From NCBI GenBank assembly GCA_021776685.1, contig JAJFFJ010000105.1, positions 1 to 51,394 on the forward strand: a DNA stretch of 51,394 nt, written 5' to 3'. This document shows, piece by piece, positions 1 to 51,394 of this stretch. Each line of letters starts with the position of its first letter. Within the stretch, counting starts at the first letter, position 1. This DNA is from Alphaproteobacteria bacterium (GTDB taxonomy: Bacteria; Pseudomonadota; Alphaproteobacteria; Bin65). The position numbers were made by a program, and so were the translations under genes. Below the pieces are notes generated by a model that worked only from the letters and a program-made list of their open reading frames with translations, had not been told where the DNA came from and did no database searches.

Positions 1-40
1 CGCAACGCATAAGACCAACAGATCATTGGGAGAAGTGACT

Positions 41-1255
41 GTGCTTTATGAGCCGACCCCCCGTGTTGTGGAGTTGAAGGAAACCCTGGTCCGTTTCATG
101 GACGAGCATGTCTATGCGGCCGAGGACGCCTATCACATGCATGCCAAGACCGGCGACAGGCTGGACCCGCCGCCGATCCTGGAAGAGCTCAAGCGCCGCG
201 CCCGGGATATGGGACTGTGGAACCTGTTCCTGCCCGAGAGTGATCTGGGCGCCGGCCTCACCAATCTGGAATATGCCCATCTCTGCGAGATCATGGGCCG
301 TTCCCCGCACATCGCGCCGGAAGCCTGCAACTGCTCCGCCCCTGATACTGGCAATATGGAAGTGTTGACCCGCTATGCCGCCCCACAGCACCAGGAAAAG
401 TGGCTGACCCAGCTGCTTGACGGCAAGATTCGTTCCGCCTTCCTGATGACCGAACCCGATGTGGCGTCTTCCGATGCCACCAACGTGCAATCCTCGATCA
501 TTCGTGATGGGGATGAATATGTTATCAATGGCACCAAGTGGTGGGCGTCCGGCGCCGGTGACCGCCGCACCAAAATCTGGATCGTCATGGGCAAGTCCGA
601 CCCCGAGGCGCACAAATACAACCAGCAATCAATGGTTTTGGTGGAGCCGGATACACCCGGCATCACGGTCGACCGCTGGCTGCCGGTGATGGGCTACGAC
701 CACCTGCCGGAAGCCCACTGGCTGGTGAGCTTCGACAACGTCCGCGTGCCGGCGGAGAATATTCTGCTTGGCGAGGGGCGTGGCTTTGAGATCGCGCAGG
801 GCCGCCTGGGCCCGGGCCGAATTCACCACTGCATGCGCTTGATCGGCATGGCCGAACGCGCCCTGCAGCTGATGATTGAACGCACCGCCGGCCGTTCCAC
901 ATTTGGCACCCGCATTATCGATCAGGGCGTCGTCCGTGACTGGATTGCGGAGAGCCGCATTGAGATTGACCAGGCGCGCCTGCTGACCCTGAACGCCGCG
1001 CACATGATGGACACCGTGGGCAACAAAGCCGCCAAGATGGAGATTGCCTCGATCAAGGTGGCAGCCCCCAACATGGCGCTGAAGATCATCGACCGGGCCA
1101 TGCAGGCCTGGGGCGGCGGCGGTCTGACAGATGTGTCGATCCTGCCGGAGCTGTGGGCCTGGGCGCGTATCCTGCGTCTGGCCGATGGCCCTGACGAAGT
1201 GCACAAGATGCAGATCGCCCGCCTGGAGATCGGCAAGCATATGGCGACGAAATAG
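41..1255 (+). CDS. Acyl-CoA dehydrogenase, ACAD10/11-like
   Basis: Flavoenzyme of the acyl-CoA dehydrogenase family, expected to introduce the alpha,beta double bond into an acyl-CoA and pass electrons to ETF. The protein of about 404 residues has the usual order: an N-terminal helical domain, a beta domain ([12 protein letters not shown], then [11 protein letters not shown]) and a C-terminal helical domain ([20 protein letters not shown]). The C-terminal LADGPDEVH segment is typical of the ACAD10/11 subgroup; it places Asp where MCAD has its catalytic Glu. I prefer the GTG at 41 because GGGAGA at 28-33 is correctly spaced; an in-frame TTG at 26 lies on top of that Shine-Dalgarno site. The substrate cannot be told. 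The neighbouring fadB-like gene supports a beta-oxidation role. Confidence 0.9.
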
Positions 1256-1274
1256 CCACGACGAATACCTAATC

Positions 1275-1360
1275 CGTCATTCCCGCGAATGCGGGAATTC
1301 AGACTGTCAGCCGTGCCAGTTGCCCGGTGCTCTGGGCCCCCGCCTTCGCGGGGGTGGCGT
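1275..1360. repeat. Intergenic palindromic repeat (REP/MITE-like) with two hairpins
   Basis: Two inverted repeats lie in the 126-bp gap before the fadB-like gene. The first is ATTCCCGC-GAAT-GCGGGAAT around 1279-1298. The second is CCCCCGC (1337-1343), loop CTTC, GCGGGGG (1348-1354), followed after seven bases by a T-run at 1363-1368, so it could terminate transcription. The GTCATTCCCGCGAATGCGGG type of sequence is a common dispersed intergenic repeat in Proteobacteria (from memory). The repeat reads in frame into the gene downstream and creates a false N-terminal extension. Confidence 0.7.
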
Positions 1361-1381
1361 TCTTTTTTGGGAGGCATCCTC

Positions 1382-3490
1382 ATGTCCGACATCGTGATTG
1401 AAACGGCGGACCGGCCAGATGGCGTCCGGGTTATCACCATCAACAATGCGCCGGTGAATGCGATTAGCGCCGCCTTCCGCACGCAAATGAAGACGGCGGT
1501 CGAAGCCGCTGGTGCGGATGACGCGGTCAAGGCGGTCGTCATCACGGGCGCGGGCCGCGCCTTCATCGCGGGTGCTGATATCCGCGAGTTCGGCAAGACG
1601 CCGCCAGCCGGCACGCCAACCCTGACCGAAATGATCCACGCGATCGAGGACTGTCCGAAGACAGTGGTCGCCGCTGTGAACGGCGCCGCGGCAGGCGGTG
1701 GCCTCGAGACCGCACTTGGATGCCACTGGCGGGTTGCAGCACCCCGCGCGATGATTGGTCTGCCGGAAGTGAATTTAGGCACCATCCCCGGCGCCACCGG
1801 CACGCAAAGACTGCCGCGGGTCGCGGACATCGAGACGGCGCTGGACATGATCGTCTCCGGTGATCTGGTGCCGGGGACGAAAGCAGGGGCTGCTGGTATC
1901 GTCGACGCTGTCGCCGATGACACGGTCGAAGCCGCAGCGGCGATGGCGCTGGAGAAGCCGGTCCGCAAACTGCGCGAAGACGATTCGAAGTTGAAGGATA
2001 TCGACGCTGGCGCGTTTGACGCCTACCGCAAAGGTATGGCCCGCCGCTGGCGCGGTTTTGACGCCCGCTTCCGCGCCGTGGATGCGGTCGAGAATGTTGT
2101 CAGCATGGACTATGCCGCGGGGATCAGGGCCGAGCGTGACATCTTTGCCGAACGGCAGGAGACCGAAAGCGCCCGCGCCATGCGCCATGTGTTCTTCTCG
2201 GACCGGGAAGTGCTGCGTCATCCGTCGATCCCGAAAGGCACCGAGGCGATCCCGATTACCAAGGCCGCGGTCATCGGTTGCGGCACCATGGGCGGCGGCA
2301 TCGCCATGAATTTCGTCAACGCCGGCATCCCGGTGACGATTCTGGAGATGACCGAAGAGGCGCTGATCCGCGGCCTCGGCATCATCGAGAAGAACTATGC
2401 CAACACTGTCTCCAAGGGCCGCCTGAGCCAGGAGAAGATGGACGCGCGCTTGGCCCTTCTCACCGGCACCCAGAATTATGAAGATCTGGGGGATGCCGAC
2501 ATCGTCATCGAAGCGGTGTTCGAGACCATGGACATCAAGCGTGAGGTGTTCGGCAAACTGGATGAGGTGATGAAGGACGGCGCAGTGCTCGCCTCCAACA
2601 CGTCGACCCTGGACATCGACGAAATCGCCGCCGCCACCAAGCGGCCGGAAGCCGTCATCGGCACCCATTTCTTCAGTCCGGCCAATGTCATGCGCCTGTT
2701 GGAGAATGTGGAAGGCGAAAAGACCTCGCCCGAGGTCAAAGCCACGGTGATGAAAATGGGCCAGCAGATCGGCAAGGTGCCGGTGCTGGTGGGCAACTGC
2801 GACGGCTTTGTCGGCAACCGCATGCTGCACCACTATATCCGCCAGGCGAAATTCCTGCTGGAGGAGGGGGCGACCCCGGCCCAGGTCGACAAGGTGGTTT
2901 TCGATTTCGGATTCGCCATGGGCCCCTTCGCCATGAGCGATCTGGCCGGCAACGACGTCAGCTATCTGGTCAGCCAGGAAGCACTCAAGAAATATGGTCC
3001 CTCAAATCTGCGCACTTCGGAGATCGTCAATCGGCTCTACGAGGAAGGCCGCTACGGCCAAAAGACCTCCAAGGGCTACTATCTCTATGAGGAAGGTAGC
3101 CGCGCGCCGATCCCGGACCCGGCCGTGGACGCGATCATCGCTGGCGAGAGCAAGCGCTTGGGCATTGAGCGGCGCGAGGTCAGCGACGAAGAAATCCTTG
3201 AGCGCTGCATGTTCGCTCTGGTCAACGAGGGTGCGAAGATCCTCGACGAAGGCATCGCCGCCCGGCCGCTCGACATCGACCTGATCTATATCTACGGCTA
3301 CAGCTTCCCGCGCTATCGCGGTGGCCCCATGCACTGGGCGGACGAGATCGGCCTCGATCATGTGCTGGCGCGGATCGAGTCCTATTGGAAAGAGCGCGAC
3401 CCGGACCATTATGAGCCCGCGCCGCTCTTGCGCCGGCTGGCCGGCGAGGGCAAGACCTTCAAGCAGTGGAGCGATGAGCGCGCTGCTTGA
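1382..3490 (+). CDS. fadB: Multifunctional enoyl-CoA hydratase / 3-hydroxyacyl-CoA dehydrogenase
   Basis: Carries out the hydration and NAD-dependent oxidation steps of beta-oxidation on one chain of 702 residues. The N-terminal crotonase domain (about 1-190) has the oxyanion segment [12 protein letters not shown] and the catalytic pair Glu109 and Glu129 (LPEVNLG). A Rossmann domain starts near 295 with GCGTMGGG and is followed by [11 protein letters not shown], which carries the catalytic His. Two 3HCDH C-terminal domains follow ([23 protein letters not shown]). It resembles FadJ and peroxisomal MFE1-type proteins. The start is the ATG at 1382 behind GGGAGG (1369-1374); the open frame continues upstream only through the intergenic repeat. 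The fadB symbol is by similarity. Confidence 0.95.
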
Positions 3491-3510
3491 GTGACAGAAA
3501 GGATAAGTCG

Positions 3511-3801
3511 ATGACCCCAGTGGACACTCAGGTCGATACAGCAGCCTTCGAGGCAGAGGCCAGAGCCGACGGCTATGACGTCATGACCAAGTCCATGGCG
3601 CCCTCAGAGACGCTTGGCGATCACACTCATGATTTCGACGCGCGTTTGCTGATAACCGCTGGCGAGATCGCGGTCACGGTGGACGGTGTCGAGACGCGGT
3701 GCGGCGCTGGCGACAGGTTCAGCCTGGAGGCCAATCGGGTGCACAGCGAAGTTGTCGGCCCAGAGGGCGTCACTTTCGTGGTTGGCCGCCGGGAAGCCTG
3801 A
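3511..3801 (+). CDS. Small cupin-domain protein
   Basis: A single-domain cupin of 96 residues. Motif 1 is reduced to a GDHTHDFDARLLITAGE segment with the metal-ligand-like His-x-His, and motif 2 contains GDRFSLEANRVHSEVVG with the last His. Such small cupins bind a metal ion or a small ligand; the substrate is unknown. The ATG at 3511 is chosen because AAAGGA lies at 3498-3503; a TTG at 3487 would overlap the stop of the upstream gene and has no ribosome site. It lies 20 bp after the fadB-like gene and is probably cotranscribed with it. Confidence 0.8.
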   Translation: MTPVDTQVDTAAFEAEARADGYDVMTKSMAPSETLGDHTHDFDARLLITAGEIAVTVDGVETRCGAGDRFSLEANRVHSEVVGPEGVTFVVGRREA

Positions 3802-3807
3802 ACTGCA

Positions 3808-4398
3808 TCACGCAATCTGTTCCGTGCGGGCGCCCTGACACAGGGGATAGCTGTCCAACAGAGGCTCGATGCGCTCGCGCATCAACGCGGCGCTGCTGCC
3901 ATATAGGTACAGCGCCGTTTCCGTTGGGCCGTCCCAATAACTAAAATATTTGCCGGTCCCTTTGAGCAGACGGTTCAATTCATCGATGATGTGGCCCACG
4001 TCGCAGTTTTCATAAACTTCGTCCGGCAAATCTGTGCCGTTCAGGTAAATTGCCAGACCTTCCTGTGTGCCGAATTCGAACTCATCGCCAGATTGTTCGA
4101 CGACGAGTTTCGAGCCGCGCGGCGCGCCGAGTTCCTCGAGCCGTGTCGTGATGGCTTTCAGGGTTTCCGGATCAGCGGACGCCGCATCAATTTCGATGTC
4201 AGATTGAATAATCCAGCCTTCATCCGATTGCAGTGAACCGCCGCCGGTCACTTCACCGAGGGTTTTGCTCGAAAGAAAGTCATGCAGTTCATCCTCGAAC
4301 ATGTCGCCGCGGTCGAGGGGCTGTAATCGTGCGTTGAGCTGGACCGTGACCAGAATGCCGTTTGGCGCTGTCTGCCGGCTAAGTGAAAACCCGAGCAT
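3808..4398 (-). CDS. Conserved hypothetical protein, 196 aa
   Basis: I do not recognise the family. The protein is acidic and soluble, with no signal peptide or membrane segment. It opens with a strand-like segment (GFSLSRQTAPNGILVTVQLN) and continues with LGEVTGGGSL and an acidic SDIEID stretch. The C-terminal half holds NGTDLPDEVYENCDVGHIIDELN and a Trp/Tyr-rich YFSYWDGPTETALYLYG segment. The start is well supported by GGGAGAG six bases upstream of the ATG. It is convergent with the small cupin (gap of 6 bp) and has no obvious functional partner. Polymorphic-toxin immunity proteins sometimes look like this, but no toxin gene is seen nearby. Confidence 0.75.
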   Translation of the reverse strand: MLGFSLSRQTAPNGILVTVQLNARLQPLDRGDMFEDELHDFLSSKTLGEVTGGGSLQSDEGWIIQSDIEIDAASADPETLKAITTRLEELGAPRGSKLVVEQSGDEFEFGTQEGLAIYLNGTDLPDEVYENCDVGHIIDELNRLLKGTGKYFSYWDGPTETALYLYGSSAALMRERIEPLLDSYPLCQGARTEQIA

Positions 4399-4675
4399 AA
4401 AATCTCTCCCATTTCGGTGCGTCCGGAAACGGGCAGAAGCTAGGGGCAGTTTTTTAAGATTTACCTACTTCTTCCACCAAAAGGGGCAGTCTGGCCATAT
4501 CTGCGATCACGCCAGTCCAGATTAGCGTTTTAGCCTGGCAAACCTGCTTGCCATCAACGAGATCGCGCCTAGGTAAACAGAACCGGGCTATCACCAGCCG
4601 CCCGGTAAGCCCCATCTTCCCGGATTTGATGCGGCCAAGCGCTGCTTCCAACTCCTGTTCTCGGGGAGGGAAGCA

Positions 4676-4912
4676 ATGGCTTGCGGTAAGACAACTTGTG
4701 CAATCCACTATTCAGATCACAGTTCGGGCGGCAGTGACCGCACCGACCCGGATCACGTCGGCTGGAGTCTCAATCGTGTTTGGGTCGTGCTCTCGCTATG
4801 GACGTCGCGTCATCGGCAGCGTCGCGCGTTGGCGCAACTGGATACCCGGTTGCTGCGCGACATCGGGGTGACGCGGGCCCAGGCCGAACGGGAAGTTCGC
4901 AAGCCTTTCTAG
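4676..4912 (+). CDS. DUF1127 (YjiS-like) small protein
   Basis: A 78-residue basic protein whose C-terminal part (RRALAQLDTRLLRDIGVTRA, then QAEREVRKPF) is the DUF1127 motif: a short amphipathic helix followed by an L-x-D-IG-x-(S/T)R-x-(E/Q)-x-E signature. DUF1127 proteins are abundant in Alphaproteobacteria; some bind RNA or affect phosphate and carbon metabolism. The N-terminal 40 residues (Ser/Asp-rich, then a hydrophobic VWVVLSLW stretch) are not conserved in the family. GGGGAGGG at 4663-4670 lies five bases before the ATG. The gene stands alone between a hypothetical protein and the MscS gene. Confidence 0.85.
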   Translation: MACGKTTCAIHYSDHSSGGSDRTDPDHVGWSLNRVWVVLSLWTSRHRQRRALAQLDTRLLRDIGVTRAQAEREVRKPF

Positions 4913-5097
4913 CGCATGTGAAACCGGCCGTTGGAGGAGAGTAATGAAGGTGCTGGGGCAGACCTTGAGCGCGGTCTGATGACCTGTCCGGCCTGGAAAT
5001 CAGACCGCCGTATCGCTTGGCCGAGATTTACCCTAGCGTATAGGTCGGTTGCACCCGGCCTGGCCTGGGTTTCTGAACCGATGAGGCGCGGATTGAC

Positions 5098-5931
5098 ATG
5101 GATGCCTGGCTGCAAGGGCTGTGGGTTGACTTCAACAAATTTTTGACCCGCATGGGCGATTACCTCCCCAATGTGGTCGGTGCTGTGGTGATTCTTCTCG
5201 CCGCCTGGCTGCTGGGGCGCATTTTTCGCTACATTTCCATGCGCCTGCTGCGGGCGCTTGACGGCCTGTTTGAACGGCTATTTACCCGTGGCGCGCTGGC
5301 CCAATTGCGCATTCCACCTTGGGCGGTCCGGCTGGTTGGCGGACTGATCTTCTGGATCATCATGCTCATCGGGCTGGTGATGGCGACCCGGGTGCTGGAC
5401 ATTCCGCTGGCCACCCGCTGGCTCGACAATCTGCTGAACTATGTACCTACGGTCTTTGCCGTAGTCGTAATAATCGTCGCCGGCGTCCTGGCTAGTATTC
5501 TGCTGCGCGATCTGGTGACAACCGGCACAAGCGCCGCCGGGATGCGGCAGGCGCGGCAACTCGGGATTGCGGTTCAGGTAATCGCGCTCGCCATTGCCGC
5601 CACAGTCGGCCTCGATGAAATCGGTATTGATGTCGACCTGCTCATCGCCATCATCGCGGTCGTACTGGCGGCCGGGGCAGGCGGGTTGGCTCTCGCCTTT
5701 GGCCTGGGTGCACGCTCTTTTGTGGCCAATGTGCTGGCGGCGCGGCATGTCGCCCGCCTGTACAGATCCGGCGAGACGGTCGGTATCGATGGCATGCAGG
5801 GCGTCATTGTGTCCATCGGACCTACATTTGTGATCATTGGCGCCGACGAGGGCGTGGTTGCGGTCCCGGCGAAGCTGTTTATGGATCAGATCAGCCTGTC
5901 AGTCACAGTGAGCGAAGATGACGGAAGCTGA
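5098..5931 (+). CDS. MscS-family small mechanosensitive channel-like membrane protein
   Basis: Inner-membrane protein of 277 residues with about five hydrophobic segments (roughly 20-45, 75-95, 115-135, 155-175, 180-205). The last is a Gly/Ala-rich pore-like helix (AVVLAAGAGGLALAFGLGAR). A short beta domain follows (VGIDGMQGVIVSIGPTFVII), as in MscS proteins and in proteins with the conserved TM-helix repeat. It probably lets small solutes out on hypo-osmotic shock, or senses ions. No strong ribosome site is seen. Its end overlaps the next gene by 14 bp, so the MscS, CBS and MgtE genes form one operon; the neighbours suggest a link to divalent cations. Confidence 0.85.
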   Translation: MDAWLQGLWVDFNKFLTRMGDYLPNVVGAVVILLAAWLLGRIFRYISMRLLRALDGLFERLFTRGALAQLRIPPWAVRLVGGLIFWIIMLIGLVMATRVLDIPLATRWLDNLLNYVPTVFAVVVIIVAGVLASILLRDLVTTGTSAAGMRQARQLGIAVQVIALAIAATVGLDEIGIDVDLLIAIIAVVLAAGAGGLALAFGLGARSFVANVLAARHVARLYRSGETVGIDGMQGVIVSIGPTFVIIGADEGVVAVPAKLFMDQISLSVTVSEDDGS

Positions 5932-6742
5932 TCTTCGCCTGGGCGGCGCGTATCTGAAAGGCCTGCCGGTCCAGGCAGCCCGGGCGCTGGAGGCGCTGGA
6001 TCCGGCTGATGTGGCCACCTGCCTGGAAACCTTTGAACCCGACTCGGTTGCGCCCGCGGTTGCCGCCATGCGTGCCGGCTCGGCGCTCGCCGCGCTCAGC
6101 TTGTTGCCCTCCGACAAGGCTCGGGGAATCCTGGCAGCGATGGATCCGATCGCCGCGGTTGCCGTGCTGCGTCTGGCCGATAGCACCAAGCGCGCGGCAT
6201 TCCTTGAGGGGCTTGAGGGACGCCGTGCGCGCCGCCTTAAACGGGTTGCTGGTTATCCGGCAGATGTGGCGGGCGCATGGTGCGATCCGCTGTCGCCGGT
6301 ATGGCCGGCAGCGACACCGGCGGGCGACATCGCCGAGGCGGTGCGCAGGACCGCAGATGGTCCCCATGACCCGCTCTGCATCATCCGATCCGACGGCGGT
6401 TTCGCGGGCTGCGTCCGGATCACTGACGTGATGAGTGCCGGTGCTGAGACGCCGGTTCGCCGGCTCCTCCAACGTGACCTGACGCCAATACTCGACTCCA
6501 CGCCACTTGCGGATGTGACTGGTCACGAAGGGTGGCTGGATTTTGCGCAACTCCCGGTGATCGATTTGCGGGGCCGCCTTGTTGGCACCCTGTCCCGCCG
6601 CCGCTTCCTCACCGGCACCGGCGCCACGCCGCCGGCCGCAGCCGGGGCCGATGGCGACGATATTGTCATCAGCGCCACAGCCGGTGCCGTTACTTCTCTG
6701 GCCATCATTCTGGAAGCCGTCCTCAGCCGGGAATCCGACTGA
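5918..6742 (+). CDS. MgtE N-domain/CBS protein without a membrane domain
   Basis: A 274-residue soluble protein that looks like the cytosolic half of a magnesium transporter MgtE. Residues about 1-110 form an alpha-helical MgtE-N superhelix (ALEALDPADVATCLETFEPD, LLPSDKARGILAAMD). Residues about 115-235 form a divergent CBS pair (CIIRSDGGFAGCVRITDVMS; FAQLPVIDLRGRLVGTLSRR). There is no transmembrane pore. The C-terminus (DIVISATAGAVTSLAIILEA) is hydrophobic but too short to be the channel. It overlaps the MscS gene by 14 bp and lies 29 bp before full-length mgtE. A plausible role is a regulatory subunit that gates MgtE or the MscS channel; this is inferred only. Confidence 0.8.
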   Translation: MTEADLRLGGAYLKGLPVQAARALEALDPADVATCLETFEPDSVAPAVAAMRAGSALAALSLLPSDKARGILAAMDPIAAVAVLRLADSTKRAAFLEGLEGRRARRLKRVAGYPADVAGAWCDPLSPVWPAATPAGDIAEAVRRTADGPHDPLCIIRSDGGFAGCVRITDVMSAGAETPVRRLLQRDLTPILDSTPLADVTGHEGWLDFAQLPVIDLRGRLVGTLSRRRFLTGTGATPPAAAGADGDDIVISATAGAVTSLAIILEAVLSRESD

Positions 6743-6771
6743 AATTCGGCCGAACCAAAGGAATTCGCTCG

Positions 6772-8088
6772 ATGACTATTGCCGTCGCACCCGCTCTTGC
6801 GCAACTGAGCGGCAAATTCCTTGTGGAGCATCCCGGGGAAGCCGCTAAGCGGCTCGAGACGCTGGACGCCGGTCTGGTCGCCGAGTTCGCCGCCTCCTGC
6901 GACGAAGAGCTTTTGGAGCCGTTGTTCGAGCGCCTGTCCTCTGATTTTGCAGCGCAGGTGGCGGATGGGCTGGAAGAGGAGCGGCAAATCCAAATTCTCC
7001 GCCGGCTCGATCCCCGCTATGGCGCGCTGATGCTCGTGCAACTGCCAGAGGAGAAGCGAAAGGCGTTGCTGAAAGGGTTGCCACGGGGCGTCGCCCGCTC
7101 CCTTCGTACCATGATGAGCTACCAGCCGGAATCTGCCGGGGCGCTGATGGAGACCCGGCTGACAGCGTTGCGCGAGGATATGGCTGTGGAGGACGCGCGG
7201 CGGCGAATTCAGAAAGGCAGGCGTCAAAACGAGGTTCGCTTTTATGTCACTGATGCCGACAATCGGCCTGTGGCGCGAATGAACGCCCGCGACTTGCTGG
7301 TTGCCGCGATCGACGCGCCAGTGGGCGAGCTTGGTCAGGCGGTCGAAGTGACCGTGACCAGCGATATGCCCAAGGATGAATTGACCAGGTTGATGCAGGA
7401 TACCGGCCTGAGTGAACTTCCCGTAGTGGATGCTGAGGGACGACTGGTGGGCGTCATCAGTCACCTTGCGCTGGTGGGTGCGATGCGGGAGGAAGCGACA
7501 GCCGACATCCAGAAGATGGTGGGTGTCAGCAAGGACGAACGGGCATTGTCGCCGGCTATGTTCTCCGTGCGCAAGCGGCTGCCTTGGCTGGAGATCAATC
7601 TGCTGACCGCTTTTGCCGCCGCCTCCGTGGTCGGCGCATTTGAAAGCACCATTGCAAAATATACGGCGCTGGCGGTCCTCTTGCCCGTGGTGGCTGGCCA
7701 ATCAGGCAACGCGGGCGCCCAGGCGCTCGCGGTTGCGATCCGTGGTCTTGCCCTGCGCGAGATTGGCCCCCGTCAATGGCTCCGGCTGCTGCGCAAGGAG
7801 GCTGCGGTGGGGCTGGTTAATGGCGTCGCCATCGCCATCACCACCGGCGTCGCCGTACTGATCTGGAGCCAATCGCTGGGACTGGCCGGCGTGATCGCGG
7901 TCTCCATGGTGATCTCGATGGTCATCGCCGGAGCTTCCGGCGCGCTAACCCCGATAATCCTTGCCAAGCTGGGGCAGGATCCGGCGCAATCCTCTTCGAT
8001 CGTGCTGACAACCATCACCGACATCGCCGGGTTTATGTCGTTCCTCGGGATTGCGACGTTGCTGGCCGCCTATTTGCCGGCCGGTTAG
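6772..8088 (+). CDS. mgtE: Magnesium transporter MgtE
   Basis: Mg2+-selective channel/transporter of the inner membrane, 438 residues. The N-domain (about 5-125) is followed by two CBS modules (about 130-255) that sense cytosolic Mg2+. Five transmembrane helices begin near 270. The family signature PVVAGQSGNAGAQ is at about 305-317 and the pore aspartate is Asp417 in TTITDIAGFMSFLG. The ATG at 6772 is chosen because AAAGGA (6757-6762) precedes it by nine bases; upstream in-frame starts fall inside the preceding gene. The CBS2 segment ELPVVDAEGRLVGVISH is well conserved, so regulation by Mg2+ is expected to be intact. Confidence 0.95.
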   Translation: MTIAVAPALAQLSGKFLVEHPGEAAKRLETLDAGLVAEFAASCDEELLEPLFERLSSDFAAQVADGLEEERQIQILRRLDPRYGALMLVQLPEEKRKALLKGLPRGVARSLRTMMSYQPESAGALMETRLTALREDMAVEDARRRIQKGRRQNEVRFYVTDADNRPVARMNARDLLVAAIDAPVGELGQAVEVTVTSDMPKDELTRLMQDTGLSELPVVDAEGRLVGVISHLALVGAMREEATADIQKMVGVSKDERALSPAMFSVRKRLPWLEINLLTAFAAASVVGAFESTIAKYTALAVLLPVVAGQSGNAGAQALAVAIRGLALREIGPRQWLRLLRKEAAVGLVNGVAIAITTGVAVLIWSQSLGLAGVIAVSMVISMVIAGASGALTPIILAKLGQDPAQSSSIVLTTITDIAGFMSFLGIATLLAAYLPAG

Positions 8089-9809
8089 ACCTCAGCGTTT
8101 TTCCGGACCACCTTCGATGTCGGAAAACCGTGCATGCCGTTGTGACCAAAGGACATTGCGTTGGAGCGCAGGGGATCGCCACTGACGACCACCATGAAGT
8201 CTTCGGCGCGCGTGGCGATGGGCACCAACCTGCCGGGGTCGTCGCCGGCATAGACCGGGTCCGCAAGGCCGTCTGCGACCAGCTGATTCAGGCTGCGCCG
8301 ACCGGGTACAAGATTGCACCAGGGCCCGATATAGGTCTCCACTTTGTGCGCCGGCAGACGGGCATGGGCGAACAGCATCGCTTGCAGGCCCGCCTTGTCC
8401 AGGCCGTCGGCGGCCAACGTGTTGGCGACCAGGGGGCTGAGCACGAGCAAGGGGCGGGATGTGCCGCCGGCAAATCCGACCGTGAACGCCAGCTCCCAGC
8501 TCATCTGGCGCACCAGGCCATCGGCCAGATAAGGCACGATCTCCGCCGCTGTGCGCCCGTAGATCGACCCGACCACACCGCCGCCGGTATAGCGCGCCAT
8601 GGTGACTGTGGTGTCGTCTTTGCCAAAGCCCTGATCCTGGTTGAGGCCGGGCCAGCCCAGATCCTGCATGGCGTCGTGACTCTCCGCCAGCACCACGCGC
8701 CAGGTGTTGCCAAATGTGCTCTTGTCCGCGCCTTCCGGCCGGGAGCCGGCCACATTGCGCAGAAGCAGCCGGACAAACCGGCCAACGCTGGTGTTGGCGC
8801 GATATCCATCGCGGAGTGCTGCACCCGCGCTGTTGAACCCAAGGGTCGCCGCCGCCGGACCACTCAGCATCACCAACGCTTCGCCGCCGGTCGTGTCGCC
8901 GCTGTGCTGCACGCCGTAGGCCGGGTCGACCAGAGTTTCTGCGATGGCCACCAGCACTGGCATATGTTCCGGGAGGCAGTTGGCCATGACGCCGTTGACG
9001 GCCACATTCTGAATCGTGGCGAGGCAACCAGAGGGCTGCAGAATGCCAATTTCCCGATCCGACGGGTCAGGCGTCGCCGCCAGAAAGGCCAGCACTTTCT
9101 CGGCGGTCGGCGGCACAATGGGCAGTCCATCAGACCACTGACGCTCCTCGAACAGGGTGCTGATCTCTTCAAAGTTGCCACGGCCGACAACGCGCGCCGG
9201 GTCATGATCCGCGCCGGAACCGATATCGTTTGTCGCTGGTGGCGCCTGGGTCAGCCACCGCGCCACATCGGGAATGGTCGCATCGCGGAGATTTTCGGTC
9301 ATCTCGGGCAAACTCTGCGAATCCACATGGCCGATAACCCGCGCCACGGGCAGGTCAGGGACGCCCAGTCCGCCGCGGATGGCCTGGGCCTGGCCCAGGA
9401 AACCGTCGCAAACCAATGAGGCTGTGGGAAAACCGGCTTTCTCGATGATTGCGCTCGCACGGAGCACAGCAGGGGTGCAGGCGCCTCAGCAACCGACCCC
9501 GCAGACCACGGCGTCAACGCCAAGGTCTTTCAGTTTCTCCGGCAGCGCGTCCAGTACCGCTTCCTCGTCGCCGCCAAAGATGGTGCCGAAAGCATCCGGG
9601 CCGACAAAGTCCACGGCGCCGAAAGTCTCGCGCAAGCCGTCTTCGATTACCGGGAACATCTCATCGCCCCGAAATGCATAGTCCCAGACAAAAGCAATCT
9701 TCTTGCCGGTGAGAGTATCAGGGCGCGGCGCGGCGGGCAGGGGAGTCACCCCCAGCGGGCCTTCCGGACTCAGCACGTGGTAAAGCTCGGATGAGTGACT
9801 CTCAGGCAT
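8085..9809 (-). CDS. UGSC-family probable selenoprotein fused to a conserved C-terminal domain; in-frame UGA at 9486-9488 read as Sec
   Basis: One continuous frame of 574 residues interrupted only by TGA at codon 108. Translation across the TGA gives CGVGC-U-GACTPA, a redox U-x-x-C motif that matches the UGSC (seleno)protein family, where Sec or Cys begins a (U/C)-G-S-C motif. Here Ser is replaced by Ala (UGAC). Both sides of the TGA are clearly one domain: VDAVVCGVG before it, and LRASAIIEKAGFPTASLVCD after it. Residues from about 190 onward form a second conserved domain of unknown function (WSDGLPIVPPT, GVMANCLPEHMPVLVAI, HSGDTTGGEALVMLSGPAAA). A 9-of-10-bp hairpin directly follows the UGA. 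The ATG at 9809 is set by GGAGAA nine bases upstream. No selA/B/C/D gene is in the window. The 3' end overlaps mgtE by 4 bp, convergently. Confidence 0.8.
9451..9484 (-). promoter_or_regulatory. Candidate bacterial SECIS hairpin downstream of the UGA
   Basis: On the mRNA strand GCGCCUGCAC (9484-9475) pairs with GUGCGAGCGC (9460-9451): eight Watson-Crick pairs, one U-G pair and one C/A mismatch, with a 14-nt loop (9474-9461). It starts one base after the UGA. An alternative minihelix GCAC (9478-9475) with GUGC (9467-9464) has a 7-nt loop. Position and size fit a bacterial SECIS, which lies inside the coding region just after UGA; I cannot score it against a covariance model. Confidence 0.55.
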
Positions 9810-9920
9810 CGGTCTTTTCTCCATCAACCCAACGTGGCCGTGCGCGGCCTTCTCACGGAACGATACGCCATCGGCGGTGATCCGACAAAGCGCCACTGGG
9901 CGATCGGCTGTGCCCGCTGA

Positions 9921-10517
9921 CTAAGCGCCTTCCGCGTTGAAGATGTCCTTCACGAAGTCGCGGGATTTCCACTCAGGCTCAGGCGGTACGTGGCCATTGC
10001 GTGGCGCATATTCCGACGGTTCGACCATTTCCATATGCGGGATATAACGCGGACAGTTGGGAAAGATGTGATCCACCGCGACCCGTACCAATCTCTTGGC
10101 GCCCGGCAGGCTTTCTAGCGCCTCCTGCGACTCGTCGATGGAGGCGCGACCGTTGATGCGCATGCGGGCAGCAAGTCCATCGAAGTTCTGACCGTCGAAT
10201 CGGAGGAACAACAGTCCGACCCGTTGGTTTTCCCTGATATTGCCGAGGCTTCGGTACATCCGGTTGCCATCGTAGTCCGGCCAGACGAGCTCGCGATCAC
10301 CGGTCACCCGGACGAAACCTGGTTCGCCGCCCTTAAACGAACAATCGACGCTCTCCGCTGACGCCGTCGCCAGGAAGAAAAACGGAACCGACTCAATCAG
10401 TCTCCGGTCATCTTCATTAAGCTCTGTGCGCATGCGGTGTGCTTCCAGCCGATCGGCCACCGCCCGCCCTTCATATCGGTCCTGCAGTTCGCGCATGCCA
10501 TCGCTATAGAAGTCCAA
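9921..10517 (-). CDS. Pyridoxamine 5'-phosphate oxidase-related FMN-binding protein
   Basis: A 198-residue split-barrel flavin protein of the PNPOx-like family. The core begins near residue 40 (LIESVPFFFLATASAE), followed by GGEPGFVRVTGDRELVWPDY, where the conserved strand order and Tyr/Asn (DGNRMYRSLGNIRENQRVGL) match the FMN-binding barrel. The C-terminal part (VDHIFPNCPRYIPHMEMVEP) is typical of the subgroup that uses flavin or F420-like cofactors to reduce unknown substrates. The TTG at 10517 is taken as the start because GGGAGG precedes it at ideal spacing (AGGGAGGCAGATTTG). It is transcribed in the same direction as the UGSC gene, about 110 bp upstream of it. Confidence 0.85.
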   Translation of the reverse strand: MDFYSDGMRELQDRYEGRAVADRLEAHRMRTELNEDDRRLIESVPFFFLATASAESVDCSFKGGEPGFVRVTGDRELVWPDYDGNRMYRSLGNIRENQRVGLLFLRFDGQNFDGLAARMRINGRASIDESQEALESLPGAKRLVRVAVDHIFPNCPRYIPHMEMVEPSEYAPRNGHVPPEPEWKSRDFVKDIFNAEGA

Positions 10518-10729
10518 ATCTGCCTCCCTGAATTCAAATCTATCCAGTTAATGCAGGCTAACGTATCCGGATTGACGATGGCGATTGTCTTGCGCAACCG
10601 CTCGCGTCGACCGGGCCGCCCGTGGGCCGCATGCCGCCCGTGCGAAATTGGTTCAGGTTGGGGCCGGGGGAAACTGCTAGGACTGGCGGGTTGGTGCGCC
10701 GGGGATGGCGCAATGCCGGGGAGGCGCCT

Positions 10730-11626
10730 GTGCGGCCCGTGGATGTATTGACGGCGGTCATGGTGGCCGCCATCTGGGGCTTTGGCTTCACCCTGTCAAA
10801 AGCGGCGCTGGCGGGATTCCCGCCCATTTTTCTGATGGCGCTGCGGTTCACGCTGACCGCCGCGCTGCTGGTCTGGTTCGTCAAACCGCCCACCGGATAT
10901 ATGTGGAAAGTGGCGCTGATTTCGATGGTTGGCGCGGGCATCCAGTACTCCGTCACATTCACGGGTCTAAAAGGCCTCAACGCGTCGGCCGCGATCATCA
11001 TTATTCAGCTCGAGGCACCGATGGCCGCGTTACTTGCGGCAGTTTTCCTCAAGGACATTATCGGTTGGCGGCGGGCATTTGGAATGGCTGTGGCGTTTGC
11101 GGGCGTGGTGATCCTGGCCGGCGATACCTCCGTTCAGGGTGCCTGGATTTCGGCGCTTCTGGTTCTGATCGGCGCGGCCTTTTTCGCCGCCGGCCAGGTC
11201 ATGACAAAGGCGCTGAAAGGCGCGGTCGGTGGATTTCAGCTCACGGCATGGGTGTCGGTATTTGCCTTCCCGCAGCTCTTTGTCATCAGCTTTCTGACGG
11301 AAGATAATCACTGGCAATATGTGCAGAATGCCGACCAGGTGGTCTGGCTCACGGTCCTGTACCTTGCCTTCATCATGACCGCGCTTGGCTACAGCCTTTG
11401 GTACAGGCTGATCGCCAAATATTCGATAAATGTGGTCATGCCGTTCATATTGCTGGTGCCGTTCTCGACGGTTATCAGCGCGGTTTTGCTGCTGGACGAG
11501 GCGCTCTCGCCCTATGTGCTCATCGGCGGTCTGACCACCATCGCCGGGGTAATGCTGATTACATTCCGCGACAGCCCCTTTCGGCGAAAACGCCCAGTGG
11601 AAGCAGCAAAGACCGGCCAAACCTGA
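10730..11626 (+). CDS. EamA/DMT-family permease
   Basis: Inner-membrane transporter of the drug/metabolite superfamily, about 298 residues with ten predicted helices in two EamA repeats. Repeat 1 starts at TAVMVAAIWGFGFTLSKAAL. Repeat 2 starts near GAWISALLVLIGAAFFAAGQ, and the chain ends with LGYSLWYRLIAKYS, PFSTVISAVLLLDE and IAGVMLIT. The substrate is unknown; relatives export amino acids or metabolites. The GTG at 10730 is preferred over a TTG at 10622: GGGGAGG sits six bases before it, and the upstream extension is Arg-rich and unlike a transporter N-terminus. It is divergent from the flavin split-barrel gene across about 210 bp in which I see no clear operator. Confidence 0.88.
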   Translation: MRPVDVLTAVMVAAIWGFGFTLSKAALAGFPPIFLMALRFTLTAALLVWFVKPPTGYMWKVALISMVGAGIQYSVTFTGLKGLNASAAIIIIQLEAPMAALLAAVFLKDIIGWRRAFGMAVAFAGVVILAGDTSVQGAWISALLVLIGAAFFAAGQVMTKALKGAVGGFQLTAWVSVFAFPQLFVISFLTEDNHWQYVQNADQVVWLTVLYLAFIMTALGYSLWYRLIAKYSINVVMPFILLVPFSTVISAVLLLDEALSPYVLIGGLTTIAGVMLITFRDSPFRRKRPVEAAKTGQT

Positions 11627-11797
11627 TCGACCGATGAGGCCCGATGGGTCACGTCACGTGTTCCATTAGTGCTGAATTGGTCCGATTTTCTACTGCAAAT
11701 GCAGGGGTTTCTCGTGCCTTCAGCGAATCCCCTATGAATCTCCACCAAACCCTCAATTGGTCTTCAAGCTTCACGATCCCGGGTAAGGCAAAAAGAG

Positions 11798-11840
11798 GAC
11801 GTTCAACAACGCGGGCCCCAAAGGTCCGCGTCCCAACGTC
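11798..11840 (+). promoter_or_regulatory. Nested stem-loop in the 5' leader of the Cys-rich secreted protein gene
   Basis: The inner hairpin pairs ACGCGGGCC (11809-11817) with GGTCCGCGT (11823-11831) around the loop CCAAA; all nine positions pair, one of them G-T. It is enclosed by GACGTT (11798-11803) and AACGTC (11835-11840), a perfect outer stem. The structure ends 32 bp before the ATG and just before the AAAGGA ribosome site. There is no T-run after it, so a simple terminator is unlikely. A structured leader or a protein-binding site is inferred. Confidence 0.5.
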
Positions 11841-11872
11841 AAATAAGACCTCAACCCGAAAGGATCAGTCCC

Positions 11873-12151
11873 ATGTCCCCGAAACGTTTCATCGCCGTCG
11901 CCGCCTTGGCCCTTATGGCAGCGCCCATCGTTGCGAACGCCCAGAGCCAGTCTCCTACCGACGCCCGCCTCTACCAGCGGAACGCTGCGGAAATCGCCCG
12001 CAAGCAGCGTGAGTACAAACGCTGCGGCTCCTTTGCGATACGTGTCTACAATGCCTGCCTGCAGCAGGCCGGTACCAACAGCAATGCAATCCGTTCCTGC
12101 CGCGCCAACTATCAGCGCGCCGTGCAAGGCTGCCAGAGCATCCTGCAGTAG
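11873..12151 (+). CDS. Small secreted Cys-containing protein, 92 aa
   Basis: Unrecognised small exported protein. Residues 1-23 form a clear signal peptide (MSPKRFIAVAALALMAAPIV, then ANA before QSQSP). The mature part of about 69 residues is helical and basic, with four cysteines in the pattern C-x10-C-x12-C-x9-C (KRCGS, NACLQ, RSCRA, QGCQS), which suggests two disulfide bonds formed in the periplasm. AAAGGA lies nine bases upstream of the ATG. The gene is flanked by a structured leader and a good intrinsic terminator, so it is a single-gene unit. Its function is unknown. Confidence 0.8.
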   Translation: MSPKRFIAVAALALMAAPIVANAQSQSPTDARLYQRNAAEIARKQREYKRCGSFAIRVYNACLQQAGTNSNAIRSCRANYQRAVQGCQSILQ

Positions 12152-12180
12152 TCCAAAATGCAGTTATCACCAGAAATTGG

Positions 12181-12216
12181 CGGCTCCAGGCATCAGCCAT
12201 GGAGCCGTCTTTTCTT
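12181..12216 (+). terminator. Rho-independent terminator
   Basis: CGGCTCCA (12181-12188) pairs perfectly with TGGAGCCG (12200-12207) and is followed by TCTTTTCTT. It lies 30 bp after the stop of the small secreted protein gene and before the ribosome site of the Fe-S protein gene. Confidence 0.8.
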
Positions 12217-12294
12217 GTGCGTGCCGGCGTCCGTTGTGGAATAGTCCGCACTCGTCCTCGTGTTTGCCCCAGAACCAACCGGACGGAGGTGCCC

Positions 12295-13293
12295 GTGCCC
12301 CGACATCCGTTACCTGACTGGTCGCTGCCGGCGGAACAGACCGCGCTGATCCCGGACATTTCCGGCAATACCATCAATGGCTTGGGCGAACGCGCCAAAC
12401 GCCGCCCCGAGATCGTGTATTGGGATTCGCCGGACGGATTGGCCCACGGTCCCCTACAGGGATATTTCTACGCCCGCTATTTCGACTCGCCAGAGATCAA
12501 GGCTGCTTACAGCGCTGACCGCGGGCCAGAGGAACTGTCCCCGGTAGCTGCCACACGGGTCGAACGCACGCCGTCGGAGTGGACCGCAGCGATCAAAACC
12601 GAAACCCGGGTTCTTGGTGCCGAAATGGTCGGCATCACGGCTGTACGGCGGGAGTGGGTCTATGAGGGCCACACTGTGGCCGAGCCCTGGCTGGTAATCA
12701 TGGGGCTGGTCATGGATCAGCCGCGGGTGGCCATGGCGCCGTCCACAGCGGAGCACACGACATCGGCCGTGGAAGTGGCGGTTCATATCGCCCGCATCGA
12801 CAAATCATCGAAGCTGCTTGCCAATTGGGTTCGCGAACAGGGATACGACGCCGTGCCCCGGCCCGGGCAGCGAGCTTCCGGCGATATCATGTTGCTGCCG
12901 GCGGCGCTGGAAGCCGGCTTCGGCGAGCTGGGCAAACATGGCTCAATCATTCACCCGGTGTATGGATCGTCATTCCGCCTGGCCGCGATCTCTACGGATA
13001 TGCCGCTGGTCGCTGATGCGCCAATCGATTTCGGTGCGGATGACTTTTGCACCAACTGCAATGTGTGCTCGGCGGCCTGTCCGCCCGACGCGATTTTTCA
13101 GGACAAGCAGTGGGTGCGGGGCGACCGCAAATGGTATGTCGATTTCGATAAATGCGTTCCCTACTTCAACGACCATTATGGCTGTGGGATTTGTATCGCC
13201 GACTGCCCGTGGAGCTTGCCGGGGGTGGCCCAGGGCCTGGCCTCGAAGCTCGAGCGGCGGCGCATCCGCAAAGGCGAAACGGGATCGCGGTGA
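12295..13293 (+). CDS. Cytosolic reductive dehalogenase-like 4Fe-4S protein
   Basis: A 332-residue protein resembling the catalytic core and ferredoxin domain of reductive dehalogenases (RdhA). A central segment GFGELGKHGSIIHPVYGSSF leads to TDMPLVADAPIDFG, the typical RdhA approach to the clusters. Two [4Fe-4S] sites follow: Cys252, 255, 258, 262 (FCTNCNVCSAACP) and Cys287, 297, 300, 304 (YGCGICIADCPW). It has no Tat signal and no rdhB membrane anchor beside it, so it is probably cytosolic like the catabolic non-respiratory enzymes. The GTG at 12295 follows GGAGG by five bases. It could dehalogenate aromatics or do another B12-dependent reduction. QueG-like epoxyqueuosine reductase is a less likely alternative. 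Confidence 0.75.
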   Translation: MPRHPLPDWSLPAEQTALIPDISGNTINGLGERAKRRPEIVYWDSPDGLAHGPLQGYFYARYFDSPEIKAAYSADRGPEELSPVAATRVERTPSEWTAAIKTETRVLGAEMVGITAVRREWVYEGHTVAEPWLVIMGLVMDQPRVAMAPSTAEHTTSAVEVAVHIARIDKSSKLLANWVREQGYDAVPRPGQRASGDIMLLPAALEAGFGELGKHGSIIHPVYGSSFRLAAISTDMPLVADAPIDFGADDFCTNCNVCSAACPPDAIFQDKQWVRGDRKWYVDFDKCVPYFNDHYGCGICIADCPWSLPGVAQGLASKLERRRIRKGETGSR

Positions 13294-13349
13294 CTCCGCC
13301 AAGGTCTAGCTGCGCCCAAAACTGAAGAATCCATTGGGCACCTGCAGGA

Positions 13350-14594
13350 TCAGGCGGGGTGGAGCTTCAGAGGCAGTTTTTCCAGCCCATGCAAGGAATT
13401 GTTGAGGCGCCAGACGTGTTCTCCGGTCAATTCGATCCGCTCAACCCGGGCTGCCAACTCCGTTAGGACCATTTCGGCTTCGAGCCGCGCCACCACTTGG
13501 CCGACACAGGCGTGGATACCCGCGCCAAAGGCGACATGGTCGGCGGTGTGGCGCTGAATATCGAACCGTTCTGGTTCGTCGAATGCGCGCGGGTCGCGAT
13601 TTGCCGCTGCCATGCACAACATGATCTTGGTTTCATCGCCAAGTGGGATGCCCGCAACATCGACGCTGTCGTTGGTGGTACGGAAGAAGGTATGCACCGG
13701 CGATTCGCGCCGCAACACCTCCTCAAAGGCGTGACGTCGGGCGAGCTTCGGGTTCTCGCGCAACACCTGCCACTGGTCAGGGTGGCGGGCAAACAGCAAG
13801 AGCGCGTTACCGATGGCGTTCACCGTGGTGTCCACGCCTGCGGACAGAAAAGACCGCACCAGCAGCGGCGCTTCCTCTGCCGTCAATTCACCAGTCTCGA
13901 CCGCCGCGTAAATCTCTGCGCCCATGCCGTCCAGGCGGAGCGCAGCGGGGTCGCATCGGGCAGCTATCCAGGGGCCAACCTTTTCCAGCTTGTCCAGGTC
14001 TGCCTGCAGGAACTCATTCAGCGGCCCGATCGCGTTGAAGACCATGGAGCCATAGTCCAGCAGCATTTCCCGGTCCCCTGCTTCAATGCCCAGAGCATCC
14101 GGAAAAACCTGCAGCGGATAAGCCTTGGCGATGTCCTCCATCCCGTCGATCTCACCCTTTTCGACGACGCGGTCCGCCATCTTGCTGGCGGCATCGGCGA
14201 AAACCGGGCGGATCTTGCGGACAGCGCCGGGCGACAGGACCCTGGCCAAGACCTTGCGCGCCCGGGTGTGGTCGGGAGGGTCTGTCTCCAGCACCAGGCT
14301 CGGTTGTCGCCAGGGTTTGCCATTCCTGAAATCGGTCAGGCCGACGCCGGGTGAGGATGGAAAACGCTCCCAGTCAGTGAAGATGGCATGCACGTGTTCC
14401 CGCCGACCCGTTGCCCAGCAGCCGTACCGCGAAAGCCAAACGATATCGCCGGTTTCCCGCAACGTGTCGTACCAGGGCTCGGGATTGCTTAAGACCTCAC
14501 GCGAGTAGGGATCTACGTCGAGGCAGGGCACGCCAGGAACAGGTGGTTCAATATGGTCCTGCAGGGTCGCAATATTGAGCGCTTGTGTGGCCAT
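13350..14594 (-). CDS. Cytochrome P450, CYP199-like
   Basis: Soluble bacterial P450 of 414 residues. The I-helix oxygen-activation motif is SAGVDTT, the K-helix ExxR is in FEEVLRRESP, and the heme loop AFGAGIHACVG carries the thiolate Cys363. Overall wording (PSSPGVGLTDFRNGKPWRQP; LETDPPDHTRARKVLARVLS; FFRTTNDSVDVAG) resembles the CYP199 group, which O-demethylates 4-methoxybenzoate to 4-hydroxybenzoate. That substrate is inferred, helped by pobA and hcr in the same window. It would need a ferredoxin and reductase, which are not adjacent. GGAGAAG lies eight bases before the ATG. It is divergent from the thiolase gene across a palindrome-rich operator. Confidence 0.93.
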   Translation of the reverse strand: MATQALNIATLQDHIEPPVPGVPCLDVDPYSREVLSNPEPWYDTLRETGDIVWLSRYGCWATGRREHVHAIFTDWERFPSSPGVGLTDFRNGKPWRQPSLVLETDPPDHTRARKVLARVLSPGAVRKIRPVFADAASKMADRVVEKGEIDGMEDIAKAYPLQVFPDALGIEAGDREMLLDYGSMVFNAIGPLNEFLQADLDKLEKVGPWIAARCDPAALRLDGMGAEIYAAVETGELTAEEAPLLVRSFLSAGVDTTVNAIGNALLLFARHPDQWQVLRENPKLARRHAFEEVLRRESPVHTFFRTTNDSVDVAGIPLGDETKIMLCMAAANRDPRAFDEPERFDIQRHTADHVAFGAGIHACVGQVVARLEAEMVLTELAARVERIELTGEHVWRLNNSLHGLEKLPLKLHPA

Positions 14595-14613
14595 GATCGA
14601 TCTTCTCCGATTG

Positions 14614-14658
14614 TAGAAATTCTATAATGCTATAGAAAATTCTATTAATCTATAGAAT
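14614..14658. promoter_or_regulatory. Operator array of TTCTATA/TATAGAA palindromes between P450 and thiolase genes
   Basis: An AT-rich island holds a perfect palindrome TTCTATA-ATGC-TATAGAA (14620-14637), an overlapping TAGAA-A-TTCTA (14614-14624) and a near-palindrome with arms ATTCTA (14639-14644) and TAGAAT (14653-14658). It starts 19 bp upstream of the P450 ATG and is about 100 bp upstream of the thiolase. This is a strong candidate binding region for a dimeric repressor, controlling one or both genes; no regulator gene is adjacent. Confidence 0.7.
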
Positions 14659-14757
14659 TTTAGAGACTTCGCGTCACAGGTTTGAGCGGCGAAGGGTTGT
14701 CGCGCGATCCAAGCTGGCGTACCTCACTATTATACCAAATTCGGGAGGAGCTATCTC

Positions 14758-15969
14758 ATGCGTGAAGCAGTCATCGTGTCCACCGCGCGCACGCCCATCG
14801 GCAAAGCATATCGCGGCGCATTCAACGACACCCAGGCTCAGGAACTGGGCGCACATGCAATCAAACATGCAGTCGAACGTGCGGGCGTTGACCCGGCGGA
14901 GATCGAAGATGTGGTGATGGGGGCGGCGCTGCAGCAGGGCTCGACCTCAGGCAACGTCGCGCGCCAGTGCCTGATCCGCGCCGGTCTTCCCGATACGGTG
15001 CCGGGTATGTCACTGGACCGTCAGTGTGCCTCCGGCATGATGGCGATCGCCACGGCGGCCAAGCAGATCATGGACGACGGCATGCAGGTGGCCATCGGTG
15101 GCGGCCTTGAGTCGATCAGCCTGGTGCAGAATGACAAAATGAACATGCACCGCGCCGCCGATCCCTGGATCGTCGACCATATGCCAGCGATCTATATGTC
15201 CATGCTGGAAACAGCGGAGACGGTGGGCGAGCGCTATGGCCTGACCCGTGAGGTTCAGGATGAGTATGCGCTCCAGTCCCAGCAACGCACCGCGGCGGGG
15301 CAGGAGGCCGGCAAGTTCGACGACGAGATCGTGCCGTTACCGTCCACCAAGCTGCTCTTCAATAAGGAAACCGGCGAAAGCACTCAGGAAGCTGTCGTGC
15401 TCGACCGGGACGAGGGCAACAGGCCAAGCACGCAGATTGAGGATCTTGAGAAACTCAAACCCGTCTTCGCCAACGGCATGGTCATTCAGGAAGGCAAGCA
15501 CATCACCGCTGGCAATGCTTCGCAGCTTTCAGACGGCGCGTCGGCCGCCGTCCTGATGGAAGCCAAGGAAGCTGAGAAGCGCGGACTTGAGCCATTGGGT
15601 ATCTACCGGGGCATGGCCGTCGCCGGGACGAATCCTGACGAAATGGGTATCGGCCCTGTCTTCGCCGTACCGAAATTGCTGGAAAAAAACGGCCTCACCA
15701 TGGACGACATCGACCTCTGGGAGCTGAATGAGGCTTTCGCGGTTCAGGTGCTCTACAGCCGGGACAAGCTGGGCATTCCCAATGAAAACCTGAATGTGAA
15801 TGGCGGCGCCATTTCCATCGGGCATCCCTACGGCATGTCCGGCGCGCGGATGGTTGGCCACGCACTGATCGAGGGTCGCAGGCGCGGCGCCAAATACGTC
15901 GTTTGCACCATGTGCATTGGTGGCGGCATGGGTGGGGCAGGCCTGTTCGAGGTTCACGGCAGCGCCTAA
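14758..15969 (+). CDS. Thiolase family acetyl-CoA acyltransferase
   Basis: Catalyses thiolytic cleavage of 3-ketoacyl-CoA, or the reverse condensation. The 403-residue length is normal for the family. The nucleophile is Cys90 (SLDRQCASG), and the C-terminal catalytic residues are His356 ([16 protein letters not shown]) and Cys386 ([16 protein letters not shown]); NEAFAVQ is present as well. The strong ribosome site GGGAGGAG (14743-14750) precedes the ATG. Because it is divergent from the P450 and behind the same operator region, it may serve an inducible aromatic or acyl degradation route rather than housekeeping beta-oxidation. Substrate length cannot be judged from the sequence. Confidence 0.95.
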
Positions 15970-16008
15970 GCGCAGGCAATTCGGCGGGTTTTGGGGGAAG
16001 TGACACAG

Positions 16009-18345
16009 ATGGACGCGGCAACACCGTCCGGCGGCATCGGCGCGCCGGTTCTGCGCAAGGAAGACCGGCGCCTGGTGACGGGCCAGGGACGATTTACCGA
16101 TGACAACCGGGTCGACGGCGCGCTCCACCTGGTAATGGTGCGTTCTCCCCATGCACATGCCCGAATCCGCGGCATTGATGTTGAAGCGGCGAAGGCAATT
16201 GCCGGCGTGGTCGACGTGTTGACCGGCGCTGACATGGCGGCAGATGGCATCGCCTCAATCCCAAGCTATGCCTCGATCGCGGGTCTGGTCGATCTGCCGC
16301 TCAATAATCTCGATGGCTCAGACCGGCGCGTGACACCCATTCCGTTGCTCGCCGTGGACAAGGCGCGCTTTGTAGGGGACGGCGTCGCCGCGGTCGTGGC
16401 GGAGACACTGGCGGCCGCATTGGACGGTGCCGAGCGGGTCGAGGTGGACTATGAACCCTTGCCCGCCGTGACCGCCACCCGCGCTGCGGCGGAAGCGGCT
16501 GCGCCCCAGATATGGGATGATGTGTCCAACAATATCGGCATCGACGCGGAATTTGGGGACCGCGCCGAGACAGAGGCGGCATTTGCGGACGCGACCCATG
16601 TGGTGAGCTTTTCCAGCACCATCAACCGCGTCACCGGCGTGATGATGGAGCCGCGCGGGATTATCGCCGAGCATGATGCCGGCACCGGCCGCTACACCGT
16701 CTGGTGCGGTGGCGATAACTCGGTCCGTCTGAAGGGCGACCTCGCGGCCATCCTCCAGACCGAGGCGGAGAATGTCCGGGTCATCGCGCGGGATATAGGC
16801 GGCAACTTTGGCACCCGCAACTGGTGCTACCCGGAATACGGCCTGGCGGCCTGGGCATCGCGGCGTGCGGCCCGTCCGGTACGCTGGGCGAGCACACGAA
16901 GTGAAGGGTTTTTATCCGACTATCAGGGTCGTGATCTTGTGGTGGACGCCAAACTGGCGCTGGACGGGGACGGCAATTTCCTCGGGTTCCATTCCAGGTT
17001 GATCAGCAACGTGGGCGCCTATGCAGTCAGCTACGTGCCGATCAACAAGTCTTCAGAGCTTTCGACCAGTGTCTATCGCTTGCCCGCGGCCCATGTGGAA
17101 TGCGTGGCCGTCCTCAGCAACACCGTGCCCACAGCGCCATACCGCAGCGCCGGCCGGCCGGAGGCCATGTACATCATGGAGCGGCTGATCGATCTGGCCG
17201 CCCAGAAACATGGGTTCGACCGGGTGGACCTTCGCCGCCGCAACCTGATTCCTGAAAGCGCCATGCCGTTCGTCATGCCGTTGGGCCTCACTTATGACAG
17301 CGGTGACTATGCCCAGGCGCTGGACAAGGTGGTCGCCCTGGGGGATTGGGCCGGCTTCCCCGCCCGACGCGCAGAGGCGGCGACGCGCGGCAAGCTGCGC
17401 GGCGTCGGTCTCGCCAATTATATCGAGATCACCAGCGGTTTTCCGGTGGAGCGCGCAGAGATCACCGTTCGGCCTGATGAGCAAGTGGATGTTGTCATCG
17501 GCACCACTCCCAGCGGCCAGGGCCACGAGACCAGCTTTGCCCAATGTATTGCTGATTGGCTGGGCGTGCCCTTCGCCAGCATCCGGCTTTTGCATGGCGA
17601 CACCGACACGGTGAAAGAGGGCGGTGGCAGCCATTCCGCCCGCTCCATGCGCATGGCCGGGATCGTCATGGGCCAGGCCTCGGACAAAGTGATCGAGCGG
17701 GGCAAGCAGATCGCGGCTCACCTGCTGGAAGCCGCCGTCGCTGACATTGAGTTCGCGGATGGCGTGTTCACGGTTACGGGCACGGACCGCCATATCGGTA
17801 TTTTCCAGGTCGCGCAGGCGGGCGACGACGTGCCCGACGATCTTCAGGGCCCGCTCTATGGCGATTGCACCGATGTGATGCAGGTACCCGGCTTCCCCTA
17901 TGGCGCGCAGATCTGCGAAGTGGAGGTGGATCCCGACACCGGCGCGGTGGAGGTCGTGGCGATTGCCGCGGTCGATGATGTGGGCCGCGCCGTTAATCCG
18001 CTTATCCTGCACGGCCAAACCCAGGGCGGGGTGGTGCAGGGCCAGGGGCAGGCGTTGATGGAAAATGCCTATTACGACCCCGAGACCGGGCAGATGCTGG
18101 CGGGCTCGCTAATGGACTATGCCATGCCCCGGGCAGACGATTTTCCGTTCATTGCGTCGGAAATCATGGAAGTGCCGTCACCTACCAATCCGCTCGGCGT
18201 CCGGGGCGGTGGCGAGGGGGGCACCACGCCCGCGCTGGCCGTGGTGGTCAGCGCCGTTGTCGACGCCCTTCGCGACCACGGCGTCGCCCATGTGGAAATG
18301 CCCGTGACGGCAGAACGGGTTTGGCGCGCGATGAACGGCGGCTGA
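16009..18345 (+). CDS. Xanthine dehydrogenase-family molybdopterin-binding (large) subunit, orphan
   Basis: Molybdenum hydroxylase large subunit of 778 residues, CoxL-like. It starts with the usual GAPVLRKEDRRLVTGQGRFT, has the Mo-cofactor segments ARDIGGNFGTRN and APYRSAGRPEAMYIMERLID, and ends with GVRGGGEGGTTPALA, which holds the catalytic Glu. The AYRCSFR loop of true CO dehydrogenase is absent; PYRSAGR is the form-II-like version, so hydroxylation of an aromatic, purine or aldehyde substrate is more likely. No FAD or 2Fe-2S subunit gene is adjacent; the only ones in the window belong to hcr, 12 kb away on the other strand. The ATG at 16009 follows GGGGGAA; it lies 39 bp after the thiolase stop and is probably cotranscribed. 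Confidence 0.9.
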   Translation: MDAATPSGGIGAPVLRKEDRRLVTGQGRFTDDNRVDGALHLVMVRSPHAHARIRGIDVEAAKAIAGVVDVLTGADMAADGIASIPSYASIAGLVDLPLNNLDGSDRRVTPIPLLAVDKARFVGDGVAAVVAETLAAALDGAERVEVDYEPLPAVTATRAAAEAAAPQIWDDVSNNIGIDAEFGDRAETEAAFADATHVVSFSSTINRVTGVMMEPRGIIAEHDAGTGRYTVWCGGDNSVRLKGDLAAILQTEAENVRVIARDIGGNFGTRNWCYPEYGLAAWASRRAARPVRWASTRSEGFLSDYQGRDLVVDAKLALDGDGNFLGFHSRLISNVGAYAVSYVPINKSSELSTSVYRLPAAHVECVAVLSNTVPTAPYRSAGRPEAMYIMERLIDLAAQKHGFDRVDLRRRNLIPESAMPFVMPLGLTYDSGDYAQALDKVVALGDWAGFPARRAEAATRGKLRGVGLANYIEITSGFPVERAEITVRPDEQVDVVIGTTPSGQGHETSFAQCIADWLGVPFASIRLLHGDTDTVKEGGGSHSARSMRMAGIVMGQASDKVIERGKQIAAHLLEAAVADIEFADGVFTVTGTDRHIGIFQVAQAGDDVPDDLQGPLYGDCTDVMQVPGFPYGAQICEVEVDPDTGAVEVVAIAAVDDVGRAVNPLILHGQTQGGVVQGQGQALMENAYYDPETGQMLAGSLMDYAMPRADDFPFIASEIMEVPSPTNPLGVRGGGEGGTTPALAVVVSAVVDALRDHGVAHVEMPVTAERVWRAMNGG

Positions 18346-18403
18346 TCGCCTGAATCGGGACACATTGGGCGGCGAAACTGGCTGCCCCAACCGGAGAGAT
18401 CCC

Positions 18404-19138
18404 ATGCGCGCAGTCAATCATTGGGTCCTGGCAATCATTGCTGTTTTGGTTTTTGGCGGCTCTCCTGCGGCGGCACAAAAGCTGCCTGTTGACGTCGAGC
18501 TGGTCTTGGCGGCCGACGGCTCCGGGTCCATCGACGACAACGAACTGAAACTGCAGCGGCAGGGTTATGCCCGCGCCATCACCCATCAGTTGGTGCTGAA
18601 TGCCATCCGTGGCGGCCGGCACCAGCGAATTGCGGTGCAATTTATCGAGTGGGGCGCGCCGTCGTCGGTGGAGATAATCGTTGATTGGCACCTGATCCGC
18701 GACAAAGCCAGCGCCCAGGCCTTTGCCGCAAAGCTGGTCAAGGCGCCGCGCAAGGTCTTTGGCTACAACTCGATCAGCGCGGCCATCGTCAAAGCGGCCC
18801 ATGAGATCAAGACCAACCGCTACGAGGGCCTGCGCAAGATCATCGATATTTCCGGTGACGGCCCACAAATCAACGGGCCGCCGCTGGACGTGGTGCGCGC
18901 GGCGGCGCTGAAGGCAGGTATTACCATCAACGGTCTTGTGATCGCGGCGCGGGGCGGGCGGTTTTCGGGTCCCGCTTCGGCGGGTCTGGTTGGCCACTAC
19001 CAGCGCCAGGTGATTGGCGGACCGGGTGCCTTTGTGATGGTGGCGGACGAAAAGACCCCCTTCTGGGAGGTGGTGTTGCGCAAACTGGTGCGGGAAGTGG
19101 CCGCCCGGGGCCAAAGTCCCGCGCGATACCTGCGATAG
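18404..19138 (+). CDS. DUF1194 (VWA-like) secreted protein
   Basis: A 244-residue exported protein of the DUF1194 family, common in Alphaproteobacteria. A signal peptide (about 1-26, ending SPAAAQ) precedes a von Willebrand factor A-like fold. The MIDAS motif is ADGSGSIDDNE; further family landmarks are LQRQGYARAI, RIAVQFIEWG, YNSISAAI, RKIIDISGDGPQING and GITINGLVI. VWA domains bind a divalent metal and mediate protein contacts; no substrate is known for this family. GGAGA six bases before the ATG at 18404 decides the start. It precedes the tandem array of small secreted proteins on the same strand, about 200 bp away, with no evidence that they share a promoter. Confidence 0.88.
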   Translation: MRAVNHWVLAIIAVLVFGGSPAAAQKLPVDVELVLAADGSGSIDDNELKLQRQGYARAITHQLVLNAIRGGRHQRIAVQFIEWGAPSSVEIIVDWHLIRDKASAQAFAAKLVKAPRKVFGYNSISAAIVKAAHEIKTNRYEGLRKIIDISGDGPQINGPPLDVVRAAALKAGITINGLVIAARGGRFSGPASAGLVGHYQRQVIGGPGAFVMVADEKTPFWEVVLRKLVREVAARGQSPARYLR

Positions 19139-19193
19139 AGAGAGTTTACCTCGTGACCGTTGTCACTGCCGTGCCGCCAGCCAGCCGCTACAA

Positions 19194-19220
19194 CGACAAC
19201 CTGAACCGACGCTGTTGTCG
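19194..19220. repeat. Intergenic inverted repeat, possible hairpin
   Basis: CGACAAC (19194-19200) and GTTGTCG (19214-19220) form a perfect 7-bp stem with a 13-nt loop, 55 bp after the DUF1194 stop and 119 bp before the first paralogue. There is no T-run, so termination is uncertain. The rest of this 201-bp gap shows no clear promoter. Confidence 0.4.
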
Positions 19221-19339
19221 CCGGCCACCTCATCATACTGGCAACGGCAGCAGCGTTTTATGTTGTATAGAATGATGGGCGAGGCTCGGGGAATGCGGCG
19301 ATACACGGCCGCCGGGCGCACCGTCAGGGAGATTGACCC

Positions 19340-20047
19340 ATGTTGAAGCACGCTATGGCCGGACTGGTCGCTGCAATTGCGCTCGCCACGCCGGGCGTTG
19401 CCGGCGCGGACTATTACAAGGGCCTCAAAGCCTATGACGCGCGCCAGTATCCGGCAGCCATCAAAGAATGGGAGGCATCGGCCCGCGCCGGTGATGCGAA
19501 GTCCGCCTTCCGCCTGGGGAAAATCTATCAGGACGGCAAGGGTGTGCCCCGCGACTACGCCAAGGCGTATTTCTGGTTCAAGGTGTCCGAGGCCCGCGGC
19601 AACGTTGATGCCGGCATTGCGGCCCACTTTGTCGGGCAGAAGATCCCGGCGGCGAAACGCCAGGAAATTGCAGCCCGCGCCAAATCTGGCGGTGCGGGTG
19701 GCGCCGGCGGTGGGGCTGGCGGCGACGGCCCGTTCGGCAACATGGCCGGCATGGAACTGCGCCGCACCTATCAGGACGTTGACAATACCCGCAGCGAAAT
19801 CTGGCGCTTCGGCCCCGGCGGCAAGGTCCGTGGGCTCGCGACCATGACGACCAGTGGCACGCTGTCCCGTCAGGAGCAGGACGCCGATACCGGTACCTGG
19901 TCGATGGAAGGCGCCAAGCTGTGCATCAAGTGGAGCAAATGGAACGACGGCGCCAAGGTCTGTTACACGGCGACCAAGCGCGGCAAGTCCTACAAGATCA
20001 CAGGCACCAACGGCCGCACGACCACGGCCTATATCGCCAAGCAGTAG
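19340..20047 (+). CDS. Secreted Sel1-repeat protein with C-terminal paralogous domain (array member 1)
   Basis: A 235-residue exported protein. The signal peptide is residues 1-23 (ending GVAGA). Residues about 25-90 contain a Sel1-like repeat (SAFRLGKIYQDGKGVPRDYA, KAYFWFKVSEARGN), a helical protein-interaction unit. A Gly-rich linker (GGAGGAGGGAGGDG) joins it to a C-terminal domain of about 100 residues (ELRRTYQD, EIWRFGPGGKVRG, DTGTWSMEGAKLCIKWSKW, VCYTATKRGKSYKI). That last domain is shared with the four genes that follow and has two conserved Cys. It looks like a small all-beta, lipocalin-like fold; the function is unknown. It is the only array member with a Sel1 fusion. Confidence 0.85.
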   Translation: MLKHAMAGLVAAIALATPGVAGADYYKGLKAYDARQYPAAIKEWEASARAGDAKSAFRLGKIYQDGKGVPRDYAKAYFWFKVSEARGNVDAGIAAHFVGQKIPAAKRQEIAARAKSGGAGGAGGGAGGDGPFGNMAGMELRRTYQDVDNTRSEIWRFGPGGKVRGLATMTTSGTLSRQEQDADTGTWSMEGAKLCIKWSKWNDGAKVCYTATKRGKSYKITGTNGRTTTAYIAKQ

Positions 20048-20060
20048 CGCCAGCATCGTC

Positions 20061-20084
20061 CGGTCGCGCAAATTTGAGCGACCG
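20061..20084. repeat. Hairpin after array member 1
   Basis: CGGTCGC (20061-20067) pairs perfectly with GCGACCG (20078-20084) around a 10-nt AT-rich loop, 13 bp after the stop codon. There is no T-run; it could mark a 3' end or stabilise the upstream message. Confidence 0.45.
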
Positions 20085-20152
20085 TGACTGATCCGTTCGT
20101 CCACACGCCCCATATAAGGGGAGTGATGCATTCAGCATGAGGACGGGCGGGC

Positions 20153-20548
20153 ATGAAAAAATTCATCCTGGCCGCGGCCATTGTCGCCGCGGCCTTCGCG
20201 GGGCCGGGTGCTGTAACCCAGGCCGCAGCCTTCACAAACGCAGAAATCCGCCTGTCAATCTGGAATGGCGAGGCCGAGGAAGCGCACCTATGGCGCCTTC
20301 GGCCTGGTGGCCGCGCGAGCGGCATTTCCAGCGCCCACTACAACCGGGGGCGCGGTTATTGGCATGAGGAAATCACCGATACCGGAACCTGGACCTATTC
20401 TGGCAATACCTTGTGCGTCACCTGGAGGCGGTTGTTACAGGGCGGGCAACACTGTTTCCGCCTGACCATCAAGGGATCCCGGTTGATCGCTGCAGGTGTC
20501 GGCAGTGGCCGCACCAGCCGCGGAACGATCCATCCCCTGGGCAAATAA
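20153..20548 (+). CDS. Small secreted protein, paralogous array member 2
   Basis: A 131-residue exported protein. The signal peptide covers about 1-25 (MKKFILAAAIVAAAFAGPGA, then VTQAAA). The mature domain follows the array pattern: AEIRLSIWNGEAEEAHLWRL, PGGRASG, TDTGTWTYSGNTLCVTWRRL, HCFRLTIKG, and TSRGTIHPLGK at the end. The conserved core residues are H/I-L-W-R, G-x-W, L-C and C-x-R. It is the most divergent of the four short members, lacking the G-Y-E-(L/I)-R-G start. The function is unknown; two conserved Cys may form a disulfide. Confidence 0.8.
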   Translation: MKKFILAAAIVAAAFAGPGAVTQAAAFTNAEIRLSIWNGEAEEAHLWRLRPGGRASGISSAHYNRGRGYWHEEITDTGTWTYSGNTLCVTWRRLLQGGQHCFRLTIKGSRLIAAGVGSGRTSRGTIHPLGK

Positions 20549-20657
20549 TGGGCATCCGCTGAAAAATGGGGCGTGCAGCCAAACAATTTTGAGGGTGTGC
20601 GACGCACAGATGAGGGGAACCAAGGCAATGTCTTTATCTCTGGAAAGGACGAAAACC

Positions 20658-21074
20658 ATGTTCCAGTCAATCAAACGCGCAACACCGGCTGCAGTGGCAG
20701 TTCTGCTTGCTACCGCCGCCCTGTCACCGGCCATCGCTGCGCCCCCGGCAAGCTACGCAGGTTACGAATTGCGGGGTAACCTGCCAGGTGAGTGGGCACA
20801 TCGGGACAATCATCTTTGGCGGTTCACGGCTGATGGCGGCGTTCGCGGCGTCTACACCACAATTGCCCCCAATACCCGCGGTGGCGTCTTCGTCACCCAG
20901 CATGACAAGGGCCGGTGGCGCGTGAATGCAGGACGATTGTGCGTCACCTTCGCTCGCTGGTTCCGTGGCCAGGAGCAATGCTACCGAGTGCAGACGCTGA
21001 ACGGACGCTGGCATCGTTTCGTAAGTAATGATGGCAGCTATTCGTTTCGGGGAACGCTGGCACGGTCGACCTGA
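20658..21074 (+). CDS. Small secreted protein, paralogous array member 3
   Basis: A 138-residue exported protein with signal peptide 1-28 (MFQSIKRATPAAVAVLLATA, then ALSPAIAA). The mature domain shows the full array signature: GYELRGNLPGEW, NHLWRFTADGGVRG, DKGRWRVNAGRLCVTFARWF, QCYRVQTLNGRWHRFV, YSFRGTLA. The ATG at 20658 follows GGAAAGGA (20642-20649) at ideal spacing. An in-frame ATG at 20628 also exists but would push the signal peptide inward. The 13-nt palindrome TGTGCG-A-CGCACA lies about 50 bp upstream of the start. The function is unknown. Confidence 0.82.
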   Translation: MFQSIKRATPAAVAVLLATAALSPAIAAPPASYAGYELRGNLPGEWAHRDNHLWRFTADGGVRGVYTTIAPNTRGGVFVTQHDKGRWRVNAGRLCVTFARWFRGQEQCYRVQTLNGRWHRFVSNDGSYSFRGTLARST

Positions 21075-21130
21075 CCTCCCGCCGGTAAAAAATCATATAA
21101 ACCCGCTGCCGAGATCGAGAGGAGCAGCCA

Positions 21131-21556
21131 ATGACAATGGCACGAAACCTGATTCTTGGTACCGCTGTGGCGGTCTTCACTGCATTTGCCGGCAGTTCGG
21201 CCATGGCCAAGGCGGCAAGTCCGCCCGCTGGGCCGGCTGGCTATGAAATTCGCGGCGTCATGCCCGGCCAGTATGAGGCGTGGGAACATCATCTGTGGCG
21301 TTTCCGCCCCGATGGCCGGATCACCGGTTATCTCTATGCGCAGCAGATCGGCATCGCCCAGCCCGGTTATATCGAGAAAAGCGATGTCGGCCGCTGGCGC
21401 CTGAATGGCGCCCGCATGTGCGTTACCTGGAGCAAATGGTTCCAGCAGCGCGAGCATTGCTATCGCCTGCGTGTGATGAATGGCGGGCGGTTCTATTTCC
21501 ATAACACCAATGGGCCGCTGAGCTTTGAGGGCACCTATCGCAAGGTCGGTCTTTAG
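21131..21556 (+). CDS. Small secreted protein, paralogous array member 4
   Basis: A 141-residue exported protein with signal peptide 1-27 (ending SSAMAKA). The mature domain has GYEIRGVMPGQYEAWEHHLW, RFRPDGRITGYLYAQQIG, KSDVGRWRLNGARMCVTWSK, HCYRLRVMNGGRFYF and LSFEGTYRKVG. It is closest to member 5; they share the W-E-x-HLWRF and SDVG-x-WR features. AGAGGAG is well placed before the ATG. The stop lies within the start region of member 5, so the two are probably translationally coupled. Confidence 0.85.
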   Translation: MTMARNLILGTAVAVFTAFAGSSAMAKAASPPAGPAGYEIRGVMPGQYEAWEHHLWRFRPDGRITGYLYAQQIGIAQPGYIEKSDVGRWRLNGARMCVTWSKWFQQREHCYRLRVMNGGRFYFHNTNGPLSFEGTYRKVGL

Positions 21557-21986
21557 CGGCGGATCAGTCCGACGCGGCGCCAGGACGGCATTTGCCGTCC
21601 TGGTCGCTGGCCTGCCTATTTCAGCGGTCGCCCAGCCATCGCTGCCTGCCAACATGGCTGGATGGGAAATCCGCGGCACCCTGCGCGGAACCTATGCTCC
21701 CTGGGAAAATCACCTGTGGCGGTTCAGCGGTGCACCCCAGGTGACCGGCCGTTTTTCCGCGCAGGTGCTGTATTCCCTGGGCCGCGGCGGCTCACGCCTG
21801 ATTGAAGGCAGCGACGTGGGATTCTGGCGGGTGGCCGACGGTACCTTGTGCATCCAATGGCGGCGTTGGTTCAATGCCCGAACCCTGTGCTGGCGCCTTG
21901 AGCCATTGCGAGGTCAATGGGTGCGCTTCGTCGGCCAGAATGGCGCGCCGTCCTTCAAGGGGACGCTCGCCCGCTATCGCCGTTAG
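21525..21986 (+). CDS. Small secreted protein, paralogous array member 5
   Basis: About 153 residues; the array domain is clear (GWEIRGTLRGTYAPWENHLW, GSDVGFWRVADGTLCIQWRR, LCWRLEPLRGQWVRFV, PSFKGTLARYRR). The only usual start codon ahead of the signal-like segment (RRGARTAFAVLVAGLPISAV) is a TTG at 21525, 32 bp inside member 4 and without a good ribosome site, so coupling to member 4 is likely and the start is uncertain. The 3' end overlaps the convergent SDR gene by four bases. The second Cys is followed by Trp instead of Tyr or Phe. The function is unknown. Confidence 0.75.
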   Translation: MRAPIARSVFSGGSVRRGARTAFAVLVAGLPISAVAQPSLPANMAGWEIRGTLRGTYAPWENHLWRFSGAPQVTGRFSAQVLYSLGRGGSRLIEGSDVGFWRVADGTLCIQWRRWFNARTLCWRLEPLRGQWVRFVGQNGAPSFKGTLARYRR

Positions 21987-22762
21987 GTTTCGCCGGTGAT
22001 CGTGGCGCCACCGTCAATGACGATGGTCTGCCCGGTAATGAAGCTGCCGCCTTTTCCTGCCAGGAACACGGCCGCACCGGCGACCTCTTCGACCTCACCG
22101 ATTCTTTTCAGTGCATAGGTCCGAATGGCCTCTTCATAGATTTCCGGCGTCTCCCACAGCACCCGCGCCATATCGGTGCGGATGATTGCCGGGGCCAGGC
22201 AGTTGACCCGCACATTCTGACGGCCCCATTCGGTGGCCAGGTTGCGCGCCAGTGCCATGTCGGCGGCTTTTGAAATGCCGTAGATCCCAAGCGAAGCCGT
22301 TCCTTTCAAGCCGCCGACGGAGGAGGTGATGATGACGCTGCCGCCCCCTCGTTCCGCCATTTCCGGGATCACCATCTGACACAGCCAAATGTTGGAGCGC
22401 ACATTTGCGTCCATGGTCTTCTGGTAGGCCTCGTCGGGCATATCCTGCAATGGCCCGAAATAAGGATTCACTGCGGCGTTGCAGACCAAAATGTCGATCG
22501 GTCCACATTTTTCCCGCGCCCCGGCAACCAGGGCTTCCAGTTGGTCCTTGTGGGAGATGTTGCACGGGATCGCCACCGCCTTGCCGCCGTCGTCCCGGAT
22601 TTCCTGGGCGACCTGCTCGCAAACCTCCGCCTTACGGCTGGATATCACCACCGTCGCACCCTGCGCGGCCATGGCCTCGGCGATGGCGCGGCCAATGCCT
22701 TTGCTCGACCCGGTGATCAGGGCAACCTGGCCGTCCAGGCGGAACAGGGTGTCGTATTTCAT
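21983..22762 (-). CDS. SDR-family NAD(P)-dependent oxidoreductase
   Basis: Classical short-chain dehydrogenase of 259 residues. The cofactor motif TGSSKGIG is at 17-24, CNAA follows at about 94-97, and the catalytic Ser147/148, Tyr161 and Lys165 lie in TSSVGG and YGISK. The C-terminal GSFITGQTIVIDGGATITG is typical of the FabG-like and DHRS4-like groups. The substrate is unknown. It is divergent from the acyl-CoA dehydrogenase pair across 157 bp that contain a consensus promoter and a 22-bp palindrome, so a shared beta-oxidation-like regulon is plausible. The 3' end overlaps array member 5 by four bases. Confidence 0.92.
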   Translation of the reverse strand: MKYDTLFRLDGQVALITGSSKGIGRAIAEAMAAQGATVVISSRKAEVCEQVAQEIRDDGGKAVAIPCNISHKDQLEALVAGAREKCGPIDILVCNAAVNPYFGPLQDMPDEAYQKTMDANVRSNIWLCQMVIPEMAERGGGSVIITSSVGGLKGTASLGIYGISKAADMALARNLATEWGRQNVRVNCLAPAIIRTDMARVLWETPEIYEEAIRTYALKRIGEVEEVAGAAVFLAGKGGSFITGQTIVIDGGATITGET

Positions 22763-22837
22763 GGCAGGGGCCTCCAGGCATTGGTCTCGTGTCTGACGGG
22801 CCGGGTATTTTATTGAGCCCTGCGAAAAGGTAGCGCG

Positions 22838-22865
22838 TTGAACCCGCCTCTCCGAGCTTTATAAT
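22838..22865 (+). promoter_or_regulatory. Sigma-70-type promoter for the acyl-CoA dehydrogenase pair
   Basis: TTGAAC (22838-22843), a 16-bp spacer and a perfect TATAAT (22860-22865). Transcription would start near 22872, about 48 bp before the ATG at 22920, just ahead of the palindrome at 22883-22904. Confidence 0.7.
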
Positions 22866-22882
22866 CGCCGCAACCAAAGCGC

Positions 22883-22904
22883 TGCATCCCACGGGTGGGA
22901 TGCA
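22883..22904. promoter_or_regulatory. Perfect 22-bp palindromic operator candidate
   Basis: TGCATCCCAC (22883-22892), two central bases GG, then GTGGGATGCA (22895-22904): all ten arm positions match. It lies about 11-32 bp downstream of the predicted transcription start and 15 bp before the ATG, where a bound repressor would block elongation. As RNA it could also form a hairpin near the ribosome site. No cognate regulator is adjacent. Confidence 0.65.
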
Positions 22905-22919
22905 AACAGGGATCACATC

Positions 22920-24116
22920 ATGAATTTACAGGAATCACCGGAACTGCAGAGTTTCCGTGAGGAAGTGCGCGCGTTTCTGGCTGATAACCTGCCGCCGGAC
23001 ATCAAGCAGAAGATGGAGATGGGACAGTCCCTGAAGAAGGACGACTATCAACGCTGGATGAAAATCCTGGCGGGCAGGGGCTGGCTGGCTGCCGGCTGGC
23101 CGGAGGAGCATGGCGGTCCTGGCTGGACCCCGGCACAGCGCTACATCTACGACGAGGAATATGGCCGCCACAGTTGTCCGCGTGTGCTGCCCTTCGGCGT
23201 CACCATGGTCGGCCCGGTGATCATCGCCTTCGGCAATGAAGAGCAGAAGGCCGAGTATCTGCCGAAGATTGCAAACTCCGACGTTTGGTGGTGCCAGGGT
23301 TATTCCGAGCCGGGCGCGGGTTCTGATCTCGCTTCGCTCAAGACCAAGGCGGTCAAGGAGAATGGCCACTATATCGTCAACGGCCAGAAGACCTGGACCA
23401 CAATGGCCCAATATGCGGACTGGATCTTCTGCCTCGTGCGCACGTCTGACGAAGGCAAGCCGCAGGAAGGCATTTCCTTCCTTCTAATCGACATGAAAAC
23501 ACCAGGCATCACGGTCAAGCCGATCGTCACCATGGATGGTGGGCAGGAGGTCAACGAGGTCTTCCTCGATGATGTCAAGGTGCCGGTAGAGAATTGCATC
23601 GGTGACGAGAACAAGGGCTGGACGATTGCCAAATACCTGCTGGGCCATGAGCGCACGGGGATTGCCGAGGTCGGCAAATCGCGGCGCCAGCTTCAGCGGG
23701 TCAAGGACATCGCCGCGGCGGAGACGATTGACGGCATGCCGCTGATCGAAGACACAGCGTTCCGCGGGAAAATCGCAGAGGTGGAGATCGAGCTGCTGGC
23801 GCTGGACGCTACGATCCTGCGCATGGTTTCCGCCGAGGGTGCGGGCAAGCCCCCGGGACCGGAGGCCTCCCTGCTGAAAATCAAGGGCGTCGAGCTGCAA
23901 CAGGCGATCACGGAACTGCTGCTGGAGGCGATCGGGAACTATGGCAGCCCCTATATCCGGGAAGCCATGGACCATGGCTGGAACGAGCCGCCGATTGGTC
24001 CGGAATATGCGGCACCCGTGGCGCCCCACTATTTCAACTGGCGGAAATCGTCGATTTACGGCGGCTCCAACGAAGTGCAGCGCAGCATCATCGCAAAGAT
24101 GGTGCTGGGCCTGTAG
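22920..24116 (+). CDS. Acyl-CoA dehydrogenase, large-type subunit of a pair
   Basis: A 398-residue acyl-CoA dehydrogenase. The N-terminal domain has the GRGWLAAGWPEEHGGPGWTP pattern; the beta domain has QGYSEPGAGSDLASLKT and VNGQKTWTT; the end is SSIYGGSNEVQRSIIAKMVL. At the position of the MCAD catalytic Glu (YEGT) it has Gly (YGGS), as in many bacterial members of this subgroup. It is immediately followed by a second, smaller dehydrogenase, the arrangement known for heteromeric alpha2-beta2 enzymes such as the FadE/ChsE pairs acting on steroid or branched acyl-CoA. It is expressed from the promoter at 22838. Confidence 0.93.
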   Translation: MNLQESPELQSFREEVRAFLADNLPPDIKQKMEMGQSLKKDDYQRWMKILAGRGWLAAGWPEEHGGPGWTPAQRYIYDEEYGRHSCPRVLPFGVTMVGPVIIAFGNEEQKAEYLPKIANSDVWWCQGYSEPGAGSDLASLKTKAVKENGHYIVNGQKTWTTMAQYADWIFCLVRTSDEGKPQEGISFLLIDMKTPGITVKPIVTMDGGQEVNEVFLDDVKVPVENCIGDENKGWTIAKYLLGHERTGIAEVGKSRRQLQRVKDIAAAETIDGMPLIEDTAFRGKIAEVEIELLALDATILRMVSAEGAGKPPGPEASLLKIKGVELQQAITELLLEAIGNYGSPYIREAMDHGWNEPPIGPEYAAPVAPHYFNWRKSSIYGGSNEVQRSIIAKMVLGL

Positions 24117-24130
24117 AAGCAGAAATGCGA

Positions 24131-24149
24131 GACAGGGCCGGGCCCTGTC
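24131..24149. repeat. Perfect inverted repeat between the paired dehydrogenase genes
   Basis: GACAGGGCC (24131-24139), one base G, GGCCCTGTC (24141-24149). It lies 15 bp after the stop of the first dehydrogenase in a 116-bp gap. No T-run follows. It could be an mRNA-stabilising hairpin that sets the ratio of the two subunits. Confidence 0.5.
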
Positions 24150-24232
24150 CGAACCGGGCGTGAGACCAGCGGCACAAGTTCGCGGCGGCGCTGGTTGGGC
24201 CCGAAATCCTGAACCAAAGTCAGGGGTTTGAC

Positions 24233-25363
24233 ATGAATCTTGCGCCTACCGAGGAGCAGAAGCTCCTTATTGAAAGCGTCGAACGGTTTGTCGAAAAGGA
24301 CTATCCGTTCGAACAACGACGTGAACTGGCTGCCAGCGAACTCGGCTACAGCGCCGATCACTGGGCGACGTTTGCTGAGCTTGGCTGGTTGGCGATCCCG
24401 TTTCCGGAAGATCAGGGCGGTCTCGGCGGCTCCATCACAGATTCCTGCCTGATCGCAGAGCAGCTGGGCCGCGGCCTGGTGGTCGAGCCCTATCTCTGGA
24501 CTGTAATTCTGGGCGGCCATCTGTTGAGCCGCAGCGGCCGGGGTGACCTGGTGGAGCAGATCGCAACGGGCGTCCTCCAGACCGCATTCGGCTTCGCTGA
24601 GCCCACCTCCCGCTACAATCTTGCCAGCGTCGAAACCTCCGCTGCCGACAGCGGTGGCTGGCGGCTGAATGGCCACAAGGCGGTGGTTTTCAATGCGCCG
24701 GCGGCGGATACGATCATCGTCACCGCGCGTACTGCTGGTGATCCCCGTGACGAGGAAGGTATCTCGCTCTTTCTGGTCGACCCAAAGGACCCAGGGGTGA
24801 CCCTACGGGATTATCCCACCGTGGACGGGTTGCGCGCGGCAGAGGTGATCCTGGAAGACGCCACTGGCGAATTGCTCGGCGATGCCGGTGCTGCCTATCC
24901 GCTGGTCGAGGAGACCATCGACAGGGGGATCGCCGTGGTCTGCGCCGAGGCGGCAGGCATCATGCATACCACCCTGCAGATGACCCGCGAATATACTGCG
25001 CAACGGAAGCAGTTCGGTGTGCCGCTCAGCAAGTTTCAGGTGCTGCAGCATCGTATGGCGGACATGTTCAATCTCACCGAACAGTCGATCAGCCTTTCGT
25101 GGGTGGCCGCGGTCAAGGCGGAGAGCGAGGATTCCCTCGAGCGGGCCCGCGCCTGTTCTGCGGCCAAAGTTTTTATCGGCAAGGCGGGGCGGCAGGTAGG
25201 CCAGGAATCAATCCAGATGCATGGCGGCATGGGCATGACGGAAGAGATGCCGATCAGCCACTATTTCAAACGGCTGACCCTGATCGACACCCTGTTCGGC
25301 AACCGGGATCATCACCAGCGGCGCTACAGCGACCTGCTGGACGACAAACGGTTCGCGGCATGA
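24233..25363 (+). CDS. Acyl-CoA dehydrogenase, small-type partner subunit
   Basis: A 376-residue acyl-CoA dehydrogenase of the partner type. It has a typical N-terminal domain (ELGWLAIPFPEDQGGLGGS), a shortened central domain (TAFGFAEPTSRYNL; LNGHKAVVFNAPAADTIIV) and a C-terminal domain with YTAQRKQFGVPLSKFQVLQH and SIQMHGGMGMTEEMPISHYF. It ends in LFGNRDHHQRRYSDLL in place of the usual YEGT-x-x-IQ segment. These are marks of the second subunit in heteromeric dehydrogenases. An AGGGG ribosome site lies upstream of the ATG. Its TGA overlaps the ATG of the VOC gene, so the three genes form one operon. Confidence 0.92.
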   Translation: MNLAPTEEQKLLIESVERFVEKDYPFEQRRELAASELGYSADHWATFAELGWLAIPFPEDQGGLGGSITDSCLIAEQLGRGLVVEPYLWTVILGGHLLSRSGRGDLVEQIATGVLQTAFGFAEPTSRYNLASVETSAADSGGWRLNGHKAVVFNAPAADTIIVTARTAGDPRDEEGISLFLVDPKDPGVTLRDYPTVDGLRAAEVILEDATGELLGDAGAAYPLVEETIDRGIAVVCAEAAGIMHTTLQMTREYTAQRKQFGVPLSKFQVLQHRMADMFNLTEQSISLSWVAAVKAESEDSLERARACSAAKVFIGKAGRQVGQESIQMHGGMGMTEEMPISHYFKRLTLIDTLFGNRDHHQRRYSDLLDDKRFAA

Positions 25364-25782
25364 TCACCATTCGGCAGATCGACCATGTGGTCATCCGCGC
25401 TGCGGACCTGAAACGCATGGTGGCCTTCTATCGTGACGTATTGTGCTGTCCGGTGGAGCGGGTGAACGAAAAGGACGGCCTGTGGCAGTTGCGTGCCGGC
25501 ACCAGCCTTATCGATGTGGTCGATATCAATGGCCGTTTGGGTGGCGGCACACCGCCGGAATCCGCAGCCGCCAACATGGATCACTTCTGTGTTCAGGTGG
25601 AACCCTGGGACCGGGAAACCATCGAGGCGCATCTGATCGTCCATGGCGTTGAATATGGCGATGTGGCCGACCGCTATGGCGCCACCGGCCTGGGGCCGTC
25701 CATGTATCTGAAGGATCCGGAAGGCAACACCGTGGAGCTGAAAGGTCCGGCCACCGAAGCGCCGGACACGATCGGGAGCTGA
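25360..25782 (+). CDS. VOC-family (glyoxalase/dioxygenase superfamily) protein
   Basis: A 140-residue vicinal-oxygen-chelate protein with two beta-alpha-beta-beta-beta units: IRQIDHVVIRAADLKRMVAF (metal ligand His10) and MDHFCVQVEPWDRETIEAHL, ending LKDPEGNTVELKGP with the conserved Glu. The fold binds a divalent metal; members include glyoxalase I, epimerases and extradiol dioxygenases. The ATG at 25360 overlaps the stop of the upstream dehydrogenase (ATGA), which indicates translational coupling. It probably acts on a CoA ester or a related intermediate of the same pathway, but the reaction cannot be told. Confidence 0.88.
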   Translation: MITIRQIDHVVIRAADLKRMVAFYRDVLCCPVERVNEKDGLWQLRAGTSLIDVVDINGRLGGGTPPESAAANMDHFCVQVEPWDRETIEAHLIVHGVEYGDVADRYGATGLGPSMYLKDPEGNTVELKGPATEAPDTIGS

Positions 25783-25786
25783 ACGT

Positions 25787-26737
25787 TTGGCCGACGGGTC
25801 CCGGGAGGAGACGGGGGACGCCAACTCGTCGGGTCAATCCGCAGCCGTAGCCGCAGGCGGCCTCAGTGGTCCCTTCTGGGGCGCCACCTTCATGATCTGT
25901 GCCTGCACCTGCTTTGCCGTGATGGCAGTCTGCATTCGCTATCTGAAGGACGATCAGACCAGCATCGACATCACCTTCTGGCGGTCGGTCTTCGGCACCT
26001 GCTTCATGCTGCCCTTCATGATCCGCGGAATCCGCAGCGGCGTCTTCCGTACGCAAAAATTGGGGCTCATGTCTCTGCGGGCGGTGTTCACTTATATCGC
26101 GATGGTGACCTACTTTTATGCCATCGCGAACATGAGCATCGTCGATGCTGTTGCGCTGAACGCGACGATCCCGCTGTTCACCGCGGTACTTGCAGCATTC
26201 TTGCTGCCAGAACTGGTTGGTATGCGCCGCTGGACGGCGACGCTGATTGGATTTGGCGGCGCTTTGCTGGTGGTGCGGCCGGGCTTTCAGGAACTGTCGC
26301 TTTCCATGTTCTTCGCTGTGGGCTCCGCGGTCTTTTACGCAGGCGCTGGGATCGTCGTGAAGGTGCTGAGCCGAACAGAGCCGACGACGCGCATCGTCTT
26401 TTACATGAACCTGATCTTGTTGCTGATCGCCGTCGTGCCCTGGGCGATCCACTGGAACATGCCGAAAAGCTGGGAGGCGGTGGGTTTCCTGTTGGGCATT
26501 GGACTTTCGGGCACACTGGCGCATATCTGCGTCACCCGGGCGCTGGCGGCGGCGGACGCCAGCTTCTGTGCGCCGTTCGATTTCTGGCGGCTCTTCATGG
26601 TGACGATCTTCGGTTGGCTGCTGTTCGAGGACGCAGGCAGCGTCTGGACCTGGATCGGCGGCGTCATCATCTTTTCCAGCGCCGCCTACATCACCCGCCG
26701 GGAGGCACAGGTATCGAGGGCTGCGAAAGCGGCCTGA
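25787..26737 (+). CDS. EamA/DMT-family permease
   Basis: Ten-helix drug/metabolite transporter of 316 residues. After a hydrophilic N-terminal tail of about 28 residues the first EamA repeat begins (GATFMICACTCFAVMAVCIR; RAVFTYIAMVTYFYAIANMS). The second begins near residue 160 and ends with FEDAGSVWTWIGGVIIFSSA. The TTG at 25787 is the start: GGGAG lies eight bases upstream, inside the end of the VOC gene, and the gap is 4 bp. It probably exports or imports a substrate or product of the dehydrogenase operon; the substrate is unknown. Confidence 0.88.
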   Translation: MADGSREETGDANSSGQSAAVAAGGLSGPFWGATFMICACTCFAVMAVCIRYLKDDQTSIDITFWRSVFGTCFMLPFMIRGIRSGVFRTQKLGLMSLRAVFTYIAMVTYFYAIANMSIVDAVALNATIPLFTAVLAAFLLPELVGMRRWTATLIGFGGALLVVRPGFQELSLSMFFAVGSAVFYAGAGIVVKVLSRTEPTTRIVFYMNLILLLIAVVPWAIHWNMPKSWEAVGFLLGIGLSGTLAHICVTRALAAADASFCAPFDFWRLFMVTIFGWLLFEDAGSVWTWIGGVIIFSSAAYITRREAQVSRAAKAA

Positions 26738-26762
26738 CGCGGCCTGAAGCAGACCGGCGGTC

Positions 26763-28061
26763 TTACCGCCGACCGCCTGCAAGTTTGATTGCGTCGGGCT
26801 CGCGGCGAAGCTTCCACATGAACCAAATGCCGACGGCCGGGCCGAGAGCGTAGGGCGCGAAGGCCCATTCCCAACCCAACGCGTCGCGGAACAGCGGCAT
26901 CACGTTGATCATCACGACCGTGATGAAAAAGCCGATGGAGACCTGAAATGTCACCACGGTGCCGCGGGTTTCCGGCGTCGACAGCTCCATCACGCAGGAA
27001 GAGAACTGGCCGGAATCAGCGACAATCGTTGTGCCCCAGATAACGCAGACGATGAACAGCCAGATCGGCGCGCCGCCGAAGAGTTGGCCGACCAGGAGGG
27101 TGCAAAGACCGCTGATGGCCATGACGATGATCGTAAATGCCGTGCGGCCAATCCGGTCCGCAGCCAGCCCGCCCAGGATGCAGCCGACGGCGCCCATGCC
27201 GATCATTGTAAAGGCGCCCATGCCTGCCAAAGAAGTCGCGTCGGGCGCAGTTTCCGGGTTTGCCTCGAAGCTGGCGAACAGAAACAGGCCGATCCAGGCC
27301 CAGGCCACGTAGAGCTCCACCATGTGGCCGAAATAGCCGAGATTGGCGTAACGGGTGGCCGGGTCACGCCACGCCCGCATCACATATTCCGGCCGAAAGG
27401 CGCTGCCCTTTTGCCCGGGCGCCAGCTGGGCGTAGCCCGGCCCCAGCTTGACCGGCAGGATGCAGATGCCGCCGAGAAGGGTCAGCACCGACGCGCCGCC
27501 CATAATCCAGCGCCAATCGATACCGGATAAGCCGGTGAACAGGTATGGCACGGCGGTTCCCAATACCAGGGCGCCGAGCAGCAGGCCGATAATCGCGCCC
27601 AGATCGCCGCCGGCCCCGGGACGGGCCCAGGTGGCAGCGATCTTGACCCCCACGGGATAGAGCGCGGCCACGGCGACGCCGGTCAGAAAGCGCAGCCCAA
27701 TCGCGCCCCAGGTATCCGGGCCGACCAGCAGGATTGCGCCATTGGCCGTGGCCGCCAAAATTGCCGCGAAAAAAATCAGGCGCCGGGGATCGACCCGGTC
27801 GGGCAGGGCGGTGAAGGCGCTCAAGAGGGTGCCTGCCACGAAGCCCAGGCTGACAGCGCTGGAAATGAAGGAAACGAACAGGTCCGACAGGACCATCGAC
27901 TCACGCAGTGCCGGGATCACGGCCGTGGTCGAGAACCAGGTCGACAGTGCCAGCACTTCCACTCCCGACAACATCAGCAGGGAGGGCCACTTGGCGCTCC
28001 AATCAATCGGCGCTTCGGCAGAGGCGGGCGCAGCGGCCGGATCGGACAAACGTGGCTCCAT
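26763..28061 (-). CDS. MFS transporter, divergent from arsR-arsI
   Basis: Major facilitator of 432 residues with about twelve membrane segments. It starts after a Pro/Ala-rich tail at WPSLLMLSGVEVLALSTWFS and shows an A-like loop (FTALPDRVDPRRLIF) and its second-half equivalent (GGLAADRIGRTAFTIIVM). The ATG at 28061 gives the normal length; the frame stays open upstream but that part would overlap arsR. It lies head to head with arsR and shares its control region, so it may move arsenicals, as MFS proteins of several ars operons do. Sequence alone does not show the substrate. Confidence 0.82.
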   Translation of the reverse strand: MEPRLSDPAAAPASAEAPIDWSAKWPSLLMLSGVEVLALSTWFSTTAVIPALRESMVLSDLFVSFISSAVSLGFVAGTLLSAFTALPDRVDPRRLIFFAAILAATANGAILLVGPDTWGAIGLRFLTGVAVAALYPVGVKIAATWARPGAGGDLGAIIGLLLGALVLGTAVPYLFTGLSGIDWRWIMGGASVLTLLGGICILPVKLGPGYAQLAPGQKGSAFRPEYVMRAWRDPATRYANLGYFGHMVELYVAWAWIGLFLFASFEANPETAPDATSLAGMGAFTMIGMGAVGCILGGLAADRIGRTAFTIIVMAISGLCTLLVGQLFGGAPIWLFIVCVIWGTTIVADSGQFSSCVMELSTPETRGTVVTFQVSIGFFITVVMINVMPLFRDALGWEWAFAPYALGPAVGIWFMWKLRREPDAIKLAGGRR

Positions 28062-28150
28062 GAGGCTGTAAGAACGGGCGGGCGGGGCTCTACTTTCGCA
28101 CAGAGATCGCCGGATTTCGCCGCAGAAATTGTTGCGCGATCTATTTGCCA

Positions 28151-28183
28151 TTGACATCAAATAATAATTCAATAAGTATTGAA
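28151..28183 (+). promoter_or_regulatory. ArsR-type operator and promoter
   Basis: A perfect palindrome TTCAATA-AG-TATTGAA (28168-28183) resembles known ArsR/SmtB operators (TTCAA...TTGAA). A consensus -35 box TTGACA is at 28151-28156, so the operator overlaps the expected -10 region. This fits autorepression and divergent control of the MFS gene. Confidence 0.75.
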
Positions 28184-28505
28184 ATATGAAAAAAAAATTG
28201 CTATCGACGCCCTCGGCTCCCTCGCCCATGAAGTGCGGCTGGACATCTTCCGTCTGCTGGTGCGGGCAGGGCCGGACGGCATGGCCGCGGGCGACATCGC
28301 CGGCGCGCTCAAGATCGCCGGGCCCAATCTGACTTTCCACCTGTCGCACATGCGCCAGGCCGGGCTGGTCAGTTCCCGGCGCGCCGGGCGCAACGTGATC
28401 TACGCCGCCGACTTCAGCCGCATGACGGCGCTGATCGGCTACCTCCAGGAAAACTGCTGCGAGGGCATCACCCCTGCTGCGGCGAAACAAAAGGAATCCG
28501 CCTGA
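28179..28505 (+). CDS. arsR: ArsR-family metalloregulator
   Basis: Winged-helix repressor of the ArsR/SmtB family, about 108 residues. DALGSLAHEVRLDIFRLLV, DGMAAGDIAGALKIAGPNLT and FHLSHMRQAGLVSSRRAGRN form the DNA-binding core, and YLQENCCEG near the end carries a Cys pair that could bind As(III). The start is a puzzle. In frame there is only a TTG at 28179, which sits inside the operator palindrome and has no ribosome site. A natural ATG-AAA-AAA start at 28186 is one base out of frame across an A9 run (28189-28197); an A10 would give MKKKIAIDALGSLAHE. The gene overlaps arsI by one base (TGATG). Confidence 0.85.
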   Translation: MKYEKKIAIDALGSLAHEVRLDIFRLLVRAGPDGMAAGDIAGALKIAGPNLTFHLSHMRQAGLVSSRRAGRNVIYAADFSRMTALIGYLQENCCEGITPAAAKQKESA

Positions 28506-28954
28506 TGAAACGCCTTCACGTTTCCGTCGGCACGACCGACATGGACAAATCCATCGCCTTCTATTCCACCCTGTTCGGCACTGCGCCGACCATGGAGCGG
28601 GACGGCTATGCCAAGTGGATGCTGGACGACCCGCGGGTGAACTTCGTGGTCGACCACAAGATCACATCGCAAGGCGTCGACCATCTCGGCATTCAGGTGG
28701 AAAACGAGGATGAACTGGCAGAGGTCACGGAGCGTCTTGCGGCCGCCACGCCAATCTCCCAGCAGGAAGCCACCACCTGCTGCTATCACGTCTCGGACAA
28801 GACCTGGTCATCTGACCCGCAGGGCGTGAGCTGGGAAACCTTCCACACCAAGGGTGAGGCGACGAATTATGGCGTCACCCGAGCGGAAGCAGGAGCTGAA
28901 GCCGGTGTTGTATCAGAAGCCGCACAAACAGACGGTGACGCCTGCTGCGGCTAG
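28505..28954 (+). CDS. arsI: ArsI/CadI-family dioxygenase (C-As lyase)
   Basis: VOC-fold non-heme iron dioxygenase of 149 residues that cleaves the carbon-arsenic bond of trivalent organoarsenicals such as methylarsenite. Likely iron ligands are His5, His60 and Glu111; the substrate-binding vicinal cysteines are Cys92-Cys93 in EATTCCYHVSDKTW, and SSDPQGVSWETFHT is the family C-terminal motif. A second Cys pair ends the protein (DACCG). AAAAGGA is upstream of the ATG and the start overlaps the arsR stop. With arsR it forms a minimal organoarsenical detoxification operon; arsM, arsB and arsC are not in the window. Confidence 0.9.
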   Translation: MKRLHVSVGTTDMDKSIAFYSTLFGTAPTMERDGYAKWMLDDPRVNFVVDHKITSQGVDHLGIQVENEDELAEVTERLAAATPISQQEATTCCYHVSDKTWSSDPQGVSWETFHTKGEATNYGVTRAEAGAEAGVVSEAAQTDGDACCG

Positions 28955-28987
28955 TCGCTCTCTTCCCGGATAGGCCGGGCTTGGTGC

Positions 28988-29998
28988 CTAGGCCCCTTCG
29001 TCAAACAACCGCTGCACCAGCCGTTTCGCCATTTGGGTTGCCACGCGGCGGCGGTAGTGGCCGGGGGTGAAGGTCGTCTTCATGGACATGAGCTGGTCTT
29101 TGCAAAGATCGTCCAGCGCTGTGAAAGTCTCTTCCGTCAGCGGGCCACCGGTCAGGGCTTCCGTGCCGTCCAGGCGCACCGGGCGCGGATTGGTGCCGGT
29201 GAAGGCCACGCGCAGGTCGCTCAGGGTGTCACCGTCTCGCTTCAGGGCCACGGCGCAGCCGGCCACGGGATACTCGATCGACCGGCGGATACGCACCTTG
29301 TCGTAGGCGGTAAGCAGGCCGGGCGTGTTCTTGCCTCGAACCCGCAGCACCATTTCACCCGGCTGGATCGCCATGTAATTTTTGCCGTCGCCGGTGGAGC
29401 CGTCCTGCCGCGCATAGCCGGTATAGAAATCCTGCAGCGCAACCGTGCGCCTGCCGTCCGGGCCGATTAGGTCGATCTCGCCATCGAACAGCAGGAAGCC
29501 TGGCGCCAGGTCGCCCGAGAAGGTGGCAAAGCAGACGCCGTCCGATTTGGGCGCCACATGGCACATGGAGCCTGTGGTCTTCAGGCAGTCGTCATTGGTG
29601 GTCCGCCACCATTCAGACTGGTTGTAGAAGATGCAGCGGGTGTCGAGGCAGATGTTGCCGCCGACCGTGCCCATGTTGCGATGGGTAGGCCCGGCGATGC
29701 TTTCCGCCGCCTCGGCGATCACCGGATAGTGGGCCTGCACATCCGCGTGCTGCGCCAATTCCGTGAGCCGCACCGACGCGCCGACAGTGATGCTGTCCGC
29801 CGTCGCTTCGACCGTCTTGAGCTCCTGCAGGTCGCCCGTGTCGATCAGCACCGGCGGCGCCTCGATGCCCCGGCGGATGTTGACCAGCAGATCCGTGCCG
29901 CCGCCGATCATCCGGCTGTGGGGATGCTCTTTGCGCGCGGCGACCACCTCATCGACGGTGGTCGGGTGGAGAACCTGGAATTCTGGGAGTGCGTCCAT
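28988..29998 (-). CDS. hcrB: 4-hydroxybenzoyl-CoA reductase beta (FAD, extra 4Fe-4S) subunit
   Basis: FAD-binding medium subunit of 4-hydroxybenzoyl-CoA reductase, 336 residues. The FAD motif is RMIGGGTDLLVNIRRG (30-44) with THRNMGTVGGNICLD (105-119). An insertion places Cys117, Cys122, Cys138 and Cys146 (CLDTRCIF, DDCLKTTGSMC), the extra [4Fe-4S] cluster that distinguishes HcrB from ordinary xanthine dehydrogenase FAD subunits. The cluster relays low-potential electrons into the reductive dehydroxylation. The ATG at 29998 starts the conserved DALPEFQVLHPTT; the longer open frame would overlap hcrA. It is the last gene of hcrCAB, 4 bp after hcrA. Confidence 0.93.
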   Translation of the reverse strand: MDALPEFQVLHPTTVDEVVAARKEHPHSRMIGGGTDLLVNIRRGIEAPPVLIDTGDLQELKTVEATADSITVGASVRLTELAQHADVQAHYPVIAEAAESIAGPTHRNMGTVGGNICLDTRCIFYNQSEWWRTTNDDCLKTTGSMCHVAPKSDGVCFATFSGDLAPGFLLFDGEIDLIGPDGRRTVALQDFYTGYARQDGSTGDGKNYMAIQPGEMVLRVRGKNTPGLLTAYDKVRIRRSIEYPVAGCAVALKRDGDTLSDLRVAFTGTNPRPVRLDGTEALTGGPLTEETFTALDDLCKDQLMSMKTTFTPGHYRRRVATQMAKRLVQRLFDEGA

Positions 29999-30002
29999 CG
30001 GT

Positions 30003-32354
30003 TCAGCCTTTCTTCCCGAAGCGTGCTGCCTTTTCCATCGCCCGGAAAACCTTGTCCGGCGTGATCGGCGTGTCTTTGAAGCGCAGGCCCACGGCATCGT
30101 GGATGGCGTTGGCGACCGCCGGGATGAAACCGGACATGGAGCCTTCCCCCGCTTCCTTGGCGCCATAGGGGCCGTGGGGGTCGTTCGATTCGACGATGTG
30201 GGTGTGGATCGGCGGCGAGTCCTGGATGGTCGGCACCCGGTAGTCGAGGAGGTTGTTGGCGACCATCAAGCCGTTGTAGTAGCTGGTTTCTTCCGAGAGC
30301 GCCTGGCCCATGCCCATCCAGACCGAGCCCTCGATCTGGCCCTCGACCGTCAGGCGGTTCAAGGCCTTGCCGCAATCGTGGGCGACCCAGACATTGTCCA
30401 CATCCACCTGGCCGGTTGTCTCGTCCACGGTCACCTCAACCACTTGCGCTGCATAGCTGAAGCCCATGGTGCCGCCGATAGCCGCGCCGCGGTATTTCTT
30501 GCCGCCCCAGCTTTCCGGGATGGTGTTGTAGATGCCTTTGGCGGTGATGGTGCCGGTGTCCTTCAGCGCCTCCATCACCACTTCCTGATAGGGCACGCCC
30601 TTGTCCTGGCTGCCGGCGCGGTAAAATTCGCCCAGCACTTCCACATCTTCCGGGTTGGCCTCCAGCAGGGTCGCTGCGGCCTCCACCAGCATGTGCCGCA
30701 GGTTGGTGGCGGCATTCAGCGTGGCGTTGCCCACGTAGAAGGTGACGCGGCTGGAATAGCTGCCGTTGTCCTTGGGCGTGATCTGGCTGTCCGCGGAAAT
30801 CACCCGAACCCGCTCGATCGGCAGGCCGAGCACATCGGCCGTGATCTGGGCGCAAAGCGTAGAGCTGCCCTGGCCGATCTCCGCTGCGCCGGTCAGCACC
30901 GTGATCGCGCCGTCCCAGTCCAGCTTCAGATTGACCGTGGCGTGGGGCTCGCCAGTCCAGTTCACCGGCTTCGATGCGCCGGAGATGTAGTGGGAGCAGG
31001 CGAAGCCATAGCCCTTCTTCTTGCCCGGGCCGGGGTCCGGCTTGTTCTTGCGCTTCTCGTGCCAGCCGCTTGCCTGCTCGACCCAGTCGATGCATTCCGG
31101 CAGGCCGTAGCTGTTCACCATCAGATCGTTCTGCGTGAAGGTCGGTGCTTCGAGGAAGTTTTTGCGGCGGACTTCAATCGGGTCGAGACCGAGTTGCTCC
31201 GCCAGCATGTCGAGTGTGGATTCGAATGCGAAGCGCGTGTTGACAGTGCCATGGCCGCGGAATGCGCCGCAGGGCGGTGTGTTGGTCAGCACCCGGCGGC
31301 CGATATATTTCACATTCTGCAGGTCGTAGATGGCGTAGAGCATGGAGCCGGCGTAGAGGATCGTGACGATGCCGTAGCCTGAGTGTGCGCCGCCTCTCTG
31401 GTCATTCTCGAACTCGATGCCGGTGATCGTGCCGTCCTTCTTCATCCCCATCTTGATGCGGATGTCCGTCTCCGGCCGGCCGCGATGGGTAATGAATGTT
31501 TCTTCACGGGTGACCAGCAGGCGCACCCTGCCACCTGCCTTGCGAGCCAGCAGGGCGGCAATCATCTCCACATTCAGCGCTTCGGTGCGGCAGCCGAAGC
31601 CGCCGGCGACGAAGGGTTTGACCACGCGGATCTTGCCCTGATCCATCTTCAGCACTTTCGACAGCATCAGGTGGACGTAGTAGGGCACCTGGGTCGAGCA
31701 CCAGCAGGTCAGCCGGTCACGCAGCGGGTCGTATTCCACCAGCGCGCTGTGCATCTCCATCTGCGCCTGGCAGGTCTCTGATGCGTGGAATGTCTCCTCG
31801 ATCACCGCGTCCGCGTCCTTGAAGGACTGGTCCACGTCACCCAGCTCGAAGAAGACATCCCGCTCCAGGTTGCCTTCCTTGTGCTCATGCAGACGTACCG
31901 CGTCTTCTTTCTTGGCGTCGCGGCAGGTGAAATAAGCGGGCAGTTCCTTCACCTTGATTTTGATTTTCTTCAGGGCCGCCTTGGCCGTGGCCAGATCGTC
32001 CGCGGCCACCGCCGCGATGGGCTCGCCTTTGTAGCGCACGCGTTCCCGCGCCAGCGGGTGTTCAGTACGGGCAATGGGCAGCACGCCGTGGGTTTCGTCC
32101 GTGTCGGCGCCAGTGGCCACAGCGCGCACGCCCGGCATCGCCTCGGCCTCAGAGGTGTCTACCTCGATCAGTTCCGCATGGGCCCAGGGGCTGCGCAGAA
32201 TCGCGGCTTCGAGCGCATCCGCTTCCATGATGTCGGCTGCATATTTGGCGCGGCCGGAGACCTTTTCCGGCCCGTCCACCATGGGCACATACTCGCCCAC
32301 AGACTTGACTGCCTTGGCATCGGCAACGTCGATCGGTTTGACCTGTTCGTTCAT
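30003..32354 (-). CDS. hcrA: 4-hydroxybenzoyl-CoA reductase alpha (molybdenum) subunit
   Basis: Molybdopterin-containing catalytic subunit, 783 residues. It removes the para-hydroxyl group of 4-hydroxybenzoyl-CoA with two electrons, giving benzoyl-CoA. Landmarks: [20 protein letters not shown] at the start, [60 protein letters not shown] and the catalytic-Glu segment [15 protein letters not shown]. Length and partner genes match the Thauera/Rhodopseudomonas enzyme. GAGGA precedes the ATG. The gene is 12 bp after hcrC and 4 bp before hcrB. A 4-hydroxybenzoate-CoA ligase candidate lies at 48-49.6 kb. Confidence 0.93.
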
Positions 32355-32366
32355 GATATTGGTTCC

Positions 32367-32882
32367 TCAGCCCTGCGCCGCGGGCACGTCGGGATAGTCG
32401 GCCGGCTCTTCGCCGCGCATAACGGCGGCCGCGTGCTGTACCGCATCAATGATTTTTACATAGCCGGTGCAGCGGCAAATGTTGGCGCCCATTGCGCTTC
32501 TGATCTCGCCGACCGTGGGGCTCTGATTTCCCCGCAACAGTCCTTCCGCAGCCATGATGTAACCCGGCGTGCAGCCGCCGCATTGTGCGCCCAGCTTCAG
32601 GTGAAAGCCTTCCTGCACGGGCGACAGTTTTCCACCTTTGGCCTGGGACTCGATGGTCTCCACGTCCTTGCCTGCGACCTGGCCCACCAGGGTCAAACAG
32701 GAAAGGCGCGGCTCGCCATTCACCAGCACAGTGCATGCGCCGCATTCGCCCCCGTCGCAGGCGGTCTTGGTGCCGGTCAGGCCGAGGCCTTCGCGCAGAT
32801 AGTCGAGGAGCAGAGTGTTGTCGGCGGCAGCGCCATCATGGGCACGGCCGTTCAGGGTGAAACTCACCAGTTTCTTTGCCAT
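32367..32882 (-). CDS. hcrC: 4-hydroxybenzoyl-CoA reductase gamma (2x[2Fe-2S]) subunit
   Basis: Small iron-sulfur subunit, 171 residues. A plant-type ferredoxin domain ligates the first [2Fe-2S] cluster with Cys42, 47, 50 and 62 (CDGGECGAC, LSC). The second, helical domain uses Cys101, 104, 136 and 138 (CGGCTPGYIM, CRCTGY). It transfers electrons between the FAD/4Fe-4S subunit and the molybdenum site. The ATG at 32882 immediately follows a GGAGGGGAG ribosome site; the longer in-frame start at 32921 would lie in the AT-rich control region. It is the first gene of the hcrCAB operon. Confidence 0.92.
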   Translation of the reverse strand: MAKKLVSFTLNGRAHDGAAADNTLLLDYLREGLGLTGTKTACDGGECGACTVLVNGEPRLSCLTLVGQVAGKDVETIESQAKGGKLSPVQEGFHLKLGAQCGGCTPGYIMAAEGLLRGNQSPTVGEIRSAMGANICRCTGYVKIIDAVQHAAAVMRGEEPADYPDVPAAQG

Positions 32883-32912
32883 CTCCCCTCCGCGGGTTGG
32901 GCTATTTATGCT

Positions 32913-32950
32913 GATAGACAAATAGTCAGTATAACAAACTATCTGTTATC
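32913..32950. promoter_or_regulatory. AT-rich control region of hcrCAB with inverted repeat
   Basis: Within a sharply AT-rich stretch (about 32900-33060) the arms GATAGACAAATAGT (32913-32926) and ACTATCTGTTATC (32938-32950) form an imperfect inverted repeat with core ACAAATAGT / ACTATCTGT. It begins 30 bp upstream of the hcrC ATG, where a regulator controlling hcr would be expected. No FNR-type TTGAT-N4-ATCAA is present here and no regulator gene is adjacent. Confidence 0.5.
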
Positions 32951-33075
32951 TATATTAAATTGAACCGAGAGGCAAGCGTAAATGCCTCCGCACTATTTAA
33001 CAAAAACGTTATATGCAAATATCGGAACATATGATAAACAAAGAGGTTCAATCATCCAGCCACAGGGAGGAACAG

Positions 33076-33462
33076 ATGGCGGATCACGGCACTTTCTACT
33101 GGAACGAATTCATGGCTACCGACCCGGCGGCCGCAGAGGCCTTCTATACGGGTGTTCTTGGCTGGTCGACTGACAAGATGGATATGCCCCAGGGTGGGCA
33201 ATACACGGTCTTCAAGCAGGGCGATCAGCCGGTGGGCGGCATGATGGACATTGCCAATACCCAGGCGCCAGCCGGTACGCCGGCCCACTGGTTCTCCTAC
33301 ATCGCCGTCGACGACGTGGACGCGAGCTGCGCTGCCGTCAAGGGAAGTGGCGGACAGGTCCTGTCCGACCCGTTTGACGTGGAAGGCGTCGGCCGTATTG
33401 CGACGGTTCAGGATCCCAATGGAGGCATGATCGGCCTCATGACCGCCGCCGCCCAAGGCTGA
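33076..33462 (+). CDS. VOC-family protein, two-unit type
   Basis: A 128-residue glyoxalase/bleomycin-resistance fold protein. Unit 1 is GTFYWNEFMATDPAAAEAFY and unit 2 is HWFSYIAVDDVDASCAAVKG, ending IATVQDPNGGMIGLMTA. It belongs to the subgroup often annotated as glyoxalase superfamily protein with F-x-W-N/H-E-L/F-x-T-D-P near the start; the function is unknown and metal ligands are not obvious. The ATG at 33076 is fixed by GGGAGG (33065-33070). It is divergent from hcrC across the AT-rich region. Confidence 0.87.
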   Translation: MADHGTFYWNEFMATDPAAAEAFYTGVLGWSTDKMDMPQGGQYTVFKQGDQPVGGMMDIANTQAPAGTPAHWFSYIAVDDVDASCAAVKGSGGQVLSDPFDVEGVGRIATVQDPNGGMIGLMTAAAQG

Positions 33463-33559
33463 TCCACCTAACCCATCGCGGCGCGCGCGCCAACGTCCCT
33501 CTGGTCATTTTCACCAATTGCCGCCATTTTCTCCCCATCACGCGGGAGGATTTGGCGGC

Positions 33560-34696
33560 ATGGACGGACAGGGAATTATCGATTCGAACTCGGCGGTGGA
33601 GGCGGCAAAGGCATTCGCCGCTGAGGTGATTGCGCCCAACGCCACCGCCTGGGAGTTGAACCGCGCATTGCCGCGCGAATTTTTTGCACAAGCGGGCGCG
33701 CGCGGACTGTGCGGCCTCTTGGTACCTACGGAAAAAGGCGGGGCGGGCCTCGGTGTCCTCGCCATCGCCCATGTGATGGAAGCGCTGGCCAGTGCAGACA
33801 TGGCCGCGGCCTTTGCCCTGGTGGTGCACAACAATCTGGCGTCAAACATTGCCATCAATGGCAGTGCCGCGCTTCAGGACGCAAATCTCCCGGGCATGGT
33901 GGATGGCAGCCGGATCGGCGCGTTCCTTTTGACCGAGCCCCAGAGCGGAAGCGACGCGGCGGGCATCAAGATGGCGGCGCGGCAGGATGGTCAGGACTGG
34001 GTCCTGAATGGCGAAAAGGCCTGGGTGACCAATGGCGTTGTTGCCGATGTGCTGAGCGTCTATGCCCAGACGAATCCTGATGCTGGCGCCCGCGGCATCG
34101 CCTGCTTTCTGGTGGACCGGGACACCCCTGGCGTGGAGCCGGGCCCTGCCTACCAGATGCTCGGCGGCCATGCCATGGGGGTGAATGGCATCACCTTCGC
34201 AGACGCGCGCCTGCCAGCGGGCGCGCATTTCATTCCAGCCGGCAAGGGCTTCCGCGCCGCGCTGGCCGGCATCGATACAGCCCGCGCGGTGCTTGCGGCC
34301 ATGAACTGCGGCATGCTTCGGGCCGGTCTGGAAGTTGCAATCGAGGCGGCCGGCGGCCGCCACGCCTTCGGGAAGGCGCTCACGGATTTCCAGGGTATCC
34401 AGTGGACATTGGCGGAAGTGGCGACAGAGCTGGAAGCGGCCCGCCAACTGGCCTTCAACGCGGCCCGGCTTCTGGATGGCGGGGAGGATGGATCACTGGC
34501 CGCAGCCCACGCCAAGAAATTCGCAACCCGCACCGCATTCGCCCGGCTGTCGGACTGCATGCAGGTCATGGGCGCCTGGGGGGTGACCCACGACTACCCA
34601 CTCGCACGTCATCTGGCCTGCGCGAAGCTGGCTCAGTATATGGACGGCACCAGCGAGATCCAGAATGTGGTGATCGCGCGGAAGCTTCTCGGGTGA
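33560..34696 (+). CDS. Acyl-CoA dehydrogenase
   Basis: A 378-residue acyl-CoA dehydrogenase. Domain landmarks are GLCGLLVPTEKGGAGLGVLA, AFLLTEPQSGSDAAGIKMAA, LNGEKAWVTNG, GRHAFGKALTDFQGIQWTLA, QVMGAWGVTHDYPLARH and the final MDGTSEIQNVVIARKLLG. At the MCAD catalytic Glu position it has Asp (YMDGT). GGGAGGA (33544-33550) decides the ATG at 33560. It is a stand-alone gene about 100 bp after the VOC gene. The substrate is unknown. Confidence 0.92.
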   Translation: MDGQGIIDSNSAVEAAKAFAAEVIAPNATAWELNRALPREFFAQAGARGLCGLLVPTEKGGAGLGVLAIAHVMEALASADMAAAFALVVHNNLASNIAINGSAALQDANLPGMVDGSRIGAFLLTEPQSGSDAAGIKMAARQDGQDWVLNGEKAWVTNGVVADVLSVYAQTNPDAGARGIACFLVDRDTPGVEPGPAYQMLGGHAMGVNGITFADARLPAGAHFIPAGKGFRAALAGIDTARAVLAAMNCGMLRAGLEVAIEAAGGRHAFGKALTDFQGIQWTLAEVATELEAARQLAFNAARLLDGGEDGSLAAAHAKKFATRTAFARLSDCMQVMGAWGVTHDYPLARHLACAKLAQYMDGTSEIQNVVIARKLLG

Positions 34697-34831
34697 TCAC
34701 GGGAAATTGACGTCGGCGCCCTTGAGCTTCCTCCCGCTGGAACCCGTATGTTGCATGACGGTTTTTAGAAGGGGCTTCAGCCTTTGGATAGATTGACCAG
34801 ATTGACCCGGACCAGATTGACCCGGGCCAGA

Positions 34832-35311
34832 ATGGCTGGACCGGGGCGGGTGATCATCGCCGCGGCATTGGCCATGGGGATTGGCATGAGCTATGCGCCG
34901 CACGCGGCCGCTCATAAAGGCGCGACCGGTGTGGTCATGCACCGGATGCATATGATGAAGGCGCTGGCAACGGCCATGAAGGAAATGGCGGCGATGCTGA
35001 AAGGTAAGCGGCGCTATGATCCGGCGCGTTTTTCCCTGCACGCCGCAGCAATCCGCAAACATGCTGCCGATTTGCCGAAAATGTTCCCCAAAGGCTCGAA
35101 CCCGAAGCCCAGTGAGGCGCTGCCAGGTATTTGGCAGGATTGGGACGGGTTCCTGGCGCGCCGGCGCGCAATGGATTCTGCGGCCGCGGAACTGGCGGCC
35201 GCGGCGCTGGCGGACGTGGCGATGGATAAGCGCTCAAGAGTGCTCAGGGCGTATATCGGCGTTGCAAAAAGCTGCACCGGCTGCCACACGGTCTTCCGCA
35301 AGCGCAAATGA
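34832..35311 (+). CDS. Cytochrome c'-like protein
   Basis: A periplasmic four-helix-bundle cytochrome of the c' / c-556 type, about 159 residues. A signal peptide (MAGPGRVIIAAALAMGIGMS to AAAH) is followed by helices with RMHMMKALATAMKEMAAMLK and IWQDWDGF. The heme site is C-terminal: Cys148, Cys151, His152 in SCTGCHTVFRKRK, as in the family. Roles known for relatives include NO binding or electron transfer. An alternative TTG start at 34784 would add an Arg/Leu/Thr-rich tail encoded by a triple AGATTGACC repeat. It is 38 bp upstream of a diheme cytochrome gene. Confidence 0.82.
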   Translation: MAGPGRVIIAAALAMGIGMSYAPHAAAHKGATGVVMHRMHMMKALATAMKEMAAMLKGKRRYDPARFSLHAAAIRKHAADLPKMFPKGSNPKPSEALPGIWQDWDGFLARRRAMDSAAAELAAAALADVAMDKRSRVLRAYIGVAKSCTGCHTVFRKRK

Positions 35312-35349
35312 GTGCATCGCCGCGCCGTGCCGGTTAGACTGGTCGGCGC

Positions 35350-36297
35350 ATGATCAAGCTCATCAAGCTGTTATTCCTGATTGGTGTCTTCGCGGCCATC
35401 GCCGCGGCGGTGCCTGCCTTCGCGCCGTCTCTCATATGGACGCCGCCGGAGTTGCCGGAACATATGCCCGACGCCGACACCAAGCGGGGCAAGTATGTGT
35501 TTCAGATGGCGGGCTGCGCCTCCTGCCATACCGCGAAGGCCAAGGGCGCGAAGCCGCTTGCCGGCGGATTGCAGGTGAAGACCGAATACGGCGTCTTCGT
35601 GGTGCCAAACATTACACCAGACAAGGACACTGGTATCGGCCGCTGGACGGAGACGGATTTCATCCGGGCCATGACCCAGGGCCTGTCGCCGGACGGCCGC
35701 CACTACTATCCAGCCTTTCCCTACACGTCCTACACACGCATGACCTTGCTCGACCTGCGCGATATGTGGGCCTTCCTGAAGACCACCAAGCCCGTGCGCA
35801 ATGTGGTGCCGCTGCACCAGCTCAAGTTTCCGTACGATCTGCGCCCCGGTGTTGGAATCTGGAAGGTTTTCTTCTTTTCACCGGGACGCTTCAAGCCTGA
35901 CGCGTCCAAGTCGCGCCAATGGAACCGTGGCGCCTATATCGTCACGGGCCCCGCCCATTGCGGCGAATGTCACACGCCGCGCAATTTCGCCGGCGCGGTC
36001 GAGAAAGGCCGCGCCATGGCCGGCAACGCCGAGGGCGCCGACGGTGATGTCGCCCCCAATATCACACCCCACAAAAAGGACGGCATAGGTGACTGGTCGA
36101 AAGACGACATCACGCTGATGCTCGAATCCGGCGTGGTGCCCAGCGGCGACGCTGTCGGTGGCTCAATGGGCCATGTGATCGAGAACTCGATGTCGAAGCT
36201 GACTTCCAAAGACCGCCTGGCGATTGCGATCTATTTGCAGTCGCTGAAGCCGATTGCCGGCAAGCCGCAGAAACCAAAAAAGCCAGAGAAGAAATAG
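35350..36297 (+). CDS. Diheme c-type cytochrome
   Basis: A membrane-anchored or secreted cytochrome of 315 residues. It has an N-terminal hydrophobic segment (LIKLLFLIGVFAAIAAAVPA) and two heme motifs, Cys56-x-x-Cys59-His60 (GCASCH) and Cys204-x-x-Cys207-His208 (HCGECH). Each is followed by a V-x-P/A-P-NITP-D/H-K motif (VVPNITPDKDTGIGRW; VAPNITPHKKDGIGDWSKDD). This pattern is typical of the cytochrome subunits of periplasmic alcohol, aldehyde and gluconate dehydrogenases, but no such dehydrogenase gene is adjacent. The C-terminus is Lys/Pro-rich (KPQKPKKPEKK). Probably cotranscribed with the c'-like gene. Confidence 0.9.
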   Translation: MIKLIKLLFLIGVFAAIAAAVPAFAPSLIWTPPELPEHMPDADTKRGKYVFQMAGCASCHTAKAKGAKPLAGGLQVKTEYGVFVVPNITPDKDTGIGRWTETDFIRAMTQGLSPDGRHYYPAFPYTSYTRMTLLDLRDMWAFLKTTKPVRNVVPLHQLKFPYDLRPGVGIWKVFFFSPGRFKPDASKSRQWNRGAYIVTGPAHCGECHTPRNFAGAVEKGRAMAGNAEGADGDVAPNITPHKKDGIGDWSKDDITLMLESGVVPSGDAVGGSMGHVIENSMSKLTSKDRLAIAIYLQSLKPIAGKPQKPKKPEKK

Positions 36298-36318
36298 GCC
36301 GGCGCTGGGGAAAAACCG

Positions 36319-37164
36319 ATGACCCAAACGGCTGTCCGGCCGCGCTGGAAAAGCGTTGTCTACGGTGGTGGCGTGGGCCTTGCATGGTTTGTCTATGCCT
36401 GGCTTGGCCTCCGTTTGATCCATGGCTATCACACCATGCTCGAGGCGGAGTTGGGTCTTGCGGGCGCGCTCGGTGTGGAGATCGCGGCAGCTTCCCTGGG
36501 AGCGGTCGTGCTGGCCGCCTTGTTGCGGGGCGGCCTCGGCGCTTGGCAGCAAGCGCTGACCATCATCGTCTGGATGGCGCTGATCGTCATCGGCCACCAC
36601 GTCGCCGTCATGGAGAACATGTCGGCCCGTGAATTTCTCTACCGGACAGGGATGGGCGACGGGATCGGCGGGCTGGTGGTGATCAGCGGTATTTATGCAG
36701 TGCTGCTGGCGATCCCTTTCGTGCCTGGCATCGAAATCGGGCTCCTGATCATTGCTCTCTATGGCCCCTTGGGGGCAGTCGCGGTTTTCCTGGCGACCAA
36801 CCTGGCGCTCCTTGCTGGCTACAGCGTTGGCCGCCTGACCCGCGCCTTGCCAGTCGCCAGGGCAAAGCTGGAAGGTATTCTGGGCGAACCCGAAGCCGCC
36901 CTCACCCATGGGCGCAAACATGGTGTGATCGCCCGGCTCGCCCGACTTTGGCCCCAGCTTGACCGATATCGCTACGTCCTGATCGGGCTGCTTCTGAACC
37001 TGCCCGGCAACGCCATTGTCGGCGGCGGGGGCGGCATTGCGTTCCTCAGCGGCCTGAGCGGCCGGTTCGCCTGGGGCTGGTATACGCTGACCATCCTGAT
37101 AGCAACCTGCCCGCTGCCAGTGCTGGCGGTGCTAGGCGTCTTGACTATGGACCGGCTGAAATAG
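36319..37164 (+). CDS. Polytopic membrane protein, VTT/DedA-like features
   Basis: A 281-residue inner-membrane protein with about six or seven hydrophobic segments. The central part (VPGIEIGLLIIALYGPLGAV, then FLATNLALLAGYSVGR) and the later LNLPGNAIVGGGGGIAFLSG resemble the F-x-PG...E and N-x-PG...GG-x-G motifs of VTT (DedA/SNARE-associated) proteins, which scramble lipids or flip carriers. I am not certain of the family. It follows the diheme cytochrome gene by 21 bp and is likely in the same operon. Confidence 0.7.
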   Translation: MTQTAVRPRWKSVVYGGGVGLAWFVYAWLGLRLIHGYHTMLEAELGLAGALGVEIAAASLGAVVLAALLRGGLGAWQQALTIIVWMALIVIGHHVAVMENMSAREFLYRTGMGDGIGGLVVISGIYAVLLAIPFVPGIEIGLLIIALYGPLGAVAVFLATNLALLAGYSVGRLTRALPVARAKLEGILGEPEAALTHGRKHGVIARLARLWPQLDRYRYVLIGLLLNLPGNAIVGGGGGIAFLSGLSGRFAWGWYTLTILIATCPLPVLAVLGVLTMDRLK

Positions 37165-37243
37165 GCGATCACCCGTTGCTGGCTGATTGGCAAACAGCTG
37201 GTGGGTTTGGTTGGATGCAATCGGTTCGCATTCATTTCCCGCG

Positions 37244-38146
37244 CTATGCTCTCCGAAATGCGGCGCCAATCAAGCCAGCCACCTTTCGCCACAAGTCGGC
37301 GATTCGCGAGACCGGCGGAGGGTCGTATTGAACCAGCCGCACACCCTCAAGAGAATACAGTTTGATCGCGACCTGCCCGATACCTTCGTAGTCGCCTTCG
37401 ATTTCCCGCGTAACCGTGAGGTTAGGAAATGCCACCCAGGGTTCAGCGGCAGCAGTCAGGAGAATGTAAGAAGCCTCCTCAACCTGCTCTTTCAGCAACC
37501 GGTGGGCGGCGATCACCGGCAGGCCGCCAAGCTCATTCGCGCCCATCACTTTCAGACGGTAAATCTCGCCTGCGTGAACGATGGTCTTCAGGTTGAGCTT
37601 TTCAACATGTTTACAGGCCGCGCAGCCACAGGCTGAGGCTTGTTTCAACTGGCGTTGCCGACGGTAGAACGCGCTGTTGAGTCGCTGCACGGCCTCCGCC
37701 ACCCGCCGGCCAACCGCCTCCAGATCCTCGCCCCGCCGCGCCCCGGCAACAAAAAAGACGGCATCGCCTTCAAGTTTCATTGGCGTCAACTGGCCGCTGG
37801 TGGAAGTAATCATTGCTTCCAGCAACTGGCTGACCGCGTATTGGGCGTGGGCGACTGCGAAACGGGTCTCGCTGAGGAACTGCGTGTAGCCACTGATATC
37901 CGGAAGGACGAGGAATGCGAACTCGGATTTGCCGGTGCGCTCAAATGCCGGCAGGGTTGTCTGCAGGCCCATTCGGCCGGACAACCGGCGCATCACGCCG
38001 CTTCGAATTTGGCGGCCGACAGATGGCCCTGCGGGCCGCCGCATTACGGCGATAGCGATTACGATCGCCCCAAGGGCGAGTGTCGCCAGGACGACGGTTA
38101 CCAGCCACCATAGCCAGTCGCCGGACTCGGCCAGCATCCTGTGCAT
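37244..38146 (-). CDS. DUF2652 (cyclase-like) membrane-anchored protein
   Basis: A protein of about 300 residues with one N-terminal membrane helix (WLWWLVTVVLATLALGAIVI) followed by a cytosolic domain. It opens with FLVLPDISGYTQFLSETRFA, the DUF2652 pattern that is distantly related to class III nucleotide cyclases (D-I-S-G-Y/F-T). MKLEGDAVFFVAG is the counterpart of the second metal-binding segment. A Cys motif CGCAACKHVEKLN lies mid-domain. Cyclase activity is not established. The ATG at 38146 (or 38137) is assumed; neither has a strong ribosome site. It is the last gene of the copper operon, 56 bp after the multicopper oxidase. Confidence 0.78.
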   Translation of the reverse strand: MHRMLAESGDWLWWLVTVVLATLALGAIVIAIAVMRRPAGPSVGRQIRSGVMRRLSGRMGLQTTLPAFERTGKSEFAFLVLPDISGYTQFLSETRFAVAHAQYAVSQLLEAMITSTSGQLTPMKLEGDAVFFVAGARRGEDLEAVGRRVAEAVQRLNSAFYRRQRQLKQASACGCAACKHVEKLNLKTIVHAGEIYRLKVMGANELGGLPVIAAHRLLKEQVEEASYILLTAAAEPWVAFPNLTVTREIEGDYEGIGQVAIKLYSLEGVRLVQYDPPPVSRIADLWRKVAGLIGAAFRRA

Positions 38147-38202
38147 GGTTAGGCGCGGGTCGGCGTGCGGCCGGGCAAGGATATCATCCCTTGTGCAATG
38201 GT

Positions 38203-39633
38203 TTAGCCAACCGTGACCACGCCGCCCATGCCCGCCTGTACATGGCTCAGAATATGGCAATGCAGCATCCAGCGGCCGGGATTGTCGGCAACGAAGCCGA
38301 TATCGATGCGCTGGCGCGGCCGGATCATCACGGTATCGCGCAGTTCCAGATGCTTTAAGCCTTCACCGTTTCGCGCCAGCACCTGGAAGGTATGGCCGTG
38401 CAGGTGGATCGGGTGGTCGAAGGCAGTCTGGTTTTCCATGCGGATCACGTAGCTCTTGCCTTTCGCCATCTGGAAGAGCGGCGCGGCGCTCTGGCCGGAT
38501 CCGAGCGGTGGGATCAGCCGGTCGTTCATGATCCAGAACAGGCGCGACCGCATCATGCTTTGCATGTGCCGCCGCATCATCATGCCACCGCGGCCCATCA
38601 TGCCGCCCATGGCGCCGCCGGCGAACAGCAGGTCCAGCGACTTGGCGCCTTTTCTGTCGAAGCGCTTGATTGGGTTGGCCGCCAGCGCCATCGGCGGCCC
38701 CAATGGCGCCGGCCGGGCCGCCTTGCCGTCCCCAACGGTGAGACGGGCGACGCGGTAGGTTTGCTCAGGATAGTAGGCGTCGACGATATGCACCGTGGCG
38801 CCTGCTTTGTCCGGAAGGTCGACGGCCAGGTCGATCCTGTTCCCGGGCCCGACCAGCAGATCGTTACGGGTTGCCCGCCGGGGCGTCACGGGATGGCCGT
38901 CCAGGGCAATGACCCAGGGCGTCATCTGGCCAAAGCGAAGGGCGAAAATCCGCCCGGTCGAGGCATTGATAAGGCGCAATCTAATACGTTCGTTGCGCCG
39001 GCCTTTCAGCACCGGATCAGGTGTGGCGTTCACGGTGACGAGATTGCCGTAGCGCCCAGCATGGCTGAGGTCGTGCGGATTGTTGAAGCCATTGTCCAGC
39101 CGGCCGTCACGCCCGACCCGCCAGTCGTTCAGCACCCAGACCACATCCCGGTCCATGCCGGGGGGCATTGCTTCCTCCACGATCAGGGGACCGAAAAGCC
39201 CTCGGCCCATCTGTTCGGTGCTGTTGATATGCGGGTGATAGAAAAACGTCCCGGCGTCGTCGGCGCGAAAGCGATAGTCGAAGGTTCCGCCCGCCGCCAC
39301 CGGCGCCTGCGTCAGGTGAGGCACGCCGTCCATGGCGTTTGGCACCCGAACGCCATGCCAATGAATACTGGTGGGTTGGCTGAGTTTATTCTGCAGCCGG
39401 ATGGCGACCTCTGCCCCCTGTTTGACCCGCAGGGGCGTGCCAGGCACAGCGCCGTCATAGGTCCATAATGTTGATGCCGGCAGTTGGTTGTGGAGCTTCT
39501 GCTTGCCGCTACGCGCCACGATATTGGTGACGTCGTTGGCGGCGAAGGCCGGCCCGGCCGTGAGGGACGCGCCAGCAGCAGCGGATGTGGCCAGGAACTG
39601 CCGGCGGGAGATGTGAAGACGTTGGGTAGTCAT
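38203..39633 (-). CDS. Multicopper oxidase, CueO/CopA-like
   Basis: Periplasmic cuprous oxidase candidate, 476 residues. A Tat signal is present (ISRRQFLATSAAAGASLTAG). Copper-binding motifs are HWHG (91-94), HPH (133-135), HPIHLHGH (407-414) and HCHILSH (458-464), with axial Met469. A Met-rich loop (AMGGMMGRGGMMMRRHMQSM) resembles the Cu(I)-binding insert of CueO. It oxidises Cu(I) to the less toxic Cu(II). AGGAGAT is upstream of the ATG. It is the third gene in the operon cueR - cytochrome c - oxidase - DUF2652, so copper induction is expected. Confidence 0.93.
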   Translation of the reverse strand: MTTQRLHISRRQFLATSAAAGASLTAGPAFAANDVTNIVARSGKQKLHNQLPASTLWTYDGAVPGTPLRVKQGAEVAIRLQNKLSQPTSIHWHGVRVPNAMDGVPHLTQAPVAAGGTFDYRFRADDAGTFFYHPHINSTEQMGRGLFGPLIVEEAMPPGMDRDVVWVLNDWRVGRDGRLDNGFNNPHDLSHAGRYGNLVTVNATPDPVLKGRRNERIRLRLINASTGRIFALRFGQMTPWVIALDGHPVTPRRATRNDLLVGPGNRIDLAVDLPDKAGATVHIVDAYYPEQTYRVARLTVGDGKAARPAPLGPPMALAANPIKRFDRKGAKSLDLLFAGGAMGGMMGRGGMMMRRHMQSMMRSRLFWIMNDRLIPPLGSGQSAAPLFQMAKGKSYVIRMENQTAFDHPIHLHGHTFQVLARNGEGLKHLELRDTVMIRPRQRIDIGFVADNPGRWMLHCHILSHVQAGMGGVVTVG

Positions 39634-39664
39634 GGATATCTCCTGAATTTGGCGTCTGTGGGTG

Positions 39665-40165
39665 CTATTTCCGGCTCATCGCCGCCTGTCGGCGCTGAAT
39701 GTCTGACGGCCACCTGCTCTTGATGAACGCGAGCACCGCGCGGATTTCCCGATCCGTAAGGACGCCCGCATAGCCGGGCATATCGGTCTTGTAACCAGCG
39801 GGCGCGATCGCTGCAGTGCCGCGTTTGACGATGCGGAACAACAGCTTGTCACTGTGGTGCCACGTATGCCCGGAGGCGTCGTGAGGCGGCGCGGGCAGCT
39901 TGCCGTTGGCCTTGCGTCTTCGCCAGTTGGGCTCGCCTTCCAAATTTCGTCCGTGACAGGATGCACAATGTTGGCGGTAAACGCCTTGACCCTGCGCAAT
40001 CAGGGCCGGGCCTTCAGCAGCGGAATTCTTGGTGTCCGGCGATTCAGCGCCCGGCGGTTCGGCGCCGGACGGGGTGAGGGTGCGCATGACAAATACGCCG
40101 CCGCCCAGAGCGGCTGCCATAAGTGCGACCATCGCCAGCTTTGACCCGATCGGACGTTTGCTCAT
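39665..40165 (-). CDS. Class I cytochrome c, copper operon
   Basis: A 166-residue monoheme cytochrome. An N-terminal signal-anchor (SKLAMVALMAAALGGGVFVM) is followed by a Pro/Glu-rich linker and one heme motif Cys67-x-x-Cys70-His71 (QHCASCHG). The distal Met is likely in YKTDMPGYAGVLTDREIRAV. Cytochromes of this type accompany copper oxidases in CueR-controlled operons and probably accept or deliver electrons for the oxidase; that link is inferred. The gene overlaps the end of cueR by four bases (ATGA) and lies 31 bp before the oxidase gene. Confidence 0.9.
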   Translation of the reverse strand: MSKRPIGSKLAMVALMAAALGGGVFVMRTLTPSGAEPPGAESPDTKNSAAEGPALIAQGQGVYRQHCASCHGRNLEGEPNWRRRKANGKLPAPPHDASGHTWHHSDKLLFRIVKRGTAAIAPAGYKTDMPGYAGVLTDREIRAVLAFIKSRWPSDIQRRQAAMSRK

Positions 40166-40551
40166 CTGCTGCCTGCCAAATCGTCAATAATCGGGCAGTC
40201 CGGGAGGTCGTCGCCGTGGCAGGCTTCCACCAGTTGCTCGAGCGTCGACTGCAATGTGCGCAGCTCGTCGATCTTGCGTTCAACCGCTGAAAGATGCTGC
40301 CGCGCCAGGGCCTTTACTTGTGCACTTGCCCGGCCGGTATCCACCCACAGCGCCAGTAGCGCGCGGCAGTCTTCCAGGGTGAACCCGAGACTGCGGGCGC
40401 GGGCGAGGAAGCGCAGTTTATGGACCTCAGCGTCGTCATAGTCGCGATAGCCGTTTTCCCGGCGGTCCGGCGCTACCAGGCCAACCTCTTCATAGTAGCG
40501 GATGGTCTTTGCGGGTAGACCTGAGGCATCTGCGGCGTGTCCGATATTCAT
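40162..40551 (-). CDS. cueR: MerR-family copper regulator CueR
   Basis: Copper-responsive activator of 129 residues. The N-terminal winged HTH (MNIGHAADASGLPAKTIRYY, EEVGLVAPDR, ENGYRDY) is followed by a coiled-coil dimer helix. The metal loop has Cys111 and Cys119 (CHGDDLPDC, spacing C-x7-C) followed by PIIDDL, the CueR signature for Cu(I), Ag(I) or Au(I). The ATG at 40551 is supported by AGGGA upstream and by the promoter location; upstream in-frame starts would lie close to or inside the promoter. It is the first gene of its operon and is probably autoregulated. Confidence 0.93.
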   Translation of the reverse strand: MNIGHAADASGLPAKTIRYYEEVGLVAPDRRENGYRDYDDAEVHKLRFLARARSLGFTLEDCRALLALWVDTGRASAQVKALARQHLSAVERKIDELRTLQSTLEQLVEACHGDDLPDCPIIDDLAGSR

Positions 40552-40620
40552 GTCACTGATCCCTGTGGCAACGCTCCCCCAGCTCTTTCTCGAGAAGCCG
40601 ATGGTGCGAGGACTATGACT

Positions 40621-40651
40621 CACATAAGGGTTCCAGTAACGGGAGGGTCAA
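40621..40651 (-). promoter_or_regulatory. CueR-type promoter with 19-bp spacer
   Basis: On the minus strand TTGACC (40651-40646) and TATGTG (40626-40621) are separated by exactly 19 bp, the over-long spacer of MerR-family promoters. The spacer holds the dyad CCCTCC-CGTTACT-GGAACC, which aligns base for base with the E. coli copA site (CCTTCC-N7-GGAAGG). Transcription would start about 60 bp before cueR. Confidence 0.8.
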
Positions 40652-40672
40652 GGGCGCCACTGCGAGGCTTCG

Positions 40673-41170
40673 TTATTGCCGCATGTGCAGGTCACCGTCC
40701 CGGATCTCGAAGGACTCCAGGCTCTGCAGGAAATCCAGGCCCAGCAGGTTTTCGTCGAGCGGTGCGCGGGTCACCTGTGCCCCAAGGTTGGTGACGTGAA
40801 TCGGTCCGATCTTGATCTCGGTTAGGGTGACGTCTGCCGCCGCGTTGGGCACGTTGCCGTTGGCGGTGCTGATGTTGATGTCGTAGTTCAGCCGTTCCGG
40901 CTCCAGGCCTGCGCGGAGGGCGGTGGGGACGTTGAGGGTGGTGGTGCTGGCGCCCGTATCGATGACCAGATCGATCACCGCGCCGTTGATCGTGCTGCGC
41001 ACCCGGAAGGCGCCGTCGCCAGAGGGGCCGACCGTCAGTTGACCCGCGCCAGCGTTTTGGTGACGGGGCCGCCGCCGCCGCTGCACGATCAGACGCATCG
41101 CCCAGAGCCGCAGCAGCCACAGCAATGTCGGCAGCAGCGCCAGCCCGGCCAGAGCAAGAATTACCCGCAT
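40673..41170 (-). CDS. Retropepsin-like aspartic protease (TIGR02281 type)
   Basis: A protein of about 165 residues with an N-terminal membrane anchor (ILALAGLALLPTLLWLLRLW) and one retroviral-type aspartic protease domain. The catalytic motif is DLVIDTGASTTTLNVP, and the family segments ADVTLTEIKIGPIHVTNLGA and ENLLGLDFLQSLESFEIRDG follow. One domain per chain means it should work as a dimer, probably on the periplasmic side. This family is common in Alphaproteobacteria and its target is unknown. Adjacent GTG (41173) and ATG (41170) codons both follow AGG; I took the ATG. Confidence 0.88.
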   Translation of the reverse strand: MRVILALAGLALLPTLLWLLRLWAMRLIVQRRRRPRHQNAGAGQLTVGPSGDGAFRVRSTINGAVIDLVIDTGASTTTLNVPTALRAGLEPERLNYDINISTANGNVPNAAADVTLTEIKIGPIHVTNLGAQVTRAPLDENLLGLDFLQSLESFEIRDGDLHMRQ

Positions 41171-41266
41171 CACACATACCTATCATGCATGGACAAGGGA
41201 GTCTGTTGCTGTGCCGGAATCGCTCTGCTATCGGTCTGGCAGACGAACCGAAAAGTGGAGCATTAG

Positions 41267-41575
41267 ATGGCTGAGTGGCGACGGGTGGCAAGCAAGGCGG
41301 ACCTGGACGAGGACTATCCCAAGGGCGTCCATGTGGATGGCCAGGATATCGCAATCTATCTCGCGGGCGATCAGGTCTTCGCGACTGAAGGCATCTGCAC
41401 CCACGCCTTTGCCCTGCTGGCTGACGGCCATGTGGAGGACGGCAAGATTTTCTGCCCGCTTCACCAGGGCAGCTTCGATATTCGCACCGGCAAGGCTGTC
41501 GACGAACCCTGTGACGAGGATATCAAACCGATCCCGGCGAAGCTGGAAGGCGACGACGTGCTCGTGGAGATCTGA
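41267..41575 (+). CDS. Rieske-type ferredoxin
   Basis: A 102-residue Rieske [2Fe-2S] protein. Ligands are Cys44 and His46 (ICTHAF) and Cys63 and His66 (FCPLHQGSF), in the order and spacing of the ferredoxin components of ring-hydroxylating dioxygenases (BphA3/NahAb type). It would deliver electrons to a terminal oxygenase; the nearest candidate is the two-subunit dioxygenase at 44.8-46.7 kb. No ferredoxin reductase is visible in the window. It is convergent with the LysR gene (12-bp gap). Confidence 0.9.
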   Translation: MAEWRRVASKADLDEDYPKGVHVDGQDIAIYLAGDQVFATEGICTHAFALLADGHVEDGKIFCPLHQGSFDIRTGKAVDEPCDEDIKPIPAKLEGDDVLVEI

Positions 41576-41587
41576 CCCGGAATTTGG

Positions 41588-42505
41588 TCAGGCGGCCAGC
41601 TTGCCAAACTGGCGCTGGGCGCAGAAATCCAGAAACAGACTGACTGCGCGGCTGCGTGCGCCATTGCGCGTCACTAGGCCGAATGATTGGGTCAGCCGTT
41701 CTCCCGCCAATCCCAGGCGGCAGAGCCGCCGGTCCAGCCTGCCACTGCCAACGGTGAAGGCCGGCACCATGGCGACGCCCAGGCCCAGACCAACCATGCG
41801 CTTGATGAACTCGGTGTCGTTGGACTCCAGCAGAATCGGCGGATAGCCGTCCCGGGACAGAAAATATCGGTCGGACAGGTGCCGGCTGCCGGAACCGGTC
41901 TGATAGCGCACGAACGGGAAGTCCATCAAATCGCTTGCAGTCACATCTTGCCGCTGGGCCAGCGGATGGGCGCGGGCGGCGATGATCACATTCTCGGCTT
42001 CGCCCAGATCGGTCTGGTCCATGGCGCCCTGCTCCGGGCTGGCCAAATCCAGCGGAAAGGCCGCGAAGGCCACGTCTGCCTTGCGGGAAAGAACCAGTCG
42101 CGCGCCATCCAGATGGGTTTCGGTGACGGTGACAATGGGCTCCACCTGGGGATGCCGGGCGATGAACGCCTCCAGGATGTCGCTGTAGAGATAGACGATG
42201 CCGAGAGACGTCGCGGCCACCCGCAGGACGCCGACCACTTCGCTGCTGTCGGCGGGGTTGAGGCGGTGCCGAAGCGCGTCCAGTTCGCCAAAAATGCGTG
42301 CGGCTGCGTCCACAACCAGCTCGCCGGCGGGAGACAGCGCCACCCTTGGCCTGGAGCGCAGGACCAGTGTGTCGCCAAGCTCATCCTCCAGCCTGCCGAT
42401 CTGGCGGCTGATGGCGGGTTGGGTCAGGCCGAGGCGGTCGGCTGCCCCGTGAAAGCTCCCGGTCTCGGCAATTGCCCGCAGGGCGTCCAGTTGTTTCAGA
42501 TCCAC
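41588..42505 (-). CDS. LysR-family transcriptional regulator
   Basis: LysR-type regulator of 305 residues. The winged HTH is in DLKQLDALRAIAETGSFHGA, ADRLGLTQPAISRQIGRLED, and the effector-binding domain starts near VVGVLRVAATSLGIVYLYSD. The GTG at 42505 is preferred because AAAGGA lies eight bases upstream; another GTG two codons earlier is too close to it. It is divergent from the cupin-pobA genes, the classic arrangement for a LysR activator of an aromatic degradation operon. The inducer is probably an aromatic acid, but this is inferred from position only. Confidence 0.92.
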   Translation of the reverse strand: MDLKQLDALRAIAETGSFHGAADRLGLTQPAISRQIGRLEDELGDTLVLRSRPRVALSPAGELVVDAAARIFGELDALRHRLNPADSSEVVGVLRVAATSLGIVYLYSDILEAFIARHPQVEPIVTVTETHLDGARLVLSRKADVAFAAFPLDLASPEQGAMDQTDLGEAENVIIAARAHPLAQRQDVTASDLMDFPFVRYQTGSGSRHLSDRYFLSRDGYPPILLESNDTEFIKRMVGLGLGVAMVPAFTVGSGRLDRRLCRLGLAGERLTQSFGLVTRNGARSRAVSLFLDFCAQRQFGKLAA

Positions 42506-42531
42506 GGTCACGATCCTTTGCGTTCGATTAC

Positions 42532-42546
42532 CTATAGTTATCATAG
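42532..42546. promoter_or_regulatory. LysR-type binding site candidate
   Basis: CTAT-AGTTATC-ATAG (42532-42546) is an interrupted palindrome of the T-N11-A class bound by LysR proteins. It lies 26 bp upstream of the LysR start and about 140 bp upstream of the cupin gene, within a short AT-rich island (42526-42575). Confidence 0.6.
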
Positions 42547-42684
42547 CAATTCTGATTATGAATTGGACTGATTAAAGCAGCTGTTTCTATTCTTGCGCAG
42601 AACCTGGCGACGGCCCGAAATCTGCACGGCCGGCAGCAGGACCATGGGCAATGAACCCGGCCCGACCCAAGGAGGACAAATGCA

Positions 42685-43320
42685 ATGAAATGGACCAACG
42701 AAAACGGCTTTGACTGGTGCGAAGTGATCGACATCGACAGCTTCGTCGGCAAGCTGCTGCAGCCCGACCTGCGCCCCGGAAAATGGTCAGGCGATGACAT
42801 CCGCCGCGCAATGGGCATCTACACCAAGGAAAATCGCCGCCACGACGACCAGCGCCGCGGCGTCACCCTGAACCACAAGGACCTTGTCGGCTCCGCCGGC
42901 CTGTCGCCGGGGATCAGCATTTCCTTCCAGCCGATTCTGCCGGGCGAAAAGCTTGCCTTCCACCGTCATAACTATGTGGCGATCTACTACTGGATCGAAG
43001 GCGAGGGCTATACCGCCAACGATGATGAGGGCATCGACCGGCACGAAACCCGTGTCTACTGGAAGGCGGGCGATGTCACCACGTCGCCGGCCTGGGTTAA
43101 CCACGCCCATGTTTGCACGTCAGAAAAGCCGGCGATGCAGATGGCGATCCATGACTTCCCGGAGCTGTGCTACAAGCGCGCCATGCTGTCGGAAGACCCG
43201 GACGGTCATGAAAACCTGCGCCACATGGTCAAAGGCGTCGTGCCGAGTTTCAACAATCTCGATACGGTGGAAGACCTTGAGAAGCGCAGTCAGAAATTCG
43301 AGGCGGTGACCGCCGAGTAG
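42685..43320 (+). CDS. Cupin-domain protein, aromatic gene cluster
   Basis: A 211-residue cupin. The core has SFQPILPGEKLAFHRHNYVA, IYYWIEGEGYTANDDEG and SPAWVNHAHVCTSEKPAMQM, with His-x-His and later His residues placed as metal ligands. The N- and C-terminal parts (TNENGFDWCEVIDIDSFVGK; FNNLDTVEDLEKRSQKFEAV) are family-specific. Gentisate 1,2-dioxygenase and related ring-cleaving enzymes are cupins, but this chain is shorter than a gentisate dioxygenase and I would not assign a reaction. AGGAGG nine bases upstream supports the ATG. It lies 36 bp before pobA and is divergent from the LysR gene, so it probably belongs to the same aromatic operon. Confidence 0.85.
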   Translation: MKWTNENGFDWCEVIDIDSFVGKLLQPDLRPGKWSGDDIRRAMGIYTKENRRHDDQRRGVTLNHKDLVGSAGLSPGISISFQPILPGEKLAFHRHNYVAIYYWIEGEGYTANDDEGIDRHETRVYWKAGDVTTSPAWVNHAHVCTSEKPAMQMAIHDFPELCYKRAMLSEDPDGHENLRHMVKGVVPSFNNLDTVEDLEKRSQKFEAVTAE

Positions 43321-44529
<1,209 letters not shown>

Positions 44530-44671
44530 TCTGATCGGTTGCTAACTCACCCCGCCTGCATTGGCGAAATTCCCCGTATGTCCGTGTGGCCTTCGTTCCG
44601 GGCCCTCGACTGCGGGCTGGGGAACCACACCAGCACTATTCAATATCGCCTGAAGCCGGGCCCAAAATAGC

Positions 44672-44701
44672 AAAGGCGCCAGCCCAGAAGCCGGCGCCTT
44701 T
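44672..44701. terminator. Bidirectional intrinsic terminator after pobA
   Basis: AAAGGCGCC (44672-44680) pairs with GGCGCCTTT (44693-44701), extended by an inner GC/GC, with loop CCAGAA. The A-run on one side and T-run on the other fit termination from both strands. The rest of the 293-bp convergent gap (44530-44822) holds only this and the second terminator. Confidence 0.75.
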
Positions 44702-44762
44702 CACGTCAATCACAGATATCGGGCGGCGAGCTATGAGTCCGGCACGATACGGAGCAGGATAG

Positions 44763-44790
44763 AAAAAAGGGCGGGTGTGAAACCCGCCCC
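44763..44790 (-). terminator. Rho-independent terminator of the dioxygenase operon
   Basis: Read on the minus strand, GGGCGGG (44789-44783) and CCCGCCC (44775-44769) form a 7-bp GC stem with a 7-nt loop, followed by six T (44768-44763). It lies 33 bp beyond the stop of the beta subunit. Confidence 0.85.
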
Positions 44791-44822
44791 TTCCTGCATT
44801 CGTCAATTGCTCCGTGGAGCTT

Positions 44823-45359
44823 CTACAACCACCACTGCATCACGTATTCCCACGGCCCTTCACGGTTGACCAGGTCGACGCGTTGCAGCGCGATCTTGTA
44901 GCTGTCGCCGTCCCTGACCAGCAGGTGCCGGTATTTGCCGGTGAACTGACGCACTTCGTAGCGCAGATATTCAGCGCAGTGGAAACGGGAGCGGACGACA
45001 ATATCGCCATTGGGCGCTTCGTCCTCGATGATCACGTTCGACACCACATGGCAGAGCCTGTTTTCAGGTGCCTGGCTGTGGGCGTGGGGGTGGTTGTTGC
45101 GCCGGATGCGCATTTTCATGATGTCGTTGTTTTCCCAGAAAATGTTCGGCACGCCATCGCCGTCGGTCTGGTCTTCCCGCGCCGGCATCCAGTAGTGGCC
45201 GTCTTTCGTATACAGCGCCAGCCAGTCGTCCCACTGCTTCTCGTCCAGGATCTCCGCCTGCCGGTAGAGGAACCGCTCCACCGCCTGTTGGGTCTCAACG
45301 CTCACATCGGCCACGGCGAAGGGATCGCTCTCGGCCAGTTTCAATGCTGCTTCGCCCAT
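44823..45359 (-). CDS. Aromatic-ring-hydroxylating dioxygenase beta subunit
   Basis: Small structural subunit of a Rieske non-heme iron oxygenase, 178 residues, with the NTF2/SnoaL-like fold. Landmarks are AVERFLYRQAEILDEKQWDD, WLALYTKDGHYWMPAREDQ, NNHPHAHSQAPENRLCHVVS and the C-terminal WEYVMQWWL. It resembles BenB/AntB-type beta subunits. It starts 3 bp after the alpha subunit stop on the minus strand and is the last gene before a strong terminator. Confidence 0.93.
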   Translation of the reverse strand: MGEAALKLAESDPFAVADVSVETQQAVERFLYRQAEILDEKQWDDWLALYTKDGHYWMPAREDQTDGDGVPNIFWENNDIMKMRIRRNNHPHAHSQAPENRLCHVVSNVIIEDEAPNGDIVVRSRFHCAEYLRYEVRQFTGKYRHLLVRDGDSYKIALQRVDLVNREGPWEYVMQWWL

Positions 45360-45362
45360 GTC

Positions 45363-46712
45363 TCAGCCCCCCACTTTCGCGTGGCCGTTGGTCATGTAGT
45401 CCTTCCAGACCTGCATCATGTGGCGGAGCGGCAGTTCGCTCATGGAGGCAGGTGCGGAATGAACAATGCCATGGTCATCCGGCGGCAGGTCCTGGCCGGC
45501 ATTGCGGTGCAGGCTGATCCAATCACCGCCATCGCTGGTCAGGCCGTTCTGGCACTTCCACCAGTTGAAGAGGTCATCGGCGTTGACCATGGTCGACGGG
45601 GAATTGACCAGATAATAGTAGCCGAGCGAGCGGCGATAGATCGCCTCGGGTGCGTCTTTCAGCCGGAACTGCCAGATTTCCGTTAGCGTCTTGTTCGGCG
45701 CCAGCGGCCGGATTGTACGCAGCTGCTGCAGCGGCGGCTGAACTGAATTGCACGGGTACAGCAGCACATGGTGCATGTCGACGCCGAGGATTTCCTCAGC
45801 CTTCGTCTCGCCATAGGCGTCATACATGAGGCGAACATATTCGTTGGTGTCCGGATCGTCCGGGCGCAGACCCATATAGCCTTCCAGGGTGGTGTGCCCC
45901 TGAGGATGGCCGGTGGTGCCGAACTTGTCCCAGCCGTCAATGCCGATGCGCTTGAAGTCTGTCAGGAAGCCGTATTCCAGGGGTGGGGTTTCCCCGGCAG
46001 CCTTCATATCCTCTTCCACGGTCATCGCGGCATAGCCTGTGGATTCATGCGTGGCGCCGGGGTGTGAGACGTCAATCTGGTTTTCCAGGAAGATCTTCCA
46101 GTTGGACTGCTGCACCATTTGGAAGCAGTCACCAACGACCTCGCATTCCTTGCCCGGTGCGCGGTCGATCAATTGGTCGAGTGCGATTTTGGCCTGACCC
46201 AGATGCTCTTCCAGCCCCGGCCCATCCTCGGCCAGTGACGCGAACCAGAATCCGCGGTAGTTGTCTGCCCGTGGGGCCTTTTTGATGTGGAACAGCGGGT
46301 CATTCTTGTCGAACCGCGTGCCGTCATAACCGTTGATGGCCGGGATTGCATCGATCCGCCCGTCGAGATTGAAGGTCCAGGCATGATAAGAGCAGCGCAG
46401 ATGCTTGCCGGCGTTGCCAGCACGCGCTGTGCAGAGCTGGGCGCCCCGGTGCGGGCAGCGATTGTAGAGCACGTGGATTTCGCCCTTGCCGTCGCGGGTC
46501 ATCACCATCGGCTGCCGCCCGACACGCGCCAGGTAGTAGTCGCCGGGTTCCTTCACCTGGCTCTCGTGGCCGATATAGATCCAGAGCTTCTCGAAGATGC
46601 GCTCCATCTCCAGGTCGAACAGCTCCTGGTCGGTATAGGCCAGGCGGTGCACCCGGTCGGGCTCTACCAGGGCGGCGATTTTTTCGTCGGTCCAGGTTTG
46701 GCTCTGGGTCAT
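45363..46712 (-). CDS. Aromatic-ring-hydroxylating dioxygenase alpha subunit
   Basis: Catalytic subunit of a two-component or three-component ring-hydroxylating dioxygenase, 449 residues. The Rieske centre uses Cys86, His88, Cys107 and His110 (NRCPHRGAQLC, LRCSYHAWTF). The mononuclear iron site is in ENQIDVSHPGATHEST with Asp214, His217 and His222. The family is that of benzoate/anthranilate-type oxygenases, which add both atoms of O2 to give a cis-diol. A reductase gene is missing nearby; the Rieske ferredoxin at 41.3 kb may serve it. Transcribed with the beta subunit; the AraC gene lies 148 bp upstream on the same strand. Confidence 0.93.
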   Translation of the reverse strand: MTQSQTWTDEKIAALVEPDRVHRLAYTDQELFDLEMERIFEKLWIYIGHESQVKEPGDYYLARVGRQPMVMTRDGKGEIHVLYNRCPHRGAQLCTARAGNAGKHLRCSYHAWTFNLDGRIDAIPAINGYDGTRFDKNDPLFHIKKAPRADNYRGFWFASLAEDGPGLEEHLGQAKIALDQLIDRAPGKECEVVGDCFQMVQQSNWKIFLENQIDVSHPGATHESTGYAAMTVEEDMKAAGETPPLEYGFLTDFKRIGIDGWDKFGTTGHPQGHTTLEGYMGLRPDDPDTNEYVRLMYDAYGETKAEEILGVDMHHVLLYPCNSVQPPLQQLRTIRPLAPNKTLTEIWQFRLKDAPEAIYRRSLGYYYLVNSPSTMVNADDLFNWWKCQNGLTSDGGDWISLHRNAGQDLPPDDHGIVHSAPASMSELPLRHMMQVWKDYMTNGHAKVGG

Positions 46713-46860
46713 GTGTCACCTCTACGCAGCGTTGGCCGACGGGGTGCCGGCTCGTTGGGAGAAGTGTGCGCCGTTCCGCCGCCCCGGGCTATCCCGATCG
46801 CGTCAGCCCAAGCCCGATTCCGCCGAACTGGACCGGTAGTCTGCGGTCAGTGGCAGCGTG

Positions 46861-47889
46861 CTAGCGGCGTGCAGTGGTTGAAGGAGCTTCGCCGAAACGC
46901 CTGCGGTAGGCAGCTGCAAACTTGCCCAGATGGGTGAAGCCGCAATCGAAGGCGACCCGGGTGACGCCCGTGCTGGGCATATCCACCAGCATTTGGCGCG
47001 CCCTGTCGAGCCGCAAGTTCTTCAGGTAGCCCATCGGCGTCACATCCACCGAGTCGCGGAAGGCGCGCTGCAGGCTGCGCACGGGCACACCGGCTCCCTG
47101 GGCGATGTCATCGACGGTCAGCGCTTCTGCGGCGTGGGCGTGCATGAAGTCGATGGCGCGGCGCACATGGCCGGGCCGCGGTTCGGGCAGGCTGCCTTCC
47201 AGCGCGGCGGTGTAATTGTGCGGCAGGGTTTCGAGCATCAGCTCCAGGAGCAGACGTTCGGCGCTATGGGCCGCACGGAGCTGGGCGATGCCGCCGCCCG
47301 GCGCGGCCAACTCGCCATAAATCATGCGCACCATCTGGGCCAGGCTGGCGGTCCAGCCATCGATGGGGCGGGGCAAAGGTTCAAAGCGAAGCGGGGCATC
47401 AACCGGGCGATCGATCAGCCCTTCCAGCACCTGGTTCAGCCGGGGCCGCGCGATGCGGATGATGATCTGACGGCCATCGGTGCACCAGCGTTTCACATGC
47501 GGCTCACCATCGTTGGCGACACACATCTGACCGGCGTGAAAATCGGTCTCCTCAGCGCCACGGCTGAAGACCGCGCTGCCCTTGAGGTTCAGTTCGAGCA
47601 GATAGAGCCCCGCCAACTCCGGCACCCGGATCGAGGCGTCGCCGCCATACATGGTGTAGTCCAGATCATGCACACCCAGGCTGGCGAATGGCGCGTGCAA
47701 ATGGCGGAACAGCGGCGGCGTATCGCGAAAGCGGTGGTCGAGTGCATGGTCGCAGAGCAGGCCCGAAACGTGGGCGCGGGCACGGTCTACGTCGCTTGAT
47801 TCAAATACCGTCTGCCACCGGCCGGTGGTGGCGTCATTGCCGGGAAAACCCGCCAGGACGGTCGGCATTTGTGTCGGCTGAGCGGCCAT
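46861..47889 (-). CDS. AraC-family transcriptional regulator
   Basis: AraC/XylS-type regulator of 342 residues. The N-terminal half is a cupin-like sensing domain (LYLLELNLKGSAVFSRGAEE, DFHAGQMCVANDGEPHVKRW) of the kind seen in regulators of benzoate and related pathways. The C-terminal double HTH runs from about 235 (AIDFMHAHAAEALTVDDIAQ, GVPVRSLQRAFRD) to GVTRVAFDCGFTHLGKFAAA, YRRRFGEAPS. It is located directly upstream of the dioxygenase genes on the same strand and probably activates them in response to the aromatic substrate; the effector is not known. Confidence 0.92.
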   Translation of the reverse strand: MAAQPTQMPTVLAGFPGNDATTGRWQTVFESSDVDRARAHVSGLLCDHALDHRFRDTPPLFRHLHAPFASLGVHDLDYTMYGGDASIRVPELAGLYLLELNLKGSAVFSRGAEETDFHAGQMCVANDGEPHVKRWCTDGRQIIIRIARPRLNQVLEGLIDRPVDAPLRFEPLPRPIDGWTASLAQMVRMIYGELAAPGGGIAQLRAAHSAERLLLELMLETLPHNYTAALEGSLPEPRPGHVRRAIDFMHAHAAEALTVDDIAQGAGVPVRSLQRAFRDSVDVTPMGYLKNLRLDRARQMLVDMPSTGVTRVAFDCGFTHLGKFAAAYRRRFGEAPSTTARR

Positions 47890-48065
47890 TCGCGCTCCCA
47901 GGGACGCGGTCGATCATGCGTCCCGAATGCTGGCGCGCGGGTGAGGGTGAGTCAATGGAGAGTTGGGCAGAGAAGTGGGGGCAGATACCTTACCCGGTGG
48001 CGGGCAGGAGATAATCGCCAGGGCAAAAACTTAATTGAAACGCCGCCCCTGAAAAACCGGCGCGC

Positions 48066-49634
48066 CTATTCTGTCCGCAGTTTGAAGCGTTGGATCTTGC
48101 CGGTGGCGGTTTTGGGCAGTTCGTCGACGAAGTTCCACCAGCGGGGGAACTTGTAGGGGGCGAGGCCGGCCTTCAGGTGCACGGTCAACTCCGCTTCCAG
48201 TTCAGGGCCGGCGGTGGCCTTGTCCGTGAGGATGATCCAGGCTTCAGGCTTGGTCAGGCCGGCGTCGTCCTCACGGGCGACCACGGCGGCCTCCATCACC
48301 TGGTCATGCTCCAGCAGGCGGCCTTCAATCTCGATGGGTGATGTCCAGATGCCGCCCACCTTCATCATGTCGTCGGCGCGGCCCTCGTAGACGTAGTAGC
48401 CATCTTTGTCCTGGAAATAGGTGTCGCCGGAGACCAGCCATCCGCCGTCGAGCATGGTCTCGGTGGTCTTCTCGGGCTTGTTCCAGTAGGTACGCGCGCC
48501 GGACTGGCCGCGGATGTGCAACACACCGGCCTCTCCATAGGGCACCTCCTGGCCATCCTCGCCGACGATGCGGGTCTCGTAGCCGGGAACCAGCCGGCCG
48601 CTGGTGCCCGCCTTGCCGTCACCGCGGCGGTTTGTGAGGACAATATGCAATTGCTCGGTGGAACCCCAGCCGTCCATGGGGCGAACGCCGGTCTTTTCCT
48701 CAAACCGGCGCAGAATTTCCGCGGGCAGGGCTTCGCCGGCAGATACCGCCAGCCGCACCGACGACCATTCCGGATCCTGCTCCGAAAAGGCGGCGCAGAT
48801 CGCATTGTAGAGGGTCGGCACACCATAATAGACAGTTGGCTGGTATTTCTCGATCAGCGCGAAGGTGGCATCCGGCGTCGGCCGCGGTGCCGAGAGCAGC
48901 ACTTTGCCGCCAAGCCACAGGGGGAAGCTGTTGGCATTGCCCAGCCCATAGGCGAAGAAAAGCTTGGCCGCCGAATAATGCAGGTCATCGGCGGTCATGC
49001 CCATGGTCTGCTGGGCATAGCGATAGCTGGTCACCACCATGTCCCGCTGCAGGTGCACGGCGCCCTTGGGAAATCCCGTCGAGCCGGAGGAATAGAGCCA
49101 GAAGCAATCGTCCTCGGCCCCCGACGGATGAAAGTCTTCGACCGGATCGGCGGCGTCGAGACGGGACATCGCATCGTCGACGCGCAACATGTGATCAGGT
49201 TTGTGCGTGGCGGCGGCTGCAGCTTGTTCCACCTCTGCCGCAAAGTCGTCGCTCCACACCACCAGCGCGGCACCCGAATCCTCGATCATGTAGGTGTAGT
49301 CCTTGGCGCGCAGCATGGTGTTGACCGGCACCGGCACCACACCTGCTTTGATCGCGCCCCAGAACATCGGAAACCACTCGACGCAGTCGCGCACGATCAT
49401 CAACTGCCGTTCGCCGGGCGCCACACCCATTGCTTTCAACGCACCGGCCCAGCGAGCAGTTCGTTCCGCGAGCTCTGCATAGGTGAGCGTCCCGTCCTCG
49501 TCGGTCATGGCAAAGATGTTGTCACCGCGGCCCTCTGCCAAATGACGGTCGACAAAGACCGCCGCCGCATTGAACACCGGCGCGAAGCGGATCGGATCAT
49601 CGCCCTCGGGCAGTGTGAAGCTGTGGTCCTGCAT
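48066..49634 (-). CDS. Benzoate/4-hydroxybenzoate-CoA ligase family protein
   Basis: AMP-forming aryl-CoA synthetase of 522 residues. The ATP-binding P-loop-like motif is YSSGSTGFPKG (181-191), followed by GWGSTEQLHI, the YEGRADDMMKVGG hinge segment and the C-terminal catalytic Lys513 (PKTATGKIQRFK). VHLQRDMVVTSYRYAQ and AKLFFAYGLGNANSFPLW are typical of the benzoate-CoA ligase family. It would activate benzoate or 4-hydroxybenzoate as a CoA thioester, the substrate needed by HcrCAB at 29-33 kb. GGGAGAC lies upstream of the ATG. Exact aryl specificity is not readable. Confidence 0.93.
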   Translation of the reverse strand: MQDHSFTLPEGDDPIRFAPVFNAAAVFVDRHLAEGRGDNIFAMTDEDGTLTYAELAERTARWAGALKAMGVAPGERQLMIVRDCVEWFPMFWGAIKAGVVPVPVNTMLRAKDYTYMIEDSGAALVVWSDDFAAEVEQAAAAATHKPDHMLRVDDAMSRLDAADPVEDFHPSGAEDDCFWLYSSGSTGFPKGAVHLQRDMVVTSYRYAQQTMGMTADDLHYSAAKLFFAYGLGNANSFPLWLGGKVLLSAPRPTPDATFALIEKYQPTVYYGVPTLYNAICAAFSEQDPEWSSVRLAVSAGEALPAEILRRFEEKTGVRPMDGWGSTEQLHIVLTNRRGDGKAGTSGRLVPGYETRIVGEDGQEVPYGEAGVLHIRGQSGARTYWNKPEKTTETMLDGGWLVSGDTYFQDKDGYYVYEGRADDMMKVGGIWTSPIEIEGRLLEHDQVMEAAVVAREDDAGLTKPEAWIILTDKATAGPELEAELTVHLKAGLAPYKFPRWWNFVDELPKTATGKIQRFKLRTE

Positions 49635-49786
49635 GACTGTCTCCCTGCGCGGTATCCCAGGATGGGTCCCAGGGTGGCCCCCGGGATCGATTGTCTGCGC
49701 GTCTCTATGGCGCTCGGATTATGCGGCCATTTGGCTTAGCGTCCACCCCTGGCTGCGGATTTAGCTGCGGTAGCAGACAGACAGCC

Positions 49787-49800
49787 TTGATTTTGATCAA
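49787..49800. promoter_or_regulatory. FNR/Anr/FixK-type binding site upstream of ctaA
   Basis: TTGAT-TTTG-ATCAA (49787-49800) is a perfect TTGAT-N4-ATCAA site, 18 bp before the ctaA ATG. Such sites bind oxygen-responsive CRP/FNR regulators. Its position close to the start codon favours repression of ctaA under low oxygen rather than activation; this is inferred. Confidence 0.75.
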
Positions 49801-49818
49801 CCAGGTGGCTCCCGCAAG

Positions 49819-50919
49819 ATGACAATCAGCGCCACAATCACACCGCGCAGTACAGGGCGCGCCGTGGCCATCTGGCTTTTCGTCGTGGCGGCGATGATCT
49901 TTGCCATGGTGATACTCGGGGGCGTGACCCGGCTGACCGACTCCGGGCTCTCCATGGTCACCTGGCGGCCGATCACCGGGTGGCTGCCGCCGCTCAGCGA
50001 GGCGGATTGGCAGGCGCTGTTTGCCCAATACCGCCAATCTCCCCAGTTCCTGAAGCAGTTTCCTGATCTGACGCTCGAGGGCTTCAAGGGCATTTTTTGG
50101 CTCGAGTATCTCCACCGGGTGTGGGGCAGGCTGATTGGCGTGGTCTTCCTGCTGCCGTTCCTGTGGTTCCTGATCACCCGCCGGCTTGGCGCACGGATGG
50201 TCCTGCCGCTCTTTATCCTGTTTCTGTTGGGCGCGGGCCAGGGCGCGCTTGGCTGGTGGATGGTCAAAAGTGGCCTGGTCAACGAGCCCGCGGTCAGCCA
50301 GTACCGTCTCGCCGCGCATCTTGGCCTGGCGCTGCTGCTCTACATCGCTGTCCTGTGGGTTGCGCTCGGTGTGGCGCAGCCAAGGGGGCGAGGGCAGGGT
50401 ATGGGCCTGCTCCGCTGCTGGGTGTGGCTAACGGTGCTGGTGGTGTTGGTGACCGTGGTCTCGGGCGCCTTTGTCGCCGGGCTGGATGCGGGACTGGTGC
50501 ACAATACGTTCCCGAAGATGGGGGGGCAGTGGATCCCCAAAGACTACGCGTCCGGCGCGCCGTTCTGGACCAATGCATTCGAGAATCCTGTGGCGGCGCA
50601 ATTCCATCACCGGGTGTTGGCGGTGGCCACAGCCGCCGCGATTTTGATCCTTTGGCTAGGCTGTGTGTTCGGGCGCAGCCATAGGGTGCTGAAGGGGGCG
50701 GCGACGGTGGCGCTGCTGGCCCTGATTTTGCAGATCTTTTTGGGGATCGAAACGATCCTGGCCGCTGTGCCGGTCTGGTTGGGCGCGCTGCACCAGGCCA
50801 CCGCCATGGTGTTGATTACGGCGATGGTCTGGGTGGTGCACAATACCTACGGGGTGCAGATTGGCGACAGGCGCAGCAAGTCACTGCTGCCGGCGCGCGA
50901 CGTCAGCCCGTCGCCGTAA
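49819..50919 (+). CDS. ctaA: Heme A synthase (COX15/CtaA type)
   Basis: Inner-membrane heme O monooxygenase making heme A for aa3-type cytochrome oxidase, 366 residues with eight predicted helices. Motifs are VILGGVTRLTDSGLSMVTWR, the His-bearing EYLHRVWGRLIG, YRLAAHLGLALLLY, and in the second half VVSGAFVAGLDAGLVHNTFP, QFHHRVLAVATA and ALHQATAMVLITAMVWVVHN. These are characteristic of the alphaproteobacterial/mitochondrial COX15 class. AGGTGG lies ten bases upstream. A perfect FNR-type box precedes the gene. No other cytochrome oxidase genes are in the window. The 3' end overlaps the convergent methyltransferase by 17 bp. Confidence 0.95.
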   Translation: MTISATITPRSTGRAVAIWLFVVAAMIFAMVILGGVTRLTDSGLSMVTWRPITGWLPPLSEADWQALFAQYRQSPQFLKQFPDLTLEGFKGIFWLEYLHRVWGRLIGVVFLLPFLWFLITRRLGARMVLPLFILFLLGAGQGALGWWMVKSGLVNEPAVSQYRLAAHLGLALLLYIAVLWVALGVAQPRGRGQGMGLLRCWVWLTVLVVLVTVVSGAFVAGLDAGLVHNTFPKMGGQWIPKDYASGAPFWTNAFENPVAAQFHHRVLAVATAAAILILWLGCVFGRSHRVLKGAATVALLALILQIFLGIETILAAVPVWLGALHQATAMVLITAMVWVVHNTYGVQIGDRRSKSLLPARDVSPSP

Positions 50920-51394
50920 CAATCCAGGTCGAAAAGCCGAGGCGAACGCCGGCGGGGCCGGCGAAGGGTTCCAGCGCCCCGCGAAGCGCAGCTAGTGCCT
51001 GAGCCTGGGTATTTGCGTCCGCCGCGGCAAAGGGCTCGGACATGGGCCCCATCTGGCAGATAAAGCCAATCGCATCGTCCACGTTCGCGCCAATGCTGTG
51101 GTCGATGTCGAACCGTTCCAGTGCGATGTTGGACCAGCCGGCGTCCCCCAGAATCTGGCGGACCCGGTCTTCCTGCTCCATGGAAAACTGACCCGGCGCG
51201 TCGTCCGGTGGCGGCGGCGGGATTTCCAGATGAGCCTTCGCCGCACCGGTGGGGACACGCACCCACGGATTGTCTTTGCGGTCCGCCCAGCACACATAGG
51301 CGAGCCGGCCTCCGGGCTTCACTGCACTCCGGATGTTGGCGAAGGCGGCCACGGGGTCGTCGAAGAACATGACGCCGAAGCGGCTGAAGACGGC
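50903..51394 (-). CDS. SAM-dependent methyltransferase, 5' end outside the window
   Basis: The C-terminal 163 codons of a class I methyltransferase; the frame is open to the window edge, so the N-terminal SAM-binding part is missing. The first visible residues AVFSRFGVMFFDDPVAAFAN and RSAVKPGGRLAYVCW are the motif IV and post-motif V region (typically L-x-PGG-R-L). The end, VRLGFSTWIVTA, is typical of a subgroup of UbiE-like methyltransferases. An internal ATG at 51370 is not the true start. The substrate is unknown. Confidence 0.85.
   Translation of the reverse strand, partial: AVFSRFGVMFFDDPVAAFANIRSAVKPGGRLAYVCWADRKDNPWVRVPTGAAKAHLEIPPPPPDDAPGQFSMEQEDRVRQILGDAGWSNIALERFDIDHSIGANVDDAIGFICQMGPMSEPFAAADANTQAQALAALRGALEPFAGPAGVRLGFSTWIVTATG

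Follow-up and report, generated by a model that had tools for sequence, protein, structure and literature searches.

The window, meaning the whole 51,394-nt stretch of DNA that was analysed, carries on its minus strand a gene (8085–9809) whose in-frame UGA, judging from the sequence comparisons set out below, is almost certainly read as Sec. We can say with high confidence that this appears to be a genuine selenoprotein gene from a known family, and there is good support for the view that its putative SECIS is of another family's type. Our explanation as a whole, which we regard as very probable, is that the gene encodes a UGSC-Unknown_1 selenoprotein in which an AhpD-type SECIS has replaced that of the family, and that the protein has a thioredoxin-linked redox role. 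An earlier note on this DNA had already recognized the selenoprotein, and this stands, but it overlooked what is unusual about the gene, its SECIS.

Translation of the minus strand from 9809 to 8085 with TGA read as U gave 574 codons (574 aa) open from an ATG start to a TAA stop, with a single internal TGA at 9486–9488, so the earlier claim of one frame split only by this TGA holds; ordinary gene calling cuts the gene into two. A GGAGA at 9818–9822, eight bases upstream of the ATG at 9809, is the probable ribosome-binding site. The motif at the read-through site is CGVGC-U-GAC-TP, with U as residue 108, and the second residue of its U-x-x-C part, Cys111 (codon 9477–9479), is invariant in the alignments. 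Two frame-sharing pieces flanking one TGA could, by themselves, reflect chance, but the read-through protein matches the Pfam UGSC family (PF24696) across the TGA, over residues 13–187 (9249–9773), with 86 bits against a cut-off of 25, which counters that reading. The cut-off of the NCBIfam UGSC equivalog NF041046 was not reached (38.5 vs 125 bits), and the window protein is a member of the wider Pfam family outside this equivalog. Relatives with approximately 46–63% identity to the window protein align over its whole length, and purifying selection was evident on both sides of the TGA (dN 0.27–0.43 vs a near-saturated dS of approximately 1.0–1.7). A genome-wide code change that would make TGA a sense codon was rejected because conserved genes of this genome end in TGA, which is otherwise a normal stop here.

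The genome assembly (4.54 Mb, 98.9% complete) contains all four components on which the selenoprotein reading in the earlier note depended, selA, selB, selD and tRNA-Sec, with selD present as an Ndh-SelD fusion. The tRNA-Sec (68.5 bits) has the anticodon TCA and the SelB match scored 403.6 bits; SelA and the Ndh-SelD fusion lie beside them, all on contig C84. The cluster of Ndh-SelD fusion, selC, selB and selA occupies 5109–12228 of locus L047, where one AhpD-related selenoprotein gene adjoins selA and a second lies at the cluster's other side. Our census of selenoproteins in the genome, which consisted of family searches only, identified at least seven other selenoprotein genes that contain an in-frame TGA: five AhpD-related, one stand-alone UGSC and one PrdB-like. 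The PrdB-like gene (L190, 1501–2163, plus strand) is on contig C54, as is the second UGSC gene, and its SECIS is AUCAGAC-CGUGA-GUCUGAU, with the loop at nt 21 (nucleotides in SECIS elements are numbered throughout from the U of UGA).

We then turned to the relatives. A genome-wide scan yielded 80 long relatives of the window protein, of which 79 were readable through codon 108. At this codon, 72 of the 79 have TGA and 7 have Cys, with nothing else found, so every readable homologue has one or the other at the residue in question; together with the Sec machinery of the genome, this supports the earlier proposal of a probable selenoprotein. The family pattern, in which x-x-Cys comes after a residue that is Sec in some homologues and Cys in others, is thus seen here, and the literal U-G-S-C motif is replaced in the window gene by U-G-A-C. 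The substitution of Ala for Ser that the earlier note had singled out is indeed present, but it is not peculiar to this gene, as the 79 relatives comprised 63 with UGSC, 8 with UGAC, 7 with CGAC and 1 with UGGC. On the tree, the window gene fell within the UGAC and CGAC rows, in a mainly UGAC set and on a long end branch (0.59), and UGAC was found at codon 108 in six genomes of the same taxonomic family. From the tree position and these six genomes, we conclude that Ala for Ser is mainly a trait of one clade, in which Sec/Cys exchange occurred. One relative (G080:C12:39712-40872) has two in-frame TGA codons in the region matching the window protein.

In Sec relatives, the SECIS of this family consists of a stem formed by nt 15–20 and 27–32, with the loop CGUGNU at nt 21. 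The stem was complete in 68 of the 72 Sec relatives and retained five of its six pairs in the other 4, while synonymous randomisation kept all six pairs in only about 3% of versions. Among Cys relatives, 2–5 pairs of the stem remain, and most have lost the hairpin. At the corresponding place in the window gene (9457–9474, minus strand), 3 of the 6 pairs are left, and the window SECIS differs from that of all 72 Sec relatives examined; rather than being conserved, the hairpin has its loop moved by 7 nt. The candidate for this relocated SECIS is UGUGCUC-CGUGC-GAGCGCA (9450–9468, minus strand), a hairpin of 7 bp beginning 17 nt downstream of the UGA, with its stem at nt 21–27 and 33–39 and the loop CGUGC at nt 28, which begins after 24 nt from the UGA. 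A 7-bp hairpin was equalled by 2.3% of synonymous versions. Published criteria for bSECIS elements call for a loop of 3–9 nt, a stem of 4–16 bp, a G in the first two loop positions, a spacing of 16–37 nt and an MFE of -7.5 or lower (PMC13188914), and the relocated hairpin agrees with these in its 5-nt loop, 7 bp, G at position 2 and spacing of 24; in isolation it has an energy of -8.8 kcal/mol.

The sequence of the relocated hairpin pointed to another family in the same genome. AhpD-related selenoprotein genes of this genome and of its family carry CUGCUC-CGUGC-GAGCGG or variants of it, with the loop at nt 28–29. The 15-nt SECIS core TGCTCCGTGCGAGCG (9452–9466, minus strand), at nt 23–37, is letter-for-letter identical in the window gene and in two AhpD-related genes of this genome, and its spacing from the UGA is also the same. 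When the spaced core pattern was searched for across the whole genome with at most one mismatch, it occurred five times, in the window and in four AhpD-related genes. In a set of 385 genomes from the class, all 23 spaced-core matches at translated loci were AhpD-type, and the other matches listed likewise begin TGAAC, with the exception of the window.

The window protein and the AhpD-related proteins have L-R-A-S in common at +8 to +11 after Sec, and the core match follows partly from this shared peptide. The codon choice over V-L-R-A-S had a joint probability of approximately 0.001 under local codon use, a post hoc figure for a 15-mer picked after the match had been seen. With Leu-Arg-Ala-Ser equally far from Sec in both proteins, a switch of SECIS would be possible through synonymous changes only. 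Loss of the family hairpin, together with an nt-28 core that matches the AhpD type, suggests that the window gene changed its SECIS type, and we consider it fairly probable that it swapped the inherited element for an AhpD-type one at a shifted distance, either by synonymous substitutions or through a very short conversion tract. The relocated hairpin is seen in the one genome that represents the genus, searches of the order and family having given no second genome of that genus. It has been reported that the phylogenies of SECIS elements track those of the selenoproteins they serve (PMC1794560), a co-phylogeny from which the window gene appears to depart, its protein and its putative SECIS differing in affinity. 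Our literature search found no paper on the exchange of SECIS types between bacterial genes.

It could be argued that Sec is decoded here while the AhpD match arose by chance from codon use, and that a different pairing, such as a 9-bp lower helix with a 14-nt loop, acts as the SECIS. Folding the sequence that immediately follows the UGA gives this lower helix as the structure of lowest energy, and the GU of the family loop stays at the same distance. In a fold of just the 39 nt that follow the UGA, longer-range pairing (-14.4 kcal/mol) outcompeted the relocated hairpin, which came out best when the first 6 nt downstream of the UGA were removed or upstream sequence was added; a ribosome covering those six nucleotides would thus be expected to favour it. 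However, a 14-nt loop exceeds the published 3–9 nt (PMC13188914), whereas the hairpin with its loop at nt 28 conforms on every count, and with one mismatch allowed, the only other genes of the genome that share its core are AhpD-related selenoprotein genes. We therefore consider a different pairing unlikely.

A second possibility is that the UGA is no longer decoded, its SECIS having decayed, and that the gene is a recent pseudogene or consists of two separately translated pieces. Plain decay of the SECIS was what folding energies first suggested: the 36–59 nt after the window UGA, folded alone, had an energy no better than synonymous chance, the segments of 36–42 nt included. A count of the pairs in the family stem, followed by a search for hairpins with G-U in the loop, altered this reading. 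Like the Cys relatives, the window gene has a broken family SECIS, and the long end branch (0.59) would also suit a gene that has ceased to be decoded. Nevertheless, the frame is intact both before and after the UGA, where dN has stayed well below dS over a long divergence, the UGSC domain depends on residues from either side, and the replacement hairpin, matching the SECIS of other selenoprotein genes in the genome, is present, all of which makes non-decoding improbable. Least probable, at a very slight chance, is a sequencing error or a single Cys-codon mutation (TGC/TGT to TGA) in a Cys homologue already without a SECIS, since although TGC and TGT are one base from TGA and CGAC relatives occur in the same clade, the window gene lies in a mainly UGAC set on the tree, six genomes from its taxonomic family have UGA as codon 108, and an AhpD-type core in the right register downstream would hardly arise by chance.

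Under our explanation of an UGSC-Unknown_1 selenoprotein with an exchanged SECIS, the ancestral hairpin with its loop at nt 21 would have been lost via synonymous changes and replaced by the AhpD-type element with its loop at nt 28, and SelB and Sec-tRNA-Sec would read the UGA with the help of UGUGCUC-CGUGC-GAGCGCA. In the Rossmann-like, PrdB-related domain, Sec108 and Cys111 of the strand-helix loop would form a selenenylsulfide, which may pass electrons to the second domain, where Cys278 is invariant, or to a substrate that this domain holds, and which the thioredoxin system would re-reduce.

In an AlphaFold model of the protein (pLDDT 91.6), the UGSC domain is predicted to be alpha/beta (Rossmann-like); Sec108 falls in a strand-helix loop, and the helix begins at Cys111. 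The UGSC part of the model resembled PurE and flavodoxin-type alpha/beta folds, in weak matches of which the best had a Z of 10.3 and an rmsd of 2.9 over 123 aligned residues. A thioredoxin-like fold has been proposed for UGSC in the family description of PMC2398784; thioredoxin folds were absent from the structural matches listed for the domain, which may nonetheless have such a fold. A search of PDB sequences with the profile returned chance matches only (E 0.4–0.7). Comparison of UGSC with PrdB-like selenoproteins by hhalign gave a probability of 90% and an E of 1.5e-6, with Sec aligned to Sec, and the cut-off of the PrdB model TIGR04483 was not reached (17.7 vs 300 bits).

The long second conserved domain (8088–9197, minus strand) that the earlier note had described is present in full-length relatives, but a fusion of this kind is not new, as the family description of Zhang and Gladyshev 2008 (PMC2398784) already has some members in which UGSC is joined to another conserved domain, Unknown_1, and the domain in the window protein is probably this Unknown_1. 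It gave no Pfam match and no confident fold match: Foldseek, run with the whole chain and with the second domain alone, found nothing below E 0.001, and its fumarase and chorismate-mutase-like matches (best Z 5.8, 90 aligned) were too weak to back any named fold. Cys278 (codon 8976–8978) is invariant in the fused relatives and the aligned stand-alone paralogues.

The neighbours of UGSC genes point to a likely role as a selenenylsulfide oxidoreductase supplied by thioredoxin. A TrxR-like gene lies near the UGSC gene in 29 of the 80 relatives, as does a stand-alone second-domain paralogue (29/80), and in many UGSC-type relatives both genes directly follow the UGSC gene. In the window's own genome, a second-domain gene beside an unfused UGSC gene has an N-terminal thioredoxin-like part with the motif CPTC, for which the Pfam matches are below cut-off. 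In the window's own UGAC clade, TrxR and paralogue neighbours are absent and the neighbouring genes show no conserved operon, which is why we did not count as evidence the PNPOx-type gene that lies immediately upstream, likewise on the minus strand (9921–10517); it is not among the clusters conserved beside UGSC genes elsewhere. The second UGSC selenoprotein gene of the genome (motif UGSC, unfused) and its second-domain gene (L134, 9858–10355 and 10370–11836, minus strand, contig C54) form a two-gene version of the window's fusion. Also at L134, an unusual Rieske/TPP-dependent enzyme fusion (3817–5793) adjoins a Rieske/glutamate-synthase-type fusion (5817–7598), both on the minus strand.

UGSC is a known selenoprotein family that is functionally uncharacterised, and the TrxR-like operons and the thioredoxin-like second-domain gene open the way to a first biochemical test of its proteins. 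If our explanation is true, a gene could have its SECIS replaced without giving up the use of its Sec codon, and one SelB could drive convergence on a favoured SECIS core; if confirmed, the window gene would be a natural experiment on the hairpin-UGA distance that is tolerated and on what SelB needs for recognition.

Compared with known systems, the window gene resembles the UGSC family (PF24696), as described in PMC2398784, in its Pfam match, in the Sec/Cys exchange at U-x-x-C and in the second-domain fusion of some members, and differs in the Ala for Ser, in a score under the NF041046 cut-off and in both the position and the sequence of its SECIS. PrdB and GrdB, the selenoproteins of D-proline and glycine reductase, show distant homology to it around UxxC, with Sec on Sec, but the window protein is far below the PrdB cut-off and the genes examined around the window include no reductase operon. 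With the AhpD-related CxxU selenoprotein (NF041238), the window shares the core TGCTCCGTGCGAGCG, the loop CGUGC 24 nt after the UGA and L-R-A-S, although the proteins are unrelated and have in common only the SECIS core and those four residues. Finally, the Escherichia coli fdhF-type SECIS is likewise a stem-loop just downstream of the UGA with G-U in its loop, but it differs in sequence, and the fdhF hairpin lies nearer to the UGA than that of the window.
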